Below the pieces are notes generated by a model. That model made no database searches. It was not told the origin of the DNA and saw only the letters and a program-made list of their open reading frames with translations. The translations under genes and the position numbers were made by a program. 64,000 bases of DNA from Limosilactobacillus sp. WILCCON 0051 (GTDB taxonomy: Bacteria; Bacillota; Bacilli; Lactobacillales; Lactobacillaceae): positions 310,001-374,000 of the forward strand of contig NZ_CP154878.1 of the NCBI RefSeq assembly GCF_039955095.1, read 5' to 3'. Of this stretch, positions 1-64,000 are shown piece after piece. Positions within the stretch are counted from its first letter, which is position 1. Each line of letters starts with the position of its first letter.

Positions 1-2097
1 GGATTTAATGCCTTTTTGATAAGCATAATGGCGCAGGATGTTTAAGTCACGCGTTGTCATCTTATCAGTCCGATTATTTTTCCATTCGTACATCCCGGCT
101 GGAATCGTGGAACGCATAAACAGCGTCATTGCCAGTGATTGATCAATATGTTCCTGAGCAGCCGCATAGGTATCGATCACGCTGCGCATGTCGGTATCAT
201 AAGCCGACTTGTAGTATGGCATGGTATCGTTGCTGAGGTATGGTGCCGGGTAGTAGATCTTGCCAATCATTTTTTCTTGCCGTTCCTCAATTCGATTGAT
301 GATTGGGTGCAGGCTGGAAGTCGAGTCGCCAATGTACGACGTCGATCCATTCGGGGCAACGGCTAAGCGATAGGCGTTGTAGAGACCATCTTTTTGCACG
401 GCCGCTTTGAGTTCCTGCCAGTCCTTAATGCCAGGAATAAAGATGCCTTCAAACAGCTGCTTGACCGTTGCCGACTTAGGACCCCAGTCTTGACTGACGT
501 ATTTATCGAAGTAGGAGCCATCTGCATAAGTGCTCTTTTCAAACTCGGCAAACGTTTCATGACGTTCACGGGCAATGTCGTTGGAGGCTTTGATCGTCCA
601 ATAGTTGAGCAGCATAAAGTAGACACTGGTAAATTCCAGGGCGACTGGCGAGCCGTATTGAATATGGTGCTTGGCCAGGTAGCCGTGCAGTCCCATGGCA
701 CCGAGACCGATCGCGTGAGCCATGTCGTTGCCGTGCTCGATTGACGGAACGACGTCAAGGTGCTCAATGTCGCTGATATGGGTCAGTCCCCGTACCATGG
801 CGCTAACTGAGCGGCCAAAGTCTGGCGTTTCCATCATGTTGGCGATATTGGTGGAGCCAAGATTGCAAGAAACGTCGGTCCCCAGCTTGGCAAACGTCTG
901 ATCATCGTTAACGATTGACGGCCGCTGAACCTGAGCAATTTCTGAACAAAGGTTGCTCATTACGATCTTGCCGTCGATTGGATTGGCACGGTTGACGGTA
1001 TCCAGATTGACGATGTATGGGTAGCCGGACTCCTGCTGCAGCTTGGAGATCTCATCTTCCAAGTCGCGAGCGTTGACCTTATATTTGGTAATGGCATCGT
1101 TAGCGACCATATTCTCATATTCATTGGTGATGTCGACGTACGAGAATGGCACGCCATAGATGCGCTCAACGTCATAAGGACTGAACAAGTACATCTCTTG
1201 ATTGGCTTCAACCAGTTCGTAAAATTTATCGGGAACGGTAATCCCAAGCGAAAGCGTCTTGATTCGAATCTTTTCATCAGCATTTTCTTTCTTGGCAGAC
1301 AAGAAGGCTACGATATCAGGATGAAAGACGCTTAGATAGACTACGCCAGCGCCTTGCCGCTGACCCAGCTGATTTGAGTAGGAAAAAGAGTCCTCCAAAA
1401 GCTTCATGACTGGGACGACCCCGCTGGCGGCACCTTTGATCTTTTTGATTGGTGCGCCCGCTTCACGGAGGTTGGAAAGGTTGATGCCAACGCCACCGCC
1501 GATCTTGGAAAGCTGCAGGGCGGAATTGATCGTCCGTCCGATTGAGTTCATATCATCGGTTGCCTGAATCTCAAAACAGGATACGAATTCGCCGCGCCGT
1601 TTGCGACCAGCATTTAAAAAGGTTGGCGTAGCTGGCTGATAGCGCTGGTGAATCAATTCATCGGCCAGCTGCATGGCCAGTTCCTCATTGCCGTCAGCCA
1701 AAAACAAGGCGTTCATGGCAACGCGATCAATGTAGTTTTCCAGGTAGTATTCCTTGTCGTTGGTTCGCAGGGCATACTGAGCGTAAAACTTGTAGGCCGC
1801 CATAAATGAATGAAAATGAAAATCCTGGGCCTTTAAAAAGTCGTAGAGCTTTTCGATGAATTCAAAGCGGTACTTGTGCATAAAGCCGGTTTCGATATAA
1901 TCGTTTTCTTCCAGCCAGTCATAGCGTTCCTTTAATGAAGCAAAGCGTTTGGTGTTGGGCAAAACGTTTTCTTTGATAAAATCAGCTAAGGCTTCGTGAT
2001 CCTTATCAAGCTGGATTTGACCGTCTTTAGGAATGTTGAGTTCATTATTGAGGTCGTAGTATTTTACTTTGGTGAGGTCGATATCTGATAGTGCCAT
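1..2097 (-). CDS. nrdE: Class Ib ribonucleoside-diphosphate reductase, alpha subunit (C-terminus off the window)
   Basis: Reduces ribonucleoside diphosphates to deoxyribonucleotides together with NrdF and the electron donor NrdH. The minus-strand frame is open from the ATG at 2097 (SD AAAAAGGAG just upstream) to the left edge, giving 699 codons. NrdE proteins are about 720 residues, so only the last 20 or so are missing, including the C-terminal Cys pair that NrdH reduces. Typical stretches are seen: LADELIHQRYQPATPTFLNA, SKIGGGVG, VMSNLCSEIAQ and LGAMGLHGY. The gene follows nrdH by 88 bp and should share its transcript; nrdF is probably beyond the edge. Identification is certain, and the 3' end cannot be seen. 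Confidence 0.97.
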   Translation of the reverse strand, partial: MALSDIDLTKVKYYDLNNELNIPKDGQIQLDKDHEALADFIKENVLPNTKRFASLKERYDWLEENDYIETGFMHKYRFEFIEKLYDFLKAQDFHFHSFMAAYKFYAQYALRTNDKEYYLENYIDRVAMNALFLADGNEELAMQLADELIHQRYQPATPTFLNAGRKRRGEFVSCFEIQATDDMNSIGRTINSALQLSKIGGGVGINLSNLREAGAPIKKIKGAASGVVPVMKLLEDSFSYSNQLGQRQGAGVVYLSVFHPDIVAFLSAKKENADEKIRIKTLSLGITVPDKFYELVEANQEMYLFSPYDVERIYGVPFSYVDITNEYENMVANDAITKYKVNARDLEDEISKLQQESGYPYIVNLDTVNRANPIDGKIVMSNLCSEIAQVQRPSIVNDDQTFAKLGTDVSCNLGSTNIANMMETPDFGRSVSAMVRGLTHISDIEHLDVVPSIEHGNDMAHAIGLGAMGLHGYLAKHHIQYGSPVALEFTSVYFMLLNYWTIKASNDIARERHETFAEFEKSTYADGSYFDKYVSQDWGPKSATVKQLFEGIFIPGIKDWQELKAAVQKDGLYNAYRLAVAPNGSTSYIGDSTSSLHPIINRIEERQEKMIGKIYYPAPYLSNDTMPYYKSAYDTDMRSVIDTYAAAQEHIDQSLAMTLFMRSTIPAGMYEWKNNRTDKMTTRDLNILRHYAYQKGIKS

Positions 2098-2185
2098 GGA
2101 TAACTCCTTTTTCCAGTGCAATAAAAAGCGGGCATCGTGCAAAATGATTGAACGATCCCCGGGAATAACGCGGTATAATTGACAA

Positions 2186-2407
2186 TTAAGCCAATTGCTT
2201 CAGCATGTCAGGACGGAAGCCGGTAAAGGATTGACCGTCAGGCAGCTTGATTACTGGCGTTGCCTTAAAACCGTCAGCTTTCAGTTGATCAACATATTCT
2301 GGATGCTCGTCAATATTGTGTTCAACAAAGTCAACGTGGTGCTGCGTTAGAAACATTTTGGTCATCTTGCATTGAATACAGTTGTTTTTAGAGAAAACAG
2401 TAATCAT
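2186..2407 (-). CDS. nrdH: Glutaredoxin-like NrdH redoxin
   Basis: Small thioredoxin-fold electron donor that re-reduces NrdE after each turnover. The 73-residue product begins MITVFSKNNCIQC, carrying the CxxC redox pair, and ends with the NrdH-type GFRPDML segment. I chose the ATG at 2407 because AAAGGGG lies about 10 nt ahead. An in-frame TTG three codons upstream sits right against that SD and is unlikely. It is the first gene of a minus-strand nrdH-nrdE operon with two NrdR-type boxes upstream. Confidence 0.95.
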   Translation of the reverse strand: MITVFSKNNCIQCKMTKMFLTQHHVDFVEHNIDEHPEYVDQLKADGFKATPVIKLPDGQSFTGFRPDMLKQLA

Positions 2408-2450
2408 AAATCTCAATCCCCTTTAACTTTTCGTTGAATTAATGTTTTAT

Positions 2451-2478
2451 AGTATAGCGGGTTATGGAGAAATTACAA
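2451..2478 (-). promoter_or_regulatory. Predicted nrdHE promoter
   Basis: On the minus strand, TTGTAA (2478-2473) and TATACT (2456-2451) are separated by 16 bp, about 40 bp ahead of the nrdH start. A second weaker candidate, TTGACG at 2518-2513, would put its -10 inside the first NrdR box. Confidence 0.5.
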
Positions 2479-2489
2479 GCATTGACATA

Positions 2490-2532
2490 CTACATAATGT
2501 GCGCTTGCAAAACGTCAATACAACATGTAGTG
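2490..2532 (-). promoter_or_regulatory. Tandem NrdR boxes
   Basis: Two 12-mers, CTACATAATGTG (2490-2501) and CAACATGTAGTG (2521-2532), share the pattern CWACATRWWGTG and start exactly 31 bp apart. NrdR boxes (core close to CWATATATWG) occur in pairs three helical turns apart ahead of reductase genes. NrdR represses when dATP/ATP is high. The nrdR gene is not in the window. Confidence 0.75.
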
Positions 2533-2673
2533 GCTAGGCGATAAGGGATTGAGGTGCTGACGGCTGCGGCAAATTTTTTATTTTCAATGAAGATTGCTTC
2601 ATAACTCACACGGTAGAAAAATCACAAAAACCATTATACACTGATTAATAATAATTGATAAGGGAGAAAAATT

Positions 2674-3162
2674 TTGCAACCGGAAGATTATATGGAAATG
2701 GCGTTGGCAGAAGCAAGACAGGCTGAATTAATGGATGAGGTACCGATTGGGGCCATCGTTGTCTATCATGGCAAGGTGATCGGTGCTGGTCATAACATGC
2801 GGGAGAGATTTCAAAATGCAGCCTATCATGCCGAACTGCTGGCCATTATGGAAGCCTGCGAGTATCTGGGAAGCTGGCGACTGGAAGAATGTGATCTGTA
2901 CGTAACGCTGGAGCCGTGTATGATGTGCAGCGGTGCCATTATGAACTCACGAATTCGTACTTTATATTATGGTGCCAAAAATCCTAAAGCCGGCACGGTC
3001 GACAGCCTGTACCACCTGCTGAGCGATTCAAGATTCAATCATCAAGTTGAGATTAGATCAGGAGTCAAAGAAAAAGAATGTCAGCAGCTGCTCAAACAAT
3101 TTTTTAAACGGGTTCGCAAAGCACGCAAAGCCGCTAAAAAAGCAGCTCAGCAAAAGAATTAA
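2674..3162 (+). CDS. tadA: tRNA-specific adenosine-34 deaminase TadA
   Basis: Converts A34 to inosine in the wobble position of tRNA-Arg(ACG). The 162-residue protein has the cytidine/deoxycytidylate-deaminase zinc site: HAE at 52-54 (zinc His and catalytic Glu) and PCMMC at 81-85 (two zinc Cys). The TTG start at 2674 is favoured by AGGGAG 7 nt upstream; an ATG six codons later is possible. The tail is rich in Lys and Arg (RVRKARKAAKKAA), fitting tRNA contact. It lies just ahead of the SRP RNA gene and dnaX, a usual order in Firmicutes. Confidence 0.95.
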   Translation: MQPEDYMEMALAEARQAELMDEVPIGAIVVYHGKVIGAGHNMRERFQNAAYHAELLAIMEACEYLGSWRLEECDLYVTLEPCMMCSGAIMNSRIRTLYYGAKNPKAGTVDSLYHLLSDSRFNHQVEIRSGVKEKECQQLLKQFFKRVRKARKAAKKAAQQKN

Positions 3163-3207
3163 CAGAAGACTGGCATTTAGTTTTAAAATAGTGTAAGATA
3201 TTATTTG

Positions 3208-3302
3208 CCGTAAGGTCATGGGGCAAGGTTGTGCCTACGAATCGTGTCAGGTCCGGAAGGAAGCAGCACTAAGTTCGCTACAGCTTGTGCCCCATGTTTT
3301 TT
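3208..3302 (+). ncRNA. ffs: Signal recognition particle RNA (small bacterial type)
   Basis: RNA scaffold of the SRP, which binds Ffh for co-translational membrane targeting. The domain IV signature GTCAGGTCCGGAAGGAAGCA is present at 3245-3264. The outer stem pairs CATGGGGCAAG (from 3217) with CTTGTGCCCCATG (to 3295), with a T run right after that can terminate transcription. A -10-like TAAGAT at 3194-3199 fits a start near 3206. The length, about 95 nt, suits the short 4.5S-like form of lactobacilli. Confidence 0.93.
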
Positions 3303-3308
3303 TATGAA

Positions 3309-3347
3309 GATTAACCGCTGTGTGGATCGTTTCGCACGGCTTTTTTT
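3309..3347 (+). terminator. Possible terminator after ffs
   Basis: An imperfect hairpin (CCGCTGTG against CGCACGG with one bulged base) is followed by seven T. It lies between ffs and the dnaX promoter region. Confidence 0.45.
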
Positions 3348-3373
3348 ATGTACAAAATATTTTTTCAATCGAA

Positions 3374-3397
3374 TTGCGACGATTTTACTAGTATAAT
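3374..3397 (+). promoter_or_regulatory. Possible dnaX operon promoter
   Basis: A perfect -10 TATAAT at 3392-3397 lies 40 bp ahead of the dnaX start, with an AT-rich -35 region lacking a clear TTGACA. It could drive the dnaX-ybaB-recR operon. Confidence 0.4.
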
Positions 3398-3437
3398 AAC
3401 GATAATACGGATTTTTACCAGAAAGGAAGCAGTCAAG

Positions 3438-5174
3438 ATGAGCTATCAGGCGCTTTACCGAGTTTGGCGGCCACAGCGATTTGACGAGATCGTTGGTCAG
3501 CAGGTGGTTACGCAGACTTTAAAAAACGCGATCATAACCAAGCAGATCAGTCATGCTTATTTGTTTGCCGGGCCAAGGGGAACTGGCAAGACCTCAGCGG
3601 CAAAAATCTTCGCTAAAGCCATTAACTGTCATCATCAGCAAGACGGCGAACCTTGCAATGAATGCGAGATCTGCCGGGCGATTACTAATGGACAGCTTGG
3701 CGACGTGATTGAAATTGATGCTGCTTCCAACAACGGGGTCGAAGAAATACGCGATATCCGCGACAAGGCCAAGTATGCGCCAACTCAAGCCGACTACAAG
3801 GTTTATATCATTGATGAAGTGCACATGCTTTCAACCGGGGCGTTCAATGCCCTTTTGAAAACCCTGGAAGAACCGCCAGCCAATGTGATTTTTATCCTGG
3901 CAACCACCGAGCCGCATAAAATTCCGCTGACTATCATCAGTCGGGTACAGCGGTTCGATTTTCGACGGATCTCAGCTCAGGATGCTTTTGAGCGCATGCA
4001 GTATATCCTGGATCAAAAGCACGTTGAATATGAAAATGACGCGCTCTGGGTAATTGCCAATGCTGCTGAGGGTGGCATGCGTGACGCACTGAGTATTTTG
4101 GATCAGGTCTTGTCGTTTAGCGATAACCAAGTCAAACTGGACGACGCGCTTTTGGTTACCGGCAGCGTCACCAAGCAGCTGCTGAAAAAATACTTTGATG
4201 AGACGACCAGTCATCAAAGTGCCGCGGCCCTGCATACAATGAAAGAGATTCTGGATCAGGGTAAGGACGGTCAGCGCTTCATCGAGGACTTGATCTCATT
4301 TATTCGCGACGTGCTGCTTTATCAAGAATCGCCACAGCTGGTCAACGTTGCGGGCTCTGGACTTAAGGAAGCCGATTTTCAGCAGTTGAGTCAGGCTGCC
4401 AGTGCCGATGAGCTGTACCAAATGATCGACGAGTTAAATGAGATTCAAGAAGAGATGCGCTTTACGACGCACCCTGACGTCTATTTGGAAGTCTTGACGG
4501 TCAAGCTTAGTCAAATCAAGCCGCAAGATAATAAAACGAGTGCGTCGGATCCCCGGCTTAATCAGACGATTGGTCAGCTGCAGCAAGAGATTCAGCAGCT
4601 GCAGGCAGCAATTGCCGGCTTAAGACAAACCGGCAGCGGCTCGGCATCCCGTATTGTCCGACGAGCAGGCAGCAATACTGGCAATAAAATTCAGCCTAAG
4701 ATGACGGTCAAGCTGGATCGCGTCTACCCAATTCTGGAACACGCCACTAAGCAGAATCTGCGCGGGCTGCAGGAAATCTGGGGTGATCTGCTTAACATGC
4801 TGGATACGCCGCAGCGAGCTCTGATCAATACCTCCCAACCGGTAGCGGCCAGTCCGCAAGGCGTCGTGGTTTCATTTGACAGCAGTTTTTTGCTGCAGCG
4901 TGCCAATAGCGGCAGTCTAGCAGCAGATATGGAAGCTGGCCTGCAGCGTCTGTCTGGCAATGAGATGCGCGTGGCATTCGTGCCGATGGATCAGTGGCCA
5001 AAGATTCGCCATAACTATTTGGTAGAGCATGGCTATTTAAATAATGGCAAGGCCGGTACTGCTAAAAAAGATTCAACAGCTCAGTCAGCGCCAGCCACGC
5101 CGGTTAAAACCGATCCACTGGTTGATAAGGCCAAGCAAATGTTTGGCGATTTGGTAAAGATAGAAGATAATTAA
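3438..5174 (+). CDS. dnaX: DNA polymerase III subunits tau/gamma
   Basis: Clamp-loader ATPase that loads the beta clamp and couples polymerases at the fork. The start ATG at 3438 has SD GAAAGGAAG and gives 578 residues beginning [20 protein letters not shown]+ features: Walker [10 protein letters not shown] at 45-53, zinc ligands C64, C73, C76 and C79, and Walker B IIDEVH near 125. A Gln-rich linker (about 365-400) leads to the C-terminal tau domain. An in-frame open stretch reaches back to 3348 but has no SD and overlaps the -10 region. It heads the operon dnaX-ybaB-recR. Confidence 0.97.
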
Positions 5175-5206
5175 GCAATAACATAAGCAAAGGATGGATA
5201 ATAACT

Positions 5207-5515
5207 ATGATGCGCGGAATGAACATGCAACAAATGATGAAGCAGGCTAAGAAGATGCAGCAAAAGATGATGGAAGAACAGCAGAATCTGGCCAAGGAAG
5301 AATTTATTGGCGTCTCGCCTGATGAAATGGTCAAGGCCACTTTTACCGGCGACAAAAAGCTGACTGACCTGCAGATTGATCCGCAAGCCGTTGATCCTGA
5401 TGACGTTGACATGCTGGCCGATCTGGTTTTGGCAGCCGTTAATGATGGTCTGGAAAAAGTCGATGCCGCCACGCAGCAAAAATTCGGCAAGTACACTAAG
5501 GGCTTAAACATTTAA
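5207..5515 (+). CDS. ybaB: Nucleoid-associated protein YbaB/EbfC family
   Basis: Small dimeric DNA-binding protein of the nucleoid, nearly always placed between dnaX and recR. The 102-residue product has a Met/Gln/Lys-rich N-terminal helix ([17 protein letters not shown]) and the family's central beta region [25 protein letters not shown] precedes tandem ATG codons at 5207 and 5210, so the start is uncertain by one codon. Its precise role is poorly known even in model species. Confidence 0.93.
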
Positions 5516-5527
5516 GGAGGCTTGGCG

Positions 5528-6127
5528 ATGCAGTATCCTGAGCCAATTGCCAAACTGATCGACAGCTATATGAAGCTGCCGGGAATTGGCGAAAAAACCG
5601 CGACTCGCCTTGCTTTTTATACACTGGGGATGGACCAAAAAGACGTTGAGGATTTTGCCAATTCGCTCTTAAGCGTAAAAAAAGATCTGCACTACTGCAG
5701 CATCTGTGGCTTTATTACCGAAGACGATCCTTGTCCAATCTGCCGCGATAAGTCGCGTGATCGTTCAACGATTCTGGTGGTTGAGCATTCACAAGACATT
5801 ATGGCAATGGAGCGGATGCACGAATACCATGGCCTCTATCATGTCTTGCACGGCTCCATCTCACCAAGCGAAGGAACGGGGCCAATGGACATCAACATCC
5901 CGGCTTTGCTTAAGCGCCTGCAGAAAAATACCGAGGTCAAAGAAATCATTGTGGCAACCAATGCCTCATTGGATGGCGAGACCACGGCACAATATCTGGC
6001 CAAGCTGATCAAGCCGGCGGGCATCAGAGTCACCCGCTTGGCCCATGGACTGTCAGCTGGCGCCAATATCGACTATACTGATGAGGTAACCTTGTTCAGA
6101 GCAGTTCAAGGCAGGACGGAAATGTAG
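5528..6127 (+). CDS. recR: Recombination mediator RecR
   Basis: Helps RecO and RecF load RecA at gapped or blocked DNA. The product is 199 residues, the usual RecR length. It has an N-terminal HhH segment ([15 protein letters not shown]), a four-Cys zinc finger ([17 protein letters not shown]) and a C-terminal TOPRIM domain. The ATG at 5528 is used because AAGGAGG ends 7 nt before it; the TTG at 5522 is too close to that SD. It follows ybaB by 12 bp in the same operon. Confidence 0.96.
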
Positions 6128-6388
6128 GTGAAGATCATGTTTTTTAAGCATCGCAATCCCCATGCCGTTGAAGAGCTGGGTAATCAAAAACTGTTGGAAC
6201 TGATCTACAATGTCAAGGATAGTTGGGATCATGCCAAAGAAACCGAGCACGCTGTCTATGAAGGGCAGGTTGACAATGAGCTCTACAGTCGAACCAAGCT
6301 GCAGGAGCAAAAATATCTGTACCTTTATACCAAAGCGCGCCGCAATCATCTGCACGGCTATTTAAACGACAGCGTAATCAAGCAGTAG
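6128..6388 (+). CDS. yaaL: YaaL-like protein (DUF2508)
   Basis: Short, highly charged protein of unknown function, recognised by its place after recR and by the pattern LLELIYNVKDSWDHA. I see no membrane segment or catalytic motif in 86 residues. GTG 6128 directly follows the recR stop; an ATG at 6137 with AGGTGA 5 nt ahead is an equally good start (83 residues). It is translated as part of the recR-tmk cluster. Family assignment is fairly sure, function unknown. Confidence 0.8.
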   Translation: MKIMFFKHRNPHAVEELGNQKLLELIYNVKDSWDHAKETEHAVYEGQVDNELYSRTKLQEQKYLYLYTKARRNHLHGYLNDSVIKQ

Positions 6389-6401
6389 TTGAGGAACGAC
6401 A

Positions 6402-7043
6402 ATGGACGGTAAATTTATTTCATTTGAAGGGCCAGATGGAGCAGGTAAAACCAGCGTTATGCGCCAGATTACGGCTGACCTGCAAAAACAGCTGGGATCG
6501 GATGGCGTTTTGTATACCAGAGAGCCAGGCGGCAACCATATCGCTGAGCAGATCCGGGATGTCTTGTTTGACGCTCGCAATATCGACATGGATCCGCGCA
6601 CGGAAGCACTGCTGTTTGCCGCAGCACGGCGCCAGCACCTGGTTGCCGATATCATGCCAGCGCTAAAAAGCGGCAAGGTAATTCTCTGTGATCGCTACGT
6701 TGACAGCTCAATTGCCTACCAAGGCGCTGGTCGTGGCCTGGGCGAGGATAACATCTGGCAGATCAATCAGTTTGCAATTGATGGCTTGATGCCGGAACTG
6801 ACGATTTATCTGGATATTGATTCCGAACTGGGCCTTAAGCGAATCGCGCAGAATCGTGCTGATCAGGTCAACCGCCTGGATGAAGAGACACTGTCTTTTC
6901 ATCGCAAGGTCAGAAGTGCCTATCAGAAGCTGGCGCGCCAAAACCCTGATCGCATCGTTACGATTGACGCCAGTCAGCCGCTGACGCAGGTGATTTCAGC
7001 AACTCGTTTGGCAATTCATCAGCGCTTTGAGCAACTGTTTTAA
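6402..7043 (+). CDS. tmk: Thymidylate kinase
   Basis: Phosphorylates dTMP to dTDP, feeding DNA synthesis. The 213-residue protein has the P-loop GPDGAGKTS (10-18), the DRYVDSSIAYQG substrate motif with its DRY/DR[YH] Arg, and a Lid region rich in Arg (ARRQHL, LKRIAQNRADQVNRL). The start ATG at 6402 follows a weak SD (TTGAGGAA). Neighbours darA and holB are the standard Firmicutes partners. Confidence 0.96.
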   Translation: MDGKFISFEGPDGAGKTSVMRQITADLQKQLGSDGVLYTREPGGNHIAEQIRDVLFDARNIDMDPRTEALLFAAARRQHLVADIMPALKSGKVILCDRYVDSSIAYQGAGRGLGEDNIWQINQFAIDGLMPELTIYLDIDSELGLKRIAQNRADQVNRLDEETLSFHRKVRSAYQKLARQNPDRIVTIDASQPLTQVISATRLAIHQRFEQLF

Positions 7044-7072
7044 TTAATGCGACTTTTTAAGGAGGGCTTATT

Positions 7073-7393
7073 ATGAAAATGATTATGGCAATCGTTCAAC
7101 CAAAAGATGCCGGCAAGCTGCGGGATGCTTTTATCGACAACAATATCGGTGCGACCAAGCTGTCATCGACGGGCGGCTTCTTAAGAGAAGGCAACACCAC
7201 TTATATGGTAGTCGTAGAAGATGATCGGGTTGATGAAGTATTGGAAATCATCAAGCATAATGCCAAGTCGCGTGAACAGTACATGACCCCGGCAGCCCAG
7301 ATCGACAATGGTTCATCGGCCATTCCGATTAACGTTCAGATTGGGGGAGCAACGGTCTTTATCCTGCCAGTCGAAAAATTTTTACAGTTTTAA
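7073..7393 (+). CDS. darA: PII-like c-di-AMP receptor DarA/PstA
   Basis: Small trimeric PII-like protein that binds cyclic di-AMP; the downstream partner is unsettled in the field. The 106-residue product matches the family through MKMIMAIVQPKDAGKL, TKLSSTGGFLREGNTT (nucleotide-binding loop region) and the terminal PVEKFLQF. A strong SD (AAGGAGGG) precedes ATG 7073. It lies between tmk and holB, as yaaQ does in Bacillus. A KimA-type potassium importer, a c-di-AMP target in Bacillus, is at 43962-45800 in this window. Confidence 0.93.
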   Translation: MKMIMAIVQPKDAGKLRDAFIDNNIGATKLSSTGGFLREGNTTYMVVVEDDRVDEVLEIIKHNAKSREQYMTPAAQIDNGSSAIPINVQIGGATVFILPVEKFLQF

Positions 7394-7425
7394 TTTGCAA
7401 AACGGTCAAGACGAGGTGATCCAAA

Positions 7426-8442
7426 ATGGCAAATGCCACGCAATCAAAATGGCAAGCTGAACGGCTGCAGCCAGCAATCAGTCAGCGTCTAAAAAAAACC
7501 ATGGTTCAAGGTGAACTGGCACATGCCTATTTGTTTGCAGGCCCGTCTGGATCAGGGAAAAAAGCATTGGCGCAGTGGCTGGCCCTGCGCCTTTTTTGTG
7601 AACAGCCACAAGCTGGTGAGCCGGATGGAACCTGCAGCGAGTGTCAGCGAATTCTTTCTGGCAACCATCCCGACGTGGTTACTGCAGCTCCAGAGGGTCG
7701 GCAGATCAAGGTCGATACGATTCGGCGCTTAAAGGCAGAATTTACCAAGAGTGGCGTAGAAGGCAGTCAAAAACTGTTCATCATTGAAGATGCCGAAAAA
7801 ATGACGACAAGTGCCGCCAATAGTCTGTTAAAATTTATTGAAGAGCCATTGCCTGGCATCTATATTCTGCTTTTGACGACCAATAAAAGTGCAGTTTTGC
7901 CAACGATTCGTTCGCGTACCCAGATTATTGAGCTGCAGCCGCTGCCTAAAAAGATTCTGCAGGAGATGCTGGATCAAGCTGAGATTCCCGTTGGCCTGCA
8001 GTCGATTGCGTTAGGGTTAACCGATTCAACGGCGCAGATTAAAGAATGGATGGAAGATGACTGGCTCAGTCAAGCGGTTCAAGCTGTCGTCCAGTGGTAC
8101 AAGGAATGTGGCCGGGCTGATCTGATAGCCTTTGTCACGGTTCAGACAACGCTTTTGAAAGTACCTGGCGATCGTGAAAAACAAGCATTGATCCTGGATT
8201 TGATGGCTTTGATCTGGCGCGATACGCTGATGGTGGCCAATGGTGCTGACGAAATTGATGATCTGCATTTCAATGATCAATTGACGATGGTCAAAGAAAT
8301 CGCGCAGCACTATCGATTGGACCAATTACTGAAAGTCAGCGAACTGACGCTTGAAACCAGGCACTTAATGGATCAGAACATTTCATTTCAAAATACGGCC
8401 GAGCAGCTTTCACTGCGCATTATCAATGTCTTGCAGCGATAG
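7426..8442 (+). CDS. holB: DNA polymerase III delta' subunit
   Basis: Clamp-loader subunit that works with DnaX and HolA. The 338-residue product has the DnaX-like AAA+ fold: YLFAGPSGSGKKALAQ (P-loop, 39-47), a Cys-containing zinc module (FCEQ...GTCSEC), sensor/arginine-finger region PTIRSRTQIIELQPL. ATG 7426 follows GACGAGGTGATCC. In Bacillus the PSP1-domain gene ricT lies between holB and yabA; here only 18 bp separate them, so that gene is absent from this place. Confidence 0.94.
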   Translation: MANATQSKWQAERLQPAISQRLKKTMVQGELAHAYLFAGPSGSGKKALAQWLALRLFCEQPQAGEPDGTCSECQRILSGNHPDVVTAAPEGRQIKVDTIRRLKAEFTKSGVEGSQKLFIIEDAEKMTTSAANSLLKFIEEPLPGIYILLLTTNKSAVLPTIRSRTQIIELQPLPKKILQEMLDQAEIPVGLQSIALGLTDSTAQIKEWMEDDWLSQAVQAVVQWYKECGRADLIAFVTVQTTLLKVPGDREKQALILDLMALIWRDTLMVANGADEIDDLHFNDQLTMVKEIAQHYRLDQLLKVSELTLETRHLMDQNISFQNTAEQLSLRIINVLQR

Positions 8443-8460
8443 AAATGGGGAAAGACACAA

Positions 8461-8811
8461 ATGAGTGAGCGAGTAGACAAAAGCAAGATTTATGAACGAT
8501 TCACCAGAGTTACCAAGCAAACCAAGGATCTGGTCGACAGCATGGAAGAACTGCAGTCAATGATGACGGCGGTTCTAGAAGAAAATGCCGAGCTGTCGAT
8601 TGAAAACGAGCATCTGCATCAAATGCTCAAACAAAAGCATCAGCAGGCAACCAAGGACGGCTTGACCGACTCAAGACGCAACCTGCAAAAGTTGTATCAA
8701 GAAGGCTTTCATGTCTGCAATGAATACTATGGCAAGCGACTTGATGAAGACGATTCATGCGCGTTTTGTCTGGATGCAATCTATGGGCGTCACGATCAGC
8801 CGCAAAAGTAA
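8461..8811 (+). CDS. yabA: Replication initiation control protein YabA
   Basis: Negative regulator of initiation that bridges DnaA and the DnaN clamp. The 116-residue product has an N-terminal leucine-rich coiled coil (LVDSMEELQSMMTAVLEENA) and a C-terminal zinc module with HVCNEYYG and CAFC, the usual YabA arrangement. SD GGGGAAAG precedes ATG 8461. It sits between holB and rsmI, as expected. Confidence 0.92.
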   Translation: MSERVDKSKIYERFTRVTKQTKDLVDSMEELQSMMTAVLEENAELSIENEHLHQMLKQKHQQATKDGLTDSRRNLQKLYQEGFHVCNEYYGKRLDEDDSCAFCLDAIYGRHDQPQK

Positions 8812-8822
8812 GGGTGGTATTT

Positions 8823-9689
8823 ATGCAACAGATTCGCAGCTTTACTGATAATGAAACGGGACGACTCTATTTGGTGCCAACGCCAATCGGCAATCTTGAC
8901 GATATGACGTTTCGGGCCGTCAAGACGCTGGCGGCAGTTGATTTGATTGCTTCAGAGGACACGCGGCATACGCAGATGCTTTTGAATCATTTTGAAATTG
9001 ATACCAAACAGATCAGTTTTCATGAGCATAATACCGAACAGCGGATTCCGCAGCTGATTGAGTTCTTAAAACAGGGCAAGTCGATTGCACAATGCAGTGA
9101 TGCCGGCATGCCATCAATCTCTGATCCAGGTCGAGAACTGGTTGCAGCAGCGGTTGAAGCCGGTCTGCAGGTCGTTGCACTGCCTGGCGCCAATGCGGGG
9201 ATTACGGCCTTGATTGCCTCTGGCCTTAATCCGCAGCCATTTTATTTTTACGGTTTCTTAAGCCGCAAGCATCAGCAGCAGATTGTAGAATTGACGCCGT
9301 TAAATCAACACCAGGAAACGATGATCTTTTATGAGGCACCGCACCGACTGGCAAAAACGCTAAGTTCAATGGCTGAGGTCTTTGGGCTGGATCGCAGAGC
9401 AGTCTTGGCAAGGGAACTGACTAAGCGCTATGAGGAGTTTTGTCGCGGGTCGCTGGAGGAATTGATTCAGTGGGCAGATGAGCATCAGATTCGTGGAGAG
9501 TTTGTGATTCTGGTGGCCGGCAATGATCATCCCGACCAGCCAGTTGATGATGCGGCCAACCTCAGCCTAAAAGAGCAGATCGACCAAGAGATTCAGCATG
9601 GCCTTTCAACCAATGCAGCCATCAAGCTGGTTGCCAAGCGCAATCAAATCAAGCGCCAGGATTTGTATCGGCAGTATCATGAGCTTTAA
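8823..9689 (+). CDS. rsmI: 16S rRNA (cytidine-1402-2'-O)-methyltransferase
   Basis: Methylates the ribose of C1402 in 16S rRNA using S-adenosylmethionine. The 288-residue tetrapyrrole-methylase-fold protein shows LYLVPTPIGNLDDMTFRAV at the N-terminus, SDAGMPSISDPG (SAM-binding loop) and the FYEAPHRL motif. ATG 8823 with SD AAGGGTGG is preferred; a longer frame begins inside yabA at 8757 without a good SD. Confidence 0.95.
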   Translation: MQQIRSFTDNETGRLYLVPTPIGNLDDMTFRAVKTLAAVDLIASEDTRHTQMLLNHFEIDTKQISFHEHNTEQRIPQLIEFLKQGKSIAQCSDAGMPSISDPGRELVAAAVEAGLQVVALPGANAGITALIASGLNPQPFYFYGFLSRKHQQQIVELTPLNQHQETMIFYEAPHRLAKTLSSMAEVFGLDRRAVLARELTKRYEEFCRGSLEELIQWADEHQIRGEFVILVAGNDHPDQPVDDAANLSLKEQIDQEIQHGLSTNAAIKLVAKRNQIKRQDLYRQYHEL

Positions 9690-9703
9690 GATGAGGTGAG
9701 ACA

Positions 9704-10465
9704 ATGGCATTGAAAGCCCCTTTGGCATATGAAACCAAGCATCATTTAAGTTACTACGAATGCGATGCAACCGGTCATCCCAGCTTAAGCATGCTGATCA
9801 GTATGGCCGTGCAGGTATCAGAAGAACACGGCAATTCGCTGGGCCTGGATACGGCAGCCGTTCAAAGCTATGGCGGCGGCTGGGTGATTACCAGCTATGA
9901 AGGATCCTTTGCCGCACAACAGCCGATTAATGGCGAAGAGGTAATCTTGGGTACGCGGGCGATTGCCAATAATCGTTTCTTTGCCCTGCGCGAATTTTGG
10001 ATTCAGTCAGCTGATCGTCAAGTTGAGTATGTGCGCTTGACCGGGCTGTTCGTTTATATGAACCTGCAGACGCGGCATTTAATGTCGATTCCGCAAGCAG
10101 TTATTGAGCCTTATCATGGTCCGGAAAAGAAGCGGCTACCTAGATTGGCTAAGGCTCGCGAACTCAAAGACGTTAGATTTAAAAATGACTATCATGTTCG
10201 ATTCTTTGATATTGATTCAAACCGTCACGTCAATAATGCTCGCTATTTTGACTGGATGCAGGATCCACTGGGGACCGAATTTTTAACGCACCATCAGCTA
10301 AAACATATGACGATGCGCTATGAAAAAGAAGTGCGCTATGGTCAGACCGTCACCAGTGAGATCAGCAGTCCCTATCGCAATGAAAATGGAGAGTTGACCA
10401 CTGATCATCGAATCGTTGTTGATGGTCAGCTGGCGGCGGCCTCAACAATGATCTGGTATGAATAA
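9704..10465 (+). CDS. Acyl-ACP thioesterase (FatA/FatB family)
   Basis: Hydrolyses acyl-ACP to free fatty acid. The 253-residue product has two hot-dog domains: residues about 1-140 and about 155-253. The second contains DSNRHVNNARYFDW with the conserved Asn and His of the NxHxNN motif. ATG 9704 follows GATGAGGTGAGAC. It is the last gene of the run beginning at tmk and ends at a strong hairpin terminator. In lactobacilli it may supply fatty acids for turnover or protein lipoylation-like uses; the role is inferred. Confidence 0.9.
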   Translation: MALKAPLAYETKHHLSYYECDATGHPSLSMLISMAVQVSEEHGNSLGLDTAAVQSYGGGWVITSYEGSFAAQQPINGEEVILGTRAIANNRFFALREFWIQSADRQVEYVRLTGLFVYMNLQTRHLMSIPQAVIEPYHGPEKKRLPRLAKARELKDVRFKNDYHVRFFDIDSNRHVNNARYFDWMQDPLGTEFLTHHQLKHMTMRYEKEVRYGQTVTSEISSPYRNENGELTTDHRIVVDGQLAAASTMIWYE

Positions 10466-10473
10466 AATTACGT

Positions 10474-10511
10474 AAAATCGCGTCTGCCAAGCTGACAGAC
10501 GCGATTTTTAT
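10474..10511 (+). terminator. Rho-independent terminator
   Basis: A 13-bp stem (AAAATCGCGTCTG with CAGACGCGATTTT), 9-nt loop and T run close the operon ending with the thioesterase gene. Confidence 0.9.
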
Positions 10512-10678
10512 TACGATGAGCGGCTTTGACACGATATGTTTTTGGCTTTTCGTATTATTTGTATTATTTACACTGCAAAAAAGTTTTAAGGCCCAAACAG
10601 GCTGAAATTGGTGGTATTCTTTATATATAACAGATAAAAAGGGCATTCATTGAATAAAATCATGTGAGGAGTGTTAAT

Positions 10679-12178
10679 TTGAAAAATTCGTTATTTGGGA
10701 TTATTTTCCTAGAGCCGGATCGCTTGACGCTTCGGATTGTAGAGCTCCCAACCCTTAAAATCATTACCGAGGTCCAATCAGGGGCCTTGATCGTTGGCAG
10801 TCATAACGTTGCCAACTATGCACAAAACATGCAGGCTATTGTTGATAATCTTCAAGGTTTTCAACGAATTCTGCGTGAATATCAAGTTGAAAAATTTGCC
10901 TTTTATGGCTCTTTAGAAGATTTAAACATGGTCGAGGCTCGCTATATTGCTGATCAATTAAAAGTCAGGACCGATTTGAACATTGAATGGCTCAGCAACA
11001 ATCAGCTGATGGCCAGTGCCTTGGCAGCCGTAATGGCCCAGATGCCGCGCTTCAACGAACTCAGTAAAAAGGCGCTGTATATTTTGACGATTGGTCTGAA
11101 CACGACGCGGCTTTCCTATTTCCGCCATGGCAAGTTTCAGACGTCGTGGGACATCGATTTGGGTGAGGCGCGCGTCAATCACCTGGCCCAAACGCTGCGC
11201 CAGACTACAACGACGCCAAGCGAGATTATCCTGGACTATATTTCAAGCAAGCTGGAATACCTGGTACCAGAACTGCGCCATGTCAAAAATTCCAATCTGT
11301 TGATTCATAACGTAGGAACGATGGCCCAAAGCTACGTTAAGCCTGATGAGATGCTGGGCAAGGTGCCGCGTGACGATTTTGAAAAACGCTACCAGCGGAT
11401 CGTCAGCTCGTCTAATCAGTTCATTATCAATCATTACAACGTTGATGAGCAAAGCGTCAACTGGGTATTGCCCAACTACCTGGTGATTTCGCGCACCATT
11501 CATCTGTTGGATGCACAGCGGATCTATGCCACCAGTCTGCGCATTTTGGATGGTCTGACGATTATGCAGCTGGGAGATCGCTCGCTGGTCGATAATATGA
11601 TTCGCACCTCTGCAGCCAACATGGCGCAACGCTATGGAGCTGATACGGCGCATTCAACGTTTGTTACCAGAGTTGCCCTGCAGCTGTTTGATGCCCTGCA
11701 GCCGATTCACCGACTTGATCGGCATGATCGCCTGCTCTTAGAGATTGCCTGCAAGATTGAAGATATCGGCAACTTTATCAATCCACAAGGGCACTATCGG
11801 CATTCGCAATACATCTTAGAAGCTAATCCGCTGATCGGTCTTTCGGCTGATGATAACCGTACGATTGCTGAAGTAGCGCGCTATCACAGTTCTGAGAGCC
11901 CTGACGTTGCACAGGCTCACTATCGGCATATGGATGATGATATTCAGATGCCGGTTGCCAAATTGGCGGCAATTCTTAGGGTAGCGGACTCGCTTGATGA
12001 CTCGCGTCTGCAGAAGATTTCACGAATTGAGCTGCGCCTGCAGGATGAACGCTTGCTGATCACGGCTCATGCCAATGACGATCTGGTCTTGGAAAAGTGG
12101 GCCTTTCAGCGAAAGAATCAGCTGTTTACCGACGTCTATGGTCTAAAGCCGGAATTGATTGCCAAGGAAGGGGAATGA
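10679..12178 (+). CDS. Ppx/GppA-like protein with C-terminal HD domain, active-site motifs degenerate
   Basis: Has the layout of a long exopolyphosphatase: ASKHA-fold halves (about 1-130 and 135-300) and an HD domain (about 315-499). It lacks the expected phosphate loops. The first, DLGSNS in the true Ppx two genes downstream, reads FLEPDR here; the second, DTGGAS, reads TIGLNT. The HD signature is IACKIEDIGNF, with Glu where the metal-binding His belongs. It is therefore probably a non-catalytic or altered relative, perhaps a partner of PPK. TTG 10679 has GTGAGGAG 7 nt ahead; GTG 10664 would overlap that SD. Its stop is one base before the ppk start. Confidence 0.8.
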   Translation: MKNSLFGIIFLEPDRLTLRIVELPTLKIITEVQSGALIVGSHNVANYAQNMQAIVDNLQGFQRILREYQVEKFAFYGSLEDLNMVEARYIADQLKVRTDLNIEWLSNNQLMASALAAVMAQMPRFNELSKKALYILTIGLNTTRLSYFRHGKFQTSWDIDLGEARVNHLAQTLRQTTTTPSEIILDYISSKLEYLVPELRHVKNSNLLIHNVGTMAQSYVKPDEMLGKVPRDDFEKRYQRIVSSSNQFIINHYNVDEQSVNWVLPNYLVISRTIHLLDAQRIYATSLRILDGLTIMQLGDRSLVDNMIRTSAANMAQRYGADTAHSTFVTRVALQLFDALQPIHRLDRHDRLLLEIACKIEDIGNFINPQGHYRHSQYILEANPLIGLSADDNRTIAEVARYHSSESPDVAQAHYRHMDDDIQMPVAKLAAILRVADSLDDSRLQKISRIELRLQDERLLITAHANDDLVLEKWAFQRKNQLFTDVYGLKPELIAKEGE

Positions 12179-12179
12179 A

Positions 12180-14432
12180 ATGATGTATAAAGATTTCTAT
12201 CAGCCGCAAAACTACGTCAACCGTGAGCTTTCTTGGATTGACTTTAATGGTCGGGTTTTAGAAGAAGCGCTGGCCCCAGAAAATCCGCTGCTGGAACGAG
12301 CTAATTTCTTGGGGATTACGCAAAGCAACGTGGACGAGTTCTTTATGGTGCGAGTTGCCTCGCTGCATAAGCTTTCGGCCGCCAACGTCACGACAACCGA
12401 TGCTTCCGGCATGACGCCTAAAGAACAGCTGGACGCGGTTAATGAAAAAGAACATGGCATGGTTGAGCAGCGCTATCAGATTTATAATGATCAGCTGCTG
12501 CCAGAACTGGCATCGCAAAATATTCAGATTCTGCATGTCAGAAGCTTGGATGCGGAACAATATGAATACGTTCGTCGCTACTTCAATGAGGAATTGATGC
12601 CGGTGCTGACGCCAATGGCTGATGATACGTCGCGGCCATTTCCTTTTATCTCCAATAATTCGCTCAATATTGCAATCAAGCTGGAACGCGATCCAGAAAG
12701 CCTGCACGTTAAAGAGCACGAAATTCTGGAAGGCGATCAAGAGATTCAAGGCCGCTCCCAAGAACCTCATGATGAGAATACCGAAAACGAAGAGAAATTT
12801 GCAACGGTCCGCGTTCCTGAGATCTATAAGCGTCTGGTCAAGCTGCCAGGCGAAAACCAGTTTGTCTTATTGGATGAATTGATCAAGGAATTTCTTTCGG
12901 TGCTTTTTCCGGGCTACCGCATTATTTCTTCTGGTACCTATCGGGTCATGCGGGACATGGATCTGGACGTTGCTGAAGAAGACACGTCTGATCTATTGCG
13001 GGCCGTTCAGCATCAGCTGCGGGAGCGTGAACATGGTCATGTCATGCGTCTAGAGGTTGAGCGTGATATTGATCCATGGCTGGAAAATCATCTGATCAAG
13101 AACCTGCATGTAAACGAAACAGCGGTCTACCGTGTCAATGGACCAGTCGATCTGACGTTTTTAAAGAAGCTTTCAGGGATGGTCAAGGGGCATGATGAGC
13201 TGCGCTACCAGCCGTTCAAGGCACATCTCGATCCGCGCTTTGATATGGATCATAATATCTTTGAGGCAATTCGCGCCAAAGATCATCTGGTTCAGCATCC
13301 TTATGATGATTTTCAATCGGTCGTCAACTTCATTCATCAAGCGGCTACTGATGATCAGGTCCTGGCAATTAAGATGACCTTGTATCGAGTCTCTGGCAAT
13401 TCGCCGATCATCAAGTATCTAGGAATGGCTGCTCAGCAAGGCAAGCAGGTTACGGTTTTGGTTGAAGTCAAGGCGCGGTTTGACGAACAAAACAACGTTC
13501 GCTGGGCGCGGCGTCTAGAACGAATGGGCTGTCACGTTATCTATGGTCTGGTTGGCTTAAAGACGCACTGTAAGCTGGCATTGGTCATTCGACGCGACGA
13601 GGACGGCATCCGGCGCTACATGCATCTGGGGACTGGTAACTATAATGACGTTACGGCTCACTTTTACACTGATATGGGACTGTTTACGTGCGACTACGAG
13701 CTGGGCGAGGATATGACCAATCTGTTCAACATGCTTTCAGGATTTGCGCGGCCACGCTACTTCCATAAGCTGCGAGTCTCACCAGATGGCATTCGTGAGT
13801 TTATCGATGGCAAGATTGATGAGCAGATCAAGCTTGCCAAGGCCGGCAGTCCAGCTTTGATTCGCATGAAGATGAACTCGCTGTCTGACAAACAGATCAT
13901 CGCGCGGCTTTATGAAGCGGCCGCGGCTGGCGTTAAGATTCAGCTGCTGATTCGCGGAATTACTTGTCTGCGCAATGATCTGCCCCAGCTGCATGAAAAT
14001 ATTGAGGTCCATTCAATCGTGGGCCGTTTTTTGGAACATTCACGAATCTATTACTTCAAAGGCAACGGCCATGAAGAGATCTATCTGGCCAGTGCCGATA
14101 TGATGACGCGCAATCTGAATCGGCGGGTTGAAGAACTGTTCCCAGTCTTAGAGAGTGATACCAAGGCGCGGGCAATCGATATTTTTGACAAGATGTGGCA
14201 AGACAATGTCAAGACACGGATTCTGCACGGCAACAAGTATGAGCGAATTGACCGCGGTAAGGCACAGCCGTTTAGCTGTCAAGAATACTTTATTGATCAA
14301 GCGCAGGCGGCTAACCGAGCTGATAAAAAGGAAACGGAACAGCATCAGGCAGCCAGTGCCTTTCAGCCAATGACGCGTCATGTATCCAAGCTGCATTTGA
14401 ATGATGAAAAAGAGGACAATGCGCATGATTAA
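12180..14432 (+). CDS. ppk: Polyphosphate kinase
   Basis: Reversibly builds polyphosphate from ATP. The 750-residue product shows the PPK1 layout: N domain with QNYVNRELSWIDFN, head domain, and two phospholipase-D-like catalytic domains. The phospho-accepting His is H482 in MHLGTGNYN, and a second catalytic His is H620 in FLEHSRIYYF. Residues about 171-205 form an acidic, Glu-rich insertion, and the C-terminus extends about 50 residues beyond the usual core. Tandem ATGs at 12180 and 12183 follow AAGGAAGGGG. It overlaps ppx by 8 nt, so translation is coupled. Confidence 0.96.
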   Translation: MMYKDFYQPQNYVNRELSWIDFNGRVLEEALAPENPLLERANFLGITQSNVDEFFMVRVASLHKLSAANVTTTDASGMTPKEQLDAVNEKEHGMVEQRYQIYNDQLLPELASQNIQILHVRSLDAEQYEYVRRYFNEELMPVLTPMADDTSRPFPFISNNSLNIAIKLERDPESLHVKEHEILEGDQEIQGRSQEPHDENTENEEKFATVRVPEIYKRLVKLPGENQFVLLDELIKEFLSVLFPGYRIISSGTYRVMRDMDLDVAEEDTSDLLRAVQHQLREREHGHVMRLEVERDIDPWLENHLIKNLHVNETAVYRVNGPVDLTFLKKLSGMVKGHDELRYQPFKAHLDPRFDMDHNIFEAIRAKDHLVQHPYDDFQSVVNFIHQAATDDQVLAIKMTLYRVSGNSPIIKYLGMAAQQGKQVTVLVEVKARFDEQNNVRWARRLERMGCHVIYGLVGLKTHCKLALVIRRDEDGIRRYMHLGTGNYNDVTAHFYTDMGLFTCDYELGEDMTNLFNMLSGFARPRYFHKLRVSPDGIREFIDGKIDEQIKLAKAGSPALIRMKMNSLSDKQIIARLYEAAAAGVKIQLLIRGITCLRNDLPQLHENIEVHSIVGRFLEHSRIYYFKGNGHEEIYLASADMMTRNLNRRVEELFPVLESDTKARAIDIFDKMWQDNVKTRILHGNKYERIDRGKAQPFSCQEYFIDQAQAANRADKKETEQHQAASAFQPMTRHVSKLHLNDEKEDNAHD

Positions 14433-15384
14433 TCTGGCGGTTATTGATCTGGGCTCAAATTCAGTTCGGCTGCGAATTACCGAGATTGACGAGTCTGGCA
14501 ATTATAATTTGGTAAGCTATGAAAAAGAATATGTTCGTCTTTCAGAAAACATGGGGCCAGAAAAAATGCTCAAGCCGGCGCCAATGGATCGGACGATAAA
14601 AGCACTGCAGCATTTTAAGCAGCTCTGTATGACGCTGGAAAACGTTCGGGTGATTGCGGTTGCCACAGCTGCCGTTCGTCAGGCGGCCAACCAGACCGAA
14701 TTCCTAAAACGGGTCAAGGCAGAGACTGGTTTTAGCTTTAAGGTGATCTCTGGTGAGCGGGAAGCTTATCTGGACTATGTTGGCGTTACCAGAACCTTGC
14801 CGATTGAAAACGGGTTGATTATTGATACTGGCGGTGCCAGCATGGAATTGATCTATGTCGATGACGGACAGGCTGAAGAAATCATCAGTCTGCCGATTGG
14901 CGCAGTTCTGCTGTCGCAAGAGTATCACTTGGAGGATCGCATTAAAGCAGCAGATCTGTTTGATGCCATCGTCAGAGTTGATCACGCACTAGGACCTCAG
15001 CACTGGCTGCAGCGGGCCCGACACCAAGAAGTCGTGGCCCTGGGCGGCAGCAATCGGGCCTTAGCTAAGATCTATCGCTGGCAGCTGGAGGCTCAGGGCA
15101 AAGGACGTCAGCCAGTTCATGGTCTTAAGATGTCAACGGCTGATGCCAATCGAATCATGCACTCGCTGCTTGCAATGGATAAAAAGCAGCGGGCTGATGT
15201 TCATGGGATTGCTTCTGAGCGGGCTGACGTAATTATTGGCGGTCTGCTGCCATTAATGGCGATTCTGCGGCAATTGGACGTCAAGCAGCTGACTTTTAGC
15301 AATAATGGGCTGCGGGAAGGCTTAATGTTTAAGTTCTTGGATCACGAGATTATGAGCAGTATCGTGCAGCCGCTGTCTGATTAA
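14425..15384 (+). CDS. ppx: Exopolyphosphatase (Ppx/GppA family)
   Basis: Removes terminal phosphate from polyphosphate, opposing PPK. The 319-residue protein keeps both phosphate loops: AVIDLGSNSVRLRI at the N-terminus and GLIIDTGGASMEL in the middle, with ATAAVRQA and the GEREAYLDY substrate loop between them. It has no HD domain. ATG 14425, inside the end of ppk, has AAGAGGA 8 nt ahead. A pppGpp phosphatase (GppA) activity is also possible from sequence alone; the operon favours polyphosphate. Confidence 0.92.
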   Translation: MINLAVIDLGSNSVRLRITEIDESGNYNLVSYEKEYVRLSENMGPEKMLKPAPMDRTIKALQHFKQLCMTLENVRVIAVATAAVRQAANQTEFLKRVKAETGFSFKVISGEREAYLDYVGVTRTLPIENGLIIDTGGASMELIYVDDGQAEEIISLPIGAVLLSQEYHLEDRIKAADLFDAIVRVDHALGPQHWLQRARHQEVVALGGSNRALAKIYRWQLEAQGKGRQPVHGLKMSTADANRIMHSLLAMDKKQRADVHGIASERADVIIGGLLPLMAILRQLDVKQLTFSNNGLREGLMFKFLDHEIMSSIVQPLSD

Positions 15385-15428
15385 AATTTTTAAAGAATGA
15401 TTTAGATAAGGTTTTTACTAAAATTTTA

Positions 15429-15437
15429 TGTTATAAT
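15429..15437 (+). promoter_or_regulatory. galE promoter, extended -10
   Basis: TGTTATAAT is a perfect extended -10 element 55 bp ahead of galE. No good -35 lies 17 bp upstream, as is common for extended -10 promoters. Confidence 0.6.
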
Positions 15438-15492
15438 TTTACCAAGAGAGAAACGATGAGGTAAACCTGTCAAGTTAAGGGAGGAAAACACT

Positions 15493-16491
15493 TTGGCTAT
15501 TTTAGTTGCAGGTGGGGCCGGATACATTGGCTCACACATGGTTAAAGATTTAATTGAACATGGTTATGACGTTGTCGTTGCAGACAACCTTTCAACGGGA
15601 CACAAAAAGGCCATTAATCCAAAGGCCAAGTTCTACTATGGCGACATTCGCGACCGTGCCTTTTTGGACCGGATCTTTGTCAATGAAGAGATTGAAGCCG
15701 TAGTTCACTTTGCGGCCTTCTCAATCGTTCCCGAATCAATGAGTGAGCCTTTGAAGTACTTTGACAACAATACGAGTGGGATGGTTACGCTTTTGGAAGC
15801 CATGCGCGACTTTGGCGTTAAATACATTGTCTTCAGCTCAACGGCCGCTACTTATGGTACGCCTGAGCACATGCCAATCAAGGAAACTGATCCGCAAAAG
15901 CCAATCAATCCATATGGTCTGTCCAAGCTGATGATGGAACAAATGATGGCATGGGCTGACAAGGCTTATGGCATCAAGTTCGTGGCTCTGCGCTACTTCA
16001 ACGTGGCTGGAGCAGCTCCAGACGGTACGATTGGTGAGGATCATGGTCCCGAAACGCACTTGGTTCCAATCATCATGCAAGTTGCTCAAGGCAAGCGCAA
16101 AGAACTCAGCATCTTTGGCGATGACTACGATACGCCGGATGGTACCAACGTGCGTGACTATGTTCATGTTATGGATTTGGCTGATGCTCACATTCTGGCT
16201 TTGCAGTACCTGAAGAAGAACAATCAGTCCAACCAGTTCAACCTGGGTTCTTCAACTGGTTTTTCCAACAAGCAGATGCTGGAAGCGGCTCGTGAGGTTA
16301 CGGGTAAGGAGATTCCAGCCAAGATGGCGCCTCGTCGTCCTGGGGATCCAGACTCATTGGTTGCTGCCAGTGAAAAGGCACGTGAAGTCTTGGGCTGGAA
16401 GCCGAAATTTGATGACGTGCACGATATCATTGCAACGGCTTGGAAGTGGCACTCCACGCATCCAAAGGGCTACGACGACCGCAATAATTAA
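15493..16491 (+). CDS. galE: UDP-glucose 4-epimerase
   Basis: Interconverts UDP-glucose and UDP-galactose for the Leloir pathway and for cell-wall polysaccharide precursors. The 332-residue SDR protein has the NAD loop GGAGYIGSH, the SSTAATYG serine region and the YGLSK catalytic Tyr/Lys. TTG 15493 follows AAGGGAGG by 9 nt. It stands as a single gene with its own promoter and terminator, not within a gal operon. galU and a phosphoglucomutase gene lie at the far end of the window. Confidence 0.96.
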
Positions 16492-16518
16492 AAATCAAAT
16501 ATTAATCGCTTAATTAAG

Positions 16519-16562
16519 AATGGGTACGGTAAGAGCTAAAAAGCTTGCCGTACTCATTTTTC
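16519..16562 (+). terminator. Terminator after galE
   Basis: A long stem pairs GGGTACGGTAAG with CTTGCCGTACTC and is followed by TTTTT. It lies inside the longest open frame for tsaB, which supports the later tsaB start. Confidence 0.85.
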
Positions 16563-16606
16563 AGTTGTGTGATAAAATTGCTAAGTACGAAAGGAACGAG
16601 AAACTA

Positions 16607-17332
16607 ATGAAAATACTTGCAATCGATACCTCTAATCACCCAATGAGCGTGGCATTGGTAGAAGACGACCAGCTTCTAGCCACCACGACGCTTAATATGG
16701 TCCGCAATCACAGCATTTTTCTTTTACCGGTAATTGATGATCTGTTTCAAAAAGTTCAATGGCAGCCCCAAGACTTGGATCGGGTCGTAGTTGCCCAGGG
16801 TCCGGGATCATATACCGGCATCCGCATTGCAGTAACTACTGCCAAGGTGCTTGCAGATACTTTGGACATCGAATTGACAGGCGTCTCCAGCTTAAAGACG
16901 GTGGCGGCTAACCTGCCTTCAGCAACTGACGCCTTGATCGTGCCATTTTTTGATGCACGACGCGGCAACGTTTTTGCGGGGGTCTATCAGTGGCAAGATG
17001 ATCAGCTGGTCAGCGTACTGCCTGATCAGCACCTGTCAATTCAGGCCTTGCTGGATCAGTTGGCAAAACTTGAAAAACCGGTCTTAATGGCAGGCGAGCT
17101 GACTGACCGTTTGCAAAAGCAGCTGAAAAACGTGCCTGAGCAGCTGAAGTTTCTACCGACTGCATTCAGCATTCCGTCAACCTATCAGCTGGCCTTGCTG
17201 GGTGAAAAGGCAGCACCGGTTAAAGACATTGATGCATTTGTGCCGCAATACTTAAGAATTACCGAGGCCGAGGCGGTTTGGCACCACCAGCACCCCGACG
17301 CTCCGCAGCAGGATTATGTTCGAGAAGTTTAA
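16607..17332 (+). CDS. tsaB: tRNA t6A37 synthesis protein TsaB
   Basis: Scaffold partner of TsaD and TsaE in threonylcarbamoyl-adenosine formation on ANN-decoding tRNAs. The 241-residue ASKHA-fold protein starts MKILAIDTSNHPMSVAL and has GPGSYTGIRIAVTTAK, the family hallmark. ATG 16607 has AAAGGAACGAG about 7 nt upstream. It overlaps rimI by 17 nt and is part of tsaB-rimI-tsaD, the usual lactobacillar order. Confidence 0.95.
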   Translation: MKILAIDTSNHPMSVALVEDDQLLATTTLNMVRNHSIFLLPVIDDLFQKVQWQPQDLDRVVVAQGPGSYTGIRIAVTTAKVLADTLDIELTGVSSLKTVAANLPSATDALIVPFFDARRGNVFAGVYQWQDDQLVSVLPDQHLSIQALLDQLAKLEKPVLMAGELTDRLQKQLKNVPEQLKFLPTAFSIPSTYQLALLGEKAAPVKDIDAFVPQYLRITEAEAVWHHQHPDAPQQDYVREV

Positions 17333-17876
17333 GAACTGGCTGGAACAGGTTGGCGGAACTGACCGGATGCCAATGACGTTTGCCAGCCGTTCGATCAGAC
17401 TTAATCATCAATCTGGTACGATCAGCCAGGCCAAAGAAGCTGATATTACTGCCATGGTGCATATTGAGGAACTGATCTATGGCGTGGCACCGTGGAATCG
17501 AGCGGCATTTGCAGCGGATCTGAAGAAAAGTGATCGGCTGTATCTGGTGCTGAAAAATGCCAATGGGGACGTCCTGGGCTTTATCGGCTGTTCATTTGAC
17601 TGGAATCGTGCTGATGCTCATATCACCAACTTTGGCGTGCATCCGGCTTTTCAAAGACAGGGACTGGGAACCTACCTGCTGCAGACGACTAGACAGATTG
17701 CTCTGGCACAAGCAATGCGCACGATGAGTCTGGAAGTCAGAGTCTCCAACTATCAGGCACAGCGGCTCTATCGACGGATGGGTTTTATGGATGGCGAGCT
17801 CAAGCGGCATTATTACCTGGACAATCATGAAGACGCGTTGGACATGGTTGCCCAGCTTGAAGAAGTGAAAGGATAG
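17316..17876 (+). CDS. rimI: RimI-like N-acetyltransferase
   Basis: GNAT-family acetyltransferase, named for acetylation of ribosomal protein S18. The GNAT core runs from about residue 38: ITNFGVHPAFQRQGLGTYLL carries the acetyl-CoA pyrophosphate loop (Q/RxxGxG/A) and LEVRVSNYQAQRLYRRMGF the C-terminal motif. The first 35 residues are an extension beyond the E. coli form. ATG 17316 overlaps the end of tsaB. The true acceptor in this organism is unknown. Confidence 0.88.
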   Translation: MFEKFKNWLEQVGGTDRMPMTFASRSIRLNHQSGTISQAKEADITAMVHIEELIYGVAPWNRAAFAADLKKSDRLYLVLKNANGDVLGFIGCSFDWNRADAHITNFGVHPAFQRQGLGTYLLQTTRQIALAQAMRTMSLEVRVSNYQAQRLYRRMGFMDGELKRHYYLDNHEDALDMVAQLEEVKG

Positions 17877-17882
17877 AATAAA

Positions 17883-18932
17883 GTGGCAAAAAGAAATTTG
17901 ATTTTGGCGTTTGAAAGCAGTTGTGATGAGACCAGTGTGGCGGTCATTGAAGATGGGCAAAAGATCCTGAGCAATATCGTAGCAACCCAGATTTTGAGTC
18001 ATCAGCGTTTTGGCGGGGTCGTGCCTGAGGTGGCCAGCCGTCATCATATTGAGCAGATTACCAAATGCATTGATAAGGCACTGAACGAGGCAGCCGTTGA
18101 CTATGACGACTTAAGTGCGGTCGCGGTTACGTATGGTCCTGGTCTGGTTGGTTCGCTGCTGGTAGGCGTGACGGCCGCCAAAATGGTTGCCTGGGCTCAT
18201 CAACTGCCATTGGTGCCGGTTAATCATATGGCTGGCCATCTATACGCGGCTCGTTTTGAAAACCAGTTTGCCTATCCGCAGCTGGCACTTTTGGTTTCGG
18301 GCGGCCACACGGAACTGGTTTACATGGCTAGTGAACATGAATACGAGATTATTGGCGAAACGCGTGATGATGCGGCCGGAGAAGCCTATGACAAGATTGG
18401 CCGAGTATTAGGCGTCAACTATCCAGCTGGTAAGACGATTGATGAGTGGGCAGCCAAAGGATCCGATACGTTCCATTTCCCGCGGGCGATGGAAAAAGAG
18501 GACAACTATGACTTCAGCTTCAGTGGTCTTAAAAGCGCCTTTATCAACACTGTACACAATGCCAATCAGCGTGGTCAAAAGCTGGATAAATATGATCTGG
18601 CGGCCAGCTTTCAACAAAGCGTAGTCGACGTATTGGCAGAAAAGACGATGCGGGCTTTGAGCGACTACCATGTCAAACAGCTGATCTTGGCTGGGGGCGT
18701 AGCAGCTAACCACGGACTGCGCAAACGTTTGGAGCGCGATTTAAAAGAGCAGCATCCAGAAGTAGAGCTTTTGATGGCGCCATTGAAACTATGTGGCGAC
18801 AACGCGGCTATGATTGGGGCAGCCGGTTGGGTAAACTATCTGCATGGTGATCGCGCTGGTTGGGATCTTAATGCAGTTCCTGGGCTTTCGTTTGCAAGAA
18901 GCAATGCCAACCCGGATCTGGCAGCAAAATAA
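17883..18932 (+). CDS. tsaD: tRNA N6-adenosine threonylcarbamoyltransferase TsaD
   Basis: Transfers the threonylcarbamoyl group to A37 of tRNA; essential in most bacteria. The 349-residue protein has [12 protein letters not shown], the metal-binding HMAGH with H115 and H119, and [13 protein letters not shown] 17883 has GAAAGGAT upstream and lies 6 bp after the rimI stop. A strong terminator follows. Confidence 0.97.
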
Positions 18933-18946
18933 ACTAGACAGCATTA

Positions 18947-18987
18947 AAAGAGCTTATGTTTTTGTTACAAAACATAAGCTCTTTTTT
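18947..18987 (+). terminator. Terminator after tsaD
   Basis: A 17-bp AT-rich perfect stem (AAAAGAGCTTATGTTTT with its complement), 6-nt loop and a T run. Confidence 0.93.
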
Positions 18988-18995
18988 GGTAATAA

Positions 18996-19012
18996 ATTTT
19001 GATAATCAAAAT
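18996..19012. promoter_or_regulatory. FabT-type operator 1
   Basis: ATTTTGATAATCAAAAT is a perfect 17-bp palindrome of the FabT class. It lies about 180 bp upstream of the fab promoter, just past the tsaD terminator. The 18988-19155 stretch otherwise holds no gene: AT-rich DNA with a second partial site and one half-site (TTTTTGATAA, 19122-19131). Confidence 0.65.
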
Positions 19013-19092
19013 ATTTTTATAAAACTTTTCCACAAGATATGACTGATAATTCATATTTATTAACGGGCATCATACTTGTACTCAATAATGGT

Positions 19093-19110
19093 ATTTTGAG
19101 ACATCAAAAG
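19093..19110. promoter_or_regulatory. FabT-like operator 2 (imperfect)
   Basis: ATTTTGAGACATCAAAAG retains both TTTTGA and TCAAAA arms but with a 4-nt centre (GACA) rather than the 3-nt centre of the best sites. It is 46 bp before the fab -35. Confidence 0.4.
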
Positions 19111-19155
19111 ATATTTTAGTGTTTTTGATAACCGCTTTCATAGGGCGGATGAAGG

Positions 19156-19183
19156 TTGACTAAAAATTTGAATGACATATAAT
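19156..19183 (+). promoter_or_regulatory. fab operon promoter
   Basis: TTGACT (19156-19161), 16-bp spacer, TATAAT (19178-19183). The predicted start, near 19190, falls inside a FabT-like palindrome, which fits repression by blocking RNA polymerase. Confidence 0.8.
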
Positions 19184-19212
19184 TCGATTATCGAATACTT
19201 TGATACTCGAAA
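19182..19212. promoter_or_regulatory. FabT-type operators 3 and 4 over the fab start site
   Basis: ATTCGATTATCGAAT (19182-19196) is a perfect 15-bp palindrome overlapping the -10 and start site. TTTGATACTCGAAA (19199-19212) follows immediately as an imperfect copy. Both resemble the TTTGATnATCAAA site seen before fabT. Confidence 0.7.
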
Positions 19213-19238
19213 TACTTTTTTGAAGGCAGGTGACAAAA

Positions 19239-19685
19239 TTGGCACTGATGACGGCACAAGAAATCATGGATCTGATTCCCAATCGCTATCCGATCTGCTA
19301 TATCGATTATGTCGATGCCATGGAACCTGGAAAGAGCATTACCGCGACAAAAAACGTTACGATCAATGAATCATTTTTTCAAGGTCACTTTCCTGGCAAC
19401 CCGGTTATGCCGGGAGTCTTGATAATTGAAACACTGGCCCAGGCAGCATCGATTCTGATTCTGAAATCACCAGAGTTTTTCAAGAAAACGGCATATCTGG
19501 GAGCAATTCACAATGCTAAGTTTCGCCAGATGGTGCGGCCGGGCGATGTCGTAAAGCTTGAGATCGAAATGATTAAAAAGCGGCGGCAAATGGGGATTGT
19601 CAAGGCAGTAGCCAAGGTCTTGGACAAAAAGGTCTGCAGCGCTGAATTGGTCTTTGTAGTGGCGGATCGCCAAGCTAAGATTTAG
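19239..19685 (+). CDS. fabZ: 3-hydroxyacyl-ACP dehydratase, first FabZ paralogue (possible FabN-type isomerase)
   Basis: Dehydrates 3-hydroxyacyl-ACP in fatty-acid elongation. The hot-dog fold has catalytic H50 (GHFPGNPVMPGV) and E64. It differs clearly from the second FabZ in this operon (24803), e.g. PNRYPICYIDYVD against PHRYPMLLIDRVI. In Enterococcus one of two such proteins (FabN) also isomerises trans-2 to cis-3-decenoyl-ACP to start unsaturated chains. No fabA or fabM is seen here, so one copy may do this; which one is not decided by sequence. TTG 19239 follows AGGCAGGTGA; ATG 19248 is possible. Confidence 0.88.
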   Translation: MALMTAQEIMDLIPNRYPICYIDYVDAMEPGKSITATKNVTINESFFQGHFPGNPVMPGVLIIETLAQAASILILKSPEFFKKTAYLGAIHNAKFRQMVRPGDVVKLEIEMIKKRRQMGIVKAVAKVLDKKVCSAELVFVVADRQAKI

Positions 19686-19698
19686 CCGCGGTTTAGTC

Positions 19699-19723
19699 TA
19701 TAATGTATTTTGATAATCAAACT
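19699..19723 (+). promoter_or_regulatory. Internal promoter and FabT operator before fabT
   Basis: TATAAT (19699-19704) is followed by ATTTTGATAATCAAACT (19707-19723), a near-perfect FabT palindrome covering the predicted start site. This gives fabT and the genes after it their own autoregulated promoter. A -35 is weak. Confidence 0.65.
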
Positions 19724-19756
19724 ATTTGAGCTGTTAAGCAAAGGAGAAAATACATT

Positions 19757-20197
19757 ATGAATGACGACTACCAAGAAATTAACCAGGCATTGGTGCGGGT
19801 CTATAACGGGATCTTATGGGTTGAAGAACACGAGCTGCGTAAAAGCATGTTTCGTGATTTGACGATCAAAGAGATGCACGCAATCGATGCAATCACCATG
19901 TACAATCACCAGACTGTTTCGCAGGTTGCACAAAAGCTCCATGTCTCACCAGGCACGATGACGGCAACGGCTGATCGGCTGGTGAAAAAGGGCTATGTAG
20001 AACGCTATCGTGATGAAGAGGATCGGCGCGTGATTCGGCTTGGCTTGACTCATAAGGGCCGCGTACTGTTTCGTGCGCACCGTGCCTTTCACAATATGAT
20101 GGTTAAGGGCTTTTTAAAAGATATGAACGATGAGGAACTGAAAGTCGTTCGCAAGGCGTTGCGCAACTTGGAAGATTTTCTGGATGAACATGCCTGA
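19757..20197 (+). CDS. fabT: MarR-family regulator of fatty-acid synthesis FabT
   Basis: Represses the fab operon when bound to long-chain acyl-ACP in streptococci and relatives. The 146-residue winged-helix protein has LTIKEMHAIDAI, the recognition region SQVAQKLHVSPGTMTATADRL and the wing RYRDEEDRRVIRLGLT. AAGGAG precedes ATG 19757. Identity as FabT follows from its position between fabZ and fabH and from FabT-type palindromes before both fabZ and fabT. Its stop overlaps the fabH coding frame region. Confidence 0.92.
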   Translation: MNDDYQEINQALVRVYNGILWVEEHELRKSMFRDLTIKEMHAIDAITMYNHQTVSQVAQKLHVSPGTMTATADRLVKKGYVERYRDEEDRRVIRLGLTHKGRVLFRAHRAFHNMMVKGFLKDMNDEELKVVRKALRNLEDFLDEHA

Positions 20198-20213
20198 GAG
20201 GATGAGAAAGCCT

Positions 20214-21188
20214 TTGGAAGACTTAAAAATCGTACAGACGGCCAGCTGGGTTCCTGATCAGGTCATTGATAATGATGACTTGAGTCGGATTATGGATACC
20301 TCTGACGATTGGATTCAATCAAGAACCGGAATCAAGCGGCGGCATATCAGCAAGCATGAGAACACGGCTGATCTGGCGTCTAAAACCGGTCAGCTGCTCT
20401 TAGAAAAAAGCGGCTGGCAGGCTGAGGAGCTTGATCTGATTTTAGTAGCTACCATGTCGCCAGATGCCTATACGCCTTCAACAGCCGCAATCGTTCAAGG
20501 CCGGCTGCAGGCGAAAAATGCAGTTGCCTTTGACGTTTCGGCGGCCTGTTCGGGATTTGTCTATGGCTTGGCAGTTGCCAGTCAGATGATGAGTACGGGA
20601 ATGGTAAAAAAGGCCATGGTAATTGGCAGTGAGGTCTTAAGCAAGCTGATTGACTGGCATGATCGAACGACTGCCGTTTTATTCGGTGATGGTGCTGGGG
20701 GCGTCTTATTAGAAAAAGTGCCGGTTAAAGCACCAACCCTATTAGGACTGCAGCTAAAGACCTTTGGCGAGCTGAGCAATGAGCTGAGTGCCGGCATGAC
20801 GAGTTCGGGAAATACCTTTCCTAAACCGCTGACTGAACTGACGCCATTTAAGATGAATGGACGCGCGGTCTACCGTTTTGCCACGCATGAGGTACCTGAA
20901 TCAATTTTGCAGGCCAGTGCTCAAAATAAGCTGACGCTGGATCAGATTGATGTTTTTTTGCTGCATCAGGCCAATGCCCGCATTATCAAGCAGGTAGCCA
21001 AGCGCCTCAAGCAGCCTTTAGAAAAGTTTCCCATCAACATTGCTGAATATGGCAATACTTCTGCTGCCAGCGAACCAATTCTTTTAGACGAATGCGTTGA
21101 AAAAGGAATGATCAAACGAGGCGATATTTTAGCCTTGAGCGGGTTTGGCGGCGGTCTGACGACGGGAACGATTATTTTAAGATACTGA
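20214..21188 (+). CDS. fabH: 3-oxoacyl-ACP synthase III
   Basis: Condenses acetyl-CoA with malonyl-ACP to begin chains. From TTG 20214 the protein has 324 residues and its nucleophile falls at C112 (FDVSAACSGF), the same number as in E. coli FabH. The His (LLHQANARI) and Asn (GNTSAAS) of the triad follow. The frame is open back to ATG 20184, 20190 or 20202, but only TTG 20214 places GAGAGGATGAG at a workable distance upstream. It follows fabT with no gap. Confidence 0.95.
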   Translation: MEDLKIVQTASWVPDQVIDNDDLSRIMDTSDDWIQSRTGIKRRHISKHENTADLASKTGQLLLEKSGWQAEELDLILVATMSPDAYTPSTAAIVQGRLQAKNAVAFDVSAACSGFVYGLAVASQMMSTGMVKKAMVIGSEVLSKLIDWHDRTTAVLFGDGAGGVLLEKVPVKAPTLLGLQLKTFGELSNELSAGMTSSGNTFPKPLTELTPFKMNGRAVYRFATHEVPESILQASAQNKLTLDQIDVFLLHQANARIIKQVAKRLKQPLEKFPINIAEYGNTSAASEPILLDECVEKGMIKRGDILALSGFGGGLTTGTIILRY

Positions 21189-21222
21189 TTTTGAACAACT
21201 GAAAAGAAATGAGGATAAACAA

Positions 21223-21471
21223 ATGACTAAAGAAGAAATTTTTGCAACGGTAAAAGAAATCGCAGCTGAAGAACTGGATATCGATGAAGCCAAGATCGTG
21301 CCAGATGCCAAAATCAAAGAAGATCTGGAAGCAGACAGCCTGGACGTTTTTGAAATCATGAACGAACTGGAAGACAAGTTTGACATTGAACTGGATGTTG
21401 AAGATGGTGCCGAAACGATTAACGATGTCGTTGAACTGGTAGCCAAGCAGCTGGCAGCCAAGGAAGACTAA
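21223..21471 (+). CDS. acpP: Acyl carrier protein
   Basis: Carries growing acyl chains on a phosphopantetheine arm. The acidic 82-residue protein has the attachment site S39 in ADSLDVFEIMNELED. SD GAGGAT precedes ATG 21223. It lies between fabH and fabD within the operon. Confidence 0.97.
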   Translation: MTKEEIFATVKEIAAEELDIDEAKIVPDAKIKEDLEADSLDVFEIMNELEDKFDIELDVEDGAETINDVVELVAKQLAAKED

Positions 21472-21472
21472 G

Positions 21473-22405
21473 ATGCGGCTAGGGATTCTGTTTAGCGGGC
21501 AAGGAGCACAAAAACCGGGAATGGGCTGTGACCTGCTGGCTGATGAGACGTTTTCAAAAACGCTGGAGCAGGCCAGTGAGGCAGCTGAACTTGATATCGT
21601 CAAGCTTTTGAAGAGCGAAAATGGCGAGCTGAATCAAACCAGATACGTTCAGCCGGCACTGGCAGCTTTTAGCCTGGGAATCTGGCGGATGCTGCAGCGT
21701 GACCTGCCCAAATTGCCGGCAGCTGGCATGGTCGGCTTGTCGCTGGGGGAATATCCGGCTTTGATGGCGGCTGAATCCTTGGCGATTGATGCTGGATTTG
21801 CTCTGCTTAAGGATCGTGGTCAATATATGCAGACAGCTGCAGATAAAGTTGCCAGTACGCTGGCGGCGGTCATTGATTCGGATGTCGAACAGGTTGAAAA
21901 AATCTGTGCGCAGTTGCCAGATGTCTGGGTTGCCAATTACAATTCGCCACGACAACTGGTGATTGGCGGTACTCAAACAGGGATTAAAGAAGCGGTGGAA
22001 CGGTTAAACGCAAATCAGGCAGCCAAACGAGTGATTAAGCTGAATGTCAGCGGTGCTTTTCATACGCCGCTGTTTGACGGTGCTCGCCAACAGATGAAAG
22101 CCCGCCTGCGCGACGTTGAATTTAGCCAGCCAAAGGTTCCCGTGATCAGCAATACGATCGTGGCTCCGTTTCAAGCTGAAGAAACAGCGGCTATTCTGGA
22201 GCGTCAACTGGCGGCACCAACTCATTTTGGCCAAGATCTGCAGTATCTGATTGATCATCAAAAGATTGAGGGAACGCTGGAAATTGGTCCCGGCAAGACG
22301 CTCAGCAAATTTGCCAAGCAGGTTGACGCTGGTTTGACGCGGGAACATATCGAAACGCGGCTGGATTATGAAAACTTTGTAAAGGAGCATGCCCAATGGA
22401 GCTAA
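21473..22405 (+). CDS. fabD: Malonyl-CoA:ACP transacylase
   Basis: Loads malonyl units onto ACP. The 310-residue protein has the QGAQ oxyanion motif, the nucleophile S90 in GLSLGEY and the catalytic His in SGAFHTPLF. GLSLGEY, rather than the E. coli GHSLGEY, is common in lactic acid bacteria. ATG 21473 is one base past the acpP stop; the SD-like region is within acpP (GGAAGA). Confidence 0.95.
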   Translation: MRLGILFSGQGAQKPGMGCDLLADETFSKTLEQASEAAELDIVKLLKSENGELNQTRYVQPALAAFSLGIWRMLQRDLPKLPAAGMVGLSLGEYPALMAAESLAIDAGFALLKDRGQYMQTAADKVASTLAAVIDSDVEQVEKICAQLPDVWVANYNSPRQLVIGGTQTGIKEAVERLNANQAAKRVIKLNVSGAFHTPLFDGARQQMKARLRDVEFSQPKVPVISNTIVAPFQAEETAAILERQLAAPTHFGQDLQYLIDHQKIEGTLEIGPGKTLSKFAKQVDAGLTREHIETRLDYENFVKEHAQWS

Positions 22406-23127
22406 CCAATAAAACGGTATTGATTACCGGCAGCTCAAGAGGAATCGGCGCGGCAACGGCACTGGCATTTGCCAAGGTGGGCAGCCGCGTAATCTTGAAT
22501 GCCCGTCATGAACTGCCAGCCTCATTAAAGCAGCAGCTGGATGAGCTTGGTGCTGAATATTGCTTTTTGCCAGGTGACGTCAGTGATGAACAGGTTGTTA
22601 AGAAATTGACCAAGACCGCGTGGGAAAAGTTTGGCGGAATTGACGTATTGATCAATAATGCCGGCATTACGCGAGACCGTCTGCTGATTGGCATGAAGAC
22701 GGCAGATTTTGATGAAGTTCTGCAGGTCAACTTGAAAGGGCCGTTTTTAATGATTCAGGCGCTGCTTAAAAAGATGTATAAGCAGCGGGCAGGGGTCATC
22801 ATCAATCTGGCCAGCGTCGTTGGTCTGCATGGTAACGCCGGCCAGGCCAACTATGCTGCCAGCAAGGCGGGAATCATTGGCCTGACTAAGACGGTAGCCA
22901 GAGAAGGCGCACTGCGGGGAATTCGCTGCAACGCTATCGCACCAGGGATGATTGCCAGCGATATGACGGCAGCCATGCCACAAAAAGCACAGGACCAGAT
23001 TTTAGAAAGCCTGCCTTTGAAACGCTTTGGCGAACCGGCAGAAATTGCGCAGACGGCTTTGTTTTTAGCCCAGAATGATTACGTAACCGGTCAGACGATC
23101 GTGGTTGATGGCGGGATGACGATTTAG
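22396..23127 (+). CDS. fabG: 3-oxoacyl-ACP reductase
   Basis: NADPH-dependent reduction of 3-oxoacyl-ACP. This SDR of 243 residues has the cofactor loop TGSSRGIG, NNAG, the triad S140, Y153, K157 (NYAASKAG) and the C-terminal VVDGGMTI. ATG 22396 follows AAAGGAGC and overlaps fabD by 10 nt. Confidence 0.96.
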   Translation: MELTNKTVLITGSSRGIGAATALAFAKVGSRVILNARHELPASLKQQLDELGAEYCFLPGDVSDEQVVKKLTKTAWEKFGGIDVLINNAGITRDRLLIGMKTADFDEVLQVNLKGPFLMIQALLKKMYKQRAGVIINLASVVGLHGNAGQANYAASKAGIIGLTKTVAREGALRGIRCNAIAPGMIASDMTAAMPQKAQDQILESLPLKRFGEPAEIAQTALFLAQNDYVTGQTIVVDGGMTI

Positions 23128-23136
23128 GAGAAGCTT

Positions 23137-24369
23137 ATGACAAGAGTTGTAATTACAGGGATGGGGGCTGTTTCCCCAAACGGCAATGGCTTTGATGAGT
23201 TTGTTGAGCACACTTTAGCTGGAAAGATCGGCATCAAGCCAATCACCAAGTTTGACGCTGCGCCAACCGGAATTACGGTAGCTGGTCAGATTGATGATTT
23301 TGATCCCAGCGAGGCAGTTGGTAAAAAAGCGGCTCGCCGGATGGATCTTTATTCACAGTATGCCATTCAGACAGCGGCTGAAGCAGTTGCGATGGCTGGC
23401 ATCAATGAAGAAAATACGGCACCTGAGGATCTGGGCGTTATCTATGGCTCGGGAATCGGCGGTTTGACCACGATTCAAGAGCAGGTAATCAAAATGCACG
23501 ACAAAGGTCCCAAGCGAGTTTCGCCAATGTTTGTGCCAATGGCGATCGCTAATATGGCCGCGGGCAATATTGCGATTCGCTTCAATGCGCAAAATATCTG
23601 TACTTCAATCGTAACAGCCTGTGCAACGGGAACCAACTCGATCGGTGAAGCCTATCGTCAGATCAAGGAAGGCCGCGCGCAGGTCATGATTGCCGGTGGC
23701 TCAGAAGCTTCAGTCAATGAAATCGGGATTGCCGGTTTTGCTGCTTTGACCGCACTCAGCACGACGACGGATCCTTTGAAGGCTTCCCGGCCATTTGATA
23801 AGGATCGCAATGGCTTTGTCTTAGGCGAAGGTGGCGCGGCAATGGTTTTGGAGAGCCTTGAGCATGCGCAAAAGCGAGACGCTCAGATCTTAGGCGAGAT
23901 CGTTGGCTATGGCGCAACGGGCGATGCCTATCACATTACTTCCCCTGATCCAGAAGGCCGTGGTGCATCAAGAGCCATGCAGCAGGCAATTGACGAGGCG
24001 GGAATTGCTCCAGAAAAAGTCGACTACATCAATGCTCATGGTACGGCAACCCATGCTAATGATGCTGGCGAGGCACTGGCTGTCAATCAGGTCTTTGGCA
24101 AGGACAGCCAAGTACTGGTCAGCTCAATCAAGGGCATGACCGGGCACCTGCTTGGGGCAGCCGGAGCAATTGAGGCGGTCGTTACCGTTGCTGCGTTGCA
24201 AAAAGGCGTGCTGCCGCCCAACGTTGGCTGCGAGAATCAAGATCCGGCCTGTCAGGTCAATCTGGTTGATCAAACCAATCAAAATCAGCCTGATGCAGAA
24301 TATGCCCTGAGCAACTCATTTGGCTTTGGTGGACATAATGCCGTATTGGCTTTTCGAAAATGGAAGTGA
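23137..24369 (+). CDS. fabF: 3-oxoacyl-ACP synthase II
   Basis: Main elongating condensing enzyme. The 410-residue thiolase-fold protein has the triad C162 (VTACATGTNS), H301 (NAHGTATHANDAGE) and H337 (KGMTGHLLGAAG). SD AGGAGAAG precedes ATG 23137. With a single FabF and no FabB, it must also elongate any unsaturated branch. Confidence 0.97.
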   Translation: MTRVVITGMGAVSPNGNGFDEFVEHTLAGKIGIKPITKFDAAPTGITVAGQIDDFDPSEAVGKKAARRMDLYSQYAIQTAAEAVAMAGINEENTAPEDLGVIYGSGIGGLTTIQEQVIKMHDKGPKRVSPMFVPMAIANMAAGNIAIRFNAQNICTSIVTACATGTNSIGEAYRQIKEGRAQVMIAGGSEASVNEIGIAGFAALTALSTTTDPLKASRPFDKDRNGFVLGEGGAAMVLESLEHAQKRDAQILGEIVGYGATGDAYHITSPDPEGRGASRAMQQAIDEAGIAPEKVDYINAHGTATHANDAGEALAVNQVFGKDSQVLVSSIKGMTGHLLGAAGAIEAVVTVAALQKGVLPPNVGCENQDPACQVNLVDQTNQNQPDAEYALSNSFGFGGHNAVLAFRKWK

Positions 24370-24376
24370 TTTTTAA

Positions 24377-24799
24377 TTGGAATTAAAAGACGTTCAGCAT
24401 TTAATGAAGGCGTTTGAGGCCTCAGATACCAGAGAGCTTAAGATTGATGATGGCTCGTTCCATCTTTATCTGAGCAAGAATCAGCAGGCAACTGCCAAGA
24501 CTGATCCAAGCCCGCAGCCATCCCATGCCGAGCCGGTACGTCCCGTGGCTGCTGCAAGCACTCAGCAGATCAAGGCGCCGTTGGTTGGGACGGTCTATCT
24601 GCAGGCCAAGCCAGAGCAGCCAGCCTACGTCAAGGTTGGCAGCCAAGTTCACAAAGGCGATGTCGTCTGCATTATTGAGGCAATGAAGATGATGACAGAG
24701 GTTAAAAGTGATCAAAACGGCATCATCAGCGCAGTCAAGGTTAAAAATGGCGAGCTGGTAGAGGTTGATCAGCCTTTGTTTGAAGTTACGGAGGGTTAG
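24377..24799 (+). CDS. accB: Biotin carboxyl carrier protein of acetyl-CoA carboxylase
   Basis: Swinging-arm subunit carrying CO2 between AccC and AccDA. The 140-residue protein has a Pro/Ala/Gln-rich linker (about 40-65) and a C-terminal biotinyl domain with K104 in EAMKM. TTG 24377 has GGAAGTGA 7 nt ahead. BirA, which modifies it, is encoded at 34569 in this window. Confidence 0.95.
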   Translation: MELKDVQHLMKAFEASDTRELKIDDGSFHLYLSKNQQATAKTDPSPQPSHAEPVRPVAAASTQQIKAPLVGTVYLQAKPEQPAYVKVGSQVHKGDVVCIIEAMKMMTEVKSDQNGIISAVKVKNGELVEVDQPLFEVTEG

Positions 24800-24802
24800 T
24801 CA

Positions 24803-25237
24803 ATGACTGAAACGATTTTGGATTCAAACGCGATTCAAAAGATCATTCCCCATCGCTATCCGATGCTCTTGATCGATCGCGTAATCGAGTTGGAACCAGG
24901 CCAAAAAGCCACGGCAATTCGCAATGTTACCATCAATGAAGAAGTCTTCAACGGTCATTTTCCGCAAAATCCGGTGCTGCCAGGTGCACTGATCGTTGAA
25001 TCATTGGCGCAGACGGGAGCCGTAGCACTTTTGTCAGAGCCTGAGTTTGCAGGCAAGACGGCTTATTTTGGCGGCATCAAGTCGGCTGAGTTTCGCAAGG
25101 TCGTTCGTCCCGGCGATACGTTAAGACTTGAAGTCGAGCTTGAAAAAGTTCGCGGTCAGGTCGGACTGGGCAAGGGCGTAGCGACGGTTGATGGAAAAAA
25201 GGCCTGCACCGCAGAGCTTACCTTTTTGATTGGCTAG
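24803..25237 (+). CDS. fabZ: 3-hydroxyacyl-ACP dehydratase, second FabZ paralogue
   Basis: Hot-dog dehydratase of 144 residues with H52 (GHFPQNPVLPGA) and E66 (VESLAQ). Between accB and accC it holds the place of the standard FabZ in Firmicutes operons. Together with the first paralogue at 19239 it gives the pathway two dehydratases, one of which may be a dehydratase/isomerase. ATG 24803 follows GGAGGGTTAG. Confidence 0.93.
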   Translation: MTETILDSNAIQKIIPHRYPMLLIDRVIELEPGQKATAIRNVTINEEVFNGHFPQNPVLPGALIVESLAQTGAVALLSEPEFAGKTAYFGGIKSAEFRKVVRPGDTLRLEVELEKVRGQVGLGKGVATVDGKKACTAELTFLIG

Positions 25238-25246
25238 GTGAAAAGC

Positions 25247-26617
25247 ATGTTTTCGAAAGTATTAGTAGCCAATCGTGGCGAGATCGCAGTACGAATCATC
25301 CGCTCGCTGCGGGAACTGGGTATCAAATCGGTGGCCATCTATTCAACCGCGGATCGCGACAGTCTGCATGTCCAGTTAGCCGACGAGGCCGTTTGCGTAG
25401 GCGGATCGCGGCCACAAGACTCGTACCTGAATATGCAGAATATCTTGGCAGCTGCAATCGGTACGGGCGCTCAGGCAATTCATCCTGGCTTTGGCTTTCT
25501 TTCGGAAAATGCAGCTTTTGCTGAGATGTGTGAAGCCTGTGGGATTGTCTTTATCGGACCGAAAGCATTGACGATCGATCTGATGGGCAATAAGGAACAT
25601 GCCAGAGAGCAGATGAAAAAAAGCGGTATCCCGGTAATTCCTGGCAGTGATGGCTATCTTAGCAATGTTGAAAGCGCCAAGCAGGCTGCCGCAGCAATCG
25701 GTTATCCGGTTTTGCTAAAAGCAGCGGCAGGCGGCGGCGGTAAGGGAATTCGACGCATTGAGAATCAGGATCAGATGCAGCAGGCGTTTGATGAGGCTCA
25801 AAGCGAAGCGCGGCTGTCGTTTAATGATGATCGCATGTATCTGGAAAAGATTTTAGAAAACGTCAAGCATATTGAGGTTCAGGTCTTTTGTGACGATTTT
25901 GGCCATGCCGTCTGGTTCCCGGAACGTGACTGCTCTTTGCAGCGCAATAAGCAGAAGGTAATCGAAGAAAGTCCATGCTCCCTGATCAGTGAAGATGAGC
26001 GGCAATATCTAGGAAAACTGGCACTTAAGGCAGTTCAGGCGATTGACTACCGCAATACTGGGACGCTGGAGTTTTTGATGGATCAAGCGCATCATTTTTA
26101 CTTTATGGAGATGAACACGCGGATTCAAGTTGAGCACACCGTTACGGAAATGGTAACCGGCATTGATTTGGTCAAGGCCCAGGTAATGGTTGCAGCCGGC
26201 GCCAAACTGCCTTTTAAACAGTCCGACATCAAGCTGCATGGTACGGCCATTGAATGCCGCATCAATGCCGAGAATCCACAAAAAAACTTCATGCCTTCAA
26301 CGGGGACAATCAACTACCTATATCTGCCGGTTGGCAATCTGGGCATGCGGATTGATACCGCGCTTTATCCACAGGCCAAGGTAACGCCTTATTACGACTC
26401 AATGATTGCCAAGGTGATTGCACTTGGTCATGACCGTAATGAAGCTATTGAGAAATTAAAGCGGCTGTTAGGCGAGATGGTGATTACGGGAATTACGACC
26501 AACCAGAATTTTCATCTGGCAATTCTCAACGATCCCGAATTTTTGCGCGGAACGATGACGACCAATTATCTTGAGCAGGACTTTATGCCTCGTTGGAAAG
26601 GAGAGACTCAGCAGTGA
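25247..26617 (+). CDS. accC: Biotin carboxylase of acetyl-CoA carboxylase
   Basis: Carboxylates biotin on AccB with ATP and bicarbonate. The 456-residue protein has NRGEIAVRIIRSLRELG, the glycine-rich ATP lid KAAAGGGGKGIR, ERDCSLQRNKQKVIEE and the NTRIQVEHTVTEMVTG catalytic region. ATG 25247 has AGGTGA 5 nt upstream; GTG 25238, directly after the fabZ stop, overlaps that SD. Confidence 0.96.
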   Translation: MFSKVLVANRGEIAVRIIRSLRELGIKSVAIYSTADRDSLHVQLADEAVCVGGSRPQDSYLNMQNILAAAIGTGAQAIHPGFGFLSENAAFAEMCEACGIVFIGPKALTIDLMGNKEHAREQMKKSGIPVIPGSDGYLSNVESAKQAAAAIGYPVLLKAAAGGGGKGIRRIENQDQMQQAFDEAQSEARLSFNDDRMYLEKILENVKHIEVQVFCDDFGHAVWFPERDCSLQRNKQKVIEESPCSLISEDERQYLGKLALKAVQAIDYRNTGTLEFLMDQAHHFYFMEMNTRIQVEHTVTEMVTGIDLVKAQVMVAAGAKLPFKQSDIKLHGTAIECRINAENPQKNFMPSTGTINYLYLPVGNLGMRIDTALYPQAKVTPYYDSMIAKVIALGHDRNEAIEKLKRLLGEMVITGITTNQNFHLAILNDPEFLRGTMTTNYLEQDFMPRWKGETQQ

Positions 26618-27465
26618 AGCTTTATGTGCAGAAGAAAAACACGCTAAGCGAACGCCATGTTAAGGCGGATCAAAAAGCAGATGCCAAGGTTCCAGATGAT
26701 CTGCTGCGCAAATGTCCGCAGTGTGGACTGACGATTATGAGCCGCCAGCTGGACTGCTACGCTGAGTGTCCACAGTGTCATTACGGCTTTCGCATTGGAG
26801 CTCGGCAGCGCTTGGCCTGGCTGACAGATGAGTTTGACGAGCTGGACATGGATCTGCAGACCAAGGATCCACTGGCTTTTCCAGGTTATCAAGATAAGCT
26901 GAAGACTGCTCAGAACAAGACTCAGCTCAACGATGCCGTTTTGACCGGTGTGGCTAGGATTGGCGACCAGCAGGCAGCTTTAGGCATCATGGATCCAGGC
27001 TTTATCATGGGGTCTTTAGGAACGGTTGCTGGCGAAAAGATTACGCGGCTGTTTGAACATGCAACGCAGCATCGACTGCCGGTCATCATGGTTACGGCAT
27101 CTGGCGGGGCCCGAATGCAGGAAGGAATTCACTCTTTGATGCAGATGGCTAAGATCAGCAATGCGGTTGCCACACATGATCAGGCTGGGCTGCTTTATGC
27201 AGTCGTCTTAACCGGACCAACGACGGGTGGAGTTACGGCCAGTTTTGCCATGCAAGGCGATATTACTCTGGCTGAGCCGCACGCATTGGTAGGCTTTGCC
27301 GGCCGACGGGTAATTGAGCAGACGATGCATCAAAAGATTCCTAATGACCTGCAGGCTGCTGAAAATCTGCTGAAACACGGTTTTGTAGATGCAATCGTCA
27401 AACGCACGGATGAAAAGGCAATGCTGGAACGCCTGCTTAAGCTGGGAGGTGCCATGCATGTCTGA
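26614..27465 (+). CDS. accD: Acetyl-CoA carboxylase carboxyltransferase beta subunit
   Basis: With AccA moves CO2 from biotin to acetyl-CoA. The 283-residue product has an N-terminal four-Cys zinc ribbon, CPQC at 34-37 and CPQC at 52-55, then a crotonase-fold domain with ASGGARMQEG. GTG 26614 overlaps the accC stop (GTGA) and has AAAGGAGAG 8 nt ahead. Confidence 0.95.
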   Translation: MKLYVQKKNTLSERHVKADQKADAKVPDDLLRKCPQCGLTIMSRQLDCYAECPQCHYGFRIGARQRLAWLTDEFDELDMDLQTKDPLAFPGYQDKLKTAQNKTQLNDAVLTGVARIGDQQAALGIMDPGFIMGSLGTVAGEKITRLFEHATQHRLPVIMVTASGGARMQEGIHSLMQMAKISNAVATHDQAGLLYAVVLTGPTTGGVTASFAMQGDITLAEPHALVGFAGRRVIEQTMHQKIPNDLQAAENLLKHGFVDAIVKRTDEKAMLERLLKLGGAMHV

Positions 27466-28231
27466 AAAAACGGCGGTTGAAATCGTTAAGGCCGCGCGCA
27501 GTGAAGAAAAGATCACCAGTGCAGAAATTTTAACGCAATTATTTTCTGATTTTATTGAATTGCACGGTGATCGCAATGGAACTGATGATCCGGCGATTAA
27601 AGGCGGCATTGCAGACTTTCACGGTCAGGCAGTGACGGTGATCACGACTGATCGCGGTCAAAGTATTGAAGAACGCATGGACTGTCATTTTGGCTGTCCG
27701 GAACCGGGTGGCTATCGCAAGTCGCTGCGCTTGATCAAGCAGGCGCAAAAGTTTGGTCGACCGGTCTTTTGCTTTGTCAATACGCCGGGGGCCTACCCTG
27801 GTCAGTCAGCAGAAGAAAATGGTCAGGGATCGGCAATTGCTCAGAATCTACTGGAGATCAGCAAGCTGGCGATTCCAATCATCACGGTGGTCTTTGGCGA
27901 AGGCGGCAGTGGCGGTGCGTTGGCGCTGGCTTGTGGCGATGAGGTCTGGATGCTTGAAAACAGTACTTATTCAATCCTTTCGCCAGAAGGATTTGCCTCG
28001 ATCTTGTGGAAAGACAGCTCACGCGCGGCTGAGGCAGCTGAGATCATGCAGTTGACGCCGCAAGCCTTGAAAAAGCAGGGCGTCATTGAGGGGATCATTG
28101 CCGAGCCAGCCGATCATCAAGCCGTCATTGCCAATCTTGATGCGGTTTTGACTCGTGAGCTGGCAGTACTGCAGAAACTAACGCCAGCTGAACTGCTTCA
28201 GCGTCGCCAGCAACGTTTTAGAAAGTTTTAG
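27458..28231 (+). CDS. accA: Acetyl-CoA carboxylase carboxyltransferase alpha subunit
   Basis: Partner of AccD. The 257-residue crotonase-fold protein has LHGDRNGTDD, FVNTPGAYPGQSAEENGQG and GEGGSGGALAL, which form the carboxybiotin and acyl-CoA sites. ATG 27458 overlaps accD by 8 nt and has GGGAGGT 7 nt upstream, so the two subunits are translationally coupled. It lacks the long N- and C-terminal extensions of the E. coli protein. Confidence 0.95.
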   Translation: MSEKTAVEIVKAARSEEKITSAEILTQLFSDFIELHGDRNGTDDPAIKGGIADFHGQAVTVITTDRGQSIEERMDCHFGCPEPGGYRKSLRLIKQAQKFGRPVFCFVNTPGAYPGQSAEENGQGSAIAQNLLEISKLAIPIITVVFGEGGSGGALALACGDEVWMLENSTYSILSPEGFASILWKDSSRAAEAAEIMQLTPQALKKQGVIEGIIAEPADHQAVIANLDAVLTRELAVLQKLTPAELLQRRQQRFRKF

Positions 28232-28243
28232 TGAGGGAAAACA

Positions 28244-29008
28244 ATGGAAGGAATTTTAAGCAATAAGCAAATCGTCGTCATGGGCGTAGCCAACAAGCGC
28301 TCGATTGCGTGGGGATGTGCTCAGGCGATGGAAAAGCAGGGGGCAACCGTGATCTACACCTATCAAAACGAACGGATGAAAAAAAGCGTCAGTCGTTTGG
28401 TTGGGGATGAAAAACGTTTGGTCGAATGCGACGTTGCCAACGACGACAGCATCCAGAAGGCTTTTACGGCAATTAAGCAGCGATTCGGCAAAGTGGATGG
28501 ACTGGTCCATGCCATTGCCTATGCTAAAAAAGAAGAATTGAGCGGCTCGATTCTAAACGTCAGTCGTGAGGGGTATGCGCTGGCGCAAAACGTTTCGGCG
28601 TATTCTTTGATTGCCGTTGCCAAGGCAGCTCATGAGCTTGACCTGCTCAACGATCCTGCCAGCATTGCTACTTTGACCTATTTTGGCTCAGAGCGCGCAA
28701 TTCCTAACTACAACGTCATGGGAATCGCCAAGGCAGCCTTAGAAGCCAGCGTTCGCTATTTGGCGCGCGACATGGGCTCGCTGGGCGTGCGGGTAAATGC
28801 CATCTCGGCTGGGGCGATGAAGACTCTGGCGGTTACGGGAATTGACAACCACAGCGATCTTTTGAAGATGTCACAGGAGCGGACGACTGATGGGCAGTCC
28901 GTTACCTTAGAAGAAATCGGCGGGACCTGCGCCTTCTTGATGAGTGACCTGTCAAAAGGAATTGCCGGCGACGTTATTTATGTTGATAAAGGCGTTCATT
29001 TAATCTAA
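28244..29008 (+). CDS. fabI: Enoyl-ACP reductase FabI
   Basis: NAD(P)H-dependent last step of each elongation cycle. The 254-residue SDR has GVANKRSIAWG at the cofactor site and the FabI-type Y156-x6-K163 pair in NYNVMGIAKA. It is the triclosan-target type, not the flavoprotein FabK. ATG 28244 follows GTGAGGGAAAAC. It is the last gene of the fab operon, before a terminator. Confidence 0.96.
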   Translation: MEGILSNKQIVVMGVANKRSIAWGCAQAMEKQGATVIYTYQNERMKKSVSRLVGDEKRLVECDVANDDSIQKAFTAIKQRFGKVDGLVHAIAYAKKEELSGSILNVSREGYALAQNVSAYSLIAVAKAAHELDLLNDPASIATLTYFGSERAIPNYNVMGIAKAALEASVRYLARDMGSLGVRVNAISAGAMKTLAVTGIDNHSDLLKMSQERTTDGQSVTLEEIGGTCAFLMSDLSKGIAGDVIYVDKGVHLI

Positions 29009-29013
29009 CGTGC

Positions 29014-29048
29014 AAAAGGATTCAGAGTTCTGAATCCTTTTAATTTTT
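29014..29048 (+). terminator. fab operon terminator
   Basis: AAAAGGATTCAGA and TCTGAATCCTTTT pair around a very short loop and are followed by AATTTTT. Confidence 0.9.
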
Positions 29049-29150
29049 GCTAAAAACAGGAAAGTTATTTAAAAAATTAAAAAATGGTTCGGCTTTTATT
29101 GGCTGATCTTAGCGATTTCTCATTTTTTAGTCAATCAACCTAAAAATTTA

Positions 29151-29159
29151 TGATATAAT
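29151..29159 (+). promoter_or_regulatory. pyc promoter, extended -10
   Basis: TGATATAAT is a perfect extended -10, about 60 bp ahead of pyc. No strong -35 and no BirA-type inverted repeat are visible in 29050-29220. Confidence 0.6.
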
Positions 29160-29220
29160 TTTGCCTTGAGGTAGGGAGAAAGTTCGTTACTGTTGACGAT
29201 TGATCAAGGTGGTGTATTTC

Positions 29221-32200
29221 GTGAAGAAAGTTTTAATTGCCAATCGTGGCGAAATAGCAGTTCGGATCATTCGTGCCTGTCATGAGCTGGGCTTGAAGAC
29301 GGTTGCTGTTTATGCCAAAGAAGATGAATACGGCGTCCATCGTTTCCGGGCGGATGAGGCCTATCAGATTGGCGCAGGTAAAAAGCCAATTGAGGCCTAC
29401 CTGGATATGGATGACATTATTCGAGTCGCTAAGCAGACTGGTGCCGATGCGGTCCATCCTGGCTACGGTTTTTTAGCTGAAAATGAAGAGTTTGCGCAAA
29501 AATGTGCGGATAACGGCATTATCTTTATCGGGCCAACCGTTCGTCAGCTGCAGCTGTTTGGCGACAAGGTTGCGGCTAAGGAAGTTGCGGTCAAGGCAGG
29601 CTTAAAGACGATTCCAGGTACGGATGAGCCGGTCCAGTCAATTGATGAGGTTCGTGAATTCGCGCATACGCATGGCTATCCGATCATGATCAAGGCAGCC
29701 ATGGGCGGCGGCGGTCGCGGGATGCGAATCGTTCACGATGATGATGAGCTCGATGGCGCCTACGATCGTGCCCGCAGCGAGGCCAAGCAGTCATTTGGCG
29801 ATGATGAGCTTTACGTTGAAAAGTATCTGAAGAACCCTAAGCATATTGAAGTGCAGATTCTGGCTGACCAGCATGGGCACGTTATGCACCTGTTTGAGCG
29901 TGACTGCTCGGTTCAGCGACGGAATCAAAAAGTGATCGAGTTTGCGCCTAGTCTGGCCCTAAGCGAAGAACGACGCCAGGCAATCTGCCAGGCAGCCGTT
30001 AAGCTGATGGAAAGCGTGCACTATCAAAATGCCGGTACGGTTGAATTCCTGGTCACGGATGAGGACTTTTACTTTATTGAGGTCAACCCGCGGATTCAAG
30101 TTGAGCATACCGTTACGGAATTGATTACCGATGTCGACATCGTCCAGTCGCAGATTCTGATTGCCGATGGTGCCGATCTGTATCAGGATCTTGAGCTGCC
30201 GGCCCAGGATCAGCTGAAGTACAACGGCTACGGGATTCAATGCCGGGTAACGACTGAAGACCCAGAAAACAACTTTATGCCGGATACTGGCCGCATCGAA
30301 ACCTATCGTTCACCTGGTGGGATGGGCGTACGGCTTGATGGGGGCAATGCCTATGCCGGGGCTGTAATCACGCCATACTTTGATTCGCTGCTGGTTAAGG
30401 CCTGCGTTCATGGTCGAACTTTTAAGTCAGCAGTCCGGCGTATGATTCGAGTGCTGCATGAGTTCCAGATTCGCGGCATTAAGACCAACATTCCGTTCAT
30501 GCTCAACGTCTTGCATCATCCAGTCTTTGAGGCTGGTCAGGCGCATACGACGTTTATTGATCAGACGCCAGAGCTGTTCGATTTCAAACATGAAAAACCG
30601 GATGCAGCCAAGCAGCTGCTGACCTATGTTGGTGACGTTACCGTTAACGGCTTTAATGGCGTCAAGGCGCGCGAACAGGTTCATGCTGCCGAATTAAAGG
30701 CGCCAAAGATCAACCTTGAGCGTCATAATGGACTGCCAATCGTCAATGCCAAGGATATTCTGGATCGTGACGGAGCTGAGGCGGCAATGAAGTGGGTCAG
30801 CGCCCAAAAGCGGGTTCTGATCACTGATACGACGATGCGGGACGCGCACCAGAGTTTGTTTGCCACACGGATGCGGACCAAAGACATGCTGCCGATTGCC
30901 GACCTTTACGATCACGCCATGCCAAACGTCTTCTCAGCTGAAGTATGGGGCGGGGCAACCTTTGACGTGGCTTACCGCTTCTTAGGCGAGGATCCATGGC
31001 AGCGGCTGAAGATTCTGCGTGAAAAGATGCCGCATACCATGCTGCAGATGCTGTTGCGGGGATCGAACGCCGTTGGCTACAAGAACTATCCTGACAACGT
31101 CTTAAAGAAATTCATCGACAAGAGTGCTGAAGATGGCGTTGACGTCTTTCGAATCTTTGACAGCCTGAACTGGATCGAACAAATGCAAAAGAGCATTGAA
31201 TACGTTCGGCAGACTGGCAAGATTGCTGAAGGGACGATGTGCTATACGGGCGACCTGCTCAGCCCAGACGAGCATAAATACACGCTGGACTACTACAAGA
31301 CGCTGGCTGGTCAGCTGGTTGATGCCGGGGCCCAGATCATCGGCATCAAAGATATGGCTGGACTGCTCAAGCCACAGGCCGCCTATGAACTGATTGGCGA
31401 ACTGAAGAGCAAGTATGACGTACCGGTTCACCTGCATACGCATGACACGACTGGCAATGGGGTTGCAACCTACGTTCAGGCTACCAGAGCCGGCGTTGAC
31501 GTGGTTGACGTAGCTTCCAGCGCGCTTTCGGGAACGACGAGTCAGCCAAGCATGAGCAGTTTCTACTATGCTTTAGCTGGTAATGAACGGCAGCCAGAAC
31601 TGGATATTGAAACGGTTGAAAAGATCAATGACTACTGGGCACAGGTCAAGCCGCTCTACCAAGACTTCATGAACGGCATTACGTCACCACAGACCGACAT
31701 TTATCAAACGGAGATGCCTGGTGGCCAATACTCCAACCTGCAGCAGCAGGCTAAGTCGCTGGGACTGGACGACTTTGATGAGGTTAAGGCCAAGTATCGT
31801 GAAGTTAATGCCCTGCTTGGCGATATCGTTAAGGTTACGCCAAGTTCTAAGGTAGTCGGCGATCTGGCCATCTTTATGATCCAAAACGGCCTGAATGCCG
31901 AAAACATTATCGAACGCGGCGAAACGCTCGACTTCCCAGAATCCGTAGTCAACTTCTTTGCAGGTGATCTTGGTCAGCCATATGGCGGTTTTCCAAAGCA
32001 GCTGCAAAAAGTCGTCTTAAAGGATCACCCAGCGATTACGGTTCGTCCCGGCAGTCTGGCACAGCCAGTTGACTTTGATCAGATGACCAAGGAACTGGCT
32101 GAGCAGCTGAAGCGCCAGCCAACCGCTGAAGAAGTCATCAGCTATGTACTGTACCCAGACGTTTATCTTGATTATGTCAAGCGCAATCGTCAATATGGCA

Positions 32201-32664
32201 AGATCGGCGTCCTGGACACGAATACGTTCTATCAAGGAATGCGCCCAGGCGAAAAGATCTACGTCAATCTGCGGCCGGGTCGTACGGAGATTCTTGAGCT
32301 CAATACGGTTTCTGACATGGACGTTGACGGCAACCGCCACTTACTGTTCTCCGAAAACGGTCAGCAGCTGGTCTTGACGGTCAAGGATCAGACACATGCG
32401 GCCACGGCCAAGGTCAGCGTGCCAAAAGCCGATCCGCACGATCCAGGTCAGATTGGGATGCCGCTTAATGGGACGGTCGTTGACGTGATGGTCGAAAACG
32501 GTCAAGAAGTCAAGAAGGGCCAGACGCTGGTCGTAACCGAGGCCATGAAGATGGAAACAACGATCAAGGCCTCGTTTGACGGTAAGATTGATAAAGTCTA
32601 TGCCAAGGCCGGCTCGACGATGGAAAGCCAAGACCTGCTGATTCAAATGAGTCCTTTAAGCTAA
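29221..32664 (+). CDS. pyc: Pyruvate carboxylase
   Basis: Biotin enzyme making oxaloacetate from pyruvate, bicarbonate and ATP. The 1147-residue chain holds biotin carboxylase (about 1-450, KAAMGGGGRGMR, NPRIQVEHTVTE), carboxyltransferase (about 520-1000, LITDTTMRDAHQSLFATRMR, KDMAGLLKP with the metal/Lys region, HLHTHDTTGN), the tetramerisation region and the biotinyl domain with K1110 in EAMKMETT. GTG 29221 has AAGGTGGTG 6-7 nt upstream. It lies between the acetyl-CoA carboxylase genes and bioY-birA, and next to an aspartate aminotransferase gene, suggesting that oxaloacetate is used for aspartate. Confidence 0.97.
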   Translation: MKKVLIANRGEIAVRIIRACHELGLKTVAVYAKEDEYGVHRFRADEAYQIGAGKKPIEAYLDMDDIIRVAKQTGADAVHPGYGFLAENEEFAQKCADNGIIFIGPTVRQLQLFGDKVAAKEVAVKAGLKTIPGTDEPVQSIDEVREFAHTHGYPIMIKAAMGGGGRGMRIVHDDDELDGAYDRARSEAKQSFGDDELYVEKYLKNPKHIEVQILADQHGHVMHLFERDCSVQRRNQKVIEFAPSLALSEERRQAICQAAVKLMESVHYQNAGTVEFLVTDEDFYFIEVNPRIQVEHTVTELITDVDIVQSQILIADGADLYQDLELPAQDQLKYNGYGIQCRVTTEDPENNFMPDTGRIETYRSPGGMGVRLDGGNAYAGAVITPYFDSLLVKACVHGRTFKSAVRRMIRVLHEFQIRGIKTNIPFMLNVLHHPVFEAGQAHTTFIDQTPELFDFKHEKPDAAKQLLTYVGDVTVNGFNGVKAREQVHAAELKAPKINLERHNGLPIVNAKDILDRDGAEAAMKWVSAQKRVLITDTTMRDAHQSLFATRMRTKDMLPIADLYDHAMPNVFSAEVWGGATFDVAYRFLGEDPWQRLKILREKMPHTMLQMLLRGSNAVGYKNYPDNVLKKFIDKSAEDGVDVFRIFDSLNWIEQMQKSIEYVRQTGKIAEGTMCYTGDLLSPDEHKYTLDYYKTLAGQLVDAGAQIIGIKDMAGLLKPQAAYELIGELKSKYDVPVHLHTHDTTGNGVATYVQATRAGVDVVDVASSALSGTTSQPSMSSFYYALAGNERQPELDIETVEKINDYWAQVKPLYQDFMNGITSPQTDIYQTEMPGGQYSNLQQQAKSLGLDDFDEVKAKYREVNALLGDIVKVTPSSKVVGDLAIFMIQNGLNAENIIERGETLDFPESVVNFFAGDLGQPYGGFPKQLQKVVLKDHPAITVRPGSLAQPVDFDQMTKELAEQLKRQPTAEEVISYVLYPDVYLDYVKRNRQYGKIGVLDTNTFYQGMRPGEKIYVNLRPGRTEILELNTVSDMDVDGNRHLLFSENGQQLVLTVKDQTHAATAKVSVPKADPHDPGQIGMPLNGTVVDVMVENGQEVKKGQTLVVTEAMKMETTIKASFDGKIDKVYAKAGSTMESQDLLIQMSPLS

Positions 32665-32705
32665 TACAGCTTGACAGTATTAATTTATAAAGCGAGGTTA
32701 AAACA

Positions 32706-33893
32706 GTGGAAATTTCAGAACGCGTAAGCAACATTCAACCCTCAGCAACGCTGGCTTTGTCTGGCAAGGCCAAGGCAATGAAGGCGCAAGGCATTGACGT
32801 CTTGAACCTTTCAATCGGTCAGCCAGATTTCAATACGCCTAAGCACATCGGACAGGCTGCGATTAAGGCAATTGAGTCTGGCAAGGTTGATTTTTACACC
32901 GCGGCAGCCGGCATTGAGCCGTTAAGAAAAGCAATCGCCGATAAAGAAAACGCCGATCATGGCACAGACTTCACGGCGGATAACGTGGTAGTAATGAATG
33001 GTGCTAAAATGACGCTGTACGCCCTGGGACAAGCACTGTTTGATGAAGGCGACGAGGTCTTGATTCCTTTGCCATACTGGGTAACCTATGGCGAACAGGT
33101 TAAGCTGGCCGGTGCCAAGCCAGTCTTTGTAAAACCGGCAGCTGGTCGCCTGACCGTTGTTCCTGAAGAATTAGAAGCCGCGCGAACGCCTAAGACGAAG
33201 GCCATGATCTTAAACACGCCTAACAATCCATCTGGTGCCGTCTACACGCGCGAACAATTGCAGGCGATTGGCGACTGGGCCGTTGAGCATGATATTATCG
33301 TGATTGCTGACGATATCTATGGCAAGCTGGTCTATAACGGGACCAAGTTTGTCTCGCTGCTGGACCTGTCACCAGCGATCCGTAAGCAGACGATTCTGGT
33401 TAATGGGATGTCTAAGACCTACTCGATGACCGGCTGGCGCGTTGGCTATGCCATTGCTGACGAACAGGTAGTCAAGGGTCTGAAGACGTTCTTGAGTCAT
33501 GCAGCCGGCAACATGGCAGCCGTCAGTCAATATGCCGCTTTGGCAGCTGTTACCGGTGATCAGGCCTGTGTTGAAGAAATGCGCGCTACCTATGAGGAAC
33601 GCATCAACACGCTTTATCCGTTATTAAACGAGATTCCAGGCTTTAAGCTGGATGTAAAGCCGGCCGGAGCTTTCTATGCCTTCCCTGACGTCAGCGAAGC
33701 CGTTAAGCTGACCGGTTTTGCCTCGACTGATGAGTTTGTCAACGCGCTGCTCGATGAGGCTCACGTGGCAGTCGTTCCGGGCGCGGCCTTTGGAATGGAT
33801 GATCATGTACGGATCAGCTATGCAACCAGCATGGATGTCTTAAAAGAAGCGGTTCAACGAATTCAAGCCTTTATGGCAGACCACCAAAAATAA
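32706..33893 (+). CDS. Pyridoxal-phosphate aspartate aminotransferase (class I/II)
   Basis: Transfers amino groups between aspartate and 2-oxoglutarate. The 395-residue fold-type I protein has the PLP Lys K237 in NGMSKTYSMTGWRVGYA, NTPNNPSGAVY and the DDIYGKL Asp/Tyr pair. GTG 32706 follows GCGAGGT. It sits 41 bp after pyc with no terminator between, so both enzymes may be made from one transcript, joining pyruvate to aspartate. Substrate preference within this subgroup (AspB/AspC type) is inferred. Confidence 0.9.
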   Translation: MEISERVSNIQPSATLALSGKAKAMKAQGIDVLNLSIGQPDFNTPKHIGQAAIKAIESGKVDFYTAAAGIEPLRKAIADKENADHGTDFTADNVVVMNGAKMTLYALGQALFDEGDEVLIPLPYWVTYGEQVKLAGAKPVFVKPAAGRLTVVPEELEAARTPKTKAMILNTPNNPSGAVYTREQLQAIGDWAVEHDIIVIADDIYGKLVYNGTKFVSLLDLSPAIRKQTILVNGMSKTYSMTGWRVGYAIADEQVVKGLKTFLSHAAGNMAAVSQYAALAAVTGDQACVEEMRATYEERINTLYPLLNEIPGFKLDVKPAGAFYAFPDVSEAVKLTGFASTDEFVNALLDEAHVAVVPGAAFGMDDHVRISYATSMDVLKEAVQRIQAFMADHQK

Positions 33894-33909
33894 TCGATCA
33901 ATAACCAAT

Positions 33910-33944
33910 GAGCTCAGTTCTAATTTGAGCTGGGCTCTTATTTT
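33910..33944 (+). terminator. Terminator after the aminotransferase gene
   Basis: GAGCTCAG pairs with CTGGGCTC (one G-U) across a 12-nt loop, followed by TTATTTT. It separates pyc-aat from bioY. Confidence 0.7.
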
Positions 33945-33950
33945 AAAATT

Positions 33951-33984
33951 CTTGTAACCCTAAATTTAAGATAAGGGTTACAAG
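33951..33984. promoter_or_regulatory. BirA operator before bioY-birA
   Basis: CTTGTAACCC (33951-33960) and GGGTTACAAG (33975-33984) form a perfect inverted repeat with 10-bp arms and a 14-bp AT-rich spacer. This is the form of Firmicutes biotin-repressor sites. A -10-like TAAGAT lies inside the spacer. BirA, encoded downstream, has the DNA-binding domain needed to use it. Confidence 0.88.
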
Positions 33985-34001
33985 TTGAAAGAAGGAATAA
34001 A

Positions 34002-34553
34002 ATGAAACGTCAAAATATTGTTCATTTAACGCAGACCGCCTTGATGACGGCAATCTTAATCGTTTTAGGCATGATCCCAGGTATTCCGCTAGGGTTTATT
34101 CCGGTCCCAATCGTACTGCAGAATATGGGGGTCATGATGGCCGGTGAGATTCTGGGGCCGAAAGAAGGAACGACCTCAGTGGCTCTGCTTCTGCTGTTAG
34201 TTGCGGTTGGCTTTCCTTTCTTGACTGGCGGCAGCGGGGGAATTGCCGTTTTTGCCGGTCCAACTGGAGGCTACCTTTTGGCCTGGCTGTTTGCACCGCT
34301 TTTGATCAGCAGTCTGCGGCAGCGTTTTGGCAGTCATTGGAATTGGTGGCAGGAATTTTTGATGATCGTGCTGGCCGGCGTGCTGTTTATTGATGTTACG
34401 GGATCTGTTTGGCTCAGCTGGCAGTCGCACATCAAGCTGACGGCGGCATTGATGTCCAATCTGGCATTTATTCCTGGCGACCTGATCAAAGCCGGCGTGG
34501 CAGTAGCCGTTGCTCGTCAGCTGCGGCGTGTACCAGTATTGAATCTTGGCTAG
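34002..34553 (+). CDS. bioY: Biotin transporter substrate-binding subunit BioY
   Basis: Membrane S-component of an ECF biotin importer. The 183-residue protein has about six hydrophobic segments and BioY hallmarks VPIVLQNMGVMMAGEILGPKEG and GGSGGIAVFAGPTGGYLL, and PGDLIKA near the C-terminus. ATG 34002 has GAAGGA ahead. No biotin-synthesis genes are seen here, so uptake is probably the main source, and the ECF energising genes must be elsewhere. Confidence 0.95.
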   Translation: MKRQNIVHLTQTALMTAILIVLGMIPGIPLGFIPVPIVLQNMGVMMAGEILGPKEGTTSVALLLLLVAVGFPFLTGGSGGIAVFAGPTGGYLLAWLFAPLLISSLRQRFGSHWNWWQEFLMIVLAGVLFIDVTGSVWLSWQSHIKLTAALMSNLAFIPGDLIKAGVAVAVARQLRRVPVLNLG

Positions 34554-34568
34554 AAAAGAGGAATCGCA

Positions 34569-35555
34569 ATGGGGACTAAAGATGAGCTGCTTAAAATTTT
34601 CTTGCTTAATGAGCAGCAATGGATTTCAGGCAGTCAGCTGGCGGAGCGCTTAAAGATCAGTCGCGAAAGCATCTGGAAAGGCGTCGCTGCCCTGCGCAGG
34701 CAAGGACACCAGATTGAGAGTCAGCGAGCGCTTGGCTATCGATATTTAGGAACGGATCATTTGGATGCAGCGGTAATCAAGATGCAGACTCGCGATGAAT
34801 TTAATGGCGAGATTCATACGGCATCAAGCATTGATTCAACGCAAAACTGGGCTAAGCAGTATCTCAGCAGTCATCAGCCCAGCCAGCCAGTCGCGTTTTT
34901 AGCTGATCAGCAGACGGCCGGCTATGGCAGACGCGGCCGCCAGTTCTATTCGCCGCAAAAGACAGGCTTGTATTTTAGCTTGGTTTTGCCGCATAATCCA
35001 ATGAGCGCGCTGCCTAAAATTGGCCTTTTAACAACCGGAGTCGCCGTTGCAGTTGGTCGAGTACTGAAGCAAACCTTTCCTGATCGTGATTTTTCATATA
35101 AGTGGGTTAATGATATCTATATGAACGGTCACAAAGTCTGCGGTATTCTGACTGAGGCAACGCTGGAACTGGAATCGGCATCGTCGGCAGCATTAATTGT
35201 AGGAATCGGGATTAATCTATCGACCGTCGATTTTCCGGCGGCAGTGGCTCAAAAAGCCGGCAGCATTGCCCCTAGGCAGATCATTGATCGAAATCAGCTG
35301 GCTGCCAGGCTTTTGGTTGCAATCATGAACGTTTATAGTGAATACGATTCAGGAAAATTCCTGCCAGAGTATCGGGCTCATTCGTTGGTCTTGAATCGGC
35401 CAGTCGTCTTAAAAATCGGCAATGATGAAGCAGTTGGCAAAGCCGTCGACATTGACGATCAAGGCGGCCTGGTATTGGAGTTGGCAGATGGCACGAAAAA
35501 GTCGTTTATCAGCGGCGAGGTGACCAAGGTTGATCTGCCAGGGATGACGTCATAA
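34569..35555 (+). CDS. birA: Biotin-protein ligase and biotin repressor BirA
   Basis: Attaches biotin to AccB and Pyc and represses bioY-birA. The 328-residue protein has an N-terminal winged helix (about 5-62, SGSQLAERLKISRESIWKGV), the catalytic core with the adenylate loop GYGRRGR (118-124) and KWVNDIY, and the small C-terminal SH3-like domain. The DNA-binding domain marks it as the bifunctional type. ATG 34569 follows AAAAGAGG. The stop overlaps the next ATG (TAATG). Confidence 0.95.
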   Translation: MGTKDELLKIFLLNEQQWISGSQLAERLKISRESIWKGVAALRRQGHQIESQRALGYRYLGTDHLDAAVIKMQTRDEFNGEIHTASSIDSTQNWAKQYLSSHQPSQPVAFLADQQTAGYGRRGRQFYSPQKTGLYFSLVLPHNPMSALPKIGLLTTGVAVAVGRVLKQTFPDRDFSYKWVNDIYMNGHKVCGILTEATLELESASSAALIVGIGINLSTVDFPAAVAQKAGSIAPRQIIDRNQLAARLLVAIMNVYSEYDSGKFLPEYRAHSLVLNRPVVLKIGNDEAVGKAVDIDDQGGLVLELADGTKKSFISGEVTKVDLPGMTS

Positions 35556-35851
35556 TGGAAATTCACGGTTTAGATTTAGATCAGGCTGGCCGCTGTCGGC
35601 ACTATCACTTGGCAGTTGACGTTGCGGCCTTGAAATGCAGTCGTTGCCAAAAATACTATGCCTGCTATCGATGTCATGATGCTTTAGAAAACCATCATTT
35701 CATGGCCTGTGAGCGAGACAACTGGCCAGTCTTATGCGGTGTCTGTGGCTGCTTGATGCAGTTTGCACAATATCAGCAGGGAAGCTGTCCGCGCTGTGGG
35801 CATGATTTTAATCCTGGCTGCCATCGTCACTGTCGGATCTATTTTAAATAA
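35555..35851 (+). CDS. CHY-type zinc-finger protein
   Basis: Small Cys/His-rich protein (98 residues) with the CHY pattern: CRHYH (13-17), CSRCQKYYACYRCHD and two later CxxC knuckles (CGVCGC, CPRCGH), enough to hold two or three zinc ions. Function in bacteria is unknown. Its start overlaps the birA stop (TAATG), so it is translationally coupled to birA and shares the BirA operator. A link to biotin is suggested only by this context. Confidence 0.85.
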   Translation: MEIHGLDLDQAGRCRHYHLAVDVAALKCSRCQKYYACYRCHDALENHHFMACERDNWPVLCGVCGCLMQFAQYQQGSCPRCGHDFNPGCHRHCRIYFK

Positions 35852-35864
35852 CAGGTTTTTCTCA

Positions 35865-35893
35865 TTGATTTTTAATTAAAATAAGATTAGAAT
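35865..35893 (+). promoter_or_regulatory. Promoter before the PanE-like gene
   Basis: TTGATT (35865-35870), 17-bp spacer, TAGAAT (35888-35893). No terminator is visible between the CHY gene and this promoter. Confidence 0.6.
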
Positions 35894-35966
35894 ATAAGGC
35901 GTTGATTAAGAAGTGAAATAAATCAGGCCCAATGACATGTTTTAATTAAGTTTTAGGAAAGGATCA

Positions 35967-36938
35967 GTGATTGAGATGACGCTGCGATATACGGTTTTAG
36001 GTGCAGGTGCGATGGGATTGCGCTTTGGGGTGCTGCTGCAGGAAAATGCGGGTGCGCAGGTTGATTTTGTCGACAACTGGGCACCCGAAGTTGAAACCAT
36101 CAAAAAACAAGGTGGGGTCTATGTTTCCCGTGACCATGAAAATCGGCATCTGGTTCCGGTCAATATTTATTCACCAGAAGAGTATCAAGGCGAGCCAGAC
36201 GTTTTTATCGTTTTTGCCAAGCAGATGACGCTGCAGGACCTCTTAGAGCGCTCGGCCCATTTCTTTAAGCCAGAAAAGCAGTACGTTTTTTCAGGCATGA
36301 ATGGGATGGGTCACGTTGAAAAACTAAACAAGTATTTTCCCAAAGAGCATGTTTTAGCCGGAACCTGTCTGATCGGGACTGTGCTAAACAAGGCTGGCGA
36401 CGTTGATTTTATTGGCAAGCCAGGTGCTGGATCAATCAATGTTGCCAACGAAACGGAAAAGCCGGATGAGCGCACGCATGAGATCATTGCCGACTTTAAG
36501 GCTGCCAATCTGAATCCGACTTTGACGACCAACTTCTTGGGAACTTTGATGACCAAGGTTGTCTTTAACTCGGTTGTCAATACGATCTGTACGCTGTTTG
36601 AGATTCAGATGGGTCAGTTTATCGATTATCCTGGTGCTGAACGGCTGAGCAAACAATTGATTAATGAAGCCTATGACGTGACTGAACGAGCTGGCATCAA
36701 GCTGCTCAATGATCGTGAGACCGAATGGAAGACGGTTGAATACGTCAGCCGCGTCGGCAATCCACTGCACTATCCTTCAATGTATCAGGATATGCATAAT
36801 GGTCGAAATACCGAAGTCGACTACATCAATGGCTACATTTACGAATTAGGCAAAAAGTACGACTATGAAGCCACGACGCATGACTTTCTGCGCGGCTTGG
36901 TTCATTTGGCGGAAAATACGCGTAAGTTCCGTCAATAA
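35967..36938 (+). CDS. Ketopantoate reductase family protein (PanE/ApbA)
   Basis: NADP-dependent 2-oxoacid reductase of the 2-dehydropantoate reductase family, with Rossmann loop GAGAMGLRFG at the start, FSGMNGMGHVEKL and the C-terminal all-helical domain with NPLHYPSMYQDMHNGRNTEVDYINGYI, whose Lys and Asn/Ser ligands are typical. In lactobacilli such proteins may act on ketopantoate or other 2-oxoacids. No other pantothenate gene is nearby. Start is GTG 35967 or ATG 35976; the SD AGGAAAGGA allows either. Confidence 0.85.
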   Translation: MIEMTLRYTVLGAGAMGLRFGVLLQENAGAQVDFVDNWAPEVETIKKQGGVYVSRDHENRHLVPVNIYSPEEYQGEPDVFIVFAKQMTLQDLLERSAHFFKPEKQYVFSGMNGMGHVEKLNKYFPKEHVLAGTCLIGTVLNKAGDVDFIGKPGAGSINVANETEKPDERTHEIIADFKAANLNPTLTTNFLGTLMTKVVFNSVVNTICTLFEIQMGQFIDYPGAERLSKQLINEAYDVTERAGIKLLNDRETEWKTVEYVSRVGNPLHYPSMYQDMHNGRNTEVDYINGYIYELGKKYDYEATTHDFLRGLVHLAENTRKFRQ

Positions 36939-36976
36939 AAAGACCGCTGGATCAAATCTGGTCCAGCGGTCTTTAT
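36937..36976. terminator. Bidirectional terminator
   Basis: AAAGACCGCTGGA and TCCAGCGGTCTTT pair perfectly. T runs on both strands let it serve the PanE-like gene (plus) and the convergent ABC-F gene (minus). Confidence 0.92.
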
Positions 36977-37001
36977 TTATGTTGATCGGCAGCGTATATG
37001 C

Positions 37002-38930
37002 TTATTGATTTTCTTGATCAAATATCTCCAGGGCTTCGGCGGCTTCAGTCCATTGCAGCTCAACGTCTTCGCTTTGGGCTTTTAAGGCATCCAGCTTTTT
37101 TTGCAGATCGGTCAGCTGAGCGATGTCGACGGCGATTTCAGGCTTGGCCATCTCAGCTTCGATCGCGGCCTGCTTGGTCTCCAGTTCCCCCATCTGATTT
37201 TCTAATTGATCGACCTGCCGCTGCAGCTTGCGTCGGGCACGCTGAGTTTCTTTGCTTTGCTGATAGGAAAGCTGACCGGTTGACTGTTTGACTTTGGCTG
37301 CTGGCTGTGTCTGCTGCTCCAGTTTTGCCTGTTGGGTCAGATAGTCGTCGTAGTTTCCTTCATAATGCGTCATGTTATGAGCCGTCATATATAGGATATC
37401 GGTAGCGACCTGGTTTAAGAAGTAGCGGTCGTGCGAGATAAACAGAACCGTCCCATCAAATTCGTTAATGGCTGTTTCCAAGACTTCGCGGCTGTCAATG
37501 TCCAAGTGGTTGGTTGGCTCATCCAGGATCAAAAAGTTGATTGGCATAAATGAAAGCTTGGTCAGCTCCAGACGTGCCTTTTCCCCACCTGAAAGCGCGC
37601 TGACCGGTTTGTAGACGTCATCGCCAACAAATAGAAAACTGCCCAGAAGCGAGCGAATGTCTTTTTCGGAAACTTCAGGATGGTCGTCCCAGACTTCTTC
37701 TAAAACGGTCTTTTCAGGATGCAACTGCTGCTGTTCCTGGTCGTAGTAGCCGATTTCCAGATTAGCGCCGAATTTGATCGTCCCGCTAAGTTTAGGAATC
37801 TTTTTCAAAAGCGTCTTTAAAAGCGTTGATTTGCCAATTCCGTTTGGACCGATAATACCGACGCGCTGACCTTTGCGAACCTTAAACGACAATGGGCCAG
37901 CCAGCTTTTGATCTTGATAGCCGATATTGAGTTCATCGACATCCAAGACCTCGTTGCCCGAAGCGTGGTCACTGTGGAATTGAAAATGAATCGAGGAATC
38001 ATCGGTAGTCGGCCGCTCCAAGCGATCCATTTTTTCCAGCTGCTTGCGGCGAGCCTGGGCACGTTTGGTAGTTGAAGCTCTTACGATGTTGCGATTGACA
38101 AAATCCTCCAGCTTGGCAATTTCTTTTTGCTGCTGCTCATAATGCTTCCATTCAGCCTGCAGCCGTTCACGCTTATGGGTTACGAACTGCGTATAGTTGC
38201 CGGTATAGTGGATCAGCGTATGATTGTCAAGATCGTAAACGTCGGTGACTACGCGATCTAAGAAGTAGCGGTCGTGAGAGACAATCAAAAGTGCGCCCTG
38301 ATAGCTTTTAAGATAGTCTTCCAGCCAGCTTAAGACGCCCATGTCCAAATGATTGGTTGGTTCGTCTAGGATCAAAAGGTTGGGTGACTGCAGCAGAATC
38401 TTTGCCAGGGCCAGCTTGGTTTTTTGACCGCCAGAAAGCGCATTGACTGAAGTATCATACATTGCTTCATCAAAACCAAAACCGTGCAGTACTCCTCGCA
38501 TGCGAGACGCATATTCATAGCCGCCCTGTTTTTTGAACTGCTCGGATAAACGGTCATAGCTTGCTAAAACGTCTTGGTAGTCCGTAGCTTTAGGCGTCAG
38601 TGTCCCCAGTTGATTCTCCAGTTCATGCAGCTGTCTTTCCATTTCGTGTAAAGGAGCAAAGACGCTGTCTAATTCGGTCCAGATTGAGTTTTGGCTGTCA
38701 AGTCCTTGATTCTGAGCCAGGTAGCCAATCGTCAGGTCGCGGGCGTGAGTAACCGTGCCTTCGTCAGGTTCAGTTAAACCGGCAATGATTTTCAAGAAGG
38801 TCGTTTTGCCCGCACCGTTGCGTCCGACCAATGCAGTTCGGCCATGTTCTTGAATCTGCATATTCATATTATGAAACAAAACATCGCTGCCAAAGCGACG
38901 TTCAACATTATTGGTTTGCAATAGCAGCAT
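37002..38930 (-). CDS. ABC-F family ATPase (YdiF-like)
   Basis: Soluble tandem ATPase without membrane domains; ABC-F proteins act on ribosomes. The 642-residue protein has Walker A GRNGAGKTT (36-44) and GPNGIGKST, signatures LSGGQKTKLALA and LSGGEKARLEL, Walker B LLILDEPTNHLD twice, an Arg/Lys-rich P-site tip linker between domains and a C-terminal coiled coil. Position near rex and groESL matches ydiF in Bacillus, so a housekeeping translation factor is likelier than an antibiotic-protection protein. ATG 38930 has GAGG 7 nt ahead. Confidence 0.92.
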   Translation of the reverse strand: MLLLQTNNVERRFGSDVLFHNMNMQIQEHGRTALVGRNGAGKTTFLKIIAGLTEPDEGTVTHARDLTIGYLAQNQGLDSQNSIWTELDSVFAPLHEMERQLHELENQLGTLTPKATDYQDVLASYDRLSEQFKKQGGYEYASRMRGVLHGFGFDEAMYDTSVNALSGGQKTKLALAKILLQSPNLLILDEPTNHLDMGVLSWLEDYLKSYQGALLIVSHDRYFLDRVVTDVYDLDNHTLIHYTGNYTQFVTHKRERLQAEWKHYEQQQKEIAKLEDFVNRNIVRASTTKRAQARRKQLEKMDRLERPTTDDSSIHFQFHSDHASGNEVLDVDELNIGYQDQKLAGPLSFKVRKGQRVGIIGPNGIGKSTLLKTLLKKIPKLSGTIKFGANLEIGYYDQEQQQLHPEKTVLEEVWDDHPEVSEKDIRSLLGSFLFVGDDVYKPVSALSGGEKARLELTKLSFMPINFLILDEPTNHLDIDSREVLETAINEFDGTVLFISHDRYFLNQVATDILYMTAHNMTHYEGNYDDYLTQQAKLEQQTQPAAKVKQSTGQLSYQQSKETQRARRKLQRQVDQLENQMGELETKQAAIEAEMAKPEIAVDIAQLTDLQKKLDALKAQSEDVELQWTEAAEALEIFDQENQ

Positions 38931-38968
38931 AATTCAACCTCATTTTTTAAAGTAGATAGTCAGTTAAG

Positions 38969-38977
38969 ATTGTAGCA
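38969..38977 (-). promoter_or_regulatory. ABC-F gene promoter, extended -10
   Basis: On the minus strand TGCTACAAT forms an extended -10 about 40 bp ahead of the ATG. The -35 region is weak. Confidence 0.5.
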
Positions 38978-39073
38978 CAAGATCAGACCAGGTCGCGAGC
39001 TGGAGAACAGGACTGATTAGTAATGTTAAATTTTGAATTAATGTCGCAAAAAATCACTTGTCATTGTCAAAAC

Positions 39074-39099
39074 ATCCATGATCAGCTGATGACATGGAT
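39074..39099. repeat. Nested palindrome in the ABC-F/rex intergenic region
   Basis: Arms ATCCATG (39074-39080) and CATGGAT (39093-39099) flank the perfect palindrome ATCAGCTGAT (39081-39090), so almost the whole 26 bp can fold on itself with two bulged bases. No T run follows. It lies between two divergent promoters; a regulator site is possible. Confidence 0.55.
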
Positions 39100-39177
39100 T
39101 TCACAAATCATTAATGGACATGCAGTGAAGCCTGTAGCATAATAGAGAACATGTTTAAATAAAAATCGATTCTTTTC

Positions 39178-39217
39178 TTGGAAAATAGTTCACAAACTTT
39201 AGCGGAGTTGTTAAAAT
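39178..39217 (+). promoter_or_regulatory. rex promoter with overlapping Rex box
   Basis: TTCACA (39189-39194), 17-bp spacer and extended -10 TGTTAAAAT (39209-39217). The 18-mer TTGGAAAATAGTTCACAA (39178-39195) matches TTGTGAAATATTTCACAA at 15 of 18 bases and covers the -35. Further right half-sites TTTCACAAA (39099) and TTTCACAAAC (39232) lie up- and downstream. Confidence 0.75.
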
Positions 39218-39268
39218 GATTAAGGAATAATTTTCACAAACTAGAATCTGAATTGGAGGAATCTATTA

Positions 39269-39916
39269 ATGGCAACGCGTAAAATTCCCCGTGCCACGGC
39301 TAAGCGGTTGCCGGTCTACTATCGGTATCTGAACGTTTTGCTTAATGCCAATAAACGGCGCGTCTCATCGACTGAATTATCAGAGGCGGTTAAAGTTGAT
39401 TCGGCAACGATTCGACGCGACTTTTCCTATTTTGGCGAATTGGGCAAGCGCGGCTATGGCTATGATGTGGAAAAGCTTTTGAACTTTTTCAAGGGTATCT
39501 TGAATCAAGATAAGCTGACCAGTGTGGCTTTGGTTGGGGTCGGCAGTCTGGGCAGCGCCTTGATGAACTACAATTTCCACCAAAGCACCAATCTGCGAAT
39601 CAGCGCGGCTTTTGATCCTAAACCAGCCTTAGCAAATACCGTTAAGAGTGGGATTCCTGTCTACCCGGTTGGCGAGATGAAAAAGCAGCTGCAAGAACAG
39701 CAGATTGATGTCGTTATTTTAACGGTGCCTGGCGAAAAGTCGCAGGCTGTTACTGATGAGCTGGTCGAAGCCGGAGTTCATGGTATCTTGAACTTTACGC
39801 CGGTTCGTCTGTCAGTGCCAAAAGACGTTCAGGTACAAAATATTGACCTGACCAATGAACTGCAGACTCTGATCTACTTTATTGAAAATAACAATACTAA
39901 AGACAGTCAAAAATAA
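39269..39916 (+). CDS. rex: Redox-sensing transcriptional repressor Rex
   Basis: Senses NADH/NAD+ and represses fermentation and redox genes. The 215-residue protein has an N-terminal winged helix ([34 protein letters not shown]) and a C-terminal Rossmann domain with GVGSLGSAL and the domain-swap helix at the end. GGAGGA precedes ATG 39269. A Rex box over its promoter suggests self-control. Confidence 0.96.
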
Positions 39917-39919
39917 CTC

Positions 39920-39952
39920 AACGCATGGCGAGCAATCGTCATGCGTTTTTTG
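39920..39952 (+). terminator. Terminator after rex
   Basis: A 12-bp stem, AACGCATGGCGA with TCGTCATGCGTT, has a GCAA tetraloop and is followed by TTTTT. Confidence 0.92.
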
Positions 39953-39958
39953 ATAAAA

Positions 39959-39973
39959 AGTCAAAAAGTCAAA
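39959..39973. promoter_or_regulatory. Extra CtsR-like heptad pair
   Basis: AGTCAAA is repeated at 39959 and 39967 with a 1-bp gap rather than the usual 3 bp. It is 43 bp upstream of the well-formed CtsR site and may be an accessory or chance copy. Confidence 0.35.
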
Positions 39974-40015
39974 ATGCCGTTAGAATGGCAACTAAAGCGA
40001 TTTCTATAAAATAAT

Positions 40016-40032
40016 AGTCAAAATTGGTCAAA
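40016..40032. promoter_or_regulatory. CtsR operator before groESL
   Basis: AGTCAAAATTGGTCAAA consists of two RGTCAAA heptads with a 3-bp gap, the CtsR consensus form. It lies 7 bp upstream of the groESL -35. Confidence 0.85.
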
Positions 40033-40039
40033 ATAATTG

Positions 40040-40067
40040 TTGCATTTTAGCAAGATCATGATATAGT
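40040..40067 (+). promoter_or_regulatory. groESL promoter
   Basis: TTGCAT (40040-40045), 16-bp spacer, extended -10 TGATATAGT (40059-40067). The heptamer GATCATG is repeated on either side of the -10 (40054 and 40069). Confidence 0.75.
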
Positions 40068-40078
40068 AGATCATGTAA

Positions 40079-40105
40079 TTAGCACTTGGGTGATAAGAGT
40101 GCTAA
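40079..40105. promoter_or_regulatory. CIRCE element (HrcA operator)
   Basis: TTAGCACTT (40079-40087), a 9-bp spacer and GAGTGCTAA (40097-40105) match CIRCE with one mismatch in the left arm. It lies in the groESL leader just past the start site. Confidence 0.95.
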
Positions 40106-40149
40106 AAAGAATATCTGAATTATTAATGATGATTGATGGAGGGATTAAC

Positions 40150-40434
40150 GTGTTAAAACCATTAGGAGATCGCGTTGTTCTTAAAGCGGAACAAGCTGAA
40201 GAAAAGACGGTTGGCGGAATTGTCCTGGCTAACAATGCCAAGGATAAGCCAACGACGGGTACGGTTGTAGCAGTCGGCGAAGGCCGTTACCTGGACAATG
40301 GTCAAAAAGTTGCTCCAGCCGTTAAGGAAGGCGACCGCGTCCTGTTTGACAAGTACGCAGGCAATGAAGTCGAATACAATGGTGAAAAGTACCTGGTCGT
40401 TCGTGAAAAAGACCTGGTTGCCATCGTTGACTAA
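40150..40434 (+). CDS. groES: Co-chaperonin GroES
   Basis: Ten-kilodalton lid of the GroEL chamber. The 94-residue product has [33 protein letters not shown], including the mobile loop, and the C-terminal [14 protein letters not shown] 40150 has TGGAGGGAT upstream; the open frame back to 40090 runs through the CIRCE half-site and is not used. Confidence 0.97.
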
Positions 40435-40474
40435 ATAGACTTGTTTTCGCATTCGATCAATATTAATGAGGTGA

Positions 40475-42106
<1,632 letters not shown>

Positions 42107-42126
42107 TCCATTGCCAAACAATGAAT

Positions 42127-42160
42127 AAAAAGCGTCTCAACATTATTGAGGCGCTTTTTT
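42127..42160 (+). terminator. groESL terminator
   Basis: AAAAGCGTCTCAA pairs with TTGAGGCGCTTTT (one G-U) around CATTA, followed by T residues. Confidence 0.92.
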
Positions 42161-42243
42161 GCGTTTAGTGACTGCTTAGTGGTATTCTGTTAGGTATGTC
42201 CATTCAAACCAATGGACGCTATTTTATTTAGTGGAGTATTTTT

Positions 42244-43845
42244 ATGTCATCAAAAATGCCTAGTCAGAAAATGTCTTTAACATCAGTCATTTTACTGGCT
42301 CTGAATTCATTGATCGGATCCGGATGGCTGTTTGGTGCTGGCGAGGCGGCTAGGATTGCCGGGCCAGCAGCAGTCATCTCTTGGATTTTAGGGGCGATCA
42401 TCATCATGGTGATTGCTTTTAATTACGTTGAACTGGGTGCGATGTTTCCTGAAAGCGGCGGGATGAGTCGCTACGCTCAGTACAGTCATGGCCCGCTTTT
42501 AGGTTTCATAGCGGCTTGGGCCAACTGGGTCTCCTTGATTACACTGATCCCCATCGAAGCGGTGGCTTCAGTACAATATATGAGCTCATGGCCATGGAGC
42601 TGGGCTAATTGGACGCTCAGATTTGTCAGTCAAGGCAGCATTACCAATCAAGGACTGCTGGTGGTCTTTGCGTTTATGATCGTTTTTACGCTGATCAATT
42701 TCTGGTCAGTTAAGATCTTGACGCATTTTACTGGTTTGATCTCGATTTTTAAGCTGCTGATGCCAACCTTGACGATCATCGTGTTAATGCTGAGTGGTTT
42801 TCACACTAGTAATTTCGGCCAAAGCATCCATGAGTTTATGCCTTATGGCAGCCGTTCGATTTTTGAAGCGACTACGGTAGCCGGAATTATTTTTTCTTAT
42901 GATGCCTTCCAGACGGTTGTCAATCTGGGTGGTGAAATGAAGGATCCACAAAAAAACATTTACCGTGGCGTCGTAATCTCATTGACGATTACGGCAGTAT
43001 TATATGTTCTGCTGCAGATTACCTTTGTAGGAGCAGTTAAGCCATCGCTGTTAACGGCGCACGGCTGGCATGGTATTGATTTTGCCTCGCCATTTGCGGA
43101 TCTGGCAATCTTAATGGGAATCAATTGGCTGACGATTCTGTTGTATATTGATGCGTTCGTCTCGCCATTTGGCACCGGGGTTGCTTTTGTTACCAATGCT
43201 TCCAGAACGCTGGCGGCAATGGCACGCGGTGATCATTTGCCAGCCTGGCTGGGACGACTTCAGCGCCGCTATATGGTACCTCGCTTTGCTATGATCGTTA
43301 ATCTGATTCTGGCAGCGGTTTTGGTCTGCATTTTCCGTAATTGGAGCGCGCTTGCCAGCGTCATTTCGGCCTCGACTTTGATTGCCTATCTGACTGGACC
43401 GGTAGCTGCGGTTGCCCTTAGAAGAATTGCACCCGATCTTAAGCGGCCGTTTAAGCCCCGTTCTTTAAAATGGATGGCGCCTTTGTCGTTTGTCTTGACC
43501 AGCCTGGCGATCTATTGGGCAATGTGGCCAACGACGATTGAGGTAATTTTTGTGATCTGTTTGGGTCTGCCAATCTATGCTTATTATGAGATTCGCTATC
43601 ATCACGCTTCATGGAAGATCCAGCTGAAGGGCTGTGGCTGGCTGCTGGGCTACCTGCTGTTTATCTCGGTGATGTCTTATCTGGGCAGCGCTGGCTTTGG
43701 CGGTCAGAACTGGATTCAGTATCCGTTTGATTTTGTCGTGATCATTTTGTGCTCGCTGGTATTTTACTGGTGGGGCATCAACAGCAGCGTTGAAGGTGAA
43801 GATCTTGTATTGGGACGGCGCGTCAATGCTCATGTTGATCAGTAA
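42244..43845 (+). CDS. APC-superfamily amino acid permease
   Basis: Membrane transporter of 533 residues with about twelve hydrophobic segments. The first contains the unwound-helix motif LNSLIGSGWLFGAGEAARIAG typical of APC amino-acid carriers, and ELGAMFPESGGMSRYAQ follows in helix 2. NLGGEMKDPQKNIYRGV is the conserved inner loop. The substrate cannot be told from sequence; amino acids are probable. GTGGAG precedes ATG 42244. It stands alone after groEL. Confidence 0.88.
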   Translation: MSSKMPSQKMSLTSVILLALNSLIGSGWLFGAGEAARIAGPAAVISWILGAIIIMVIAFNYVELGAMFPESGGMSRYAQYSHGPLLGFIAAWANWVSLITLIPIEAVASVQYMSSWPWSWANWTLRFVSQGSITNQGLLVVFAFMIVFTLINFWSVKILTHFTGLISIFKLLMPTLTIIVLMLSGFHTSNFGQSIHEFMPYGSRSIFEATTVAGIIFSYDAFQTVVNLGGEMKDPQKNIYRGVVISLTITAVLYVLLQITFVGAVKPSLLTAHGWHGIDFASPFADLAILMGINWLTILLYIDAFVSPFGTGVAFVTNASRTLAAMARGDHLPAWLGRLQRRYMVPRFAMIVNLILAAVLVCIFRNWSALASVISASTLIAYLTGPVAAVALRRIAPDLKRPFKPRSLKWMAPLSFVLTSLAIYWAMWPTTIEVIFVICLGLPIYAYYEIRYHHASWKIQLKGCGWLLGYLLFISVMSYLGSAGFGGQNWIQYPFDFVVIILCSLVFYWWGINSSVEGEDLVLGRRVNAHVDQ

Positions 43846-43961
43846 AAAACAATTTTCTAAAACTGTTGCGTGATCAATCTGCCCTGGGTGGTATTAACCA
43901 TTTACGTGGTGTAGAATAACTGTTGACTTTATATTTTAATAGAGTGAAGGAGAAAAAGAAT

Positions 43962-45800
43962 ATGTGGCGGTATTTAAAACGCGTCCTCATTGGCAAGCCC
44001 TTGAAGACGCTGGATGAAGGCCAGGCCCATTTAACAAAGTTTAAAGCTTTGGCCTTGTTATCGTCGGATGCTTTATCATCCGTTGCTTATGGTACTGAAC
44101 AGATTACAACCGTTTTGGTAACGCTGTCGGCGGCGGCAATCTGGTACTCATTGCCGATTGCAGCGCTGGTTTTGATTCTGCTGGTAGCAATTACGCTTTC
44201 CTATCGGCAGATTATCAATGCCTATCCCAGTGGTGGCGGTGCCTATGTCGTAGCCACTGAAAACTGGGGCCGGACGGGTGGCTTGGTTGCCGGCGGGTCG
44301 CTGCTGGTTGACTATATGCTGACGGTTGCGGTTTCGACGACTTCTGGTACGGAAGCGATTGTTTCTGCGGTTCCGCAGCTTTATAAGTATTCGGTACCGA
44401 TCTCGGTGATTATCGTCCTCTCGATTATGATTCTGAATCTGCGGGGATTGAGCGACAGTGCCAATTTCTTAACGGTTCCGGTATACTTCTTTATTATCAT
44501 GATTACCGCGATGATCATCTGGGGCTTTTTCAATATTGCGACTGGTCATCTGACCTATCATGCAACGGCCTCGTTTGGAACGCCGGTTGCCGGGATGTCG
44601 GCGGTCCTGTTTATTCGGGCTTTTTCAGCCGGTTCTTCCTCATTGACCGGGGTTGAAGCTATTAGTAATGCCGTACCTAACTTTAATGAGCCCAAAAAGA
44701 AGAATGCTGCTAATACTTTAGCAATTATGAGTCTGATTCTGGCAGCCTTCTTTGGTGGGATTACGTTCTTCAGCTACTACTTCGGTATCGTGCCAAATTC
44801 CCATGCTACCGTGCTTTCGCAGATTGGTTCCGTAATCTTTAATGGCCACGGGATTGGATTTTATCTGCTGCAGCTTTCTACGGCGATGATTCTGGCCGTA
44901 GCTGCCAATACCGGTTTTTCAGCCTTTCCGATCCTGGCTTTTAATATGGCTAAAGACAAGTACCTGCCACATGCCTTTATGGATCGCGGGGATCGCTTAG
45001 GGTACTCTAATGGAATCATTGCCTTAGCCATTGGTGCGATCGTAATGATCTTGATCTTCCATGGTAAGACTAATATGCTGATTCCTTTGTATGCAGTTGG
45101 CGTTTTCGTTCCGTTTACGCTTTCGCAGTCTGGGATGATCATTCACTGGTTCCGACACCGACAAGGACACTGGCTGGGCAAGTCGACGATCAATCTGGTT
45201 GGGGCACTGATCTCGGCATGTCTGGTGGTCTTCTTGTTCTGGCAGCACTTCGGCAATGTTTGGCCATACCTGATCATCATGCCGGCTTTGCTGTTTATGT
45301 TCTACAAGATTCATAACCACTATATTAAAGTTGGCATGCAGCTGCGAATTGCGGAAAAAACCAAAGTTCAGCTGCATGACTATGATGGCTCGACGGTGAT
45401 TGTGCTGATCGGTAACGTTACGCGGGTTACCAAAGGCGCCATCAACTACGCCCGGTCGATTGGCGATTACGTAATTGCCATGCACGTTTCGTTTGATGAG
45501 AACCCCGGCAAGGAACACAAGACGGCTAACGAGTTTAAGGCAGAATATCCTGACGTGCGGTTTGTTGATATTCATTCCTCATACCGTTCGATTGCTAAAC
45601 CGACGCTGCGTTTTGTCGATGTCGTTGCTAAAAGGGCTGCGGCCAAGAACTATTCAACAACGGTTCTGGTACCGCAGTTTATTCCAAACAAGCCTTGGCA
45701 GATGGCACTGCATAACCAGACCAGCGTCAGACTGCGGGCTGCTTTAAATTCACGCGAAAACATCGTGGTCTCAAGTTACAACTATCACCTGCATGAATAG
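43962..45800 (+). CDS. kimA: KimA-type potassium importer (APC superfamily)
   Basis: Proton-coupled, high-affinity K+ uptake protein. The 612-residue product follows Bacillus KimA (formerly YdaO, about 607 residues) closely as I recall it: RFLIGKPLK-like start (RVLIGKPLKTLDEGQAHLTK), ALLSSDALSSVAYGTEQI, YPSGGGAYVVATENWG, GGSLLVDYMLTVAVS, SLTGVEAISNAVPNF and the cytosolic tail ending HNQTSVRLR. In Bacillus KimA is inhibited by c-di-AMP. ATG 43962 has GAAGGAG 9 nt upstream. A c-di-AMP receptor (DarA) is encoded at 7073. I see no ydaO riboswitch in the 116-bp upstream gap. Confidence 0.9.
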   Translation: MWRYLKRVLIGKPLKTLDEGQAHLTKFKALALLSSDALSSVAYGTEQITTVLVTLSAAAIWYSLPIAALVLILLVAITLSYRQIINAYPSGGGAYVVATENWGRTGGLVAGGSLLVDYMLTVAVSTTSGTEAIVSAVPQLYKYSVPISVIIVLSIMILNLRGLSDSANFLTVPVYFFIIMITAMIIWGFFNIATGHLTYHATASFGTPVAGMSAVLFIRAFSAGSSSLTGVEAISNAVPNFNEPKKKNAANTLAIMSLILAAFFGGITFFSYYFGIVPNSHATVLSQIGSVIFNGHGIGFYLLQLSTAMILAVAANTGFSAFPILAFNMAKDKYLPHAFMDRGDRLGYSNGIIALAIGAIVMILIFHGKTNMLIPLYAVGVFVPFTLSQSGMIIHWFRHRQGHWLGKSTINLVGALISACLVVFLFWQHFGNVWPYLIIMPALLFMFYKIHNHYIKVGMQLRIAEKTKVQLHDYDGSTVIVLIGNVTRVTKGAINYARSIGDYVIAMHVSFDENPGKEHKTANEFKAEYPDVRFVDIHSSYRSIAKPTLRFVDVVAKRAAAKNYSTTVLVPQFIPNKPWQMALHNQTSVRLRAALNSRENIVVSSYNYHLHE

Positions 45801-45823
45801 ATGAGCGGGATGGTTTTAAGCCA

Positions 45824-46096
45824 ATGGAAAAATTTTTTAAAAATCGGCAATGGCTATGGGCAGCGATGGGAGCAATCGGTATTTTTCTGATTTCGAGTTT
45901 TTCGATTCGTCATCAGCATTTTGTCTCCGATCTGGGCGGCTTTTTAGGCTGTCTGTTACTGGTTGGTGCCTATCTGGGGTTCAACTGGCCAAAGATCAAG
46001 CAGCACGATGTAAAAACCATTGCTTCCATGAAACTGATCTTAGTCCTGGTCGCAATTTTAATTGTGTTAGAAGCAGTGCAGCAGCTGCTGGGTTAA
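45824..46096 (+). CDS. Small membrane protein, function unknown
   Basis: A 90-residue protein with three predicted membrane segments at about 10-28, 37-55 and 68-88, a basic N-terminus (EKFFKNRQW) and a loop WPKIKQHDVKT between segments 2 and 3. I do not recognise a family. It starts 23 bp after kimA, has only a weak SD (GCGGGATGG), and shares kimA's terminator, so the two are probably co-transcribed. A role beside KimA is inference from context only. Confidence 0.7.
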   Translation: MEKFFKNRQWLWAAMGAIGIFLISSFSIRHQHFVSDLGGFLGCLLLVGAYLGFNWPKIKQHDVKTIASMKLILVLVAILIVLEAVQQLLG

Positions 46097-46103
46097 TTTG
46101 AAA

Positions 46104-46138
46104 GAACTGGCATTGAAGCATCAATGCCAGTTTTTTTA
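46104..46138 (+). terminator. Terminator after kimA and the small membrane protein gene
   Basis: AACTGGCATTGA pairs perfectly with TCAATGCCAGTT around a 4-nt loop (AGCA), followed by T6. Confidence 0.95.
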
Positions 46139-46160
46139 GCATTGAGTTTATGATTTTATT

Positions 46161-46189
46161 TTGACATTTGGCCAATCAGATTCTAGTAT
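46161..46189 (+). promoter_or_regulatory. marR-mfs promoter
   Basis: Perfect -35 TTGACA (46161-46166), 17-bp spacer, TAGTAT (46184-46189). Predicted start near 46196, within the next palindrome. Confidence 0.8.
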
Positions 46190-46194
46190 GAAAA

Positions 46195-46210
46195 TGTTAG
46201 TTGGCTAACA
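46195..46210. promoter_or_regulatory. Palindromic operator over the marR start site
   Basis: TGTTAGTTGGCTAACA has perfect 6-bp arms around TTGG and overlaps the predicted transcription start. It is the likely site for autorepression by the MarR protein encoded next. Confidence 0.7.
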
Positions 46211-46223
46211 AAAGGAGAGGCAT

Positions 46224-46667
46224 ATGCACTATTTAGAAAAACAATTGCATCAGACTGCCAATCATCTGGCTTGGCAGTTTGACCAATTTGCTGCTGAATA
46301 TGATTTAACGGGACAGCAGCTTTCTACGATTGACTTCCTGGCTAATCAGCCGCAGTGGCAAAGTACGCAGCATGCAATCGAAGTAGAATTTAATATTAAG
46401 CGTTCAACGACGACTAAAATGCTGCAGCGAATGGAAAAAGCGGGACTGATTGTCAGAAAGACGGCCAATCAGGATCGCCGCAGTAAAATCGTTGCCTTGA
46501 CGCCACCAGCCAAGAAACTGGCTAAAACGGCCCAACAATATCTAAAAATGCGTCAGCAGCGCTTGGAAAAACGGTTCTTGCCTCAAGAACTGGCAACATT
46601 TGAACAAATTTTGGCATATCTGCAGGAAAAGAGTGATGTTGGTGAAACAAACGGAAAAAATCAATAA
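46224..46667 (+). CDS. MarR-family transcriptional regulator
   Basis: Winged-helix dimer of 147 residues with the recognition region HAIEVEFNIKRSTTTKMLQRMEKAGL and the wing RKTANQDRRSKIVALT. It precedes and overlaps by 32 nt a DHA2-type efflux gene, the standard arrangement for a drug- or phenolic-responsive repressor of its neighbour. Its own promoter carries a palindrome. The inducer is unknown. Confidence 0.9.
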   Translation: MHYLEKQLHQTANHLAWQFDQFAAEYDLTGQQLSTIDFLANQPQWQSTQHAIEVEFNIKRSTTTKMLQRMEKAGLIVRKTANQDRRSKIVALTPPAKKLAKTAQQYLKMRQQRLEKRFLPQELATFEQILAYLQEKSDVGETNGKNQ

Positions 46668-48030
46668 GCAGGTCTACGCGGCGATCTTGGCAACGGGATT
46701 GATGTCGTTTAGCGGCGTGATCGTGGAAACGGCGATGAACATAACCTTTCCCACTTTAATGCGCGAGTTTGATATTGCAACGAATACGGTTCAATGGATG
46801 ACCTCAATCTATCTTTTGATCGTGGCAATCATCGTACCGCTGTCGGCAGTCTTGAAGCAGTCTTTTACAACCAAAAGCCTGTTTTTATGCGCCAACCTTT
46901 TGTTTATCATTGGTGCCTTGATTGATGCCTTAGCGGGAAATTTTGCTTTTCTGCTGATGGGGCGGGCAATTCAAGGGATTGGGACCGGGATTGCCTTGCC
47001 ATTGATGTTTAATATCATATTGGAGCAGGTACCGCAAAGCAGGATTGGCTTTATGATGGGACTGGCCAATATGATTACCGGGATCGCGCCGGCAATCGGG
47101 CCAACTTTTGGCGGGGTTGTCGTCAGCAGCCTGGGTTGGCGCTGGGTCTTTTACTTTTTGCTGCCGTTGCTGCTGGTCTCATTAGGACTGGGAATCTGGG
47201 GCATTCAGCAAAAATCAGCGATTCAGCGCCAAAAAATTGACGGGATCAGTTTTGCTGGCATTGCCATGATGTTTACTGGCTTGGTTTTTGGCTTCAGCAA
47301 CCTTAGCAGTGGTAAGCTGTTCAGCTGGCAGGTTGGCGGCTCGCTATTGTTTGGCCTGCTTGGCATGATGATCTTGATTGCACGTTCCCTTAGGATTACG
47401 ACGCCAATCTTGAATCTAAAGCTATTTAAGAATCATACCTTTTCTGGTCATGTGCTGGGCTTTTTCCTGACGCAGATCATCTCACTGGGCTTTGCCTTTT
47501 TATTGCCTAACTATATTCAGCTGGTCAATGGCAATTCAGCGCTGCTGGCTGGAATGCTGGTCTTGCCAGCCGGATTCGTCGGTGCGTTTTTTGGCCCGTT
47601 TGGCGGCCGCATGCTGGATAAGTATGGACCGCGCAAGCCGATTCTGGCTGGTTTTGCCAGCTGTGTATTTTCATTGACGCTGTTTGCGGTCTTTAGTCGC
47701 CATTTGGATAACACGTTCATTATGCTGATCTATATTTTTTATATGGGCGGCATGGGGCTCTGCATGGGATGTGTCATGACCAGTGCCTTGAACGCGCTGC
47801 CATTTGATGAGCGGACGCAGGGCAATGCCATTATGAATACGCTGCAGCAGTTTGCTGGTGCAATGGGAACTTCGCTGTCGGCAACGGTGGTGGCTCAGAG
47901 TCAGAATCACCTGCGGATTGGAACGGCCAACGCCACGGCAATTGGAACCCAGCATGCGTTTATTATGCTGCTGATTTTTGGCCTGATCGTATGGCTGAGC
48001 TACTTTGAATCAGTTCCTAAAGCAGACTAA
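46636..48030 (+). CDS. MFS drug-efflux transporter (DHA2 type)
   Basis: Proton-driven multidrug exporter of 464 residues, the length of the 14-helix EmrB/QacA group. It has TMDs starting QVYAAILATGLMSFSGVIVETAMNITFPTL and motif A-like GRAIQGIGTGIALPLMFNII and motif C-like GLANMITGIAPAIGPTFGG. ATG 46636 lies inside the end of marR; GTG 46642 is an alternative. Substrate unknown. Confidence 0.9.
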   Translation: MLVKQTEKINKQVYAAILATGLMSFSGVIVETAMNITFPTLMREFDIATNTVQWMTSIYLLIVAIIVPLSAVLKQSFTTKSLFLCANLLFIIGALIDALAGNFAFLLMGRAIQGIGTGIALPLMFNIILEQVPQSRIGFMMGLANMITGIAPAIGPTFGGVVVSSLGWRWVFYFLLPLLLVSLGLGIWGIQQKSAIQRQKIDGISFAGIAMMFTGLVFGFSNLSSGKLFSWQVGGSLLFGLLGMMILIARSLRITTPILNLKLFKNHTFSGHVLGFFLTQIISLGFAFLLPNYIQLVNGNSALLAGMLVLPAGFVGAFFGPFGGRMLDKYGPRKPILAGFASCVFSLTLFAVFSRHLDNTFIMLIYIFYMGGMGLCMGCVMTSALNALPFDERTQGNAIMNTLQQFAGAMGTSLSATVVAQSQNHLRIGTANATAIGTQHAFIMLLIFGLIVWLSYFESVPKAD

Positions 48031-48046
48031 GCCAGCCAGCCAAACC

Positions 48047-48092
48047 AAAACAGCCTTGTCAGTGGAGAATTCCATGCTGGCAGGGCTGTTTT
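48047..48092. terminator. Terminator between the MFS gene and yigZ
   Basis: AAAACAGCC and GGCTGTTTT form the base of a longer hairpin (further CAG/CTG pairs inside). T-rich ends on both strands suit the two convergent genes. Confidence 0.8.
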
Positions 48093-48096
48093 GCAA

Positions 48097-48738
48097 TTAT
48101 TGTTTTTGATAGGGCAGTTCATGAATCCGAGTTGGCCCTTTTTTGATCGTCAATTGGTCGTTAAAACGCTCAGTCAGCTGATTCAGTCGTTCCTCAAGCT
48201 GGGATTCGTCAACATAGACACTGACGATTACGCTGGCGCCGTATTCTTCTTCGGCAATTTCCAGGTTTGCCTGTTTCAAATAATAAAGCAGCGAGTCATG
48301 CAGTGAATAGGCGACATCAATCTTTAAAATTGCCTGCTCAACGCGCTCAACCAAACCGGCCTGCTCGATTGCCTGAGAGACTGAATTGCTGTAAGCCCGG
48401 ATCAAGCCGCCAGCTCCCAGCTTAATGCCGCCAAAGTAGCGCGTTACTACTGCCAAGACGTTATGCAGCTGATTTGCCTTGAGCGCCTCCAGCATTGGCA
48501 CGCCGGCAGTTCCGCTTGGCTCGCCATTATCGCTTTCTCGCTGAATCTGATCATGGTCGCCGATCAGGTAGGCAAAGCAGTTGTGAGTTGCCTTGCGATG
48601 CAGCTTATTGATCTTGGTAATTGCTGCTTGGGCCTGTTCTTCTGATTCAACGCGAAACAGGCTGCAGATAAAACGAGATTTTTTGATGATAATCTCATTG
48701 GTCGTATCTTGGGCAATGGTTAAAAATGGCGCGGTCAT
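48097..48738 (-). CDS. yigZ: YigZ/IMPACT family protein
   Basis: Conserved protein of unclear role with two ferredoxin-like domains. The 213-residue product has the IMPACT signature KSRFICSLFRV, ATHNCFAYLIG, DNGEPSGTAGVPML and VVTRYFGGIKLGAGGLIRAY. ATG 48738 has AAAGAGGAA ahead; the frame stays open 13 codons further without an SD. It is divergent from comFA, as often seen in lactobacilli and streptococci. Confidence 0.93.
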   Translation of the reverse strand: MTAPFLTIAQDTTNEIIIKKSRFICSLFRVESEEQAQAAITKINKLHRKATHNCFAYLIGDHDQIQRESDNGEPSGTAGVPMLEALKANQLHNVLAVVTRYFGGIKLGAGGLIRAYSNSVSQAIEQAGLVERVEQAILKIDVAYSLHDSLLYYLKQANLEIAEEEYGASVIVSVYVDESQLEERLNQLTERFNDQLTIKKGPTRIHELPYQKQ

Positions 48739-48809
48739 AAAAATTCCTCTTTGTTGATTTGATTTGAATCCATGCAATTTGGCATATGGTATCTTAAGGA
48801 GGCTTTAAA

Positions 48810-50159
48810 ATGATTGAAGACTATTTTGGCCGGCGGGTCCTGGTGCCAATCGTTGACATGCCAAGTAAGCCATCAGCTAAAATTGAGATCTTACCAACGA
48901 TCAAGATTGTAAAAAACGCGGCTGTCTGTCAGCGATGTGGTGCCAAAAGCAGGTTGACAGATGCCGCATTGCCAAAGCATGAGTATTATTGTCCAGTTTG
49001 TTTGAATCTGGGACGAGTTGATACATTGAGTAAATTTTACCATGTTGCCGAGCCAAATCAATTTAGTGCACCATATCCGCAGTTGATTTGGCAGGGAAAA
49101 CTGTCGCCGCTGCAGTCTGAAGTTGCTGAAACGGTAACGGCGAGCATGCGGCAGCACGAAAAGCGTTTGATATGGGCGGTAACGGGGGCCGGTAAGACGG
49201 AAATGATGTTTAAGGGTCTGGCTGATCGTCTGCAGGCAGGTGAGCGGATTGCCTGGGCCTCGCCGCGAGTTGACGTTTGTCTGGAGATTTATCCCCGTTT
49301 GAACAAGGCTTTTCAAAACTGTAAGATCGCACTGTTATACGGCCACGCCAAAGAAGCCTATTGCTACCGGCAGCTGACTGTTTGTACCACCCATCAGCTG
49401 CTGCGCTTTTATCATGCATTTGACAACTTGATCATTGATGAGGTCGATGCATTTCCGTTTGCTGCCAATCCACGGCTTTTTTTGGCAGCGCATAATGCCG
49501 TCAAGCCAAATGGAGGCATGATCTTTTTAACGGCCACGCCTGGACGAGAATTGTTAAATGCGGTCAGCAGGGGACGATTGGCGGTCAGCTATCTGCCTTT
49601 ACGCTATCATGGACATCTGCTGCCAATGCCTAAGGTCAGTCTGGTTATCAACTGGCGTCGTCAGCTGCAGGCGGGTCATCTGCCGATCAGAGTCAAACAG
49701 ATGCTTTTGCATGAGATTAAAGCTCATCAGCATTTTTTGCTCTTTGTGCCGCATGTCAAGGATCTGCCGATAATTAAAACGGCCCTGCAAAACGACTTGA
49801 CAACGAGTAAATTTGCGACCGTTCATGCCAGTGATCCGCTGCGTCAAGAAAAGGTTCAAGCGATGCGTGAGCAAAAATATCTTTTTTTGGTGACTACCTC
49901 GATTTTGGAGCGGGGCGTTACGTTTCCAGGAATCGATGTGATGATTCTAGGCGCTGATGATGAAGTGTTTTCCGCATCGGCACTGGTTCAGATGGCTGGC
50001 CGAGCTGGTCGTGCCAAAGAACGCCCTACCGGCACCGTCTGTTTTTTCGTGGGTGCAATGAGTCGACGCGTCCGTGAAGCATTGCGCCAGATTGCCTATA
50101 TGAATCAAAGGGGGGCGCGGCTGCTTGCTAAAATGCCTTCTTTGCGGCGCGACGATTGA
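48810..50159 (+). CDS. comFA: DNA uptake helicase ComFA
   Basis: Superfamily 2 ATPase that drives single-stranded DNA entry during competence. The 449-residue protein has a four-Cys zinc finger (C40, C43, C61, C64), Walker A AVTGAGKTEM near 123-132, Walker B LIIDEVDAFP, TATP and the motif VI MAGRAGRAKERP. AAGGAGG precedes ATG 48810. The frame is intact, so at least this part of the competence machinery is not decayed. It overlaps comFC. Confidence 0.95.
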   Translation: MIEDYFGRRVLVPIVDMPSKPSAKIEILPTIKIVKNAAVCQRCGAKSRLTDAALPKHEYYCPVCLNLGRVDTLSKFYHVAEPNQFSAPYPQLIWQGKLSPLQSEVAETVTASMRQHEKRLIWAVTGAGKTEMMFKGLADRLQAGERIAWASPRVDVCLEIYPRLNKAFQNCKIALLYGHAKEAYCYRQLTVCTTHQLLRFYHAFDNLIIDEVDAFPFAANPRLFLAAHNAVKPNGGMIFLTATPGRELLNAVSRGRLAVSYLPLRYHGHLLPMPKVSLVINWRRQLQAGHLPIRVKQMLLHEIKAHQHFLLFVPHVKDLPIIKTALQNDLTTSKFATVHASDPLRQEKVQAMREQKYLFLVTTSILERGVTFPGIDVMILGADDEVFSASALVQMAGRAGRAKERPTGTVCFFVGAMSRRVREALRQIAYMNQRGARLLAKMPSLRRDD

Positions 50160-50805
50160 GAGCCGGCCGACTTTAAAACAGCTGCTGCTGCCCGGAAAGC
50201 TGCCTGAGCCGCACATCTGTTTACAGTGCCGCAGTCGTCTCTTGTTGCGATCAAACGCGCATCCCTGTCCTGGTTGCGGACGAATGCTGGCGCCGAAAGA
50301 ATCGATCTGTTGGGAATGCCGGCAATGGCAAAGTCAATATGGCTGGCTGCTGAATAATCACAGTCTGTATGTCTATAACGATCTTATGCGGGAATTTATG
50401 AAAAAATTTAAGTTTCAAGGCGACTATGGCCTGCGCTTTGTTTTTCAAGAGACGTTTAATCATTTTCTGCAGGAGTTTGCATATGATGTCTTAGTGCCGA
50501 TTCCAATCTCGCCGCATACCTGGAAAACGCGCGGCTTTAATCAGACGACGGCACTGCTGACACTGCCTTATACTGAGGCCTTAAAAACGATTGCGGATAA
50601 TAAGCAAACACAATCAGCCAAAACACGGGAAGAACGTCTAAAAACACCACAGATTTTTGAATTAATGAATCCGCAGAAAATTGCTCATCAGCGGGTTTTG
50701 CTGGTTGATGACGTGTATACCACTGGTCGCACGCTGTATCATGCGGCCGTACTGTGCCGACAGGCCGGCTGTCAGACCGTTATCAGCGCGACGCTGGCCA
50801 GTTAA
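50125..50805 (+). CDS. comFC: ComF-family phosphoribosyltransferase-like protein ComFC
   Basis: Competence protein working with ComFA and DprA. The 226-residue product has N-terminal Cys pairs (CLLC, CLQC, CPGC, CWEC) for zinc and a C-terminal PRTase fold with the PRPP-loop motif VLLVDDVYTTGRTL. TTG 50125 lies 35 nt inside comFA and has AAGGGGGG about 9 nt upstream. Confidence 0.93.
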   Translation: MLKCLLCGATIESRPTLKQLLLPGKLPEPHICLQCRSRLLLRSNAHPCPGCGRMLAPKESICWECRQWQSQYGWLLNNHSLYVYNDLMREFMKKFKFQGDYGLRFVFQETFNHFLQEFAYDVLVPIPISPHTWKTRGFNQTTALLTLPYTEALKTIADNKQTQSAKTREERLKTPQIFELMNPQKIAHQRVLLVDDVYTTGRTLYHAAVLCRQAGCQTVISATLAS

Positions 50806-50810
50806 GATTC

Positions 50811-50824
50811 TGTAAACGATTACA
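50811..50824. promoter_or_regulatory. cre site (CcpA operator) before hpf
   Basis: TGTAAACGATTACA fits the cre consensus TGNAANCGNTNNCA at every fixed base. It sits 8 bp upstream of the hpf -35, a place where CcpA could either block or help RNA polymerase. Confidence 0.82.
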
Positions 50825-50832
50825 AATTGAAT

Positions 50833-50861
50833 TTGTCTATTAGAGCAAATTCATCTATAAT
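50833..50861 (+). promoter_or_regulatory. hpf promoter
   Basis: TTGTCT (50833-50838), 17-bp spacer, perfect TATAAT (50856-50861). An inverted repeat TGAATTTG (50828-50835) / CAAATTCA (50846-50853) spans the -35 and spacer and may be a second operator. Confidence 0.8.
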
Positions 50862-50867
50862 AGAAAT

Positions 50868-51164
50868 AGGATATGAGAAGAGTGGTCCTTCTGATATCAA
50901 TCAGAACAAGCTTTTTGCTTGGACTGGAAGGAGATGAATATCTGTTGGCAAATCTGGCGAACATTGCGTAATAGCAGATAAATGGCGCAAGCAACCAAGC
51001 CATTTTGAAATAGCTGCGGCAGAGGCTATCGCCGTAGACAGCTGCTTGAGGCAAGAGCAGTCGTCTTAGGAGTCATTGACAGGCAGAATCACTCGTCAGT
51101 GGTAAACGCAGTGGACGCGAGTGAATCGCGTTAAGCGTCAGCATTTGGATAACAGAGAAGTGCA
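50868..51164 (+). ncRNA. Long structured 5' leader of hpf mRNA (candidate cis-acting RNA)
   Basis: About 297 nt between the predicted start and hpf are rich in complementary segments. Two hairpins, TTCTGAT/ATCAGAA (50889-50906) and CAAGC/GCTTG (50907-50921), are closed by GTC/GAC into a tight three-way junction. Alternative pairs exist: TCCTTC (50886) with GAAGGA (50927); TTGCG/CGCAA against AAATGGC/GCCATTT; ATAGC/GCTAT against AGCTG-CGGC/GCCG-CAGCT; TCACTCG/CGAGTGA against CGCGA/TCGCG. No terminator-like U run is present. I recognise no known riboswitch, T-box or tmRNA. Function is inferred. Confidence 0.55.
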
Positions 51165-51707
51165 ATGCTAAAATTCAATATTCGTGGTGAAAACGTCGAA
51201 GTTACCGAATCGATTCGCGACTATGTCATCAAGCGGATCAGCAAACTGGAAAAGTTCTTCGAAGATAACGTTGAGGCAAATGCGCACGTTAATCTGAAGG
51301 TCTACCCTAACAAGACCTTCAAAGTTGAAGTAACGATTCCGCTCCCATACTTAACGCTGCGGGCGGAAGAAACTTCCAGCGACATGTACGGCAGCATTGA
51401 CTTGGTTACCGACAAGCTGGAACGTCAAATCCGTAAGTACAAGACCAAGGTTAACCGCAAGTCCCGTGAAAAGGGCTACAAGAACATGGACTTTGTACCT
51501 GATGTTGAAGACGAACCAGTCAGTGACGATTTAAAGATCGTACGGACCAAGCAAATCTCCTTGAAGCCAATGGACCCAGAAGAAGCTGTCTTACAAATGG
51601 ACATGCTGGGACATGACTTCTTTGTCTTTGAAGACGCTGAAACCAATGGCACCAGCGTTGTATACCGTCGTAAGGATGGTCGCTACGGTCTGATTGAAAT
51701 CAACTAG
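51165..51707 (+). CDS. hpf: Ribosome hibernation promoting factor, long form
   Basis: Binds the 30S decoding centre and dimerises 70S ribosomes into inactive 100S particles in resting cells. The 180-residue product has the S30AE domain (about 1-100, MLKFNIRGENVEVTESIRDYV) and the C-terminal dimerisation domain (about 120-178, VRTKQISLKPMDPEEAVLQM). ATG 51165 has only a weak SD (AGAGAAG), in keeping with control by its long leader. A cre site suggests a link to carbon supply. Confidence 0.95.
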   Translation: MLKFNIRGENVEVTESIRDYVIKRISKLEKFFEDNVEANAHVNLKVYPNKTFKVEVTIPLPYLTLRAEETSSDMYGSIDLVTDKLERQIRKYKTKVNRKSREKGYKNMDFVPDVEDEPVSDDLKIVRTKQISLKPMDPEEAVLQMDMLGHDFFVFEDAETNGTSVVYRRKDGRYGLIEIN

Positions 51708-51721
51708 TCCGTAAACAGCGG

Positions 51722-51753
51722 AAAGGAATGGCATTTTTAGCCGTTCCTTTTTT
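51722..51753 (+). terminator. Terminator after hpf
   Basis: AAAGGAATGGC pairs with GCCGTTCCTTT (one G-U pair) around ATTTTTA, followed by a T run. Confidence 0.88.
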
Positions 51754-51819
51754 ATTTGGTCCGAGATTTTCATTGATGGGGCCTGGTTGAACAGTTTCAT
51801 GTTCATGTCGCTTGTTCCA

Positions 51820-51828
51820 TGTTAAAAT
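51820..51828 (+). promoter_or_regulatory. secA promoter, extended -10
   Basis: TGTTAAAAT forms an extended -10 about 90 bp ahead of secA; the -35 is weak. The rest of 51754-51917 shows no other clear element. Confidence 0.5.
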
Positions 51829-51917
51829 GGGAAATATGAAAATAAAATGATAATGGGTTAGATTGCACTTGATGATTTAGCCTTTTAGAATCATTGTAAT
51901 GGAGGAAATGACGCTTA

Positions 51918-54284
51918 ATGGCGAACGTACTGAAAAAGTGGATTGAAAGCGATCGACGAGAACTGCGCCGGATTGATAAGATTGCCAATCGGGTGGAAAG
52001 CTACGCCGATCAAATGAGCAAGCTGACGGATGAACAGCTGCAGGCCAAGACGCCGGAATTCCGGGAACGCTATCAAAAAGGCGAATCACTTGACGACATG
52101 CTGCCAGAAGCCTTTGCGGTTGCTCGTGAGGCTGCCAAACGAGTTTTGGGACTGTACCCTTTTCACGTCCAGATTATGGGGGGAATCGTTCTTCACGAAG
52201 GCAATATTGCAGAAATGAAGACTGGTGAAGGTAAAACCCTGACGGCTACGATGCCGGTCTACCTCAACGCAATCTCTGGCGAAGGGGTACACGTCATCAC
52301 CGTTAATGAATATCTTTCCAAGCGTGATGCAACGGAAATGGGGCAGCTGTACAACTGGCTGGGTTGCTCAGTTGGCGTCAACAACTCTGAGATGGACCCT
52401 GATGAAAAGCGCAAAGCCTACCAGTGCGATATCATGTATTCAACCAACAGTGAGATTGGTTTCGACTATCTGCGTGACAACATGGCCGTCTATAAAGAAG
52501 ATCAAGTGCAGCGCGGCTTGAACTTTGCCATTGTCGATGAGGTTGACTCAATCTTGATCGACGAGGCGCGGACGCCATTGATTATTTCCGGACCAGGTAC
52601 GGGGACATCGAAGCTTTATCAGCAGACCGACCGTTTCGTCAAAAAGCTGAAAAAAGACGTTGACTACAAGATTGATCTGGAATCCAAGACGGTTTCACTG
52701 ACTGATGAAGGGATCAAGAAAGCTGATAAGTACTTTAATCTGGATAACCTCTACAACCCAGAGAACACGGCTTTGACGCACCACCTTGATCAAGCTTTGC
52801 GGGCCAACTACATCATGCTGCGCGACAAGGATTACGTGGTCTCTAAGGATAAAGAGGTCTTGATCGTTGACTCGTTTACTGGACGGATCATGCAGGGACG
52901 GCGCTTTTCAGACGGTCTGCATCAAGCCATTGAAGCCAAAGAGCACGTGCCGATTCAAGAAGAAAACAAGACGATGGCCAACATCACCTACCAAAACCTG
53001 TTCCGGATGTATAAAAAGCTTGCCGGGATGACGGGGACGGCCAAGACCGAGCAGGAAGAGTTCCGTGAGATCTACAACATGGAAACCATCTCGATCCCAA
53101 CCAACCGTCCCGTTGCACGGATTGATGAGCCGGACCTGCTCTATCCAACGTTGGAAAGCAAGTTTAGGGCTGTCGTCAAACGAATCAAGGCGCTGCATGA
53201 AAAAGGCCAGCCAGTCTTGGTCGGGACGGTTGCGGTGGAAACTTCGGAATATCTGTCAGCAATGCTGGACAAAGAAAACATTCCGCATGTGGTCTTAAAC
53301 GCTAAAAATCACGCCAAGGAAGCCGATATTATTAAAAATGCCGGTCAGGTTGGCGCAGTTACCATCGCTACCAACATGGCCGGTCGAGGAACCGACATCA
53401 AGCTGGGACCAGGCGTACGTGAACTGGGCGGGTTGGCGGTTATCGGGACTGAGCGTCATGAAAGCCGCCGAATCGACAACCAGCTGCGGGGACGCTCGGG
53501 ACGTCAGGGTGATCCGGGAATCTCTCAGTTCTATCTGTCACTGGAAGACGATCTGATGCGTCGCTTTGGTGGCGATCGCATCAAGGCCTTCTTGGAACGG
53601 ATGAAGGTTGAAGACGAAGATGCCGTGATCAAGAGTCGTTTCTTGACGCGGCAGGTTGAATCAGCTCAAAAGCGGGTTGAAGGTAACAACTACGACTCAC
53701 GAAAGAACGTTTTGCAATATGATGACGTTATGCGAGAGCAGCGTGAGATCATTTATAAGGAGCGTCAGCAGGTCATTACTGAGGAAAAATCCTTGAAGTG
53801 GGTCTTGATGCCGATGGTTGAGCGGACGATTCAGCGTGAGGTTGATCAGCATACGCTTGGCGATCAAAAAGACTGGAAGCTGCAGGAAATCGTCGACTTT
53901 GCCGTTGAAACGCTGGTAAAGCCGGATCAGATCAGCGTCAAGGATCTGCAGGGCAAGTCGCAATCAGAGATCGTCAAGTACTTGATGAGCCTGGCCAATG
54001 GCGTTTACAAAGACAAGCAGCGTCAGCTTTATGATCCAGCGCAGATGCTTGAATTTGAAAAGGTCGTTATTTTGCGGGTCGTGGACTCTCACTGGACCGA
54101 TCATATTGACGTGATGGATCAGTTCCGTCAGTCGGTCGGGCTGCGGGGCTATGGTCAGCTTAATCCGCTGGTCGAGTACCAAACGGCTGGCTACCATATG
54201 TTTGAACAGATGATTGCCGATATTGAATATGAAACAACGCGTCTTTTCATGAAGTCGGAAATCAGACACAACGTTGAACGATAA
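51918..54284 (+). CDS. secA: Preprotein translocase ATPase SecA
   Basis: Motor that drives secreted proteins through SecYEG. The 788-residue protein has Walker [18 protein letters not shown] near 100, [32 protein letters not shown] and [10 protein letters not shown]. It ends [10 protein letters not shown] without the C-terminal zinc/SEC-C tail found in many SecA proteins; that shorter form is usual in lactobacilli. GGAGGAAATG precedes ATG 51918. Confidence 0.97.
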
Positions 54285-54294
54285 AACCAAACAG

Positions 54295-54340
54295 GTACGG
54301 CAGCAGGGCGCCAGGCACGGTACCGCTGTCGTATTTTTGC
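54295..54340 (+). terminator. Terminator between secA and prfB
   Basis: TACGGCAGC pairs with GCTGTCGTA (one G-U) across a 20-nt loop that can itself fold, followed by TTTTT. Confidence 0.75.
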
Positions 54341-54361
54341 TTATTGAAAGGATGAATCACT

Positions 54362-55478
54362 TTGGAACTAAGTGAAGCCAAGAAAAATTTAGAAGCAATG
54401 CAGGCTGAGGTTGCACGCTTCGGGAGGTCTCTTTGACCTGGATGCCCTAAACGAGCGCATCGCCGAAAACGAGCACCGGATGACGGATCCGAATTTTTGG
54501 AACGACAACGAAACCGCTCAAAAAGTTATCAACGAGAATAATGATTTAAAGGCCAAACGCGACACCTACGTTCATTTAAAAGAACAGCTGGAAAATCTGC
54601 AGACGACGATTGAGCTGCTGAGCGAAGATGCCGATGATGAGCTGCAGTCAGAGTTTGAGCTTGATTATGCGGCAACGCAAAAAGAGCTGCAGGAGTATCG
54701 TCTGACGCAGCTGCTGGATGGACCGTATGATGACAAGAACGCAATCTTAGAAATTCATCCCGGCGCTGGTGGTACCGAGGCCCAAGACTGGGGTGCAATG
54801 CTGCTTAGAATGTATGTACGCTGGGCGGAGCGGCACGGCTTTGTCGTAGAGACGGCCAACTATGAAGCTGGCGAAGAAGCCGGGATTAAAAGCGTCAGTC
54901 TGCTGATTAAGGGGCGCAATGCCTATGGAATGCTGCGCAGTGAAAAAGGCGTGCATCGGCTGGTAAGAATCTCGCCGTTTGATGCGGCCAAGCGTCGGCA
55001 CACCTCATTTGCCAGTGTTGACGTTATGCCGGAACTGGACGACAGCGTACAGATCGATATTGACCCATCCGATCTGCGCGTCGATACCTTCCGTTCATCG
55101 GGTGCCGGTGGTCAGCACATCAACAAGACCGAGTCAGCCGTCCGGATTACTCACCTGCCGACCGGGATCGTGGTGGCCTCGCAGGCTGAGCGCTCGCAGC
55201 TGCAAAACCGGCAGACGGCTATGAGCATGCTGAAGTCCAAGCTTTATGAATTAGAAGAAGAAAAGCAGGCTAAGCAGCGCGCTGAGATTGAGGGCGTTCA
55301 GCTGGATATTGGCTGGGGATCTCAGATTCGCTCCTATGTCTTTCAGCCGTACACGATGGTCAAAGACAACCGCAGCGGCTATGAGACTCATGACGTGCAG
55401 GGGGTAATGGATGGCAACCTGGATCCATTTATCAATGCCTACCTGCAGTGGAGATTAAGCAAAAAGAATCCGCATTAA
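54362..55478 (+). CDS. prfB: Peptide chain release factor 2 (programmed +1 frameshift)
   Basis: Releases peptides at UGA and UAA. The first frame starts at TTG 54362 (AAAGGATG 7 nt ahead) and reaches CTT TGA at 54431-54436 after 24 codons. Skipping T54434 continues at GAC 54435 to the stop at 55478, giving 371 residues. The shift signal is complete: SD-like GGGAGG (54422-54427), three bases, CTTTGAC. In the joined protein the SPF anticodon-like motif is at 204-206 and GGQ at 249-251, within one residue of E. coli RF2. Autoregulation by RF2 level is the known logic. Confidence 0.96.
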
Positions 55479-55537
55479 AGCAGATTGTGGTGAAAGCGAA
55501 AACAAAGTAAGATAGATAAAGAAAGGAAGGAAAAATC

Positions 55538-55870
55538 TTGACCAGAGAACAGCGTTACAAACAAAAGCGGCGGCTGACTCGTTCGGCAAGCGATCGCTAT
55601 CTTGCCGGCGTTTTTGGCGGCTTGGGCCAGTATTTTAAGATCAATCCAAAATGGCTGCGAATCGGCTATGCGGTTTTGACGGTTCTGACCTCAATCGTTC
55701 CCGGAGTTTTGATCTATCTGCTGATGGCAGTTATCATGCCGGCAGATCCACAACCTTTCAATTTCTTTGATTGGCTGAATCGGGCCAAGACTCCTGAACA
55801 AAAGCAGGAGCCGCGGCGAGTACTGCATGATGTTGAAGAACATGACGTTAAATCAGGAAGGAAAGATTAA
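55538..55870 (+). CDS. PspC-domain membrane protein
   Basis: Small stress-related membrane protein. The 110-residue product has the PspC core RLTRSASDRYLAGVFGGLGQYF, one or two hydrophobic segments (about 43-68, IGYAVLTVLTSIVPGVLIYLLMA split by Pro) and a charged cytosolic tail. TTG 55538 follows GGAAGGAA. The stop overlaps the next start (TAATG). Order pspC-yvlD-hprK-lgt matches the Bacillus yvlC-yvlD-hprK-lgt region. Confidence 0.88.
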   Translation: MTREQRYKQKRRLTRSASDRYLAGVFGGLGQYFKINPKWLRIGYAVLTVLTSIVPGVLIYLLMAVIMPADPQPFNFFDWLNRAKTPEQKQEPRRVLHDVEEHDVKSGRKD

Positions 55871-56226
55871 TGGGCTTTTTCAAGAGCGTTTTGATTGATG
55901 CCGTTTTGTTTATTGCCTTGGCCGGACTCTTTGCCCAGACCGGCATGTTTTACGTTTCCAGCGTTGGCGTGGCATTGTTGGCCAGCTTGGTTTTAGCGGT
56001 CTTGAATGCACTGATAAAGCCATTTCTGCTGCTGATTTCTTTGCCAATCAACGTTTTGACGCTGGGGCTTTTTAGTATTGTGATCAATGGCTTTATGCTG
56101 CTTTTGACCTCAAGCGTTGTTGGCAAGAGCGTCTTCTACTTTTCATCGCTGGGGTCGGCCATGCTGATTGCTTTGATTATGTCAGTATGCAATACGATTA
56201 TTGCCAACCACTTTGTAGAAAGTTAA
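55870..56226 (+). CDS. YvlD-like four-helix membrane protein (annotated as phage holin family)
   Basis: A 118-residue protein with four hydrophobic segments (about 5-24, 28-46, 51-78, 90-112) and the conserved NALIKPFLLLISLPINVLTLGLFSIVINGFML core of the PF04020 group. Despite the database name it is not a phage gene; there is no lysin or phage context. Its start overlaps the pspC stop, so the pair is translated together, probably for envelope stress. Confidence 0.88.
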   Translation: MGFFKSVLIDAVLFIALAGLFAQTGMFYVSSVGVALLASLVLAVLNALIKPFLLLISLPINVLTLGLFSIVINGFMLLLTSSVVGKSVFYFSSLGSAMLIALIMSVCNTIIANHFVES

Positions 56227-56246
56227 TTATCGGGAAGTGAATAAAA

Positions 56247-57221
56247 ATGCCAGAAAGCGTAACTGTTGAAGAGTTAGTCAAAAACGTCCGACTCAAAGTG
56301 CTGCAGGGTGAAGACTATCTGCAGCGTCCAATCGTCACCAGCGATATCTGCCGGCCTGCATTGGAGTTTGCCGGCTACTTTACCCACTATCCAGCTGAGC
56401 GCATTCAGCTGCTGGGAATTACGGAAACCTCATTTGCCAAGGATATGACGCAGGCGCATCGGACTGAATACATGACAAAAATGTGTATGCCACAGACGCC
56501 ATGTTTCGTAATCTCAACGGACCTGCCGATTCCAATTGAACTGTCAAAAGCTGCCGAAGCGGCCCATATTCCGATTTTAGGCACGCATTTGACGTCATCA
56601 CGGATTCTAAGCAACATGACCTCCTATCTGGTGGGATGCTTGGCCAAGCGTCAGTCGCTGCATGGGGTCTTGGTTGATATTAACGGGATCGGGGTCTTGA
56701 TTACCGGTGATTCCGGGGTCGGCAAATCAGAAACGGCCTTGGAGCTGGTGCGGCGTGGTCATCGTCTGGTTGCCGATGATCGAGTTGAAGTCTATGCCAG
56801 AGACGAACAGACGCTGGTTGGTTCAGCACCGGCTATTCTTGATCACTTAATGGAAATTCGCGGGATCGGGATCATTGACGTGATGAATCTGTATGGTGCC
56901 GGAGCCATTATGGAAAGCGACATCATCAATTTTATCGTTCACCTGGAAACTTGGACGCCGGATGCCCAGTTTGATCGATTGGGCGACCGCGGTGATACGC
57001 AGACGATTCAAGGCGTCATCATTCCTAAAGTCTCAATTCCGGTTAAGACAGGGCGGAATCTGGCCATCATTATCGAATCGGCAGCAATGAACTACCGGGC
57101 TGAAACGATGGGATACGACGCTACCAAGACCTTTGATGACAATTTAAATCGCTTGATTCAGCAAAATTCGGCCCACGATACGCAGGCAAAGGAACAAAAG
57201 CAGGAAAATGAGCATGATTAA
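56247..57221 (+). CDS. hprK: HPr kinase/phosphorylase
   Basis: Phosphorylates Ser46 of HPr in response to glycolytic intermediates and removes it under phosphate, setting CcpA-dependent carbon control. The 324-residue protein has the conserved His H140 (LHGV), the P-loop GDSGVGKS (154-161) and the signature EIRGIGIIDVMNLYGAGA. GGGAAGTG precedes ATG 56247. The cre site before hpf, 5 kb upstream, is a likely downstream target through CcpA. Confidence 0.96.
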   Translation: MPESVTVEELVKNVRLKVLQGEDYLQRPIVTSDICRPALEFAGYFTHYPAERIQLLGITETSFAKDMTQAHRTEYMTKMCMPQTPCFVISTDLPIPIELSKAAEAAHIPILGTHLTSSRILSNMTSYLVGCLAKRQSLHGVLVDINGIGVLITGDSGVGKSETALELVRRGHRLVADDRVEVYARDEQTLVGSAPAILDHLMEIRGIGIIDVMNLYGAGAIMESDIINFIVHLETWTPDAQFDRLGDRGDTQTIQGVIIPKVSIPVKTGRNLAIIIESAAMNYRAETMGYDATKTFDDNLNRLIQQNSAHDTQAKEQKQENEHD

Positions 57222-58041
57222 TACGCTCTTAAGCTTGGATCCAATTGCCTTTCAGTTGGGGGCAATTAAGATTCACTGGTATGGTATCATTATTGCAACC
57301 GGTGTCGTTCTTGCGCTGTGGCTTTCAATTCGGGAAGGCAATCGTAAGGGAATCGATGAAGAATATTTTTACGACTATCTTTTGTGGGCGCTGCCAATTG
57401 CTGTGATCTGTGCCCGCATCTACTATGTTGCATTTCAATGGCCGTATTATTCTAGGTTTCCAGGCGAGATTATTGCCATCTGGGATGGAGGCATTGCCAT
57501 CTATGGTGCGATCTTGGGTGGCTTTTTGACGCTGTATTTCTTTTGTCGTGCCAAGCAAGTATCAGCCTGGACGATGCTGGATATCATTGCACCAACCGTT
57601 ATCATGGCACAGGCAATGGGACGCTGGGGAAACTTTTTCAATCAAGAGGCATTTGGGAAGGTTACGACTCTAGCGGCATTAAAAGCTCAGCATCTGCCAG
57701 CCTTTATCATCAATCAGATGTATATTGGCGGGCATTATCGCGTGCCAACGTTTTTATATGAATCGCTATGGGATCTGGCAGGCTTTTTGCTATTGGTAAG
57801 TCTGCGTCATCGTCCGCATCTGTTCAAGCAGGGCGAAATCTTTTTGACCTACGTTATGTGGTATGCATTTGGCAGATTCTTTATTGAAGGAATGCGCACG
57901 GACAGCTTGATGCTGGGACCTTTGCGAATCTCGCAGGTCTTATCGGCAGTCCTTTTTATCGGCGCATTAACGGTTTGGATAGCGCGGCGCCATTCAAAAC
58001 AATTACCATGGTATGCCGCATCGTTGAAAGGAGAAAAATAA
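57214..58041 (+). CDS. lgt: Prolipoprotein diacylglyceryl transferase
   Basis: Adds diacylglycerol to the lipobox Cys of lipoproteins. The 275-residue membrane protein has about seven hydrophobic segments, HWYGIIIATG in the first, GGIAIYGAILGG with its catalytic-region residues, and the Lgt signature RWGNFFNQEAFG. ATG 57214 overlaps hprK by 8 nt and has AGGAAA 8 nt ahead; ATG 57208 is too close to that SD. Confidence 0.94.
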   Translation: MINTLLSLDPIAFQLGAIKIHWYGIIIATGVVLALWLSIREGNRKGIDEEYFYDYLLWALPIAVICARIYYVAFQWPYYSRFPGEIIAIWDGGIAIYGAILGGFLTLYFFCRAKQVSAWTMLDIIAPTVIMAQAMGRWGNFFNQEAFGKVTTLAALKAQHLPAFIINQMYIGGHYRVPTFLYESLWDLAGFLLLVSLRHRPHLFKQGEIFLTYVMWYAFGRFFIEGMRTDSLMLGPLRISQVLSAVLFIGALTVWIARRHSKQLPWYAASLKGEK

Positions 58042-59058
58042 ATGAGTAACAAAATTGCTGTTTTAGGTGCTGGATCTTGGGGCAGTGTGCTGGCCAATCT
58101 TTTAGTCGGCAATAATGAAGAGGTCATGCTTTGGTCACGCGACTCAGAACAGGTAGTCACGATGAACCGCTGGCACATCAACCCTCAATACATGAAAGAC
58201 TTTAAGTACTCGCCTGATCTAAAGGCAACCGATGATATGGAAGAAGCCGTTCGGGATGCTGAATACATCCTGATGGTAATTCCAACCAAGGGACTGCGTG
58301 AGGTTGCCGGCAATCTAAACAAGATTCTGGTTAAGCTGGATCAAAAGCCGCTTTTGATCCATGCCACTAAAGGGCTGGAACAAGAAACCTACAAGCGGCC
58401 TTCTCAAATGCTGGCTGAAGAAATTGATGAGGATCATCGGCAAGACATTGTCGTCCTTTCAGGTCCAAGCCATGCAGAAGACGTTGCCATCCAGGATATG
58501 ACGGCAGTTACGGCTGCCTGTGCCAATCTGACGGCTGCCGAGCGTGTCCAAAAACTGTTCTCCAACAACTTTTTCCGGGTCTACACCAACGATGACGTAA
58601 TTGGTGCCGAATTTGGTGGAGCCTTAAAGAATATTATTGCAATCGGTGCCGGCGCGCTGCAGGGACTGGGCTACAAGGACAACGCACGGGCTGCCCTGAT
58701 TACGCGTGGCTTGGCTGAGATTCGGCGGCTGGGCGTGGCATTTGGCGCTAATCCATTTACGTTTATCGGCCTTTCTGGTGTCGGCGACTTAGTGGTTACG
58801 GCAACCAGCAAGAACTCACGCAACTGGCGAGCTGGCTATCAACTGGGTCAGGGTCGCCAATTGGAAGATGTCATCAGCAACATGGGAATGGTGATTGAGG
58901 GAATCTACACGGCCAAGGCTGCCTATGAGCTGGCTCAAAAACGCAATGTCAAGATGCCGATTACTGAGGCGCTTTACCGGGTGCTTTATGAAGGTGAAGA
59001 CATTGAAACGGCTATTACCAATCTGATGAGTCGGAAGGCTACTTCAGAAATGGAATAA
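58042..59058 (+). CDS. gpsA: NAD(P)-dependent glycerol-3-phosphate dehydrogenase
   Basis: Makes sn-glycerol-3-phosphate for phospholipids. The 338-residue protein has the Rossmann loop GAGSWGSVLA, HATKGLEQ, SGPSHAEDV and the catalytic Lys in GGALKNIIAIGAG. ATG 58042 directly follows the lgt stop with AAAGGAG 7 nt ahead, so it is coupled to lgt. Confidence 0.96.
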   Translation: MSNKIAVLGAGSWGSVLANLLVGNNEEVMLWSRDSEQVVTMNRWHINPQYMKDFKYSPDLKATDDMEEAVRDAEYILMVIPTKGLREVAGNLNKILVKLDQKPLLIHATKGLEQETYKRPSQMLAEEIDEDHRQDIVVLSGPSHAEDVAIQDMTAVTAACANLTAAERVQKLFSNNFFRVYTNDDVIGAEFGGALKNIIAIGAGALQGLGYKDNARAALITRGLAEIRRLGVAFGANPFTFIGLSGVGDLVVTATSKNSRNWRAGYQLGQGRQLEDVISNMGMVIEGIYTAKAAYELAQKRNVKMPITEALYRVLYEGEDIETAITNLMSRKATSEME

Positions 59059-59075
59059 ATAATTTGCCATAAGTA

Positions 59076-59084
59076 TGGTAAAAT
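59076..59084 (+). promoter_or_regulatory. galU promoter, extended -10
   Basis: TGGTAAAAT is an extended -10 about 48 bp ahead of galU; the -35 is weak. Confidence 0.5.
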
Positions 59085-59131
59085 GTAAGCGTGTAACTAT
59101 TCTGCTATGAAGCTGAAAGGATTTTTTGATA

Positions 59132-60037
59132 ATGAAACAAGTTCGTAAAGCAATTATTCCTGCAGCTGGCCTGGGGACGCGGTTTTTACCAGCTACCAAG
59201 GCCTTAGCTAAGGAAATGCTGCCAATCGTTGATAAGCCAACGATTCAATTTATTGTTGAAGAAGCCCGCAAGTCAGGCATTCAAGATATTGTTGTCGTTG
59301 ATGGCAAGAACAAGCGCTCGATTGAAGATCACTTTGACTCCAACCCAGAGCTGGAAGACAATCTGCGCGACAAGCACAAGGATGAGATGCTGAAGCTGGT
59401 TCAAGAAACCACTGACATCAACATTTACTTTATTCGTCAATCTCACCCACGTGGCTTGGGGGATGCTGTTTTGACAGCACGCGACTTTATTGGTGACGAA
59501 CCATTCGTCGTGATGCTTGGCGATGATTTGAACAACATCAACAACAACGGCACGCCATTGACCAAAGAGCTGATCGACAGCTATCACGAAACTGGTGCCT
59601 CAACTCTGGCCGTAATGCGCGTGCCTCATGAAGATACCTCTAAGTATGGTGTGATCAACCCAAGCAAGGAAGTTAAGCCAGGGCTTTTCAACGTCACGAG
59701 CTTTGTGGAAAAGCCAGATCCAAAAGACGCGCCAAGTGATCTGGCAATCATTGGCCGTTACGTCTTTACGCCAGAAATTTTTGACGTTTTGGCTAAGACC
59801 AAGCCAGGCAAGGGCAACGAGATCCAATTGACGGATGCCATCAACACGCTGAACAAGACGCAGCGGGTATTTGCCCATGAATACAAGGGCGATCGCTACG
59901 ATGTCGGCAACAAGTTTGGCTGGATCGAGACCAACATTGAATATGGTCTGAACCACCCAGAAGTTAAAGACGAGCTGCGCGAATACATTAAAGAGCTTGG
60001 GGCTAAGATGTCTGCTGAAGACAAGGCCAAGAAGTAA
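59132..60037 (+). CDS. galU: UTP-glucose-1-phosphate uridylyltransferase
   Basis: Makes UDP-glucose for glycolipids, teichoic-acid sugars and galactose metabolism. The 301-residue protein has [34 protein letters not shown] and [12 protein letters not shown] 59132 gives the standard N-terminus; an in-frame TTG at 59126 is only 4 nt from the SD AAAGGA. It would join the phosphoglucomutase (63121) and GalE (15493) products in one pathway. Confidence 0.96.
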
Positions 60038-60043
60038 TTAAAA

Positions 60044-60078
60044 AGACGGGATGCTGATAAAAAGCATCCCGTTTTTTG
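60044..60078 (+). terminator. galU terminator
   Basis: ACGGGATGC pairs with GCATCCCGT across a 9-nt loop, followed by T5-6. Confidence 0.93.
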
Positions 60079-60105
60079 CTAACTAACAAAAAGTAAGCAA
60101 AACGA

Positions 60106-60134
60106 TAGACAAATAATCCTAAACCAAGTAAGAT
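60106..60134 (+). promoter_or_regulatory. trxB promoter
   Basis: TAGACA (60106-60111), 17-bp spacer, TAAGAT (60129-60134), 32 bp ahead of the trxB ATG. Confidence 0.6.
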
Positions 60135-60166
60135 ATCATTAATCATTATTTATACGGAGGAACAAC

Positions 60167-61102
60167 ATGGCAGAAGAAAAACAAACCAATTATGACGTAA
60201 TCGTGGTTGGCGCCGGTCCTGCCGGGATGACCGCGGCTCTATATGCCTCAAGAGCCAACTTATCCGTTTTGATGCTGGATCGGGGGATTTATGGCGGTAA
60301 TCTGAATAACACGGCCGCAATTGAAAACTACCCAGGCTTTAAGACGGTACAGGGACCTGAACTGGCACAGGATATGTATCAAGGGGCGACGCAGTTTGGT
60401 GCCCAATATGCTTATGGTACGGTTGAAAAAGTTGAGCTTGCTGGTGATTTGAAGCAGCTGACGACCGACATGGGCGACGTCTTTACTGCTAAGGTATTGG
60501 TAATTGCAACGGGAACGCAGCAGCGGCATATGGGGGTTCCTGGTGAAGAAGAATATGGCGGTCGCGGCGTATCCTACTGCGCGGTATGCGATGGCGCCTT
60601 TTTTAAGAACAAGCACGTGGTCGTCGTTGGCGGTGGCGACTCGGCAGTTGAAGAGGGGATATATCTGACTCAGCTGGCAAAAAAGGTAACGGTAGTAGTT
60701 CGGCGTGACCAGCTGCGAGCTCAGCCGCTGATTCAAGAACAGGCTAAGCAAAACGACAAGATGGAATTCATCTTCAATACTCAGGTTACCGAAGTGCTTG
60801 GCGATGACAATAAGGTCGTGGGCGTTAAGACGCATGACTCCAAGACTGGCAAGGATGCAGAAATGCAAGCCGATGGGGTCTTTATCTATGTTGGCAGCGT
60901 GCCGATGACTGCTCCATTTAAGGACTTGGGCATCTTAAACGAGCAGGGCTATGTTAAGACCAATGATCTGATGGCAACCAGTCTGCCAGGCGTTTTTGCT
61001 ATTGGTGACGTTCGTGAAACGCCGCTGCGGCAAATTGCAACTGCGGTGGGCGATGGCGCAATTGCCGGTCAGCAGATCTATCAATACTTAATGAATCATT
61101 AA
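60167..61102 (+). CDS. trxB: Thioredoxin reductase
   Basis: FAD enzyme that reduces thioredoxin with NADPH. The 311-residue protein has the FAD loop GAGPAGMTAALYASRA, the redox pair C138/C141 in CAVCDGAF, the NADPH loop GGGDSAVEEG and the C-terminal GDVRETPLRQIATAVGDGAIAG. GGAGGAAC precedes ATG 60167. Confidence 0.97.
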   Translation: MAEEKQTNYDVIVVGAGPAGMTAALYASRANLSVLMLDRGIYGGNLNNTAAIENYPGFKTVQGPELAQDMYQGATQFGAQYAYGTVEKVELAGDLKQLTTDMGDVFTAKVLVIATGTQQRHMGVPGEEEYGGRGVSYCAVCDGAFFKNKHVVVVGGGDSAVEEGIYLTQLAKKVTVVVRRDQLRAQPLIQEQAKQNDKMEFIFNTQVTEVLGDDNKVVGVKTHDSKTGKDAEMQADGVFIYVGSVPMTAPFKDLGILNEQGYVKTNDLMATSLPGVFAIGDVRETPLRQIATAVGDGAIAGQQIYQYLMNH

Positions 61103-61106
61103 AATA

Positions 61107-61141
61107 AAAAAAAGGATGGGATTTAGCCCCATCCTTTTTCT
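61107..61141. terminator. Bidirectional terminator between trxB and hicD
   Basis: AAAAAGGATGGG pairs with CCCATCCTTTTT around a 7-nt loop. A- and T-rich flanks serve both convergent genes. Confidence 0.92.
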
Positions 61142-61142
61142 T

Positions 61143-62084
61143 TTATTTGCCTTCCTTGGCAGCTTCTTGACTTTCAGCGTACTTTTGCTTGATGTAGTTG
61201 GCAGACGTCTGCAGTTTTTCCAGCTCTTCGTCAGTCAGATCCAGTTGAACCTGTTCCAAAATGCCATCGCGGCCAACTACGGCAGGGTAGGAAAGATAGG
61301 TTCCATATTCCTCACGATAGTTGGATACTGGCAGTTCGGTGTGGGCGTCGGAAAGAATCGTGTTGACCAGACGAACGGCAGCCGTTGCAACCCCATAGTT
61401 GGTGTACTTCTTGCCGCGGAAAACGGTAAAGCCGCCAACTCGTGCCTCATGATCCAGACTGTCCAGATCCAAGCCGCGGTCCTTAGCCAGTTCAGTAATT
61501 GGCTGATCTAATACGCGCACCGTTGACCAGGCAGTAAATTGAGAGTTCCCGTGTTCACCCAGGTTGTAGCCGGTCACGGAACGAGGATCCAGATGCAGGC
61601 GCTGAGCAACGGCCCGCTTCATCCGTGCCGAGTCAAGCAGCGTTCCTGTACCAATGACATGATTCTTTGGCAGACCGGTAACTTCTTGATAAATTGAGGT
61701 GATCACGTCAACTGGATTGGTAATTACGACCATCTTGCCATGGAAGCCAGATTCTTTAATCTTTTGAGCGACTTCACGGACTTGAACGCGCGTAAATGGC
61801 AGTTCGGCAAAGCGGTCATCGTCTTTGTTGTCCTGCAGCTTGATATTGCCAAGTGCTGAAACCACAACGTCAGCATCTTCCAATTGCGAATAGTCATTAA
61901 CGAAGATGTTAGTGTGGTTCTTCAGGTTTGGCATTGCGTCGTAGAAGTCCAATGCGTCGGCTTTGACTTTAGCTTCGTTTTTGTCAATCAGTACCAGGTC
62001 GTCAACAAAACCACAGGCCACAATATAGTGAGCAACTGCGGCACCAACGTTTCCCATTCCGATAACAGCAACTTTTCGACTCAT
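61143..62084 (-). CDS. L-2-hydroxyisocaproate dehydrogenase-like (LDH/MDH family)
   Basis: NAD-dependent reduction of 2-oxoacids to L-2-hydroxyacids. The 313-residue protein has [11 protein letters not shown] (NAD loop), the substrate/catalytic residues D151 and R154 (DSARM) and H178 in [17 protein letters not shown] and [29 protein letters not shown] closely follow the L-HicDH of Weissella (L. confusus) as I remember it, rather than a true lactate dehydrogenase. It may reduce branched-chain or aromatic 2-oxoacids. It stands inverted between trxB and pgm, which are commonly near neighbours. Confidence 0.88.
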
Positions 62085-62137
62085 ACGGACATCTCCCTTT
62101 AAATTAGAATCAAAACTTATTTTTTAATGTTTTTCTA

Positions 62138-62166
62138 ATATTAACGCTATTTTTTATAAATGTCTA
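62138..62166 (-). promoter_or_regulatory. Promoter of the L-HicDH gene
   Basis: On the minus strand TAGACA (62166-62161), 17-bp spacer, TAATAT (62143-62138). SD AAAGGGAG follows before ATG 62084. Confidence 0.7.
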
Positions 62167-62209
62167 TGAAAATTTTGCTGAAAATAGCAAAGATTTATTG
62201 ATTTGACCA

Positions 62210-62218
62210 TGCTAAGAT
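62210..62218 (+). promoter_or_regulatory. Promoter before the HAD gene, extended -10
   Basis: TGCTAAGAT is an extended -10 element 44 bp ahead of the start codon; no clear -35. Confidence 0.45.
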
Positions 62219-62261
62219 TAGAAAAACAGATGAAACGATTGATACGAAAGGATGGGTTGCC

Positions 62262-63062
62262 TTGGGATATTATCTAATCAGCGACTTGGATCATACCCTG
62301 CTTAATGAACAGGGAAAGCTGAGTCCAAGAACGATTCTTACGGTTGTTAAAAGCCAGCTGCCATTAATGCTGGCTTCAGCGCGGATGCCGATTCAAATGC
62401 TTGACCTGATCAACCAGCTGCAGCTGACTGGACCACAGACGGCTTTAAATGGCGCGGTTGTTTTTCAGCCGGCTGTTCATGAATTTAGGGTTTTAGAGCA
62501 GCACGCGATTCCGGATCAAATGGCACAAAAGCTGCAGAACTTGGTTAAAGCTGAATTTCCCGAGCTGAACTTTACCTGGATGGATGCCGAAAGCTGGCAT
62601 GTTTCTAAGCTTGATCAGCAGATTGAAACCGAGATTTTTTATACGGGCATTCAGCCAGTTTTTGATGCCGATCAGCGGCCGCTAAAAAACGCGCTGCAGA
62701 TTTTGATGATTATTGAAGATTCAAAACGGCTAAAAGAGGTCAAAAAACGGCTTATCGCGAACCATTCAAATGAAATCGCGATTCATGAGGCCGGCGATGG
62801 TTATTTAACGATCAACGCCGCAGCTGTCGATAAAGGGTGCGCTGCTCGCTATCTGATTGAGCATGAACTGGCGGACTATGATCAGCTGGTCGCATTTGGT
62901 GATGATGAAAATGACCTGCCCATGCTCAAAAGCGTTGCTCATCCAGTTGCTATGGCAAATGCCAGTCAAAGTGTCAAAGAAAGCGCTGAAATAATTGCTT
63001 TAAGCAATGAAGAGGATGGTATAGCCCAAATTATTGAACGAATTGCACCAAACAAGTTCTAA
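62262..63062 (+). CDS. Cof-type HAD-IIB family phosphatase
   Basis: Probable sugar-phosphate or nucleotide phosphatase. The 266-residue protein has the HAD nucleophile motif LISDLDHTLL (D8), motif II SAR, a C2 cap domain (about 85-185) and motif III/IV FGDDENDLPML. TTG 62262 has AAAGGATG 7 nt upstream. The substrate cannot be told. It precedes pgm by 58 bp with no terminator, so may share its transcript. Confidence 0.9.
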   Translation: MGYYLISDLDHTLLNEQGKLSPRTILTVVKSQLPLMLASARMPIQMLDLINQLQLTGPQTALNGAVVFQPAVHEFRVLEQHAIPDQMAQKLQNLVKAEFPELNFTWMDAESWHVSKLDQQIETEIFYTGIQPVFDADQRPLKNALQILMIIEDSKRLKEVKKRLIANHSNEIAIHEAGDGYLTINAAAVDKGCAARYLIEHELADYDQLVAFGDDENDLPMLKSVAHPVAMANASQSVKESAEIIALSNEEDGIAQIIERIAPNKF

Positions 63063-63120
63063 GTGCGGTATACTTAAGTTACTGTGATACAGGTGATTAT
63101 AATTTAAGGAGATGTCATTG

Positions 63121-64000
63121 TGAGTTGGAAAGATACCTACCAGACTTGGCTTGATCGCAAAGACCTGGAACCAAGCTTGAAGCGTCAATTGGCAGCAATG
63201 AAGGACGAAAAAGAAATCGAGGATGCCTTTTATGGTCCGCTTTCGTTCGGTACGGCCGGCATGCGGGGATTGATGGGCCCTGGTATCAATCGGATGAACG
63301 TCTACACGGTTCGTCAAGCTACAGAAGGCCTGGCTCAATTCATGGATACGCTGGGTGATGAAATCAAGCAGCGCGGGGTTGCCATCAGCTATGATTCCCG
63401 GCATAATTCACGCTTGTTTGCCCATGATGCTGCTCGTGTCTTGGGAGCCCACAATATCAAGGTCTACATCTATGACAATCTGCGGCCGACCCCAGAGCTG
63501 TCATTTGCCGTTCGTTATCAGCATACTTATGCCGGCATTATGATTACGGCCAGCCACAACCCTAAGGAATATAATGGTTACAAGATCTATGGCGAAGATG
63601 GCGGTCAGATGCCACCTAAGGAATCTGATTTAATGACCAGCTACATCCGCAAGATTGATGATATTTTCGACATCAAGCTGGCAGATGAACAAGCAATGCT
63701 CAACAGTGGTCTGGAAACCATCATGGGCGAAGATGTTGACGCTGCCTATCTGGAAAATGCCAAAACGGTCACGATCAACCATGAGCTGGCTAAAAAGTAC
63801 GGCAAGGAAATGAAGTTTGTCTTTACGCCGTTGTGCGGTACGGGACGGATGCTTGGCGAACGGGCCTTGCGTCAAGCCGGCTTTACCAACTATGAGGTTG
63901 AGCCGTTTGAAGGTCAGCCAAACGGGGACTTCCCTGGCCTGGAACATCCTAACCCAGAATTTCCAGAAGCATTCGTTCGTTCTGAAAAACTGGGCAAGCA
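63121..64000 (+). CDS. pgm: Phosphoglucomutase/phosphomannomutase (C-terminus off the window)
   Basis: Interconverts glucose-1- and glucose-6-phosphate. The visible 293 codons, about half of a typical 575-residue protein, have YGPLSFGTAGMRGLMGPG (alpha-phosphoglucomutase/PMM superfamily start), the phosphoserine loop TASHNP (143-148, S145) and YKIYGEDGGQM. GTG 63121 has AAGGAG about 9 nt ahead. It links glycolysis to galU and galE. Confidence 0.95.

Follow-up and report, generated by a model that had tools for sequence, protein, structure and literature searches.

A folded RNA insert separates hpf from its Shine-Dalgarno sequence in Limosilactobacillus mucosae and a sister species and may rejoin the two as a split ribosome-binding site

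The window analyzed here, a 64,000-nucleotide stretch of the Limosilactobacillus sp. WILCCON 0051 genome, contains a gene for a long hibernation promoting factor (hpf; 51165..51707, + strand) with Pfam Ribosomal_S30AE and Ribosom_S30AE_C domains, which is preceded by a 297-nt leader on the same strand (50868-51164). The gene order is a helicase-domain gene, a phosphoribosyltransferase-domain gene, the leader, hpf, and secA, and we take the first two genes to be comFA and comFC, respectively. The source is L. mucosae or something very close, as the window is 96.7% identical over 3.4 kb to the L. mucosae DSM 13345 locus (L084) and encodes an identical HPF protein. The sister species used throughout is represented by the locus of Lactobacillus sp. 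MRS-253-APC-2B (L085), which differs from window positions 51165-51704 in 25 codons, all of them synonymous, such that its HPF protein is likewise identical. A sigma-70-like promoter is predicted by pattern scan at 50833..50861 (TTGTCT-17-TATAAT, + strand) and its -10 box is also found upstream of the leader in the printed relatives. The promoter scan did not rise above chance (2 such sites vs. 2.5 in shuffled sequences), and a transcription start near the 5' end of the leader is predicted only. The first-pass annotation of this DNA had described the interval as a structured leader with neither a terminator nor a match to a known riboswitch, and this description holds. The full leader has a folding energy of -102.1 kcal/mol (z -3.98; 0/200 shuffles as good) and the sister leader reaches a z of -5.60, while the site scan found no + strand terminator-like site within the leader and the region 50780-51230 had no Rfam match at E up to 10. 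At gathering thresholds, the sole Rfam 15 match in the window is the bacterial small SRP RNA at 3210-3306, and searches of 19 relatives at E up to 10 returned sub-threshold matches only, none of which lies on the hpf leader where positions were checked.

Alignment with relatives indicates that the leader is composed of two parts, an ancestral block (50868-50933) and a structured insert (50934-51155). That most of the leader is an insertion could not have been recognized in the first-pass annotation. The ancestral block (+ strand) has matches in 45/50 genomes of the genus and is identical to the sister at 66/66 positions. With the exception of the window's own genome and two others, all of the DNA search matches in these 50 genomes end by window position 50940. 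The block begins with a 5' hairpin (50870..50898, + strand), a 10-bp helix with arms at 50870-50880 and 50888-50898, which has a predicted probability of 0.93-0.97 in the full leader and 0.95-0.99 in a 73-nt block. Among 35 chosen leaders (A5), 5 of its 11 pairs were changed on both sides (shuffle mean 0.4; 0/500), while further pair types were not above shuffles (9 vs. 10.2). Next is hairpin 2 (CAAGC/GCTTG; 50907..50921, + strand; P 0.999), whose position is also occupied by a hairpin in most of the relatives' predicted folds, though not in L147 and L148. The block ends with the Shine-Dalgarno (SD) sequence GGAAGGAG (50926..50933, + strand), which pairs with the 16S tail at -12.2 kcal/mol and is hpf's own SD in relatives. 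When loci are aligned on the hpf start, 27/30 have GAAAGGAG as the hpf SD, followed by approximately nine bases such as AGAAGUACA and then the ATG. Across 53 distinct relatives, the SD is predicted to be largely unpaired (median 0.80), with the lowest values of 0.42-0.59 in L122, L123, L100, and L108. Single-sequence folds mostly yield the 5' hairpin and an open SD as well, although L093 and L100 differ, and lineages without the 5' hairpin sequence have other hairpins at the same place. Judging from these comparisons, hpf in the order usually has a short leader in which a 5' hairpin, in many cases followed by another hairpin, precedes an SD that adjoins the ATG. A short ORF beginning at ATG 50873 was also considered and rejected, as it is the nucleotide sequence itself that is kept and indels follow, by reading.

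The apex of the 5' hairpin is formed by the motif GAGUGGUCC (50880..50888, + strand), a 7-nt AGUGGUC loop plus its closing G-C pair, which occurs only once in the window. We found the exact motif within 110 nt of the ATG in 33/94 distinct hpf leaders, for which ~0.04 occurrences are expected by base count. These leaders were gathered via the HPF protein alone and chosen for spread of genera, leaving out L229-L232 as known carriers or relatives. By family (f1 is Lactobacillaceae and f1-f9 are arbitrary labels), the motif was present in 10/13 leaders of f2, 11/13 of f3, 4/17 of f5, 2/11 of f7, and 6/13 of f9, and missing from f1 (0/13, all from genera other than the named set), f4 (0/5), f6 (0/1), and f8 (0/8). 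In the named Lactobacillaceae set, 66/80 loci carry it within 200 nt of the ATG; L084 and L085 carry it as well, but farther upstream and hence outside this count. Including Lactobacillaceae (f1), the exact motif is found in hpf leaders of six of the nine families sampled in the order. The loop is nevertheless dispensable, since 61/94 leaders do not have it, including every leader sampled in f4 (5) and f8 (8). Several Lactobacillaceae leaders (L094, L108, L138, L157, L159, and L160) are without GAGUGGUCC and yet have another 5' hairpin by sequence after the promoter, although the predicted best folds of L159 and L160 depart from it in part. Since these loop-less Lactobacillaceae keep another hairpin there, the leader may require a 5' hairpin whether or not the loop is present.

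A leader covariance model (R2) had matches in 34 of 295 genomes of the order, and 30 of the matched loci were fetched. Twenty-one of these lie directly before hpf, 20 with the exact GAGUGGUCC and one (L200) with a single change, while nine are elsewhere. Two of the matches away from hpf (L208 and L210, f9 g53, near 1501-1575) consist of an AGUGGUC-loop hairpin followed by a T run, a terminator-like element located before a TatD-like gene, as named by reading, and are probably coincidence. Across 100 exact-loop leaders in a pool of 173 distinct leaders, GAGUGGUCC sits on 37 distinct stems (A6), most of them self-complementary. It should be noted that this pool is biased by its inclusion of R2-picked loci, and 33/94 and 66/80 are the fairer measures of frequency. 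Within a leader's own stem, 4.97 of the six inner positions pair, compared to 3.00 when arms are swapped between species (sd 0.19; highest of 2000, 3.57), and the stem covariation score is 0.680 vs. 0.195 in shuffled versions and ≤0.291 in slid versions. We infer that a stem which varies freely while staying complementary, beneath a loop that does not change, marks an RNA recognition element read in trans through its loop; in a DNA operator, the arms should have been conserved as well. A pseudoknot between the loop and the SD was rejected, as by eye it is impossible in some leaders. The literature search, which covered few subscription journals, found no paper on this hpf leader motif, and the matches listed for the 9-mer were unrelated by title.

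Unlike the ancestral block, the second part of the leader has a very narrow distribution. In the window's genome, the sister species, and L. mucosae DSM 13345, GGAAGGAG and AGAAGUGCA-ATG are separated by approximately 222 bases (50934..51155, + strand; ends uncertain by a few bases). The insert is present in only three of 30 loci (L001, L002, and L003) and in only two of 80 named hpf loci (L084 and L085), with the SD adjoining the ATG in the other 78. As L084 and L002 are the same leader, and likewise L085 and L003, the insert is known from two species and three rows. Since the SD adjoins the ATG in other relatives, the insertion is derived and lineage-specific within the sample. A DNA search of 301 genomes of the family with E up to 1 gave hits in 179 of them, but beyond the three carriers all were short (best, 7.1e-4 over 28 nt), and five of these short-match loci (L034-L038) had no match to the insert model. 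That model (R1) likewise found only low-scoring matches beyond the carriers (G017 and G014, seven of 395 order genomes, and G861 in the search of 348 class genomes; 16-26 bits vs. 152-188 in carriers), although distant relatives may be missed because the genome searches used Infernal's stricter filters. Three candidate homologues were rejected: by reading, L167 is the beginning of an ftsZ-like gene and L198 is contained in long ORFs, while the L169 alignment looks coding. The insert occurs as one copy in its own genome (G000) with no plasmid or phage match, and of two viral-contig pattern scans one was empty and the insert model found nothing at the 22 places given by the other. A leader peptide translated from GGAAGGAG was rejected as well; ATG 50934 has no spacing to the SD, TTG 50945 is not shared, and the changes are not coding-like, by reading the alignment.

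The insert is predicted to form a multi-branched domain. Its closing helix P1 (50941..50947 with 51150..51156, + strand) has a mean pairing probability of 0.96 in the window and 0.98 in the sister, with one pair changed on both sides and one on a single side between the two species. Helix P2 (50962..50969 with 51106-51113, + strand) has mean probabilities of 0.99 and 1.0, is 100% paired, and has 3/8 pairs changed on both sides. Together with P1b and P5, these helices all have mean probabilities of ≥0.96 in both species. The core hairpins P3-P6 (50979..51102, + strand) are more variable in this respect, at 0.92 and 0.62 (window and sister, respectively) for P6, 0.44 and 0.56 for P3, and 0.14 and 0.08 for P4, which is tentative. 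Given the low P3 and P4 values, some helix competition inside the insert is possible; the first-pass annotation had mentioned at least three further pairs of competing helices without naming them. A candidate pseudoknot between 50971-50975 and 51025-51029 (+ strand) is also tentative, as its pairs never vary. In a plain MAFFT alignment of three rows, which amount to two independent sequences, 98.2% of cells were paired and 11/56 pairs were changed on both sides, a number matched by 0/500 shuffles, while slid controls had at most 2; further pair types were not above shuffles (247/500). Because the covariation structure had been drawn with both sequences in view, we added a fold-projection test. 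The window fold projected onto the sister kept 20/29 changed pairs (null 0.32; 1/2000 permutations as high) and the sister fold projected onto the window kept 18/30 (null 0.24; 0/2000 as high).

The insert is 133/222 identical between window and sister (64% of ungapped positions; ~36% differ), which is above the four-fold sites of comFC (30/75) and below those of secA (123/181) and hpf (59/71), as well as the hpf-secA intergenic region (174/207). Unpaired positions of the junctions and core are identical at 34/45. Thus, the insert is less conserved than the intergenic region and the hpf and secA four-fold sites and yet its pairing is kept, so that selection shows on pairing rather than on overall sequence. 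This comparison shows pairing maintained through compensatory change while the sequence drifts. The first-pass annotation had called for compensatory base changes among relatives, and these do exist, but in helices other than the ones it named.

The flanks of the insert behave differently. While comFC four-fold sites have drifted to 30/75, the SD block is identical at 66/66 positions and the spacer AGAAGTGCA before the ATG (51156..51164, + strand), which includes a weak proximal SD, at 9/9. The weakness of this proximal SD had been suggested previously and is borne out by its pairing energy with the anti-SD, which lies between -2.9 and -3.6 kcal/mol and compares with -12.2 for GGAAGGAG. The only strong SD of L. 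mucosae hpf is therefore GGAAGGAG, which is located 231 nt before the start codon. P1 closes seven bases after this SD and eight bases before the ATG, and neither flank differs between the two species. By looping out the insert, P1 would set the old SD near the AUG, with an effective gap of ~11-15 nt (7 + 8 unpaired nt, or 5 + 6 with an extra stacked U-A pair) compared to 9 in relatives, and the SD and AUG halves may still act as one split ribosome-binding site. The best overall explanation, to which we assign a probability of about 0.5, is a shared hairpin-loop leader that tunes hpf through its loop, combined with a looped-out insert that joins the SD to the AUG. Against a split site, it may be held that 15 nt would be a long effective spacing and that the predicted unpaired probability of the SD bases in the full-length window fold is just 0.02-0.84.

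A precedent for such an arrangement exists in phage T4. According to the available portion of PMC3014915, structure between the SD and AUG cuts the spacing from 22 to 5 nt in gene 38 and from 27 to 11 nt in gene 25. The hpf leader is similar in that the SD is too distant, an intervening RNA structure is thought to join it to the start, and the arrangement is lineage-specific; it differs in that the T4 intervals of 22 and 27 nt hold small, mutation-tested structures (PMC3014915, same portion), whereas the hpf interval is 231 nt and holds a predicted multi-branched domain in a bacterial chromosomal gene. Viewed as a T4-type case, the hpf SD lies beyond the normal distance from the AUG, the ancestral SD is adjacent to the start in 27/30 loci, and the intervening structure is predicted, from folding and covariation, to shorten the distance (P1 mean probability, 0.96 and 0.98). 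The insert also recalls the raiA motif RNA (ModT, RF03072), which the accessible parts of PMC11706538 and PMC11751092 describe as ~210 nt with a complex fold closed by a P1 and often located between comFC and raiA (hpf), a common location for raiA RNA according to the former. The insert has no sequence-structure match to that RNA and lies inside the hpf ribosome-binding site rather than forming a separate gene, as raiA RNA does in those accounts (PMC11706538, PMC11751092). Its position between the phosphoribosyltransferase-domain gene and hpf fits RF03072, but position alone confers no membership, and membership was rejected since 50780-51230 had no match at E up to 10. Under stricter filters and a cut-off of E up to 1, RF03072 was found in 0/151 genomes of the family, against a weak control (B. 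subtilis only, below cut-off). As far as the parts of PMC4956104 at hand describe it, the lrtA leader of Synechocystis is likewise the 5' leader of an HPF-family gene under post-transcriptional control, although from another phylum. The raiA-hairpin motif, per the excerpt of PMC8388888 available, is a catalogued hairpin from Streptomyces linked to raiA by name; the hpf 5' hairpin has no Rfam match.

The first-pass annotation had proposed a different explanation, in which TCCTTC (50886-50891) pairs with GAAGGA (50927-50932) to hide the SD and excludes a three-way junction closed by GTC/GAC. The complementary segments are indeed present, GAAGGA lying inside GGAAGGAG, and so are the GTC/GAC triplets and the CAAGC/GCTTG hairpin. 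However, the SD-hiding pairing is not favored (P 0.005-0.010) and neither is the first hairpin of the junction (P ≤0.0034). In the 67-nt block, the best fold is -22.1 kcal/mol, compared to -12.6 for the junction in its closed form and -11.0 when the SD-hiding pairing is combined with hairpin 2. Both energy and probability thus prefer the two-hairpin fold over a pair of mutually exclusive helices. The proposed pairing is also not conserved beyond the Limosi-, Pauci-, and Levilactobacillus group, outside of which the invariant loop has unrelated stems, so that the UCCUUC strand itself is not conserved. We consider this switch very improbable. The 7-bp palindrome behind the junction (TTCTGAT/ATCAGAA) depends on bases that were found in the L. 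mucosae group alone. These are extra bases between the two leader hairpins (50899-50906), which create the palindrome and are the source of the junction. Limosilactobacillus leaders with CAGAA, unlike those of Levilactobacillus, can form a shorter palindrome of 5 bp, and the predicted best fold of one of them, L093, uses it.

The remaining alternatives concern the insert itself. It could be a regulated domain, riboswitch-like or protein-binding, whose P1 joins the SD and AUG when folded and which shuts hpf off when remodelled. The multi-branched fold, its conserved unpaired stretches, and the possible pseudoknot would suit such a role, but P1 is predicted to be almost always formed, Rfam offers no match, no alternative fold of comparable energy is shown, and no ligand is known, all of which makes this reading unlikely. 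To a similar degree, we doubt that the insert is a stable trans-acting RNA processed from the hpf transcript in the manner of raiA/ModT, leaving hpf to be weakly translated from the proximal AGAGAAG. In size, complexity, and place before hpf it does resemble raiA RNA as portrayed in the portion of PMC11706538 available; yet it does not match raiA RNA, neither a promoter of its own nor a + strand terminator was found in the leader, and the kept P1 and SD block would be left unexplained. Somewhat less probable is that the insert stems from a mobile element now in decay, or was inserted neutrally, and simply lowers hpf translation. P1 could be read as imperfect terminal inverted repeats and the presence of the insert is lineage-specific, but a single genomic copy, the lack of plasmid or phage matches, and pairing kept through changes on both sides all speak otherwise. 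Least probable is a self-splicing or self-cleaving RNA, the exact removal of which would, by reading, yield the SD-AUG spacing of the relatives; no Rfam intron or ribozyme matched at E up to 10, and group I introns need a U at the upstream junction, where the insert has none.

Returning to the preferred reading of a shared hairpin-loop leader with a looped-out insert, the 5' loop would tune hpf translation or mRNA life via a protein or the 3' tail of 16S rRNA. In a post hoc comparison, we noted that GAGUGGUCC can pair at nine positions with GGAUCACCUC, which we take to be the 16S rRNA tail, leaving one base bulged and including one G-U (-10.3 kcal/mol), at a site located at and just before the anti-SD. 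An equally good pairing was obtained by 33/3000 shuffled and 30/5000 random 9-mers. Such a pairing would fit a gene that sets ribosome state and is suggestive, no proof. A more elaborate scheme, which we regard as quite unlikely, has an aptamer-like domain inside the ribosome-binding site joining the distant SD to the AUG, downstream of an order-wide hairpin whose GAGUGGUCC pairs with the 16S 3' tail by the anti-SD and thereby senses ribosomes with a free tail.

In the literature found, as far as the available portion of PMC3014915 goes, the only documented cases of a distant SD joined to its start involve small structures, all in T4-like phages. The hpf insert is a natural test of the SD-start codon distance that can be tolerated when RNA folding joins the two, and a folded RNA at this location suggests a new control of the hibernation protein. 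A fixed loop found in six families on changing stems suggests that the hpf leader has a specific reader, for which the loop may serve as bait. The leader may bear on what times hibernation-factor production in these bacteria.
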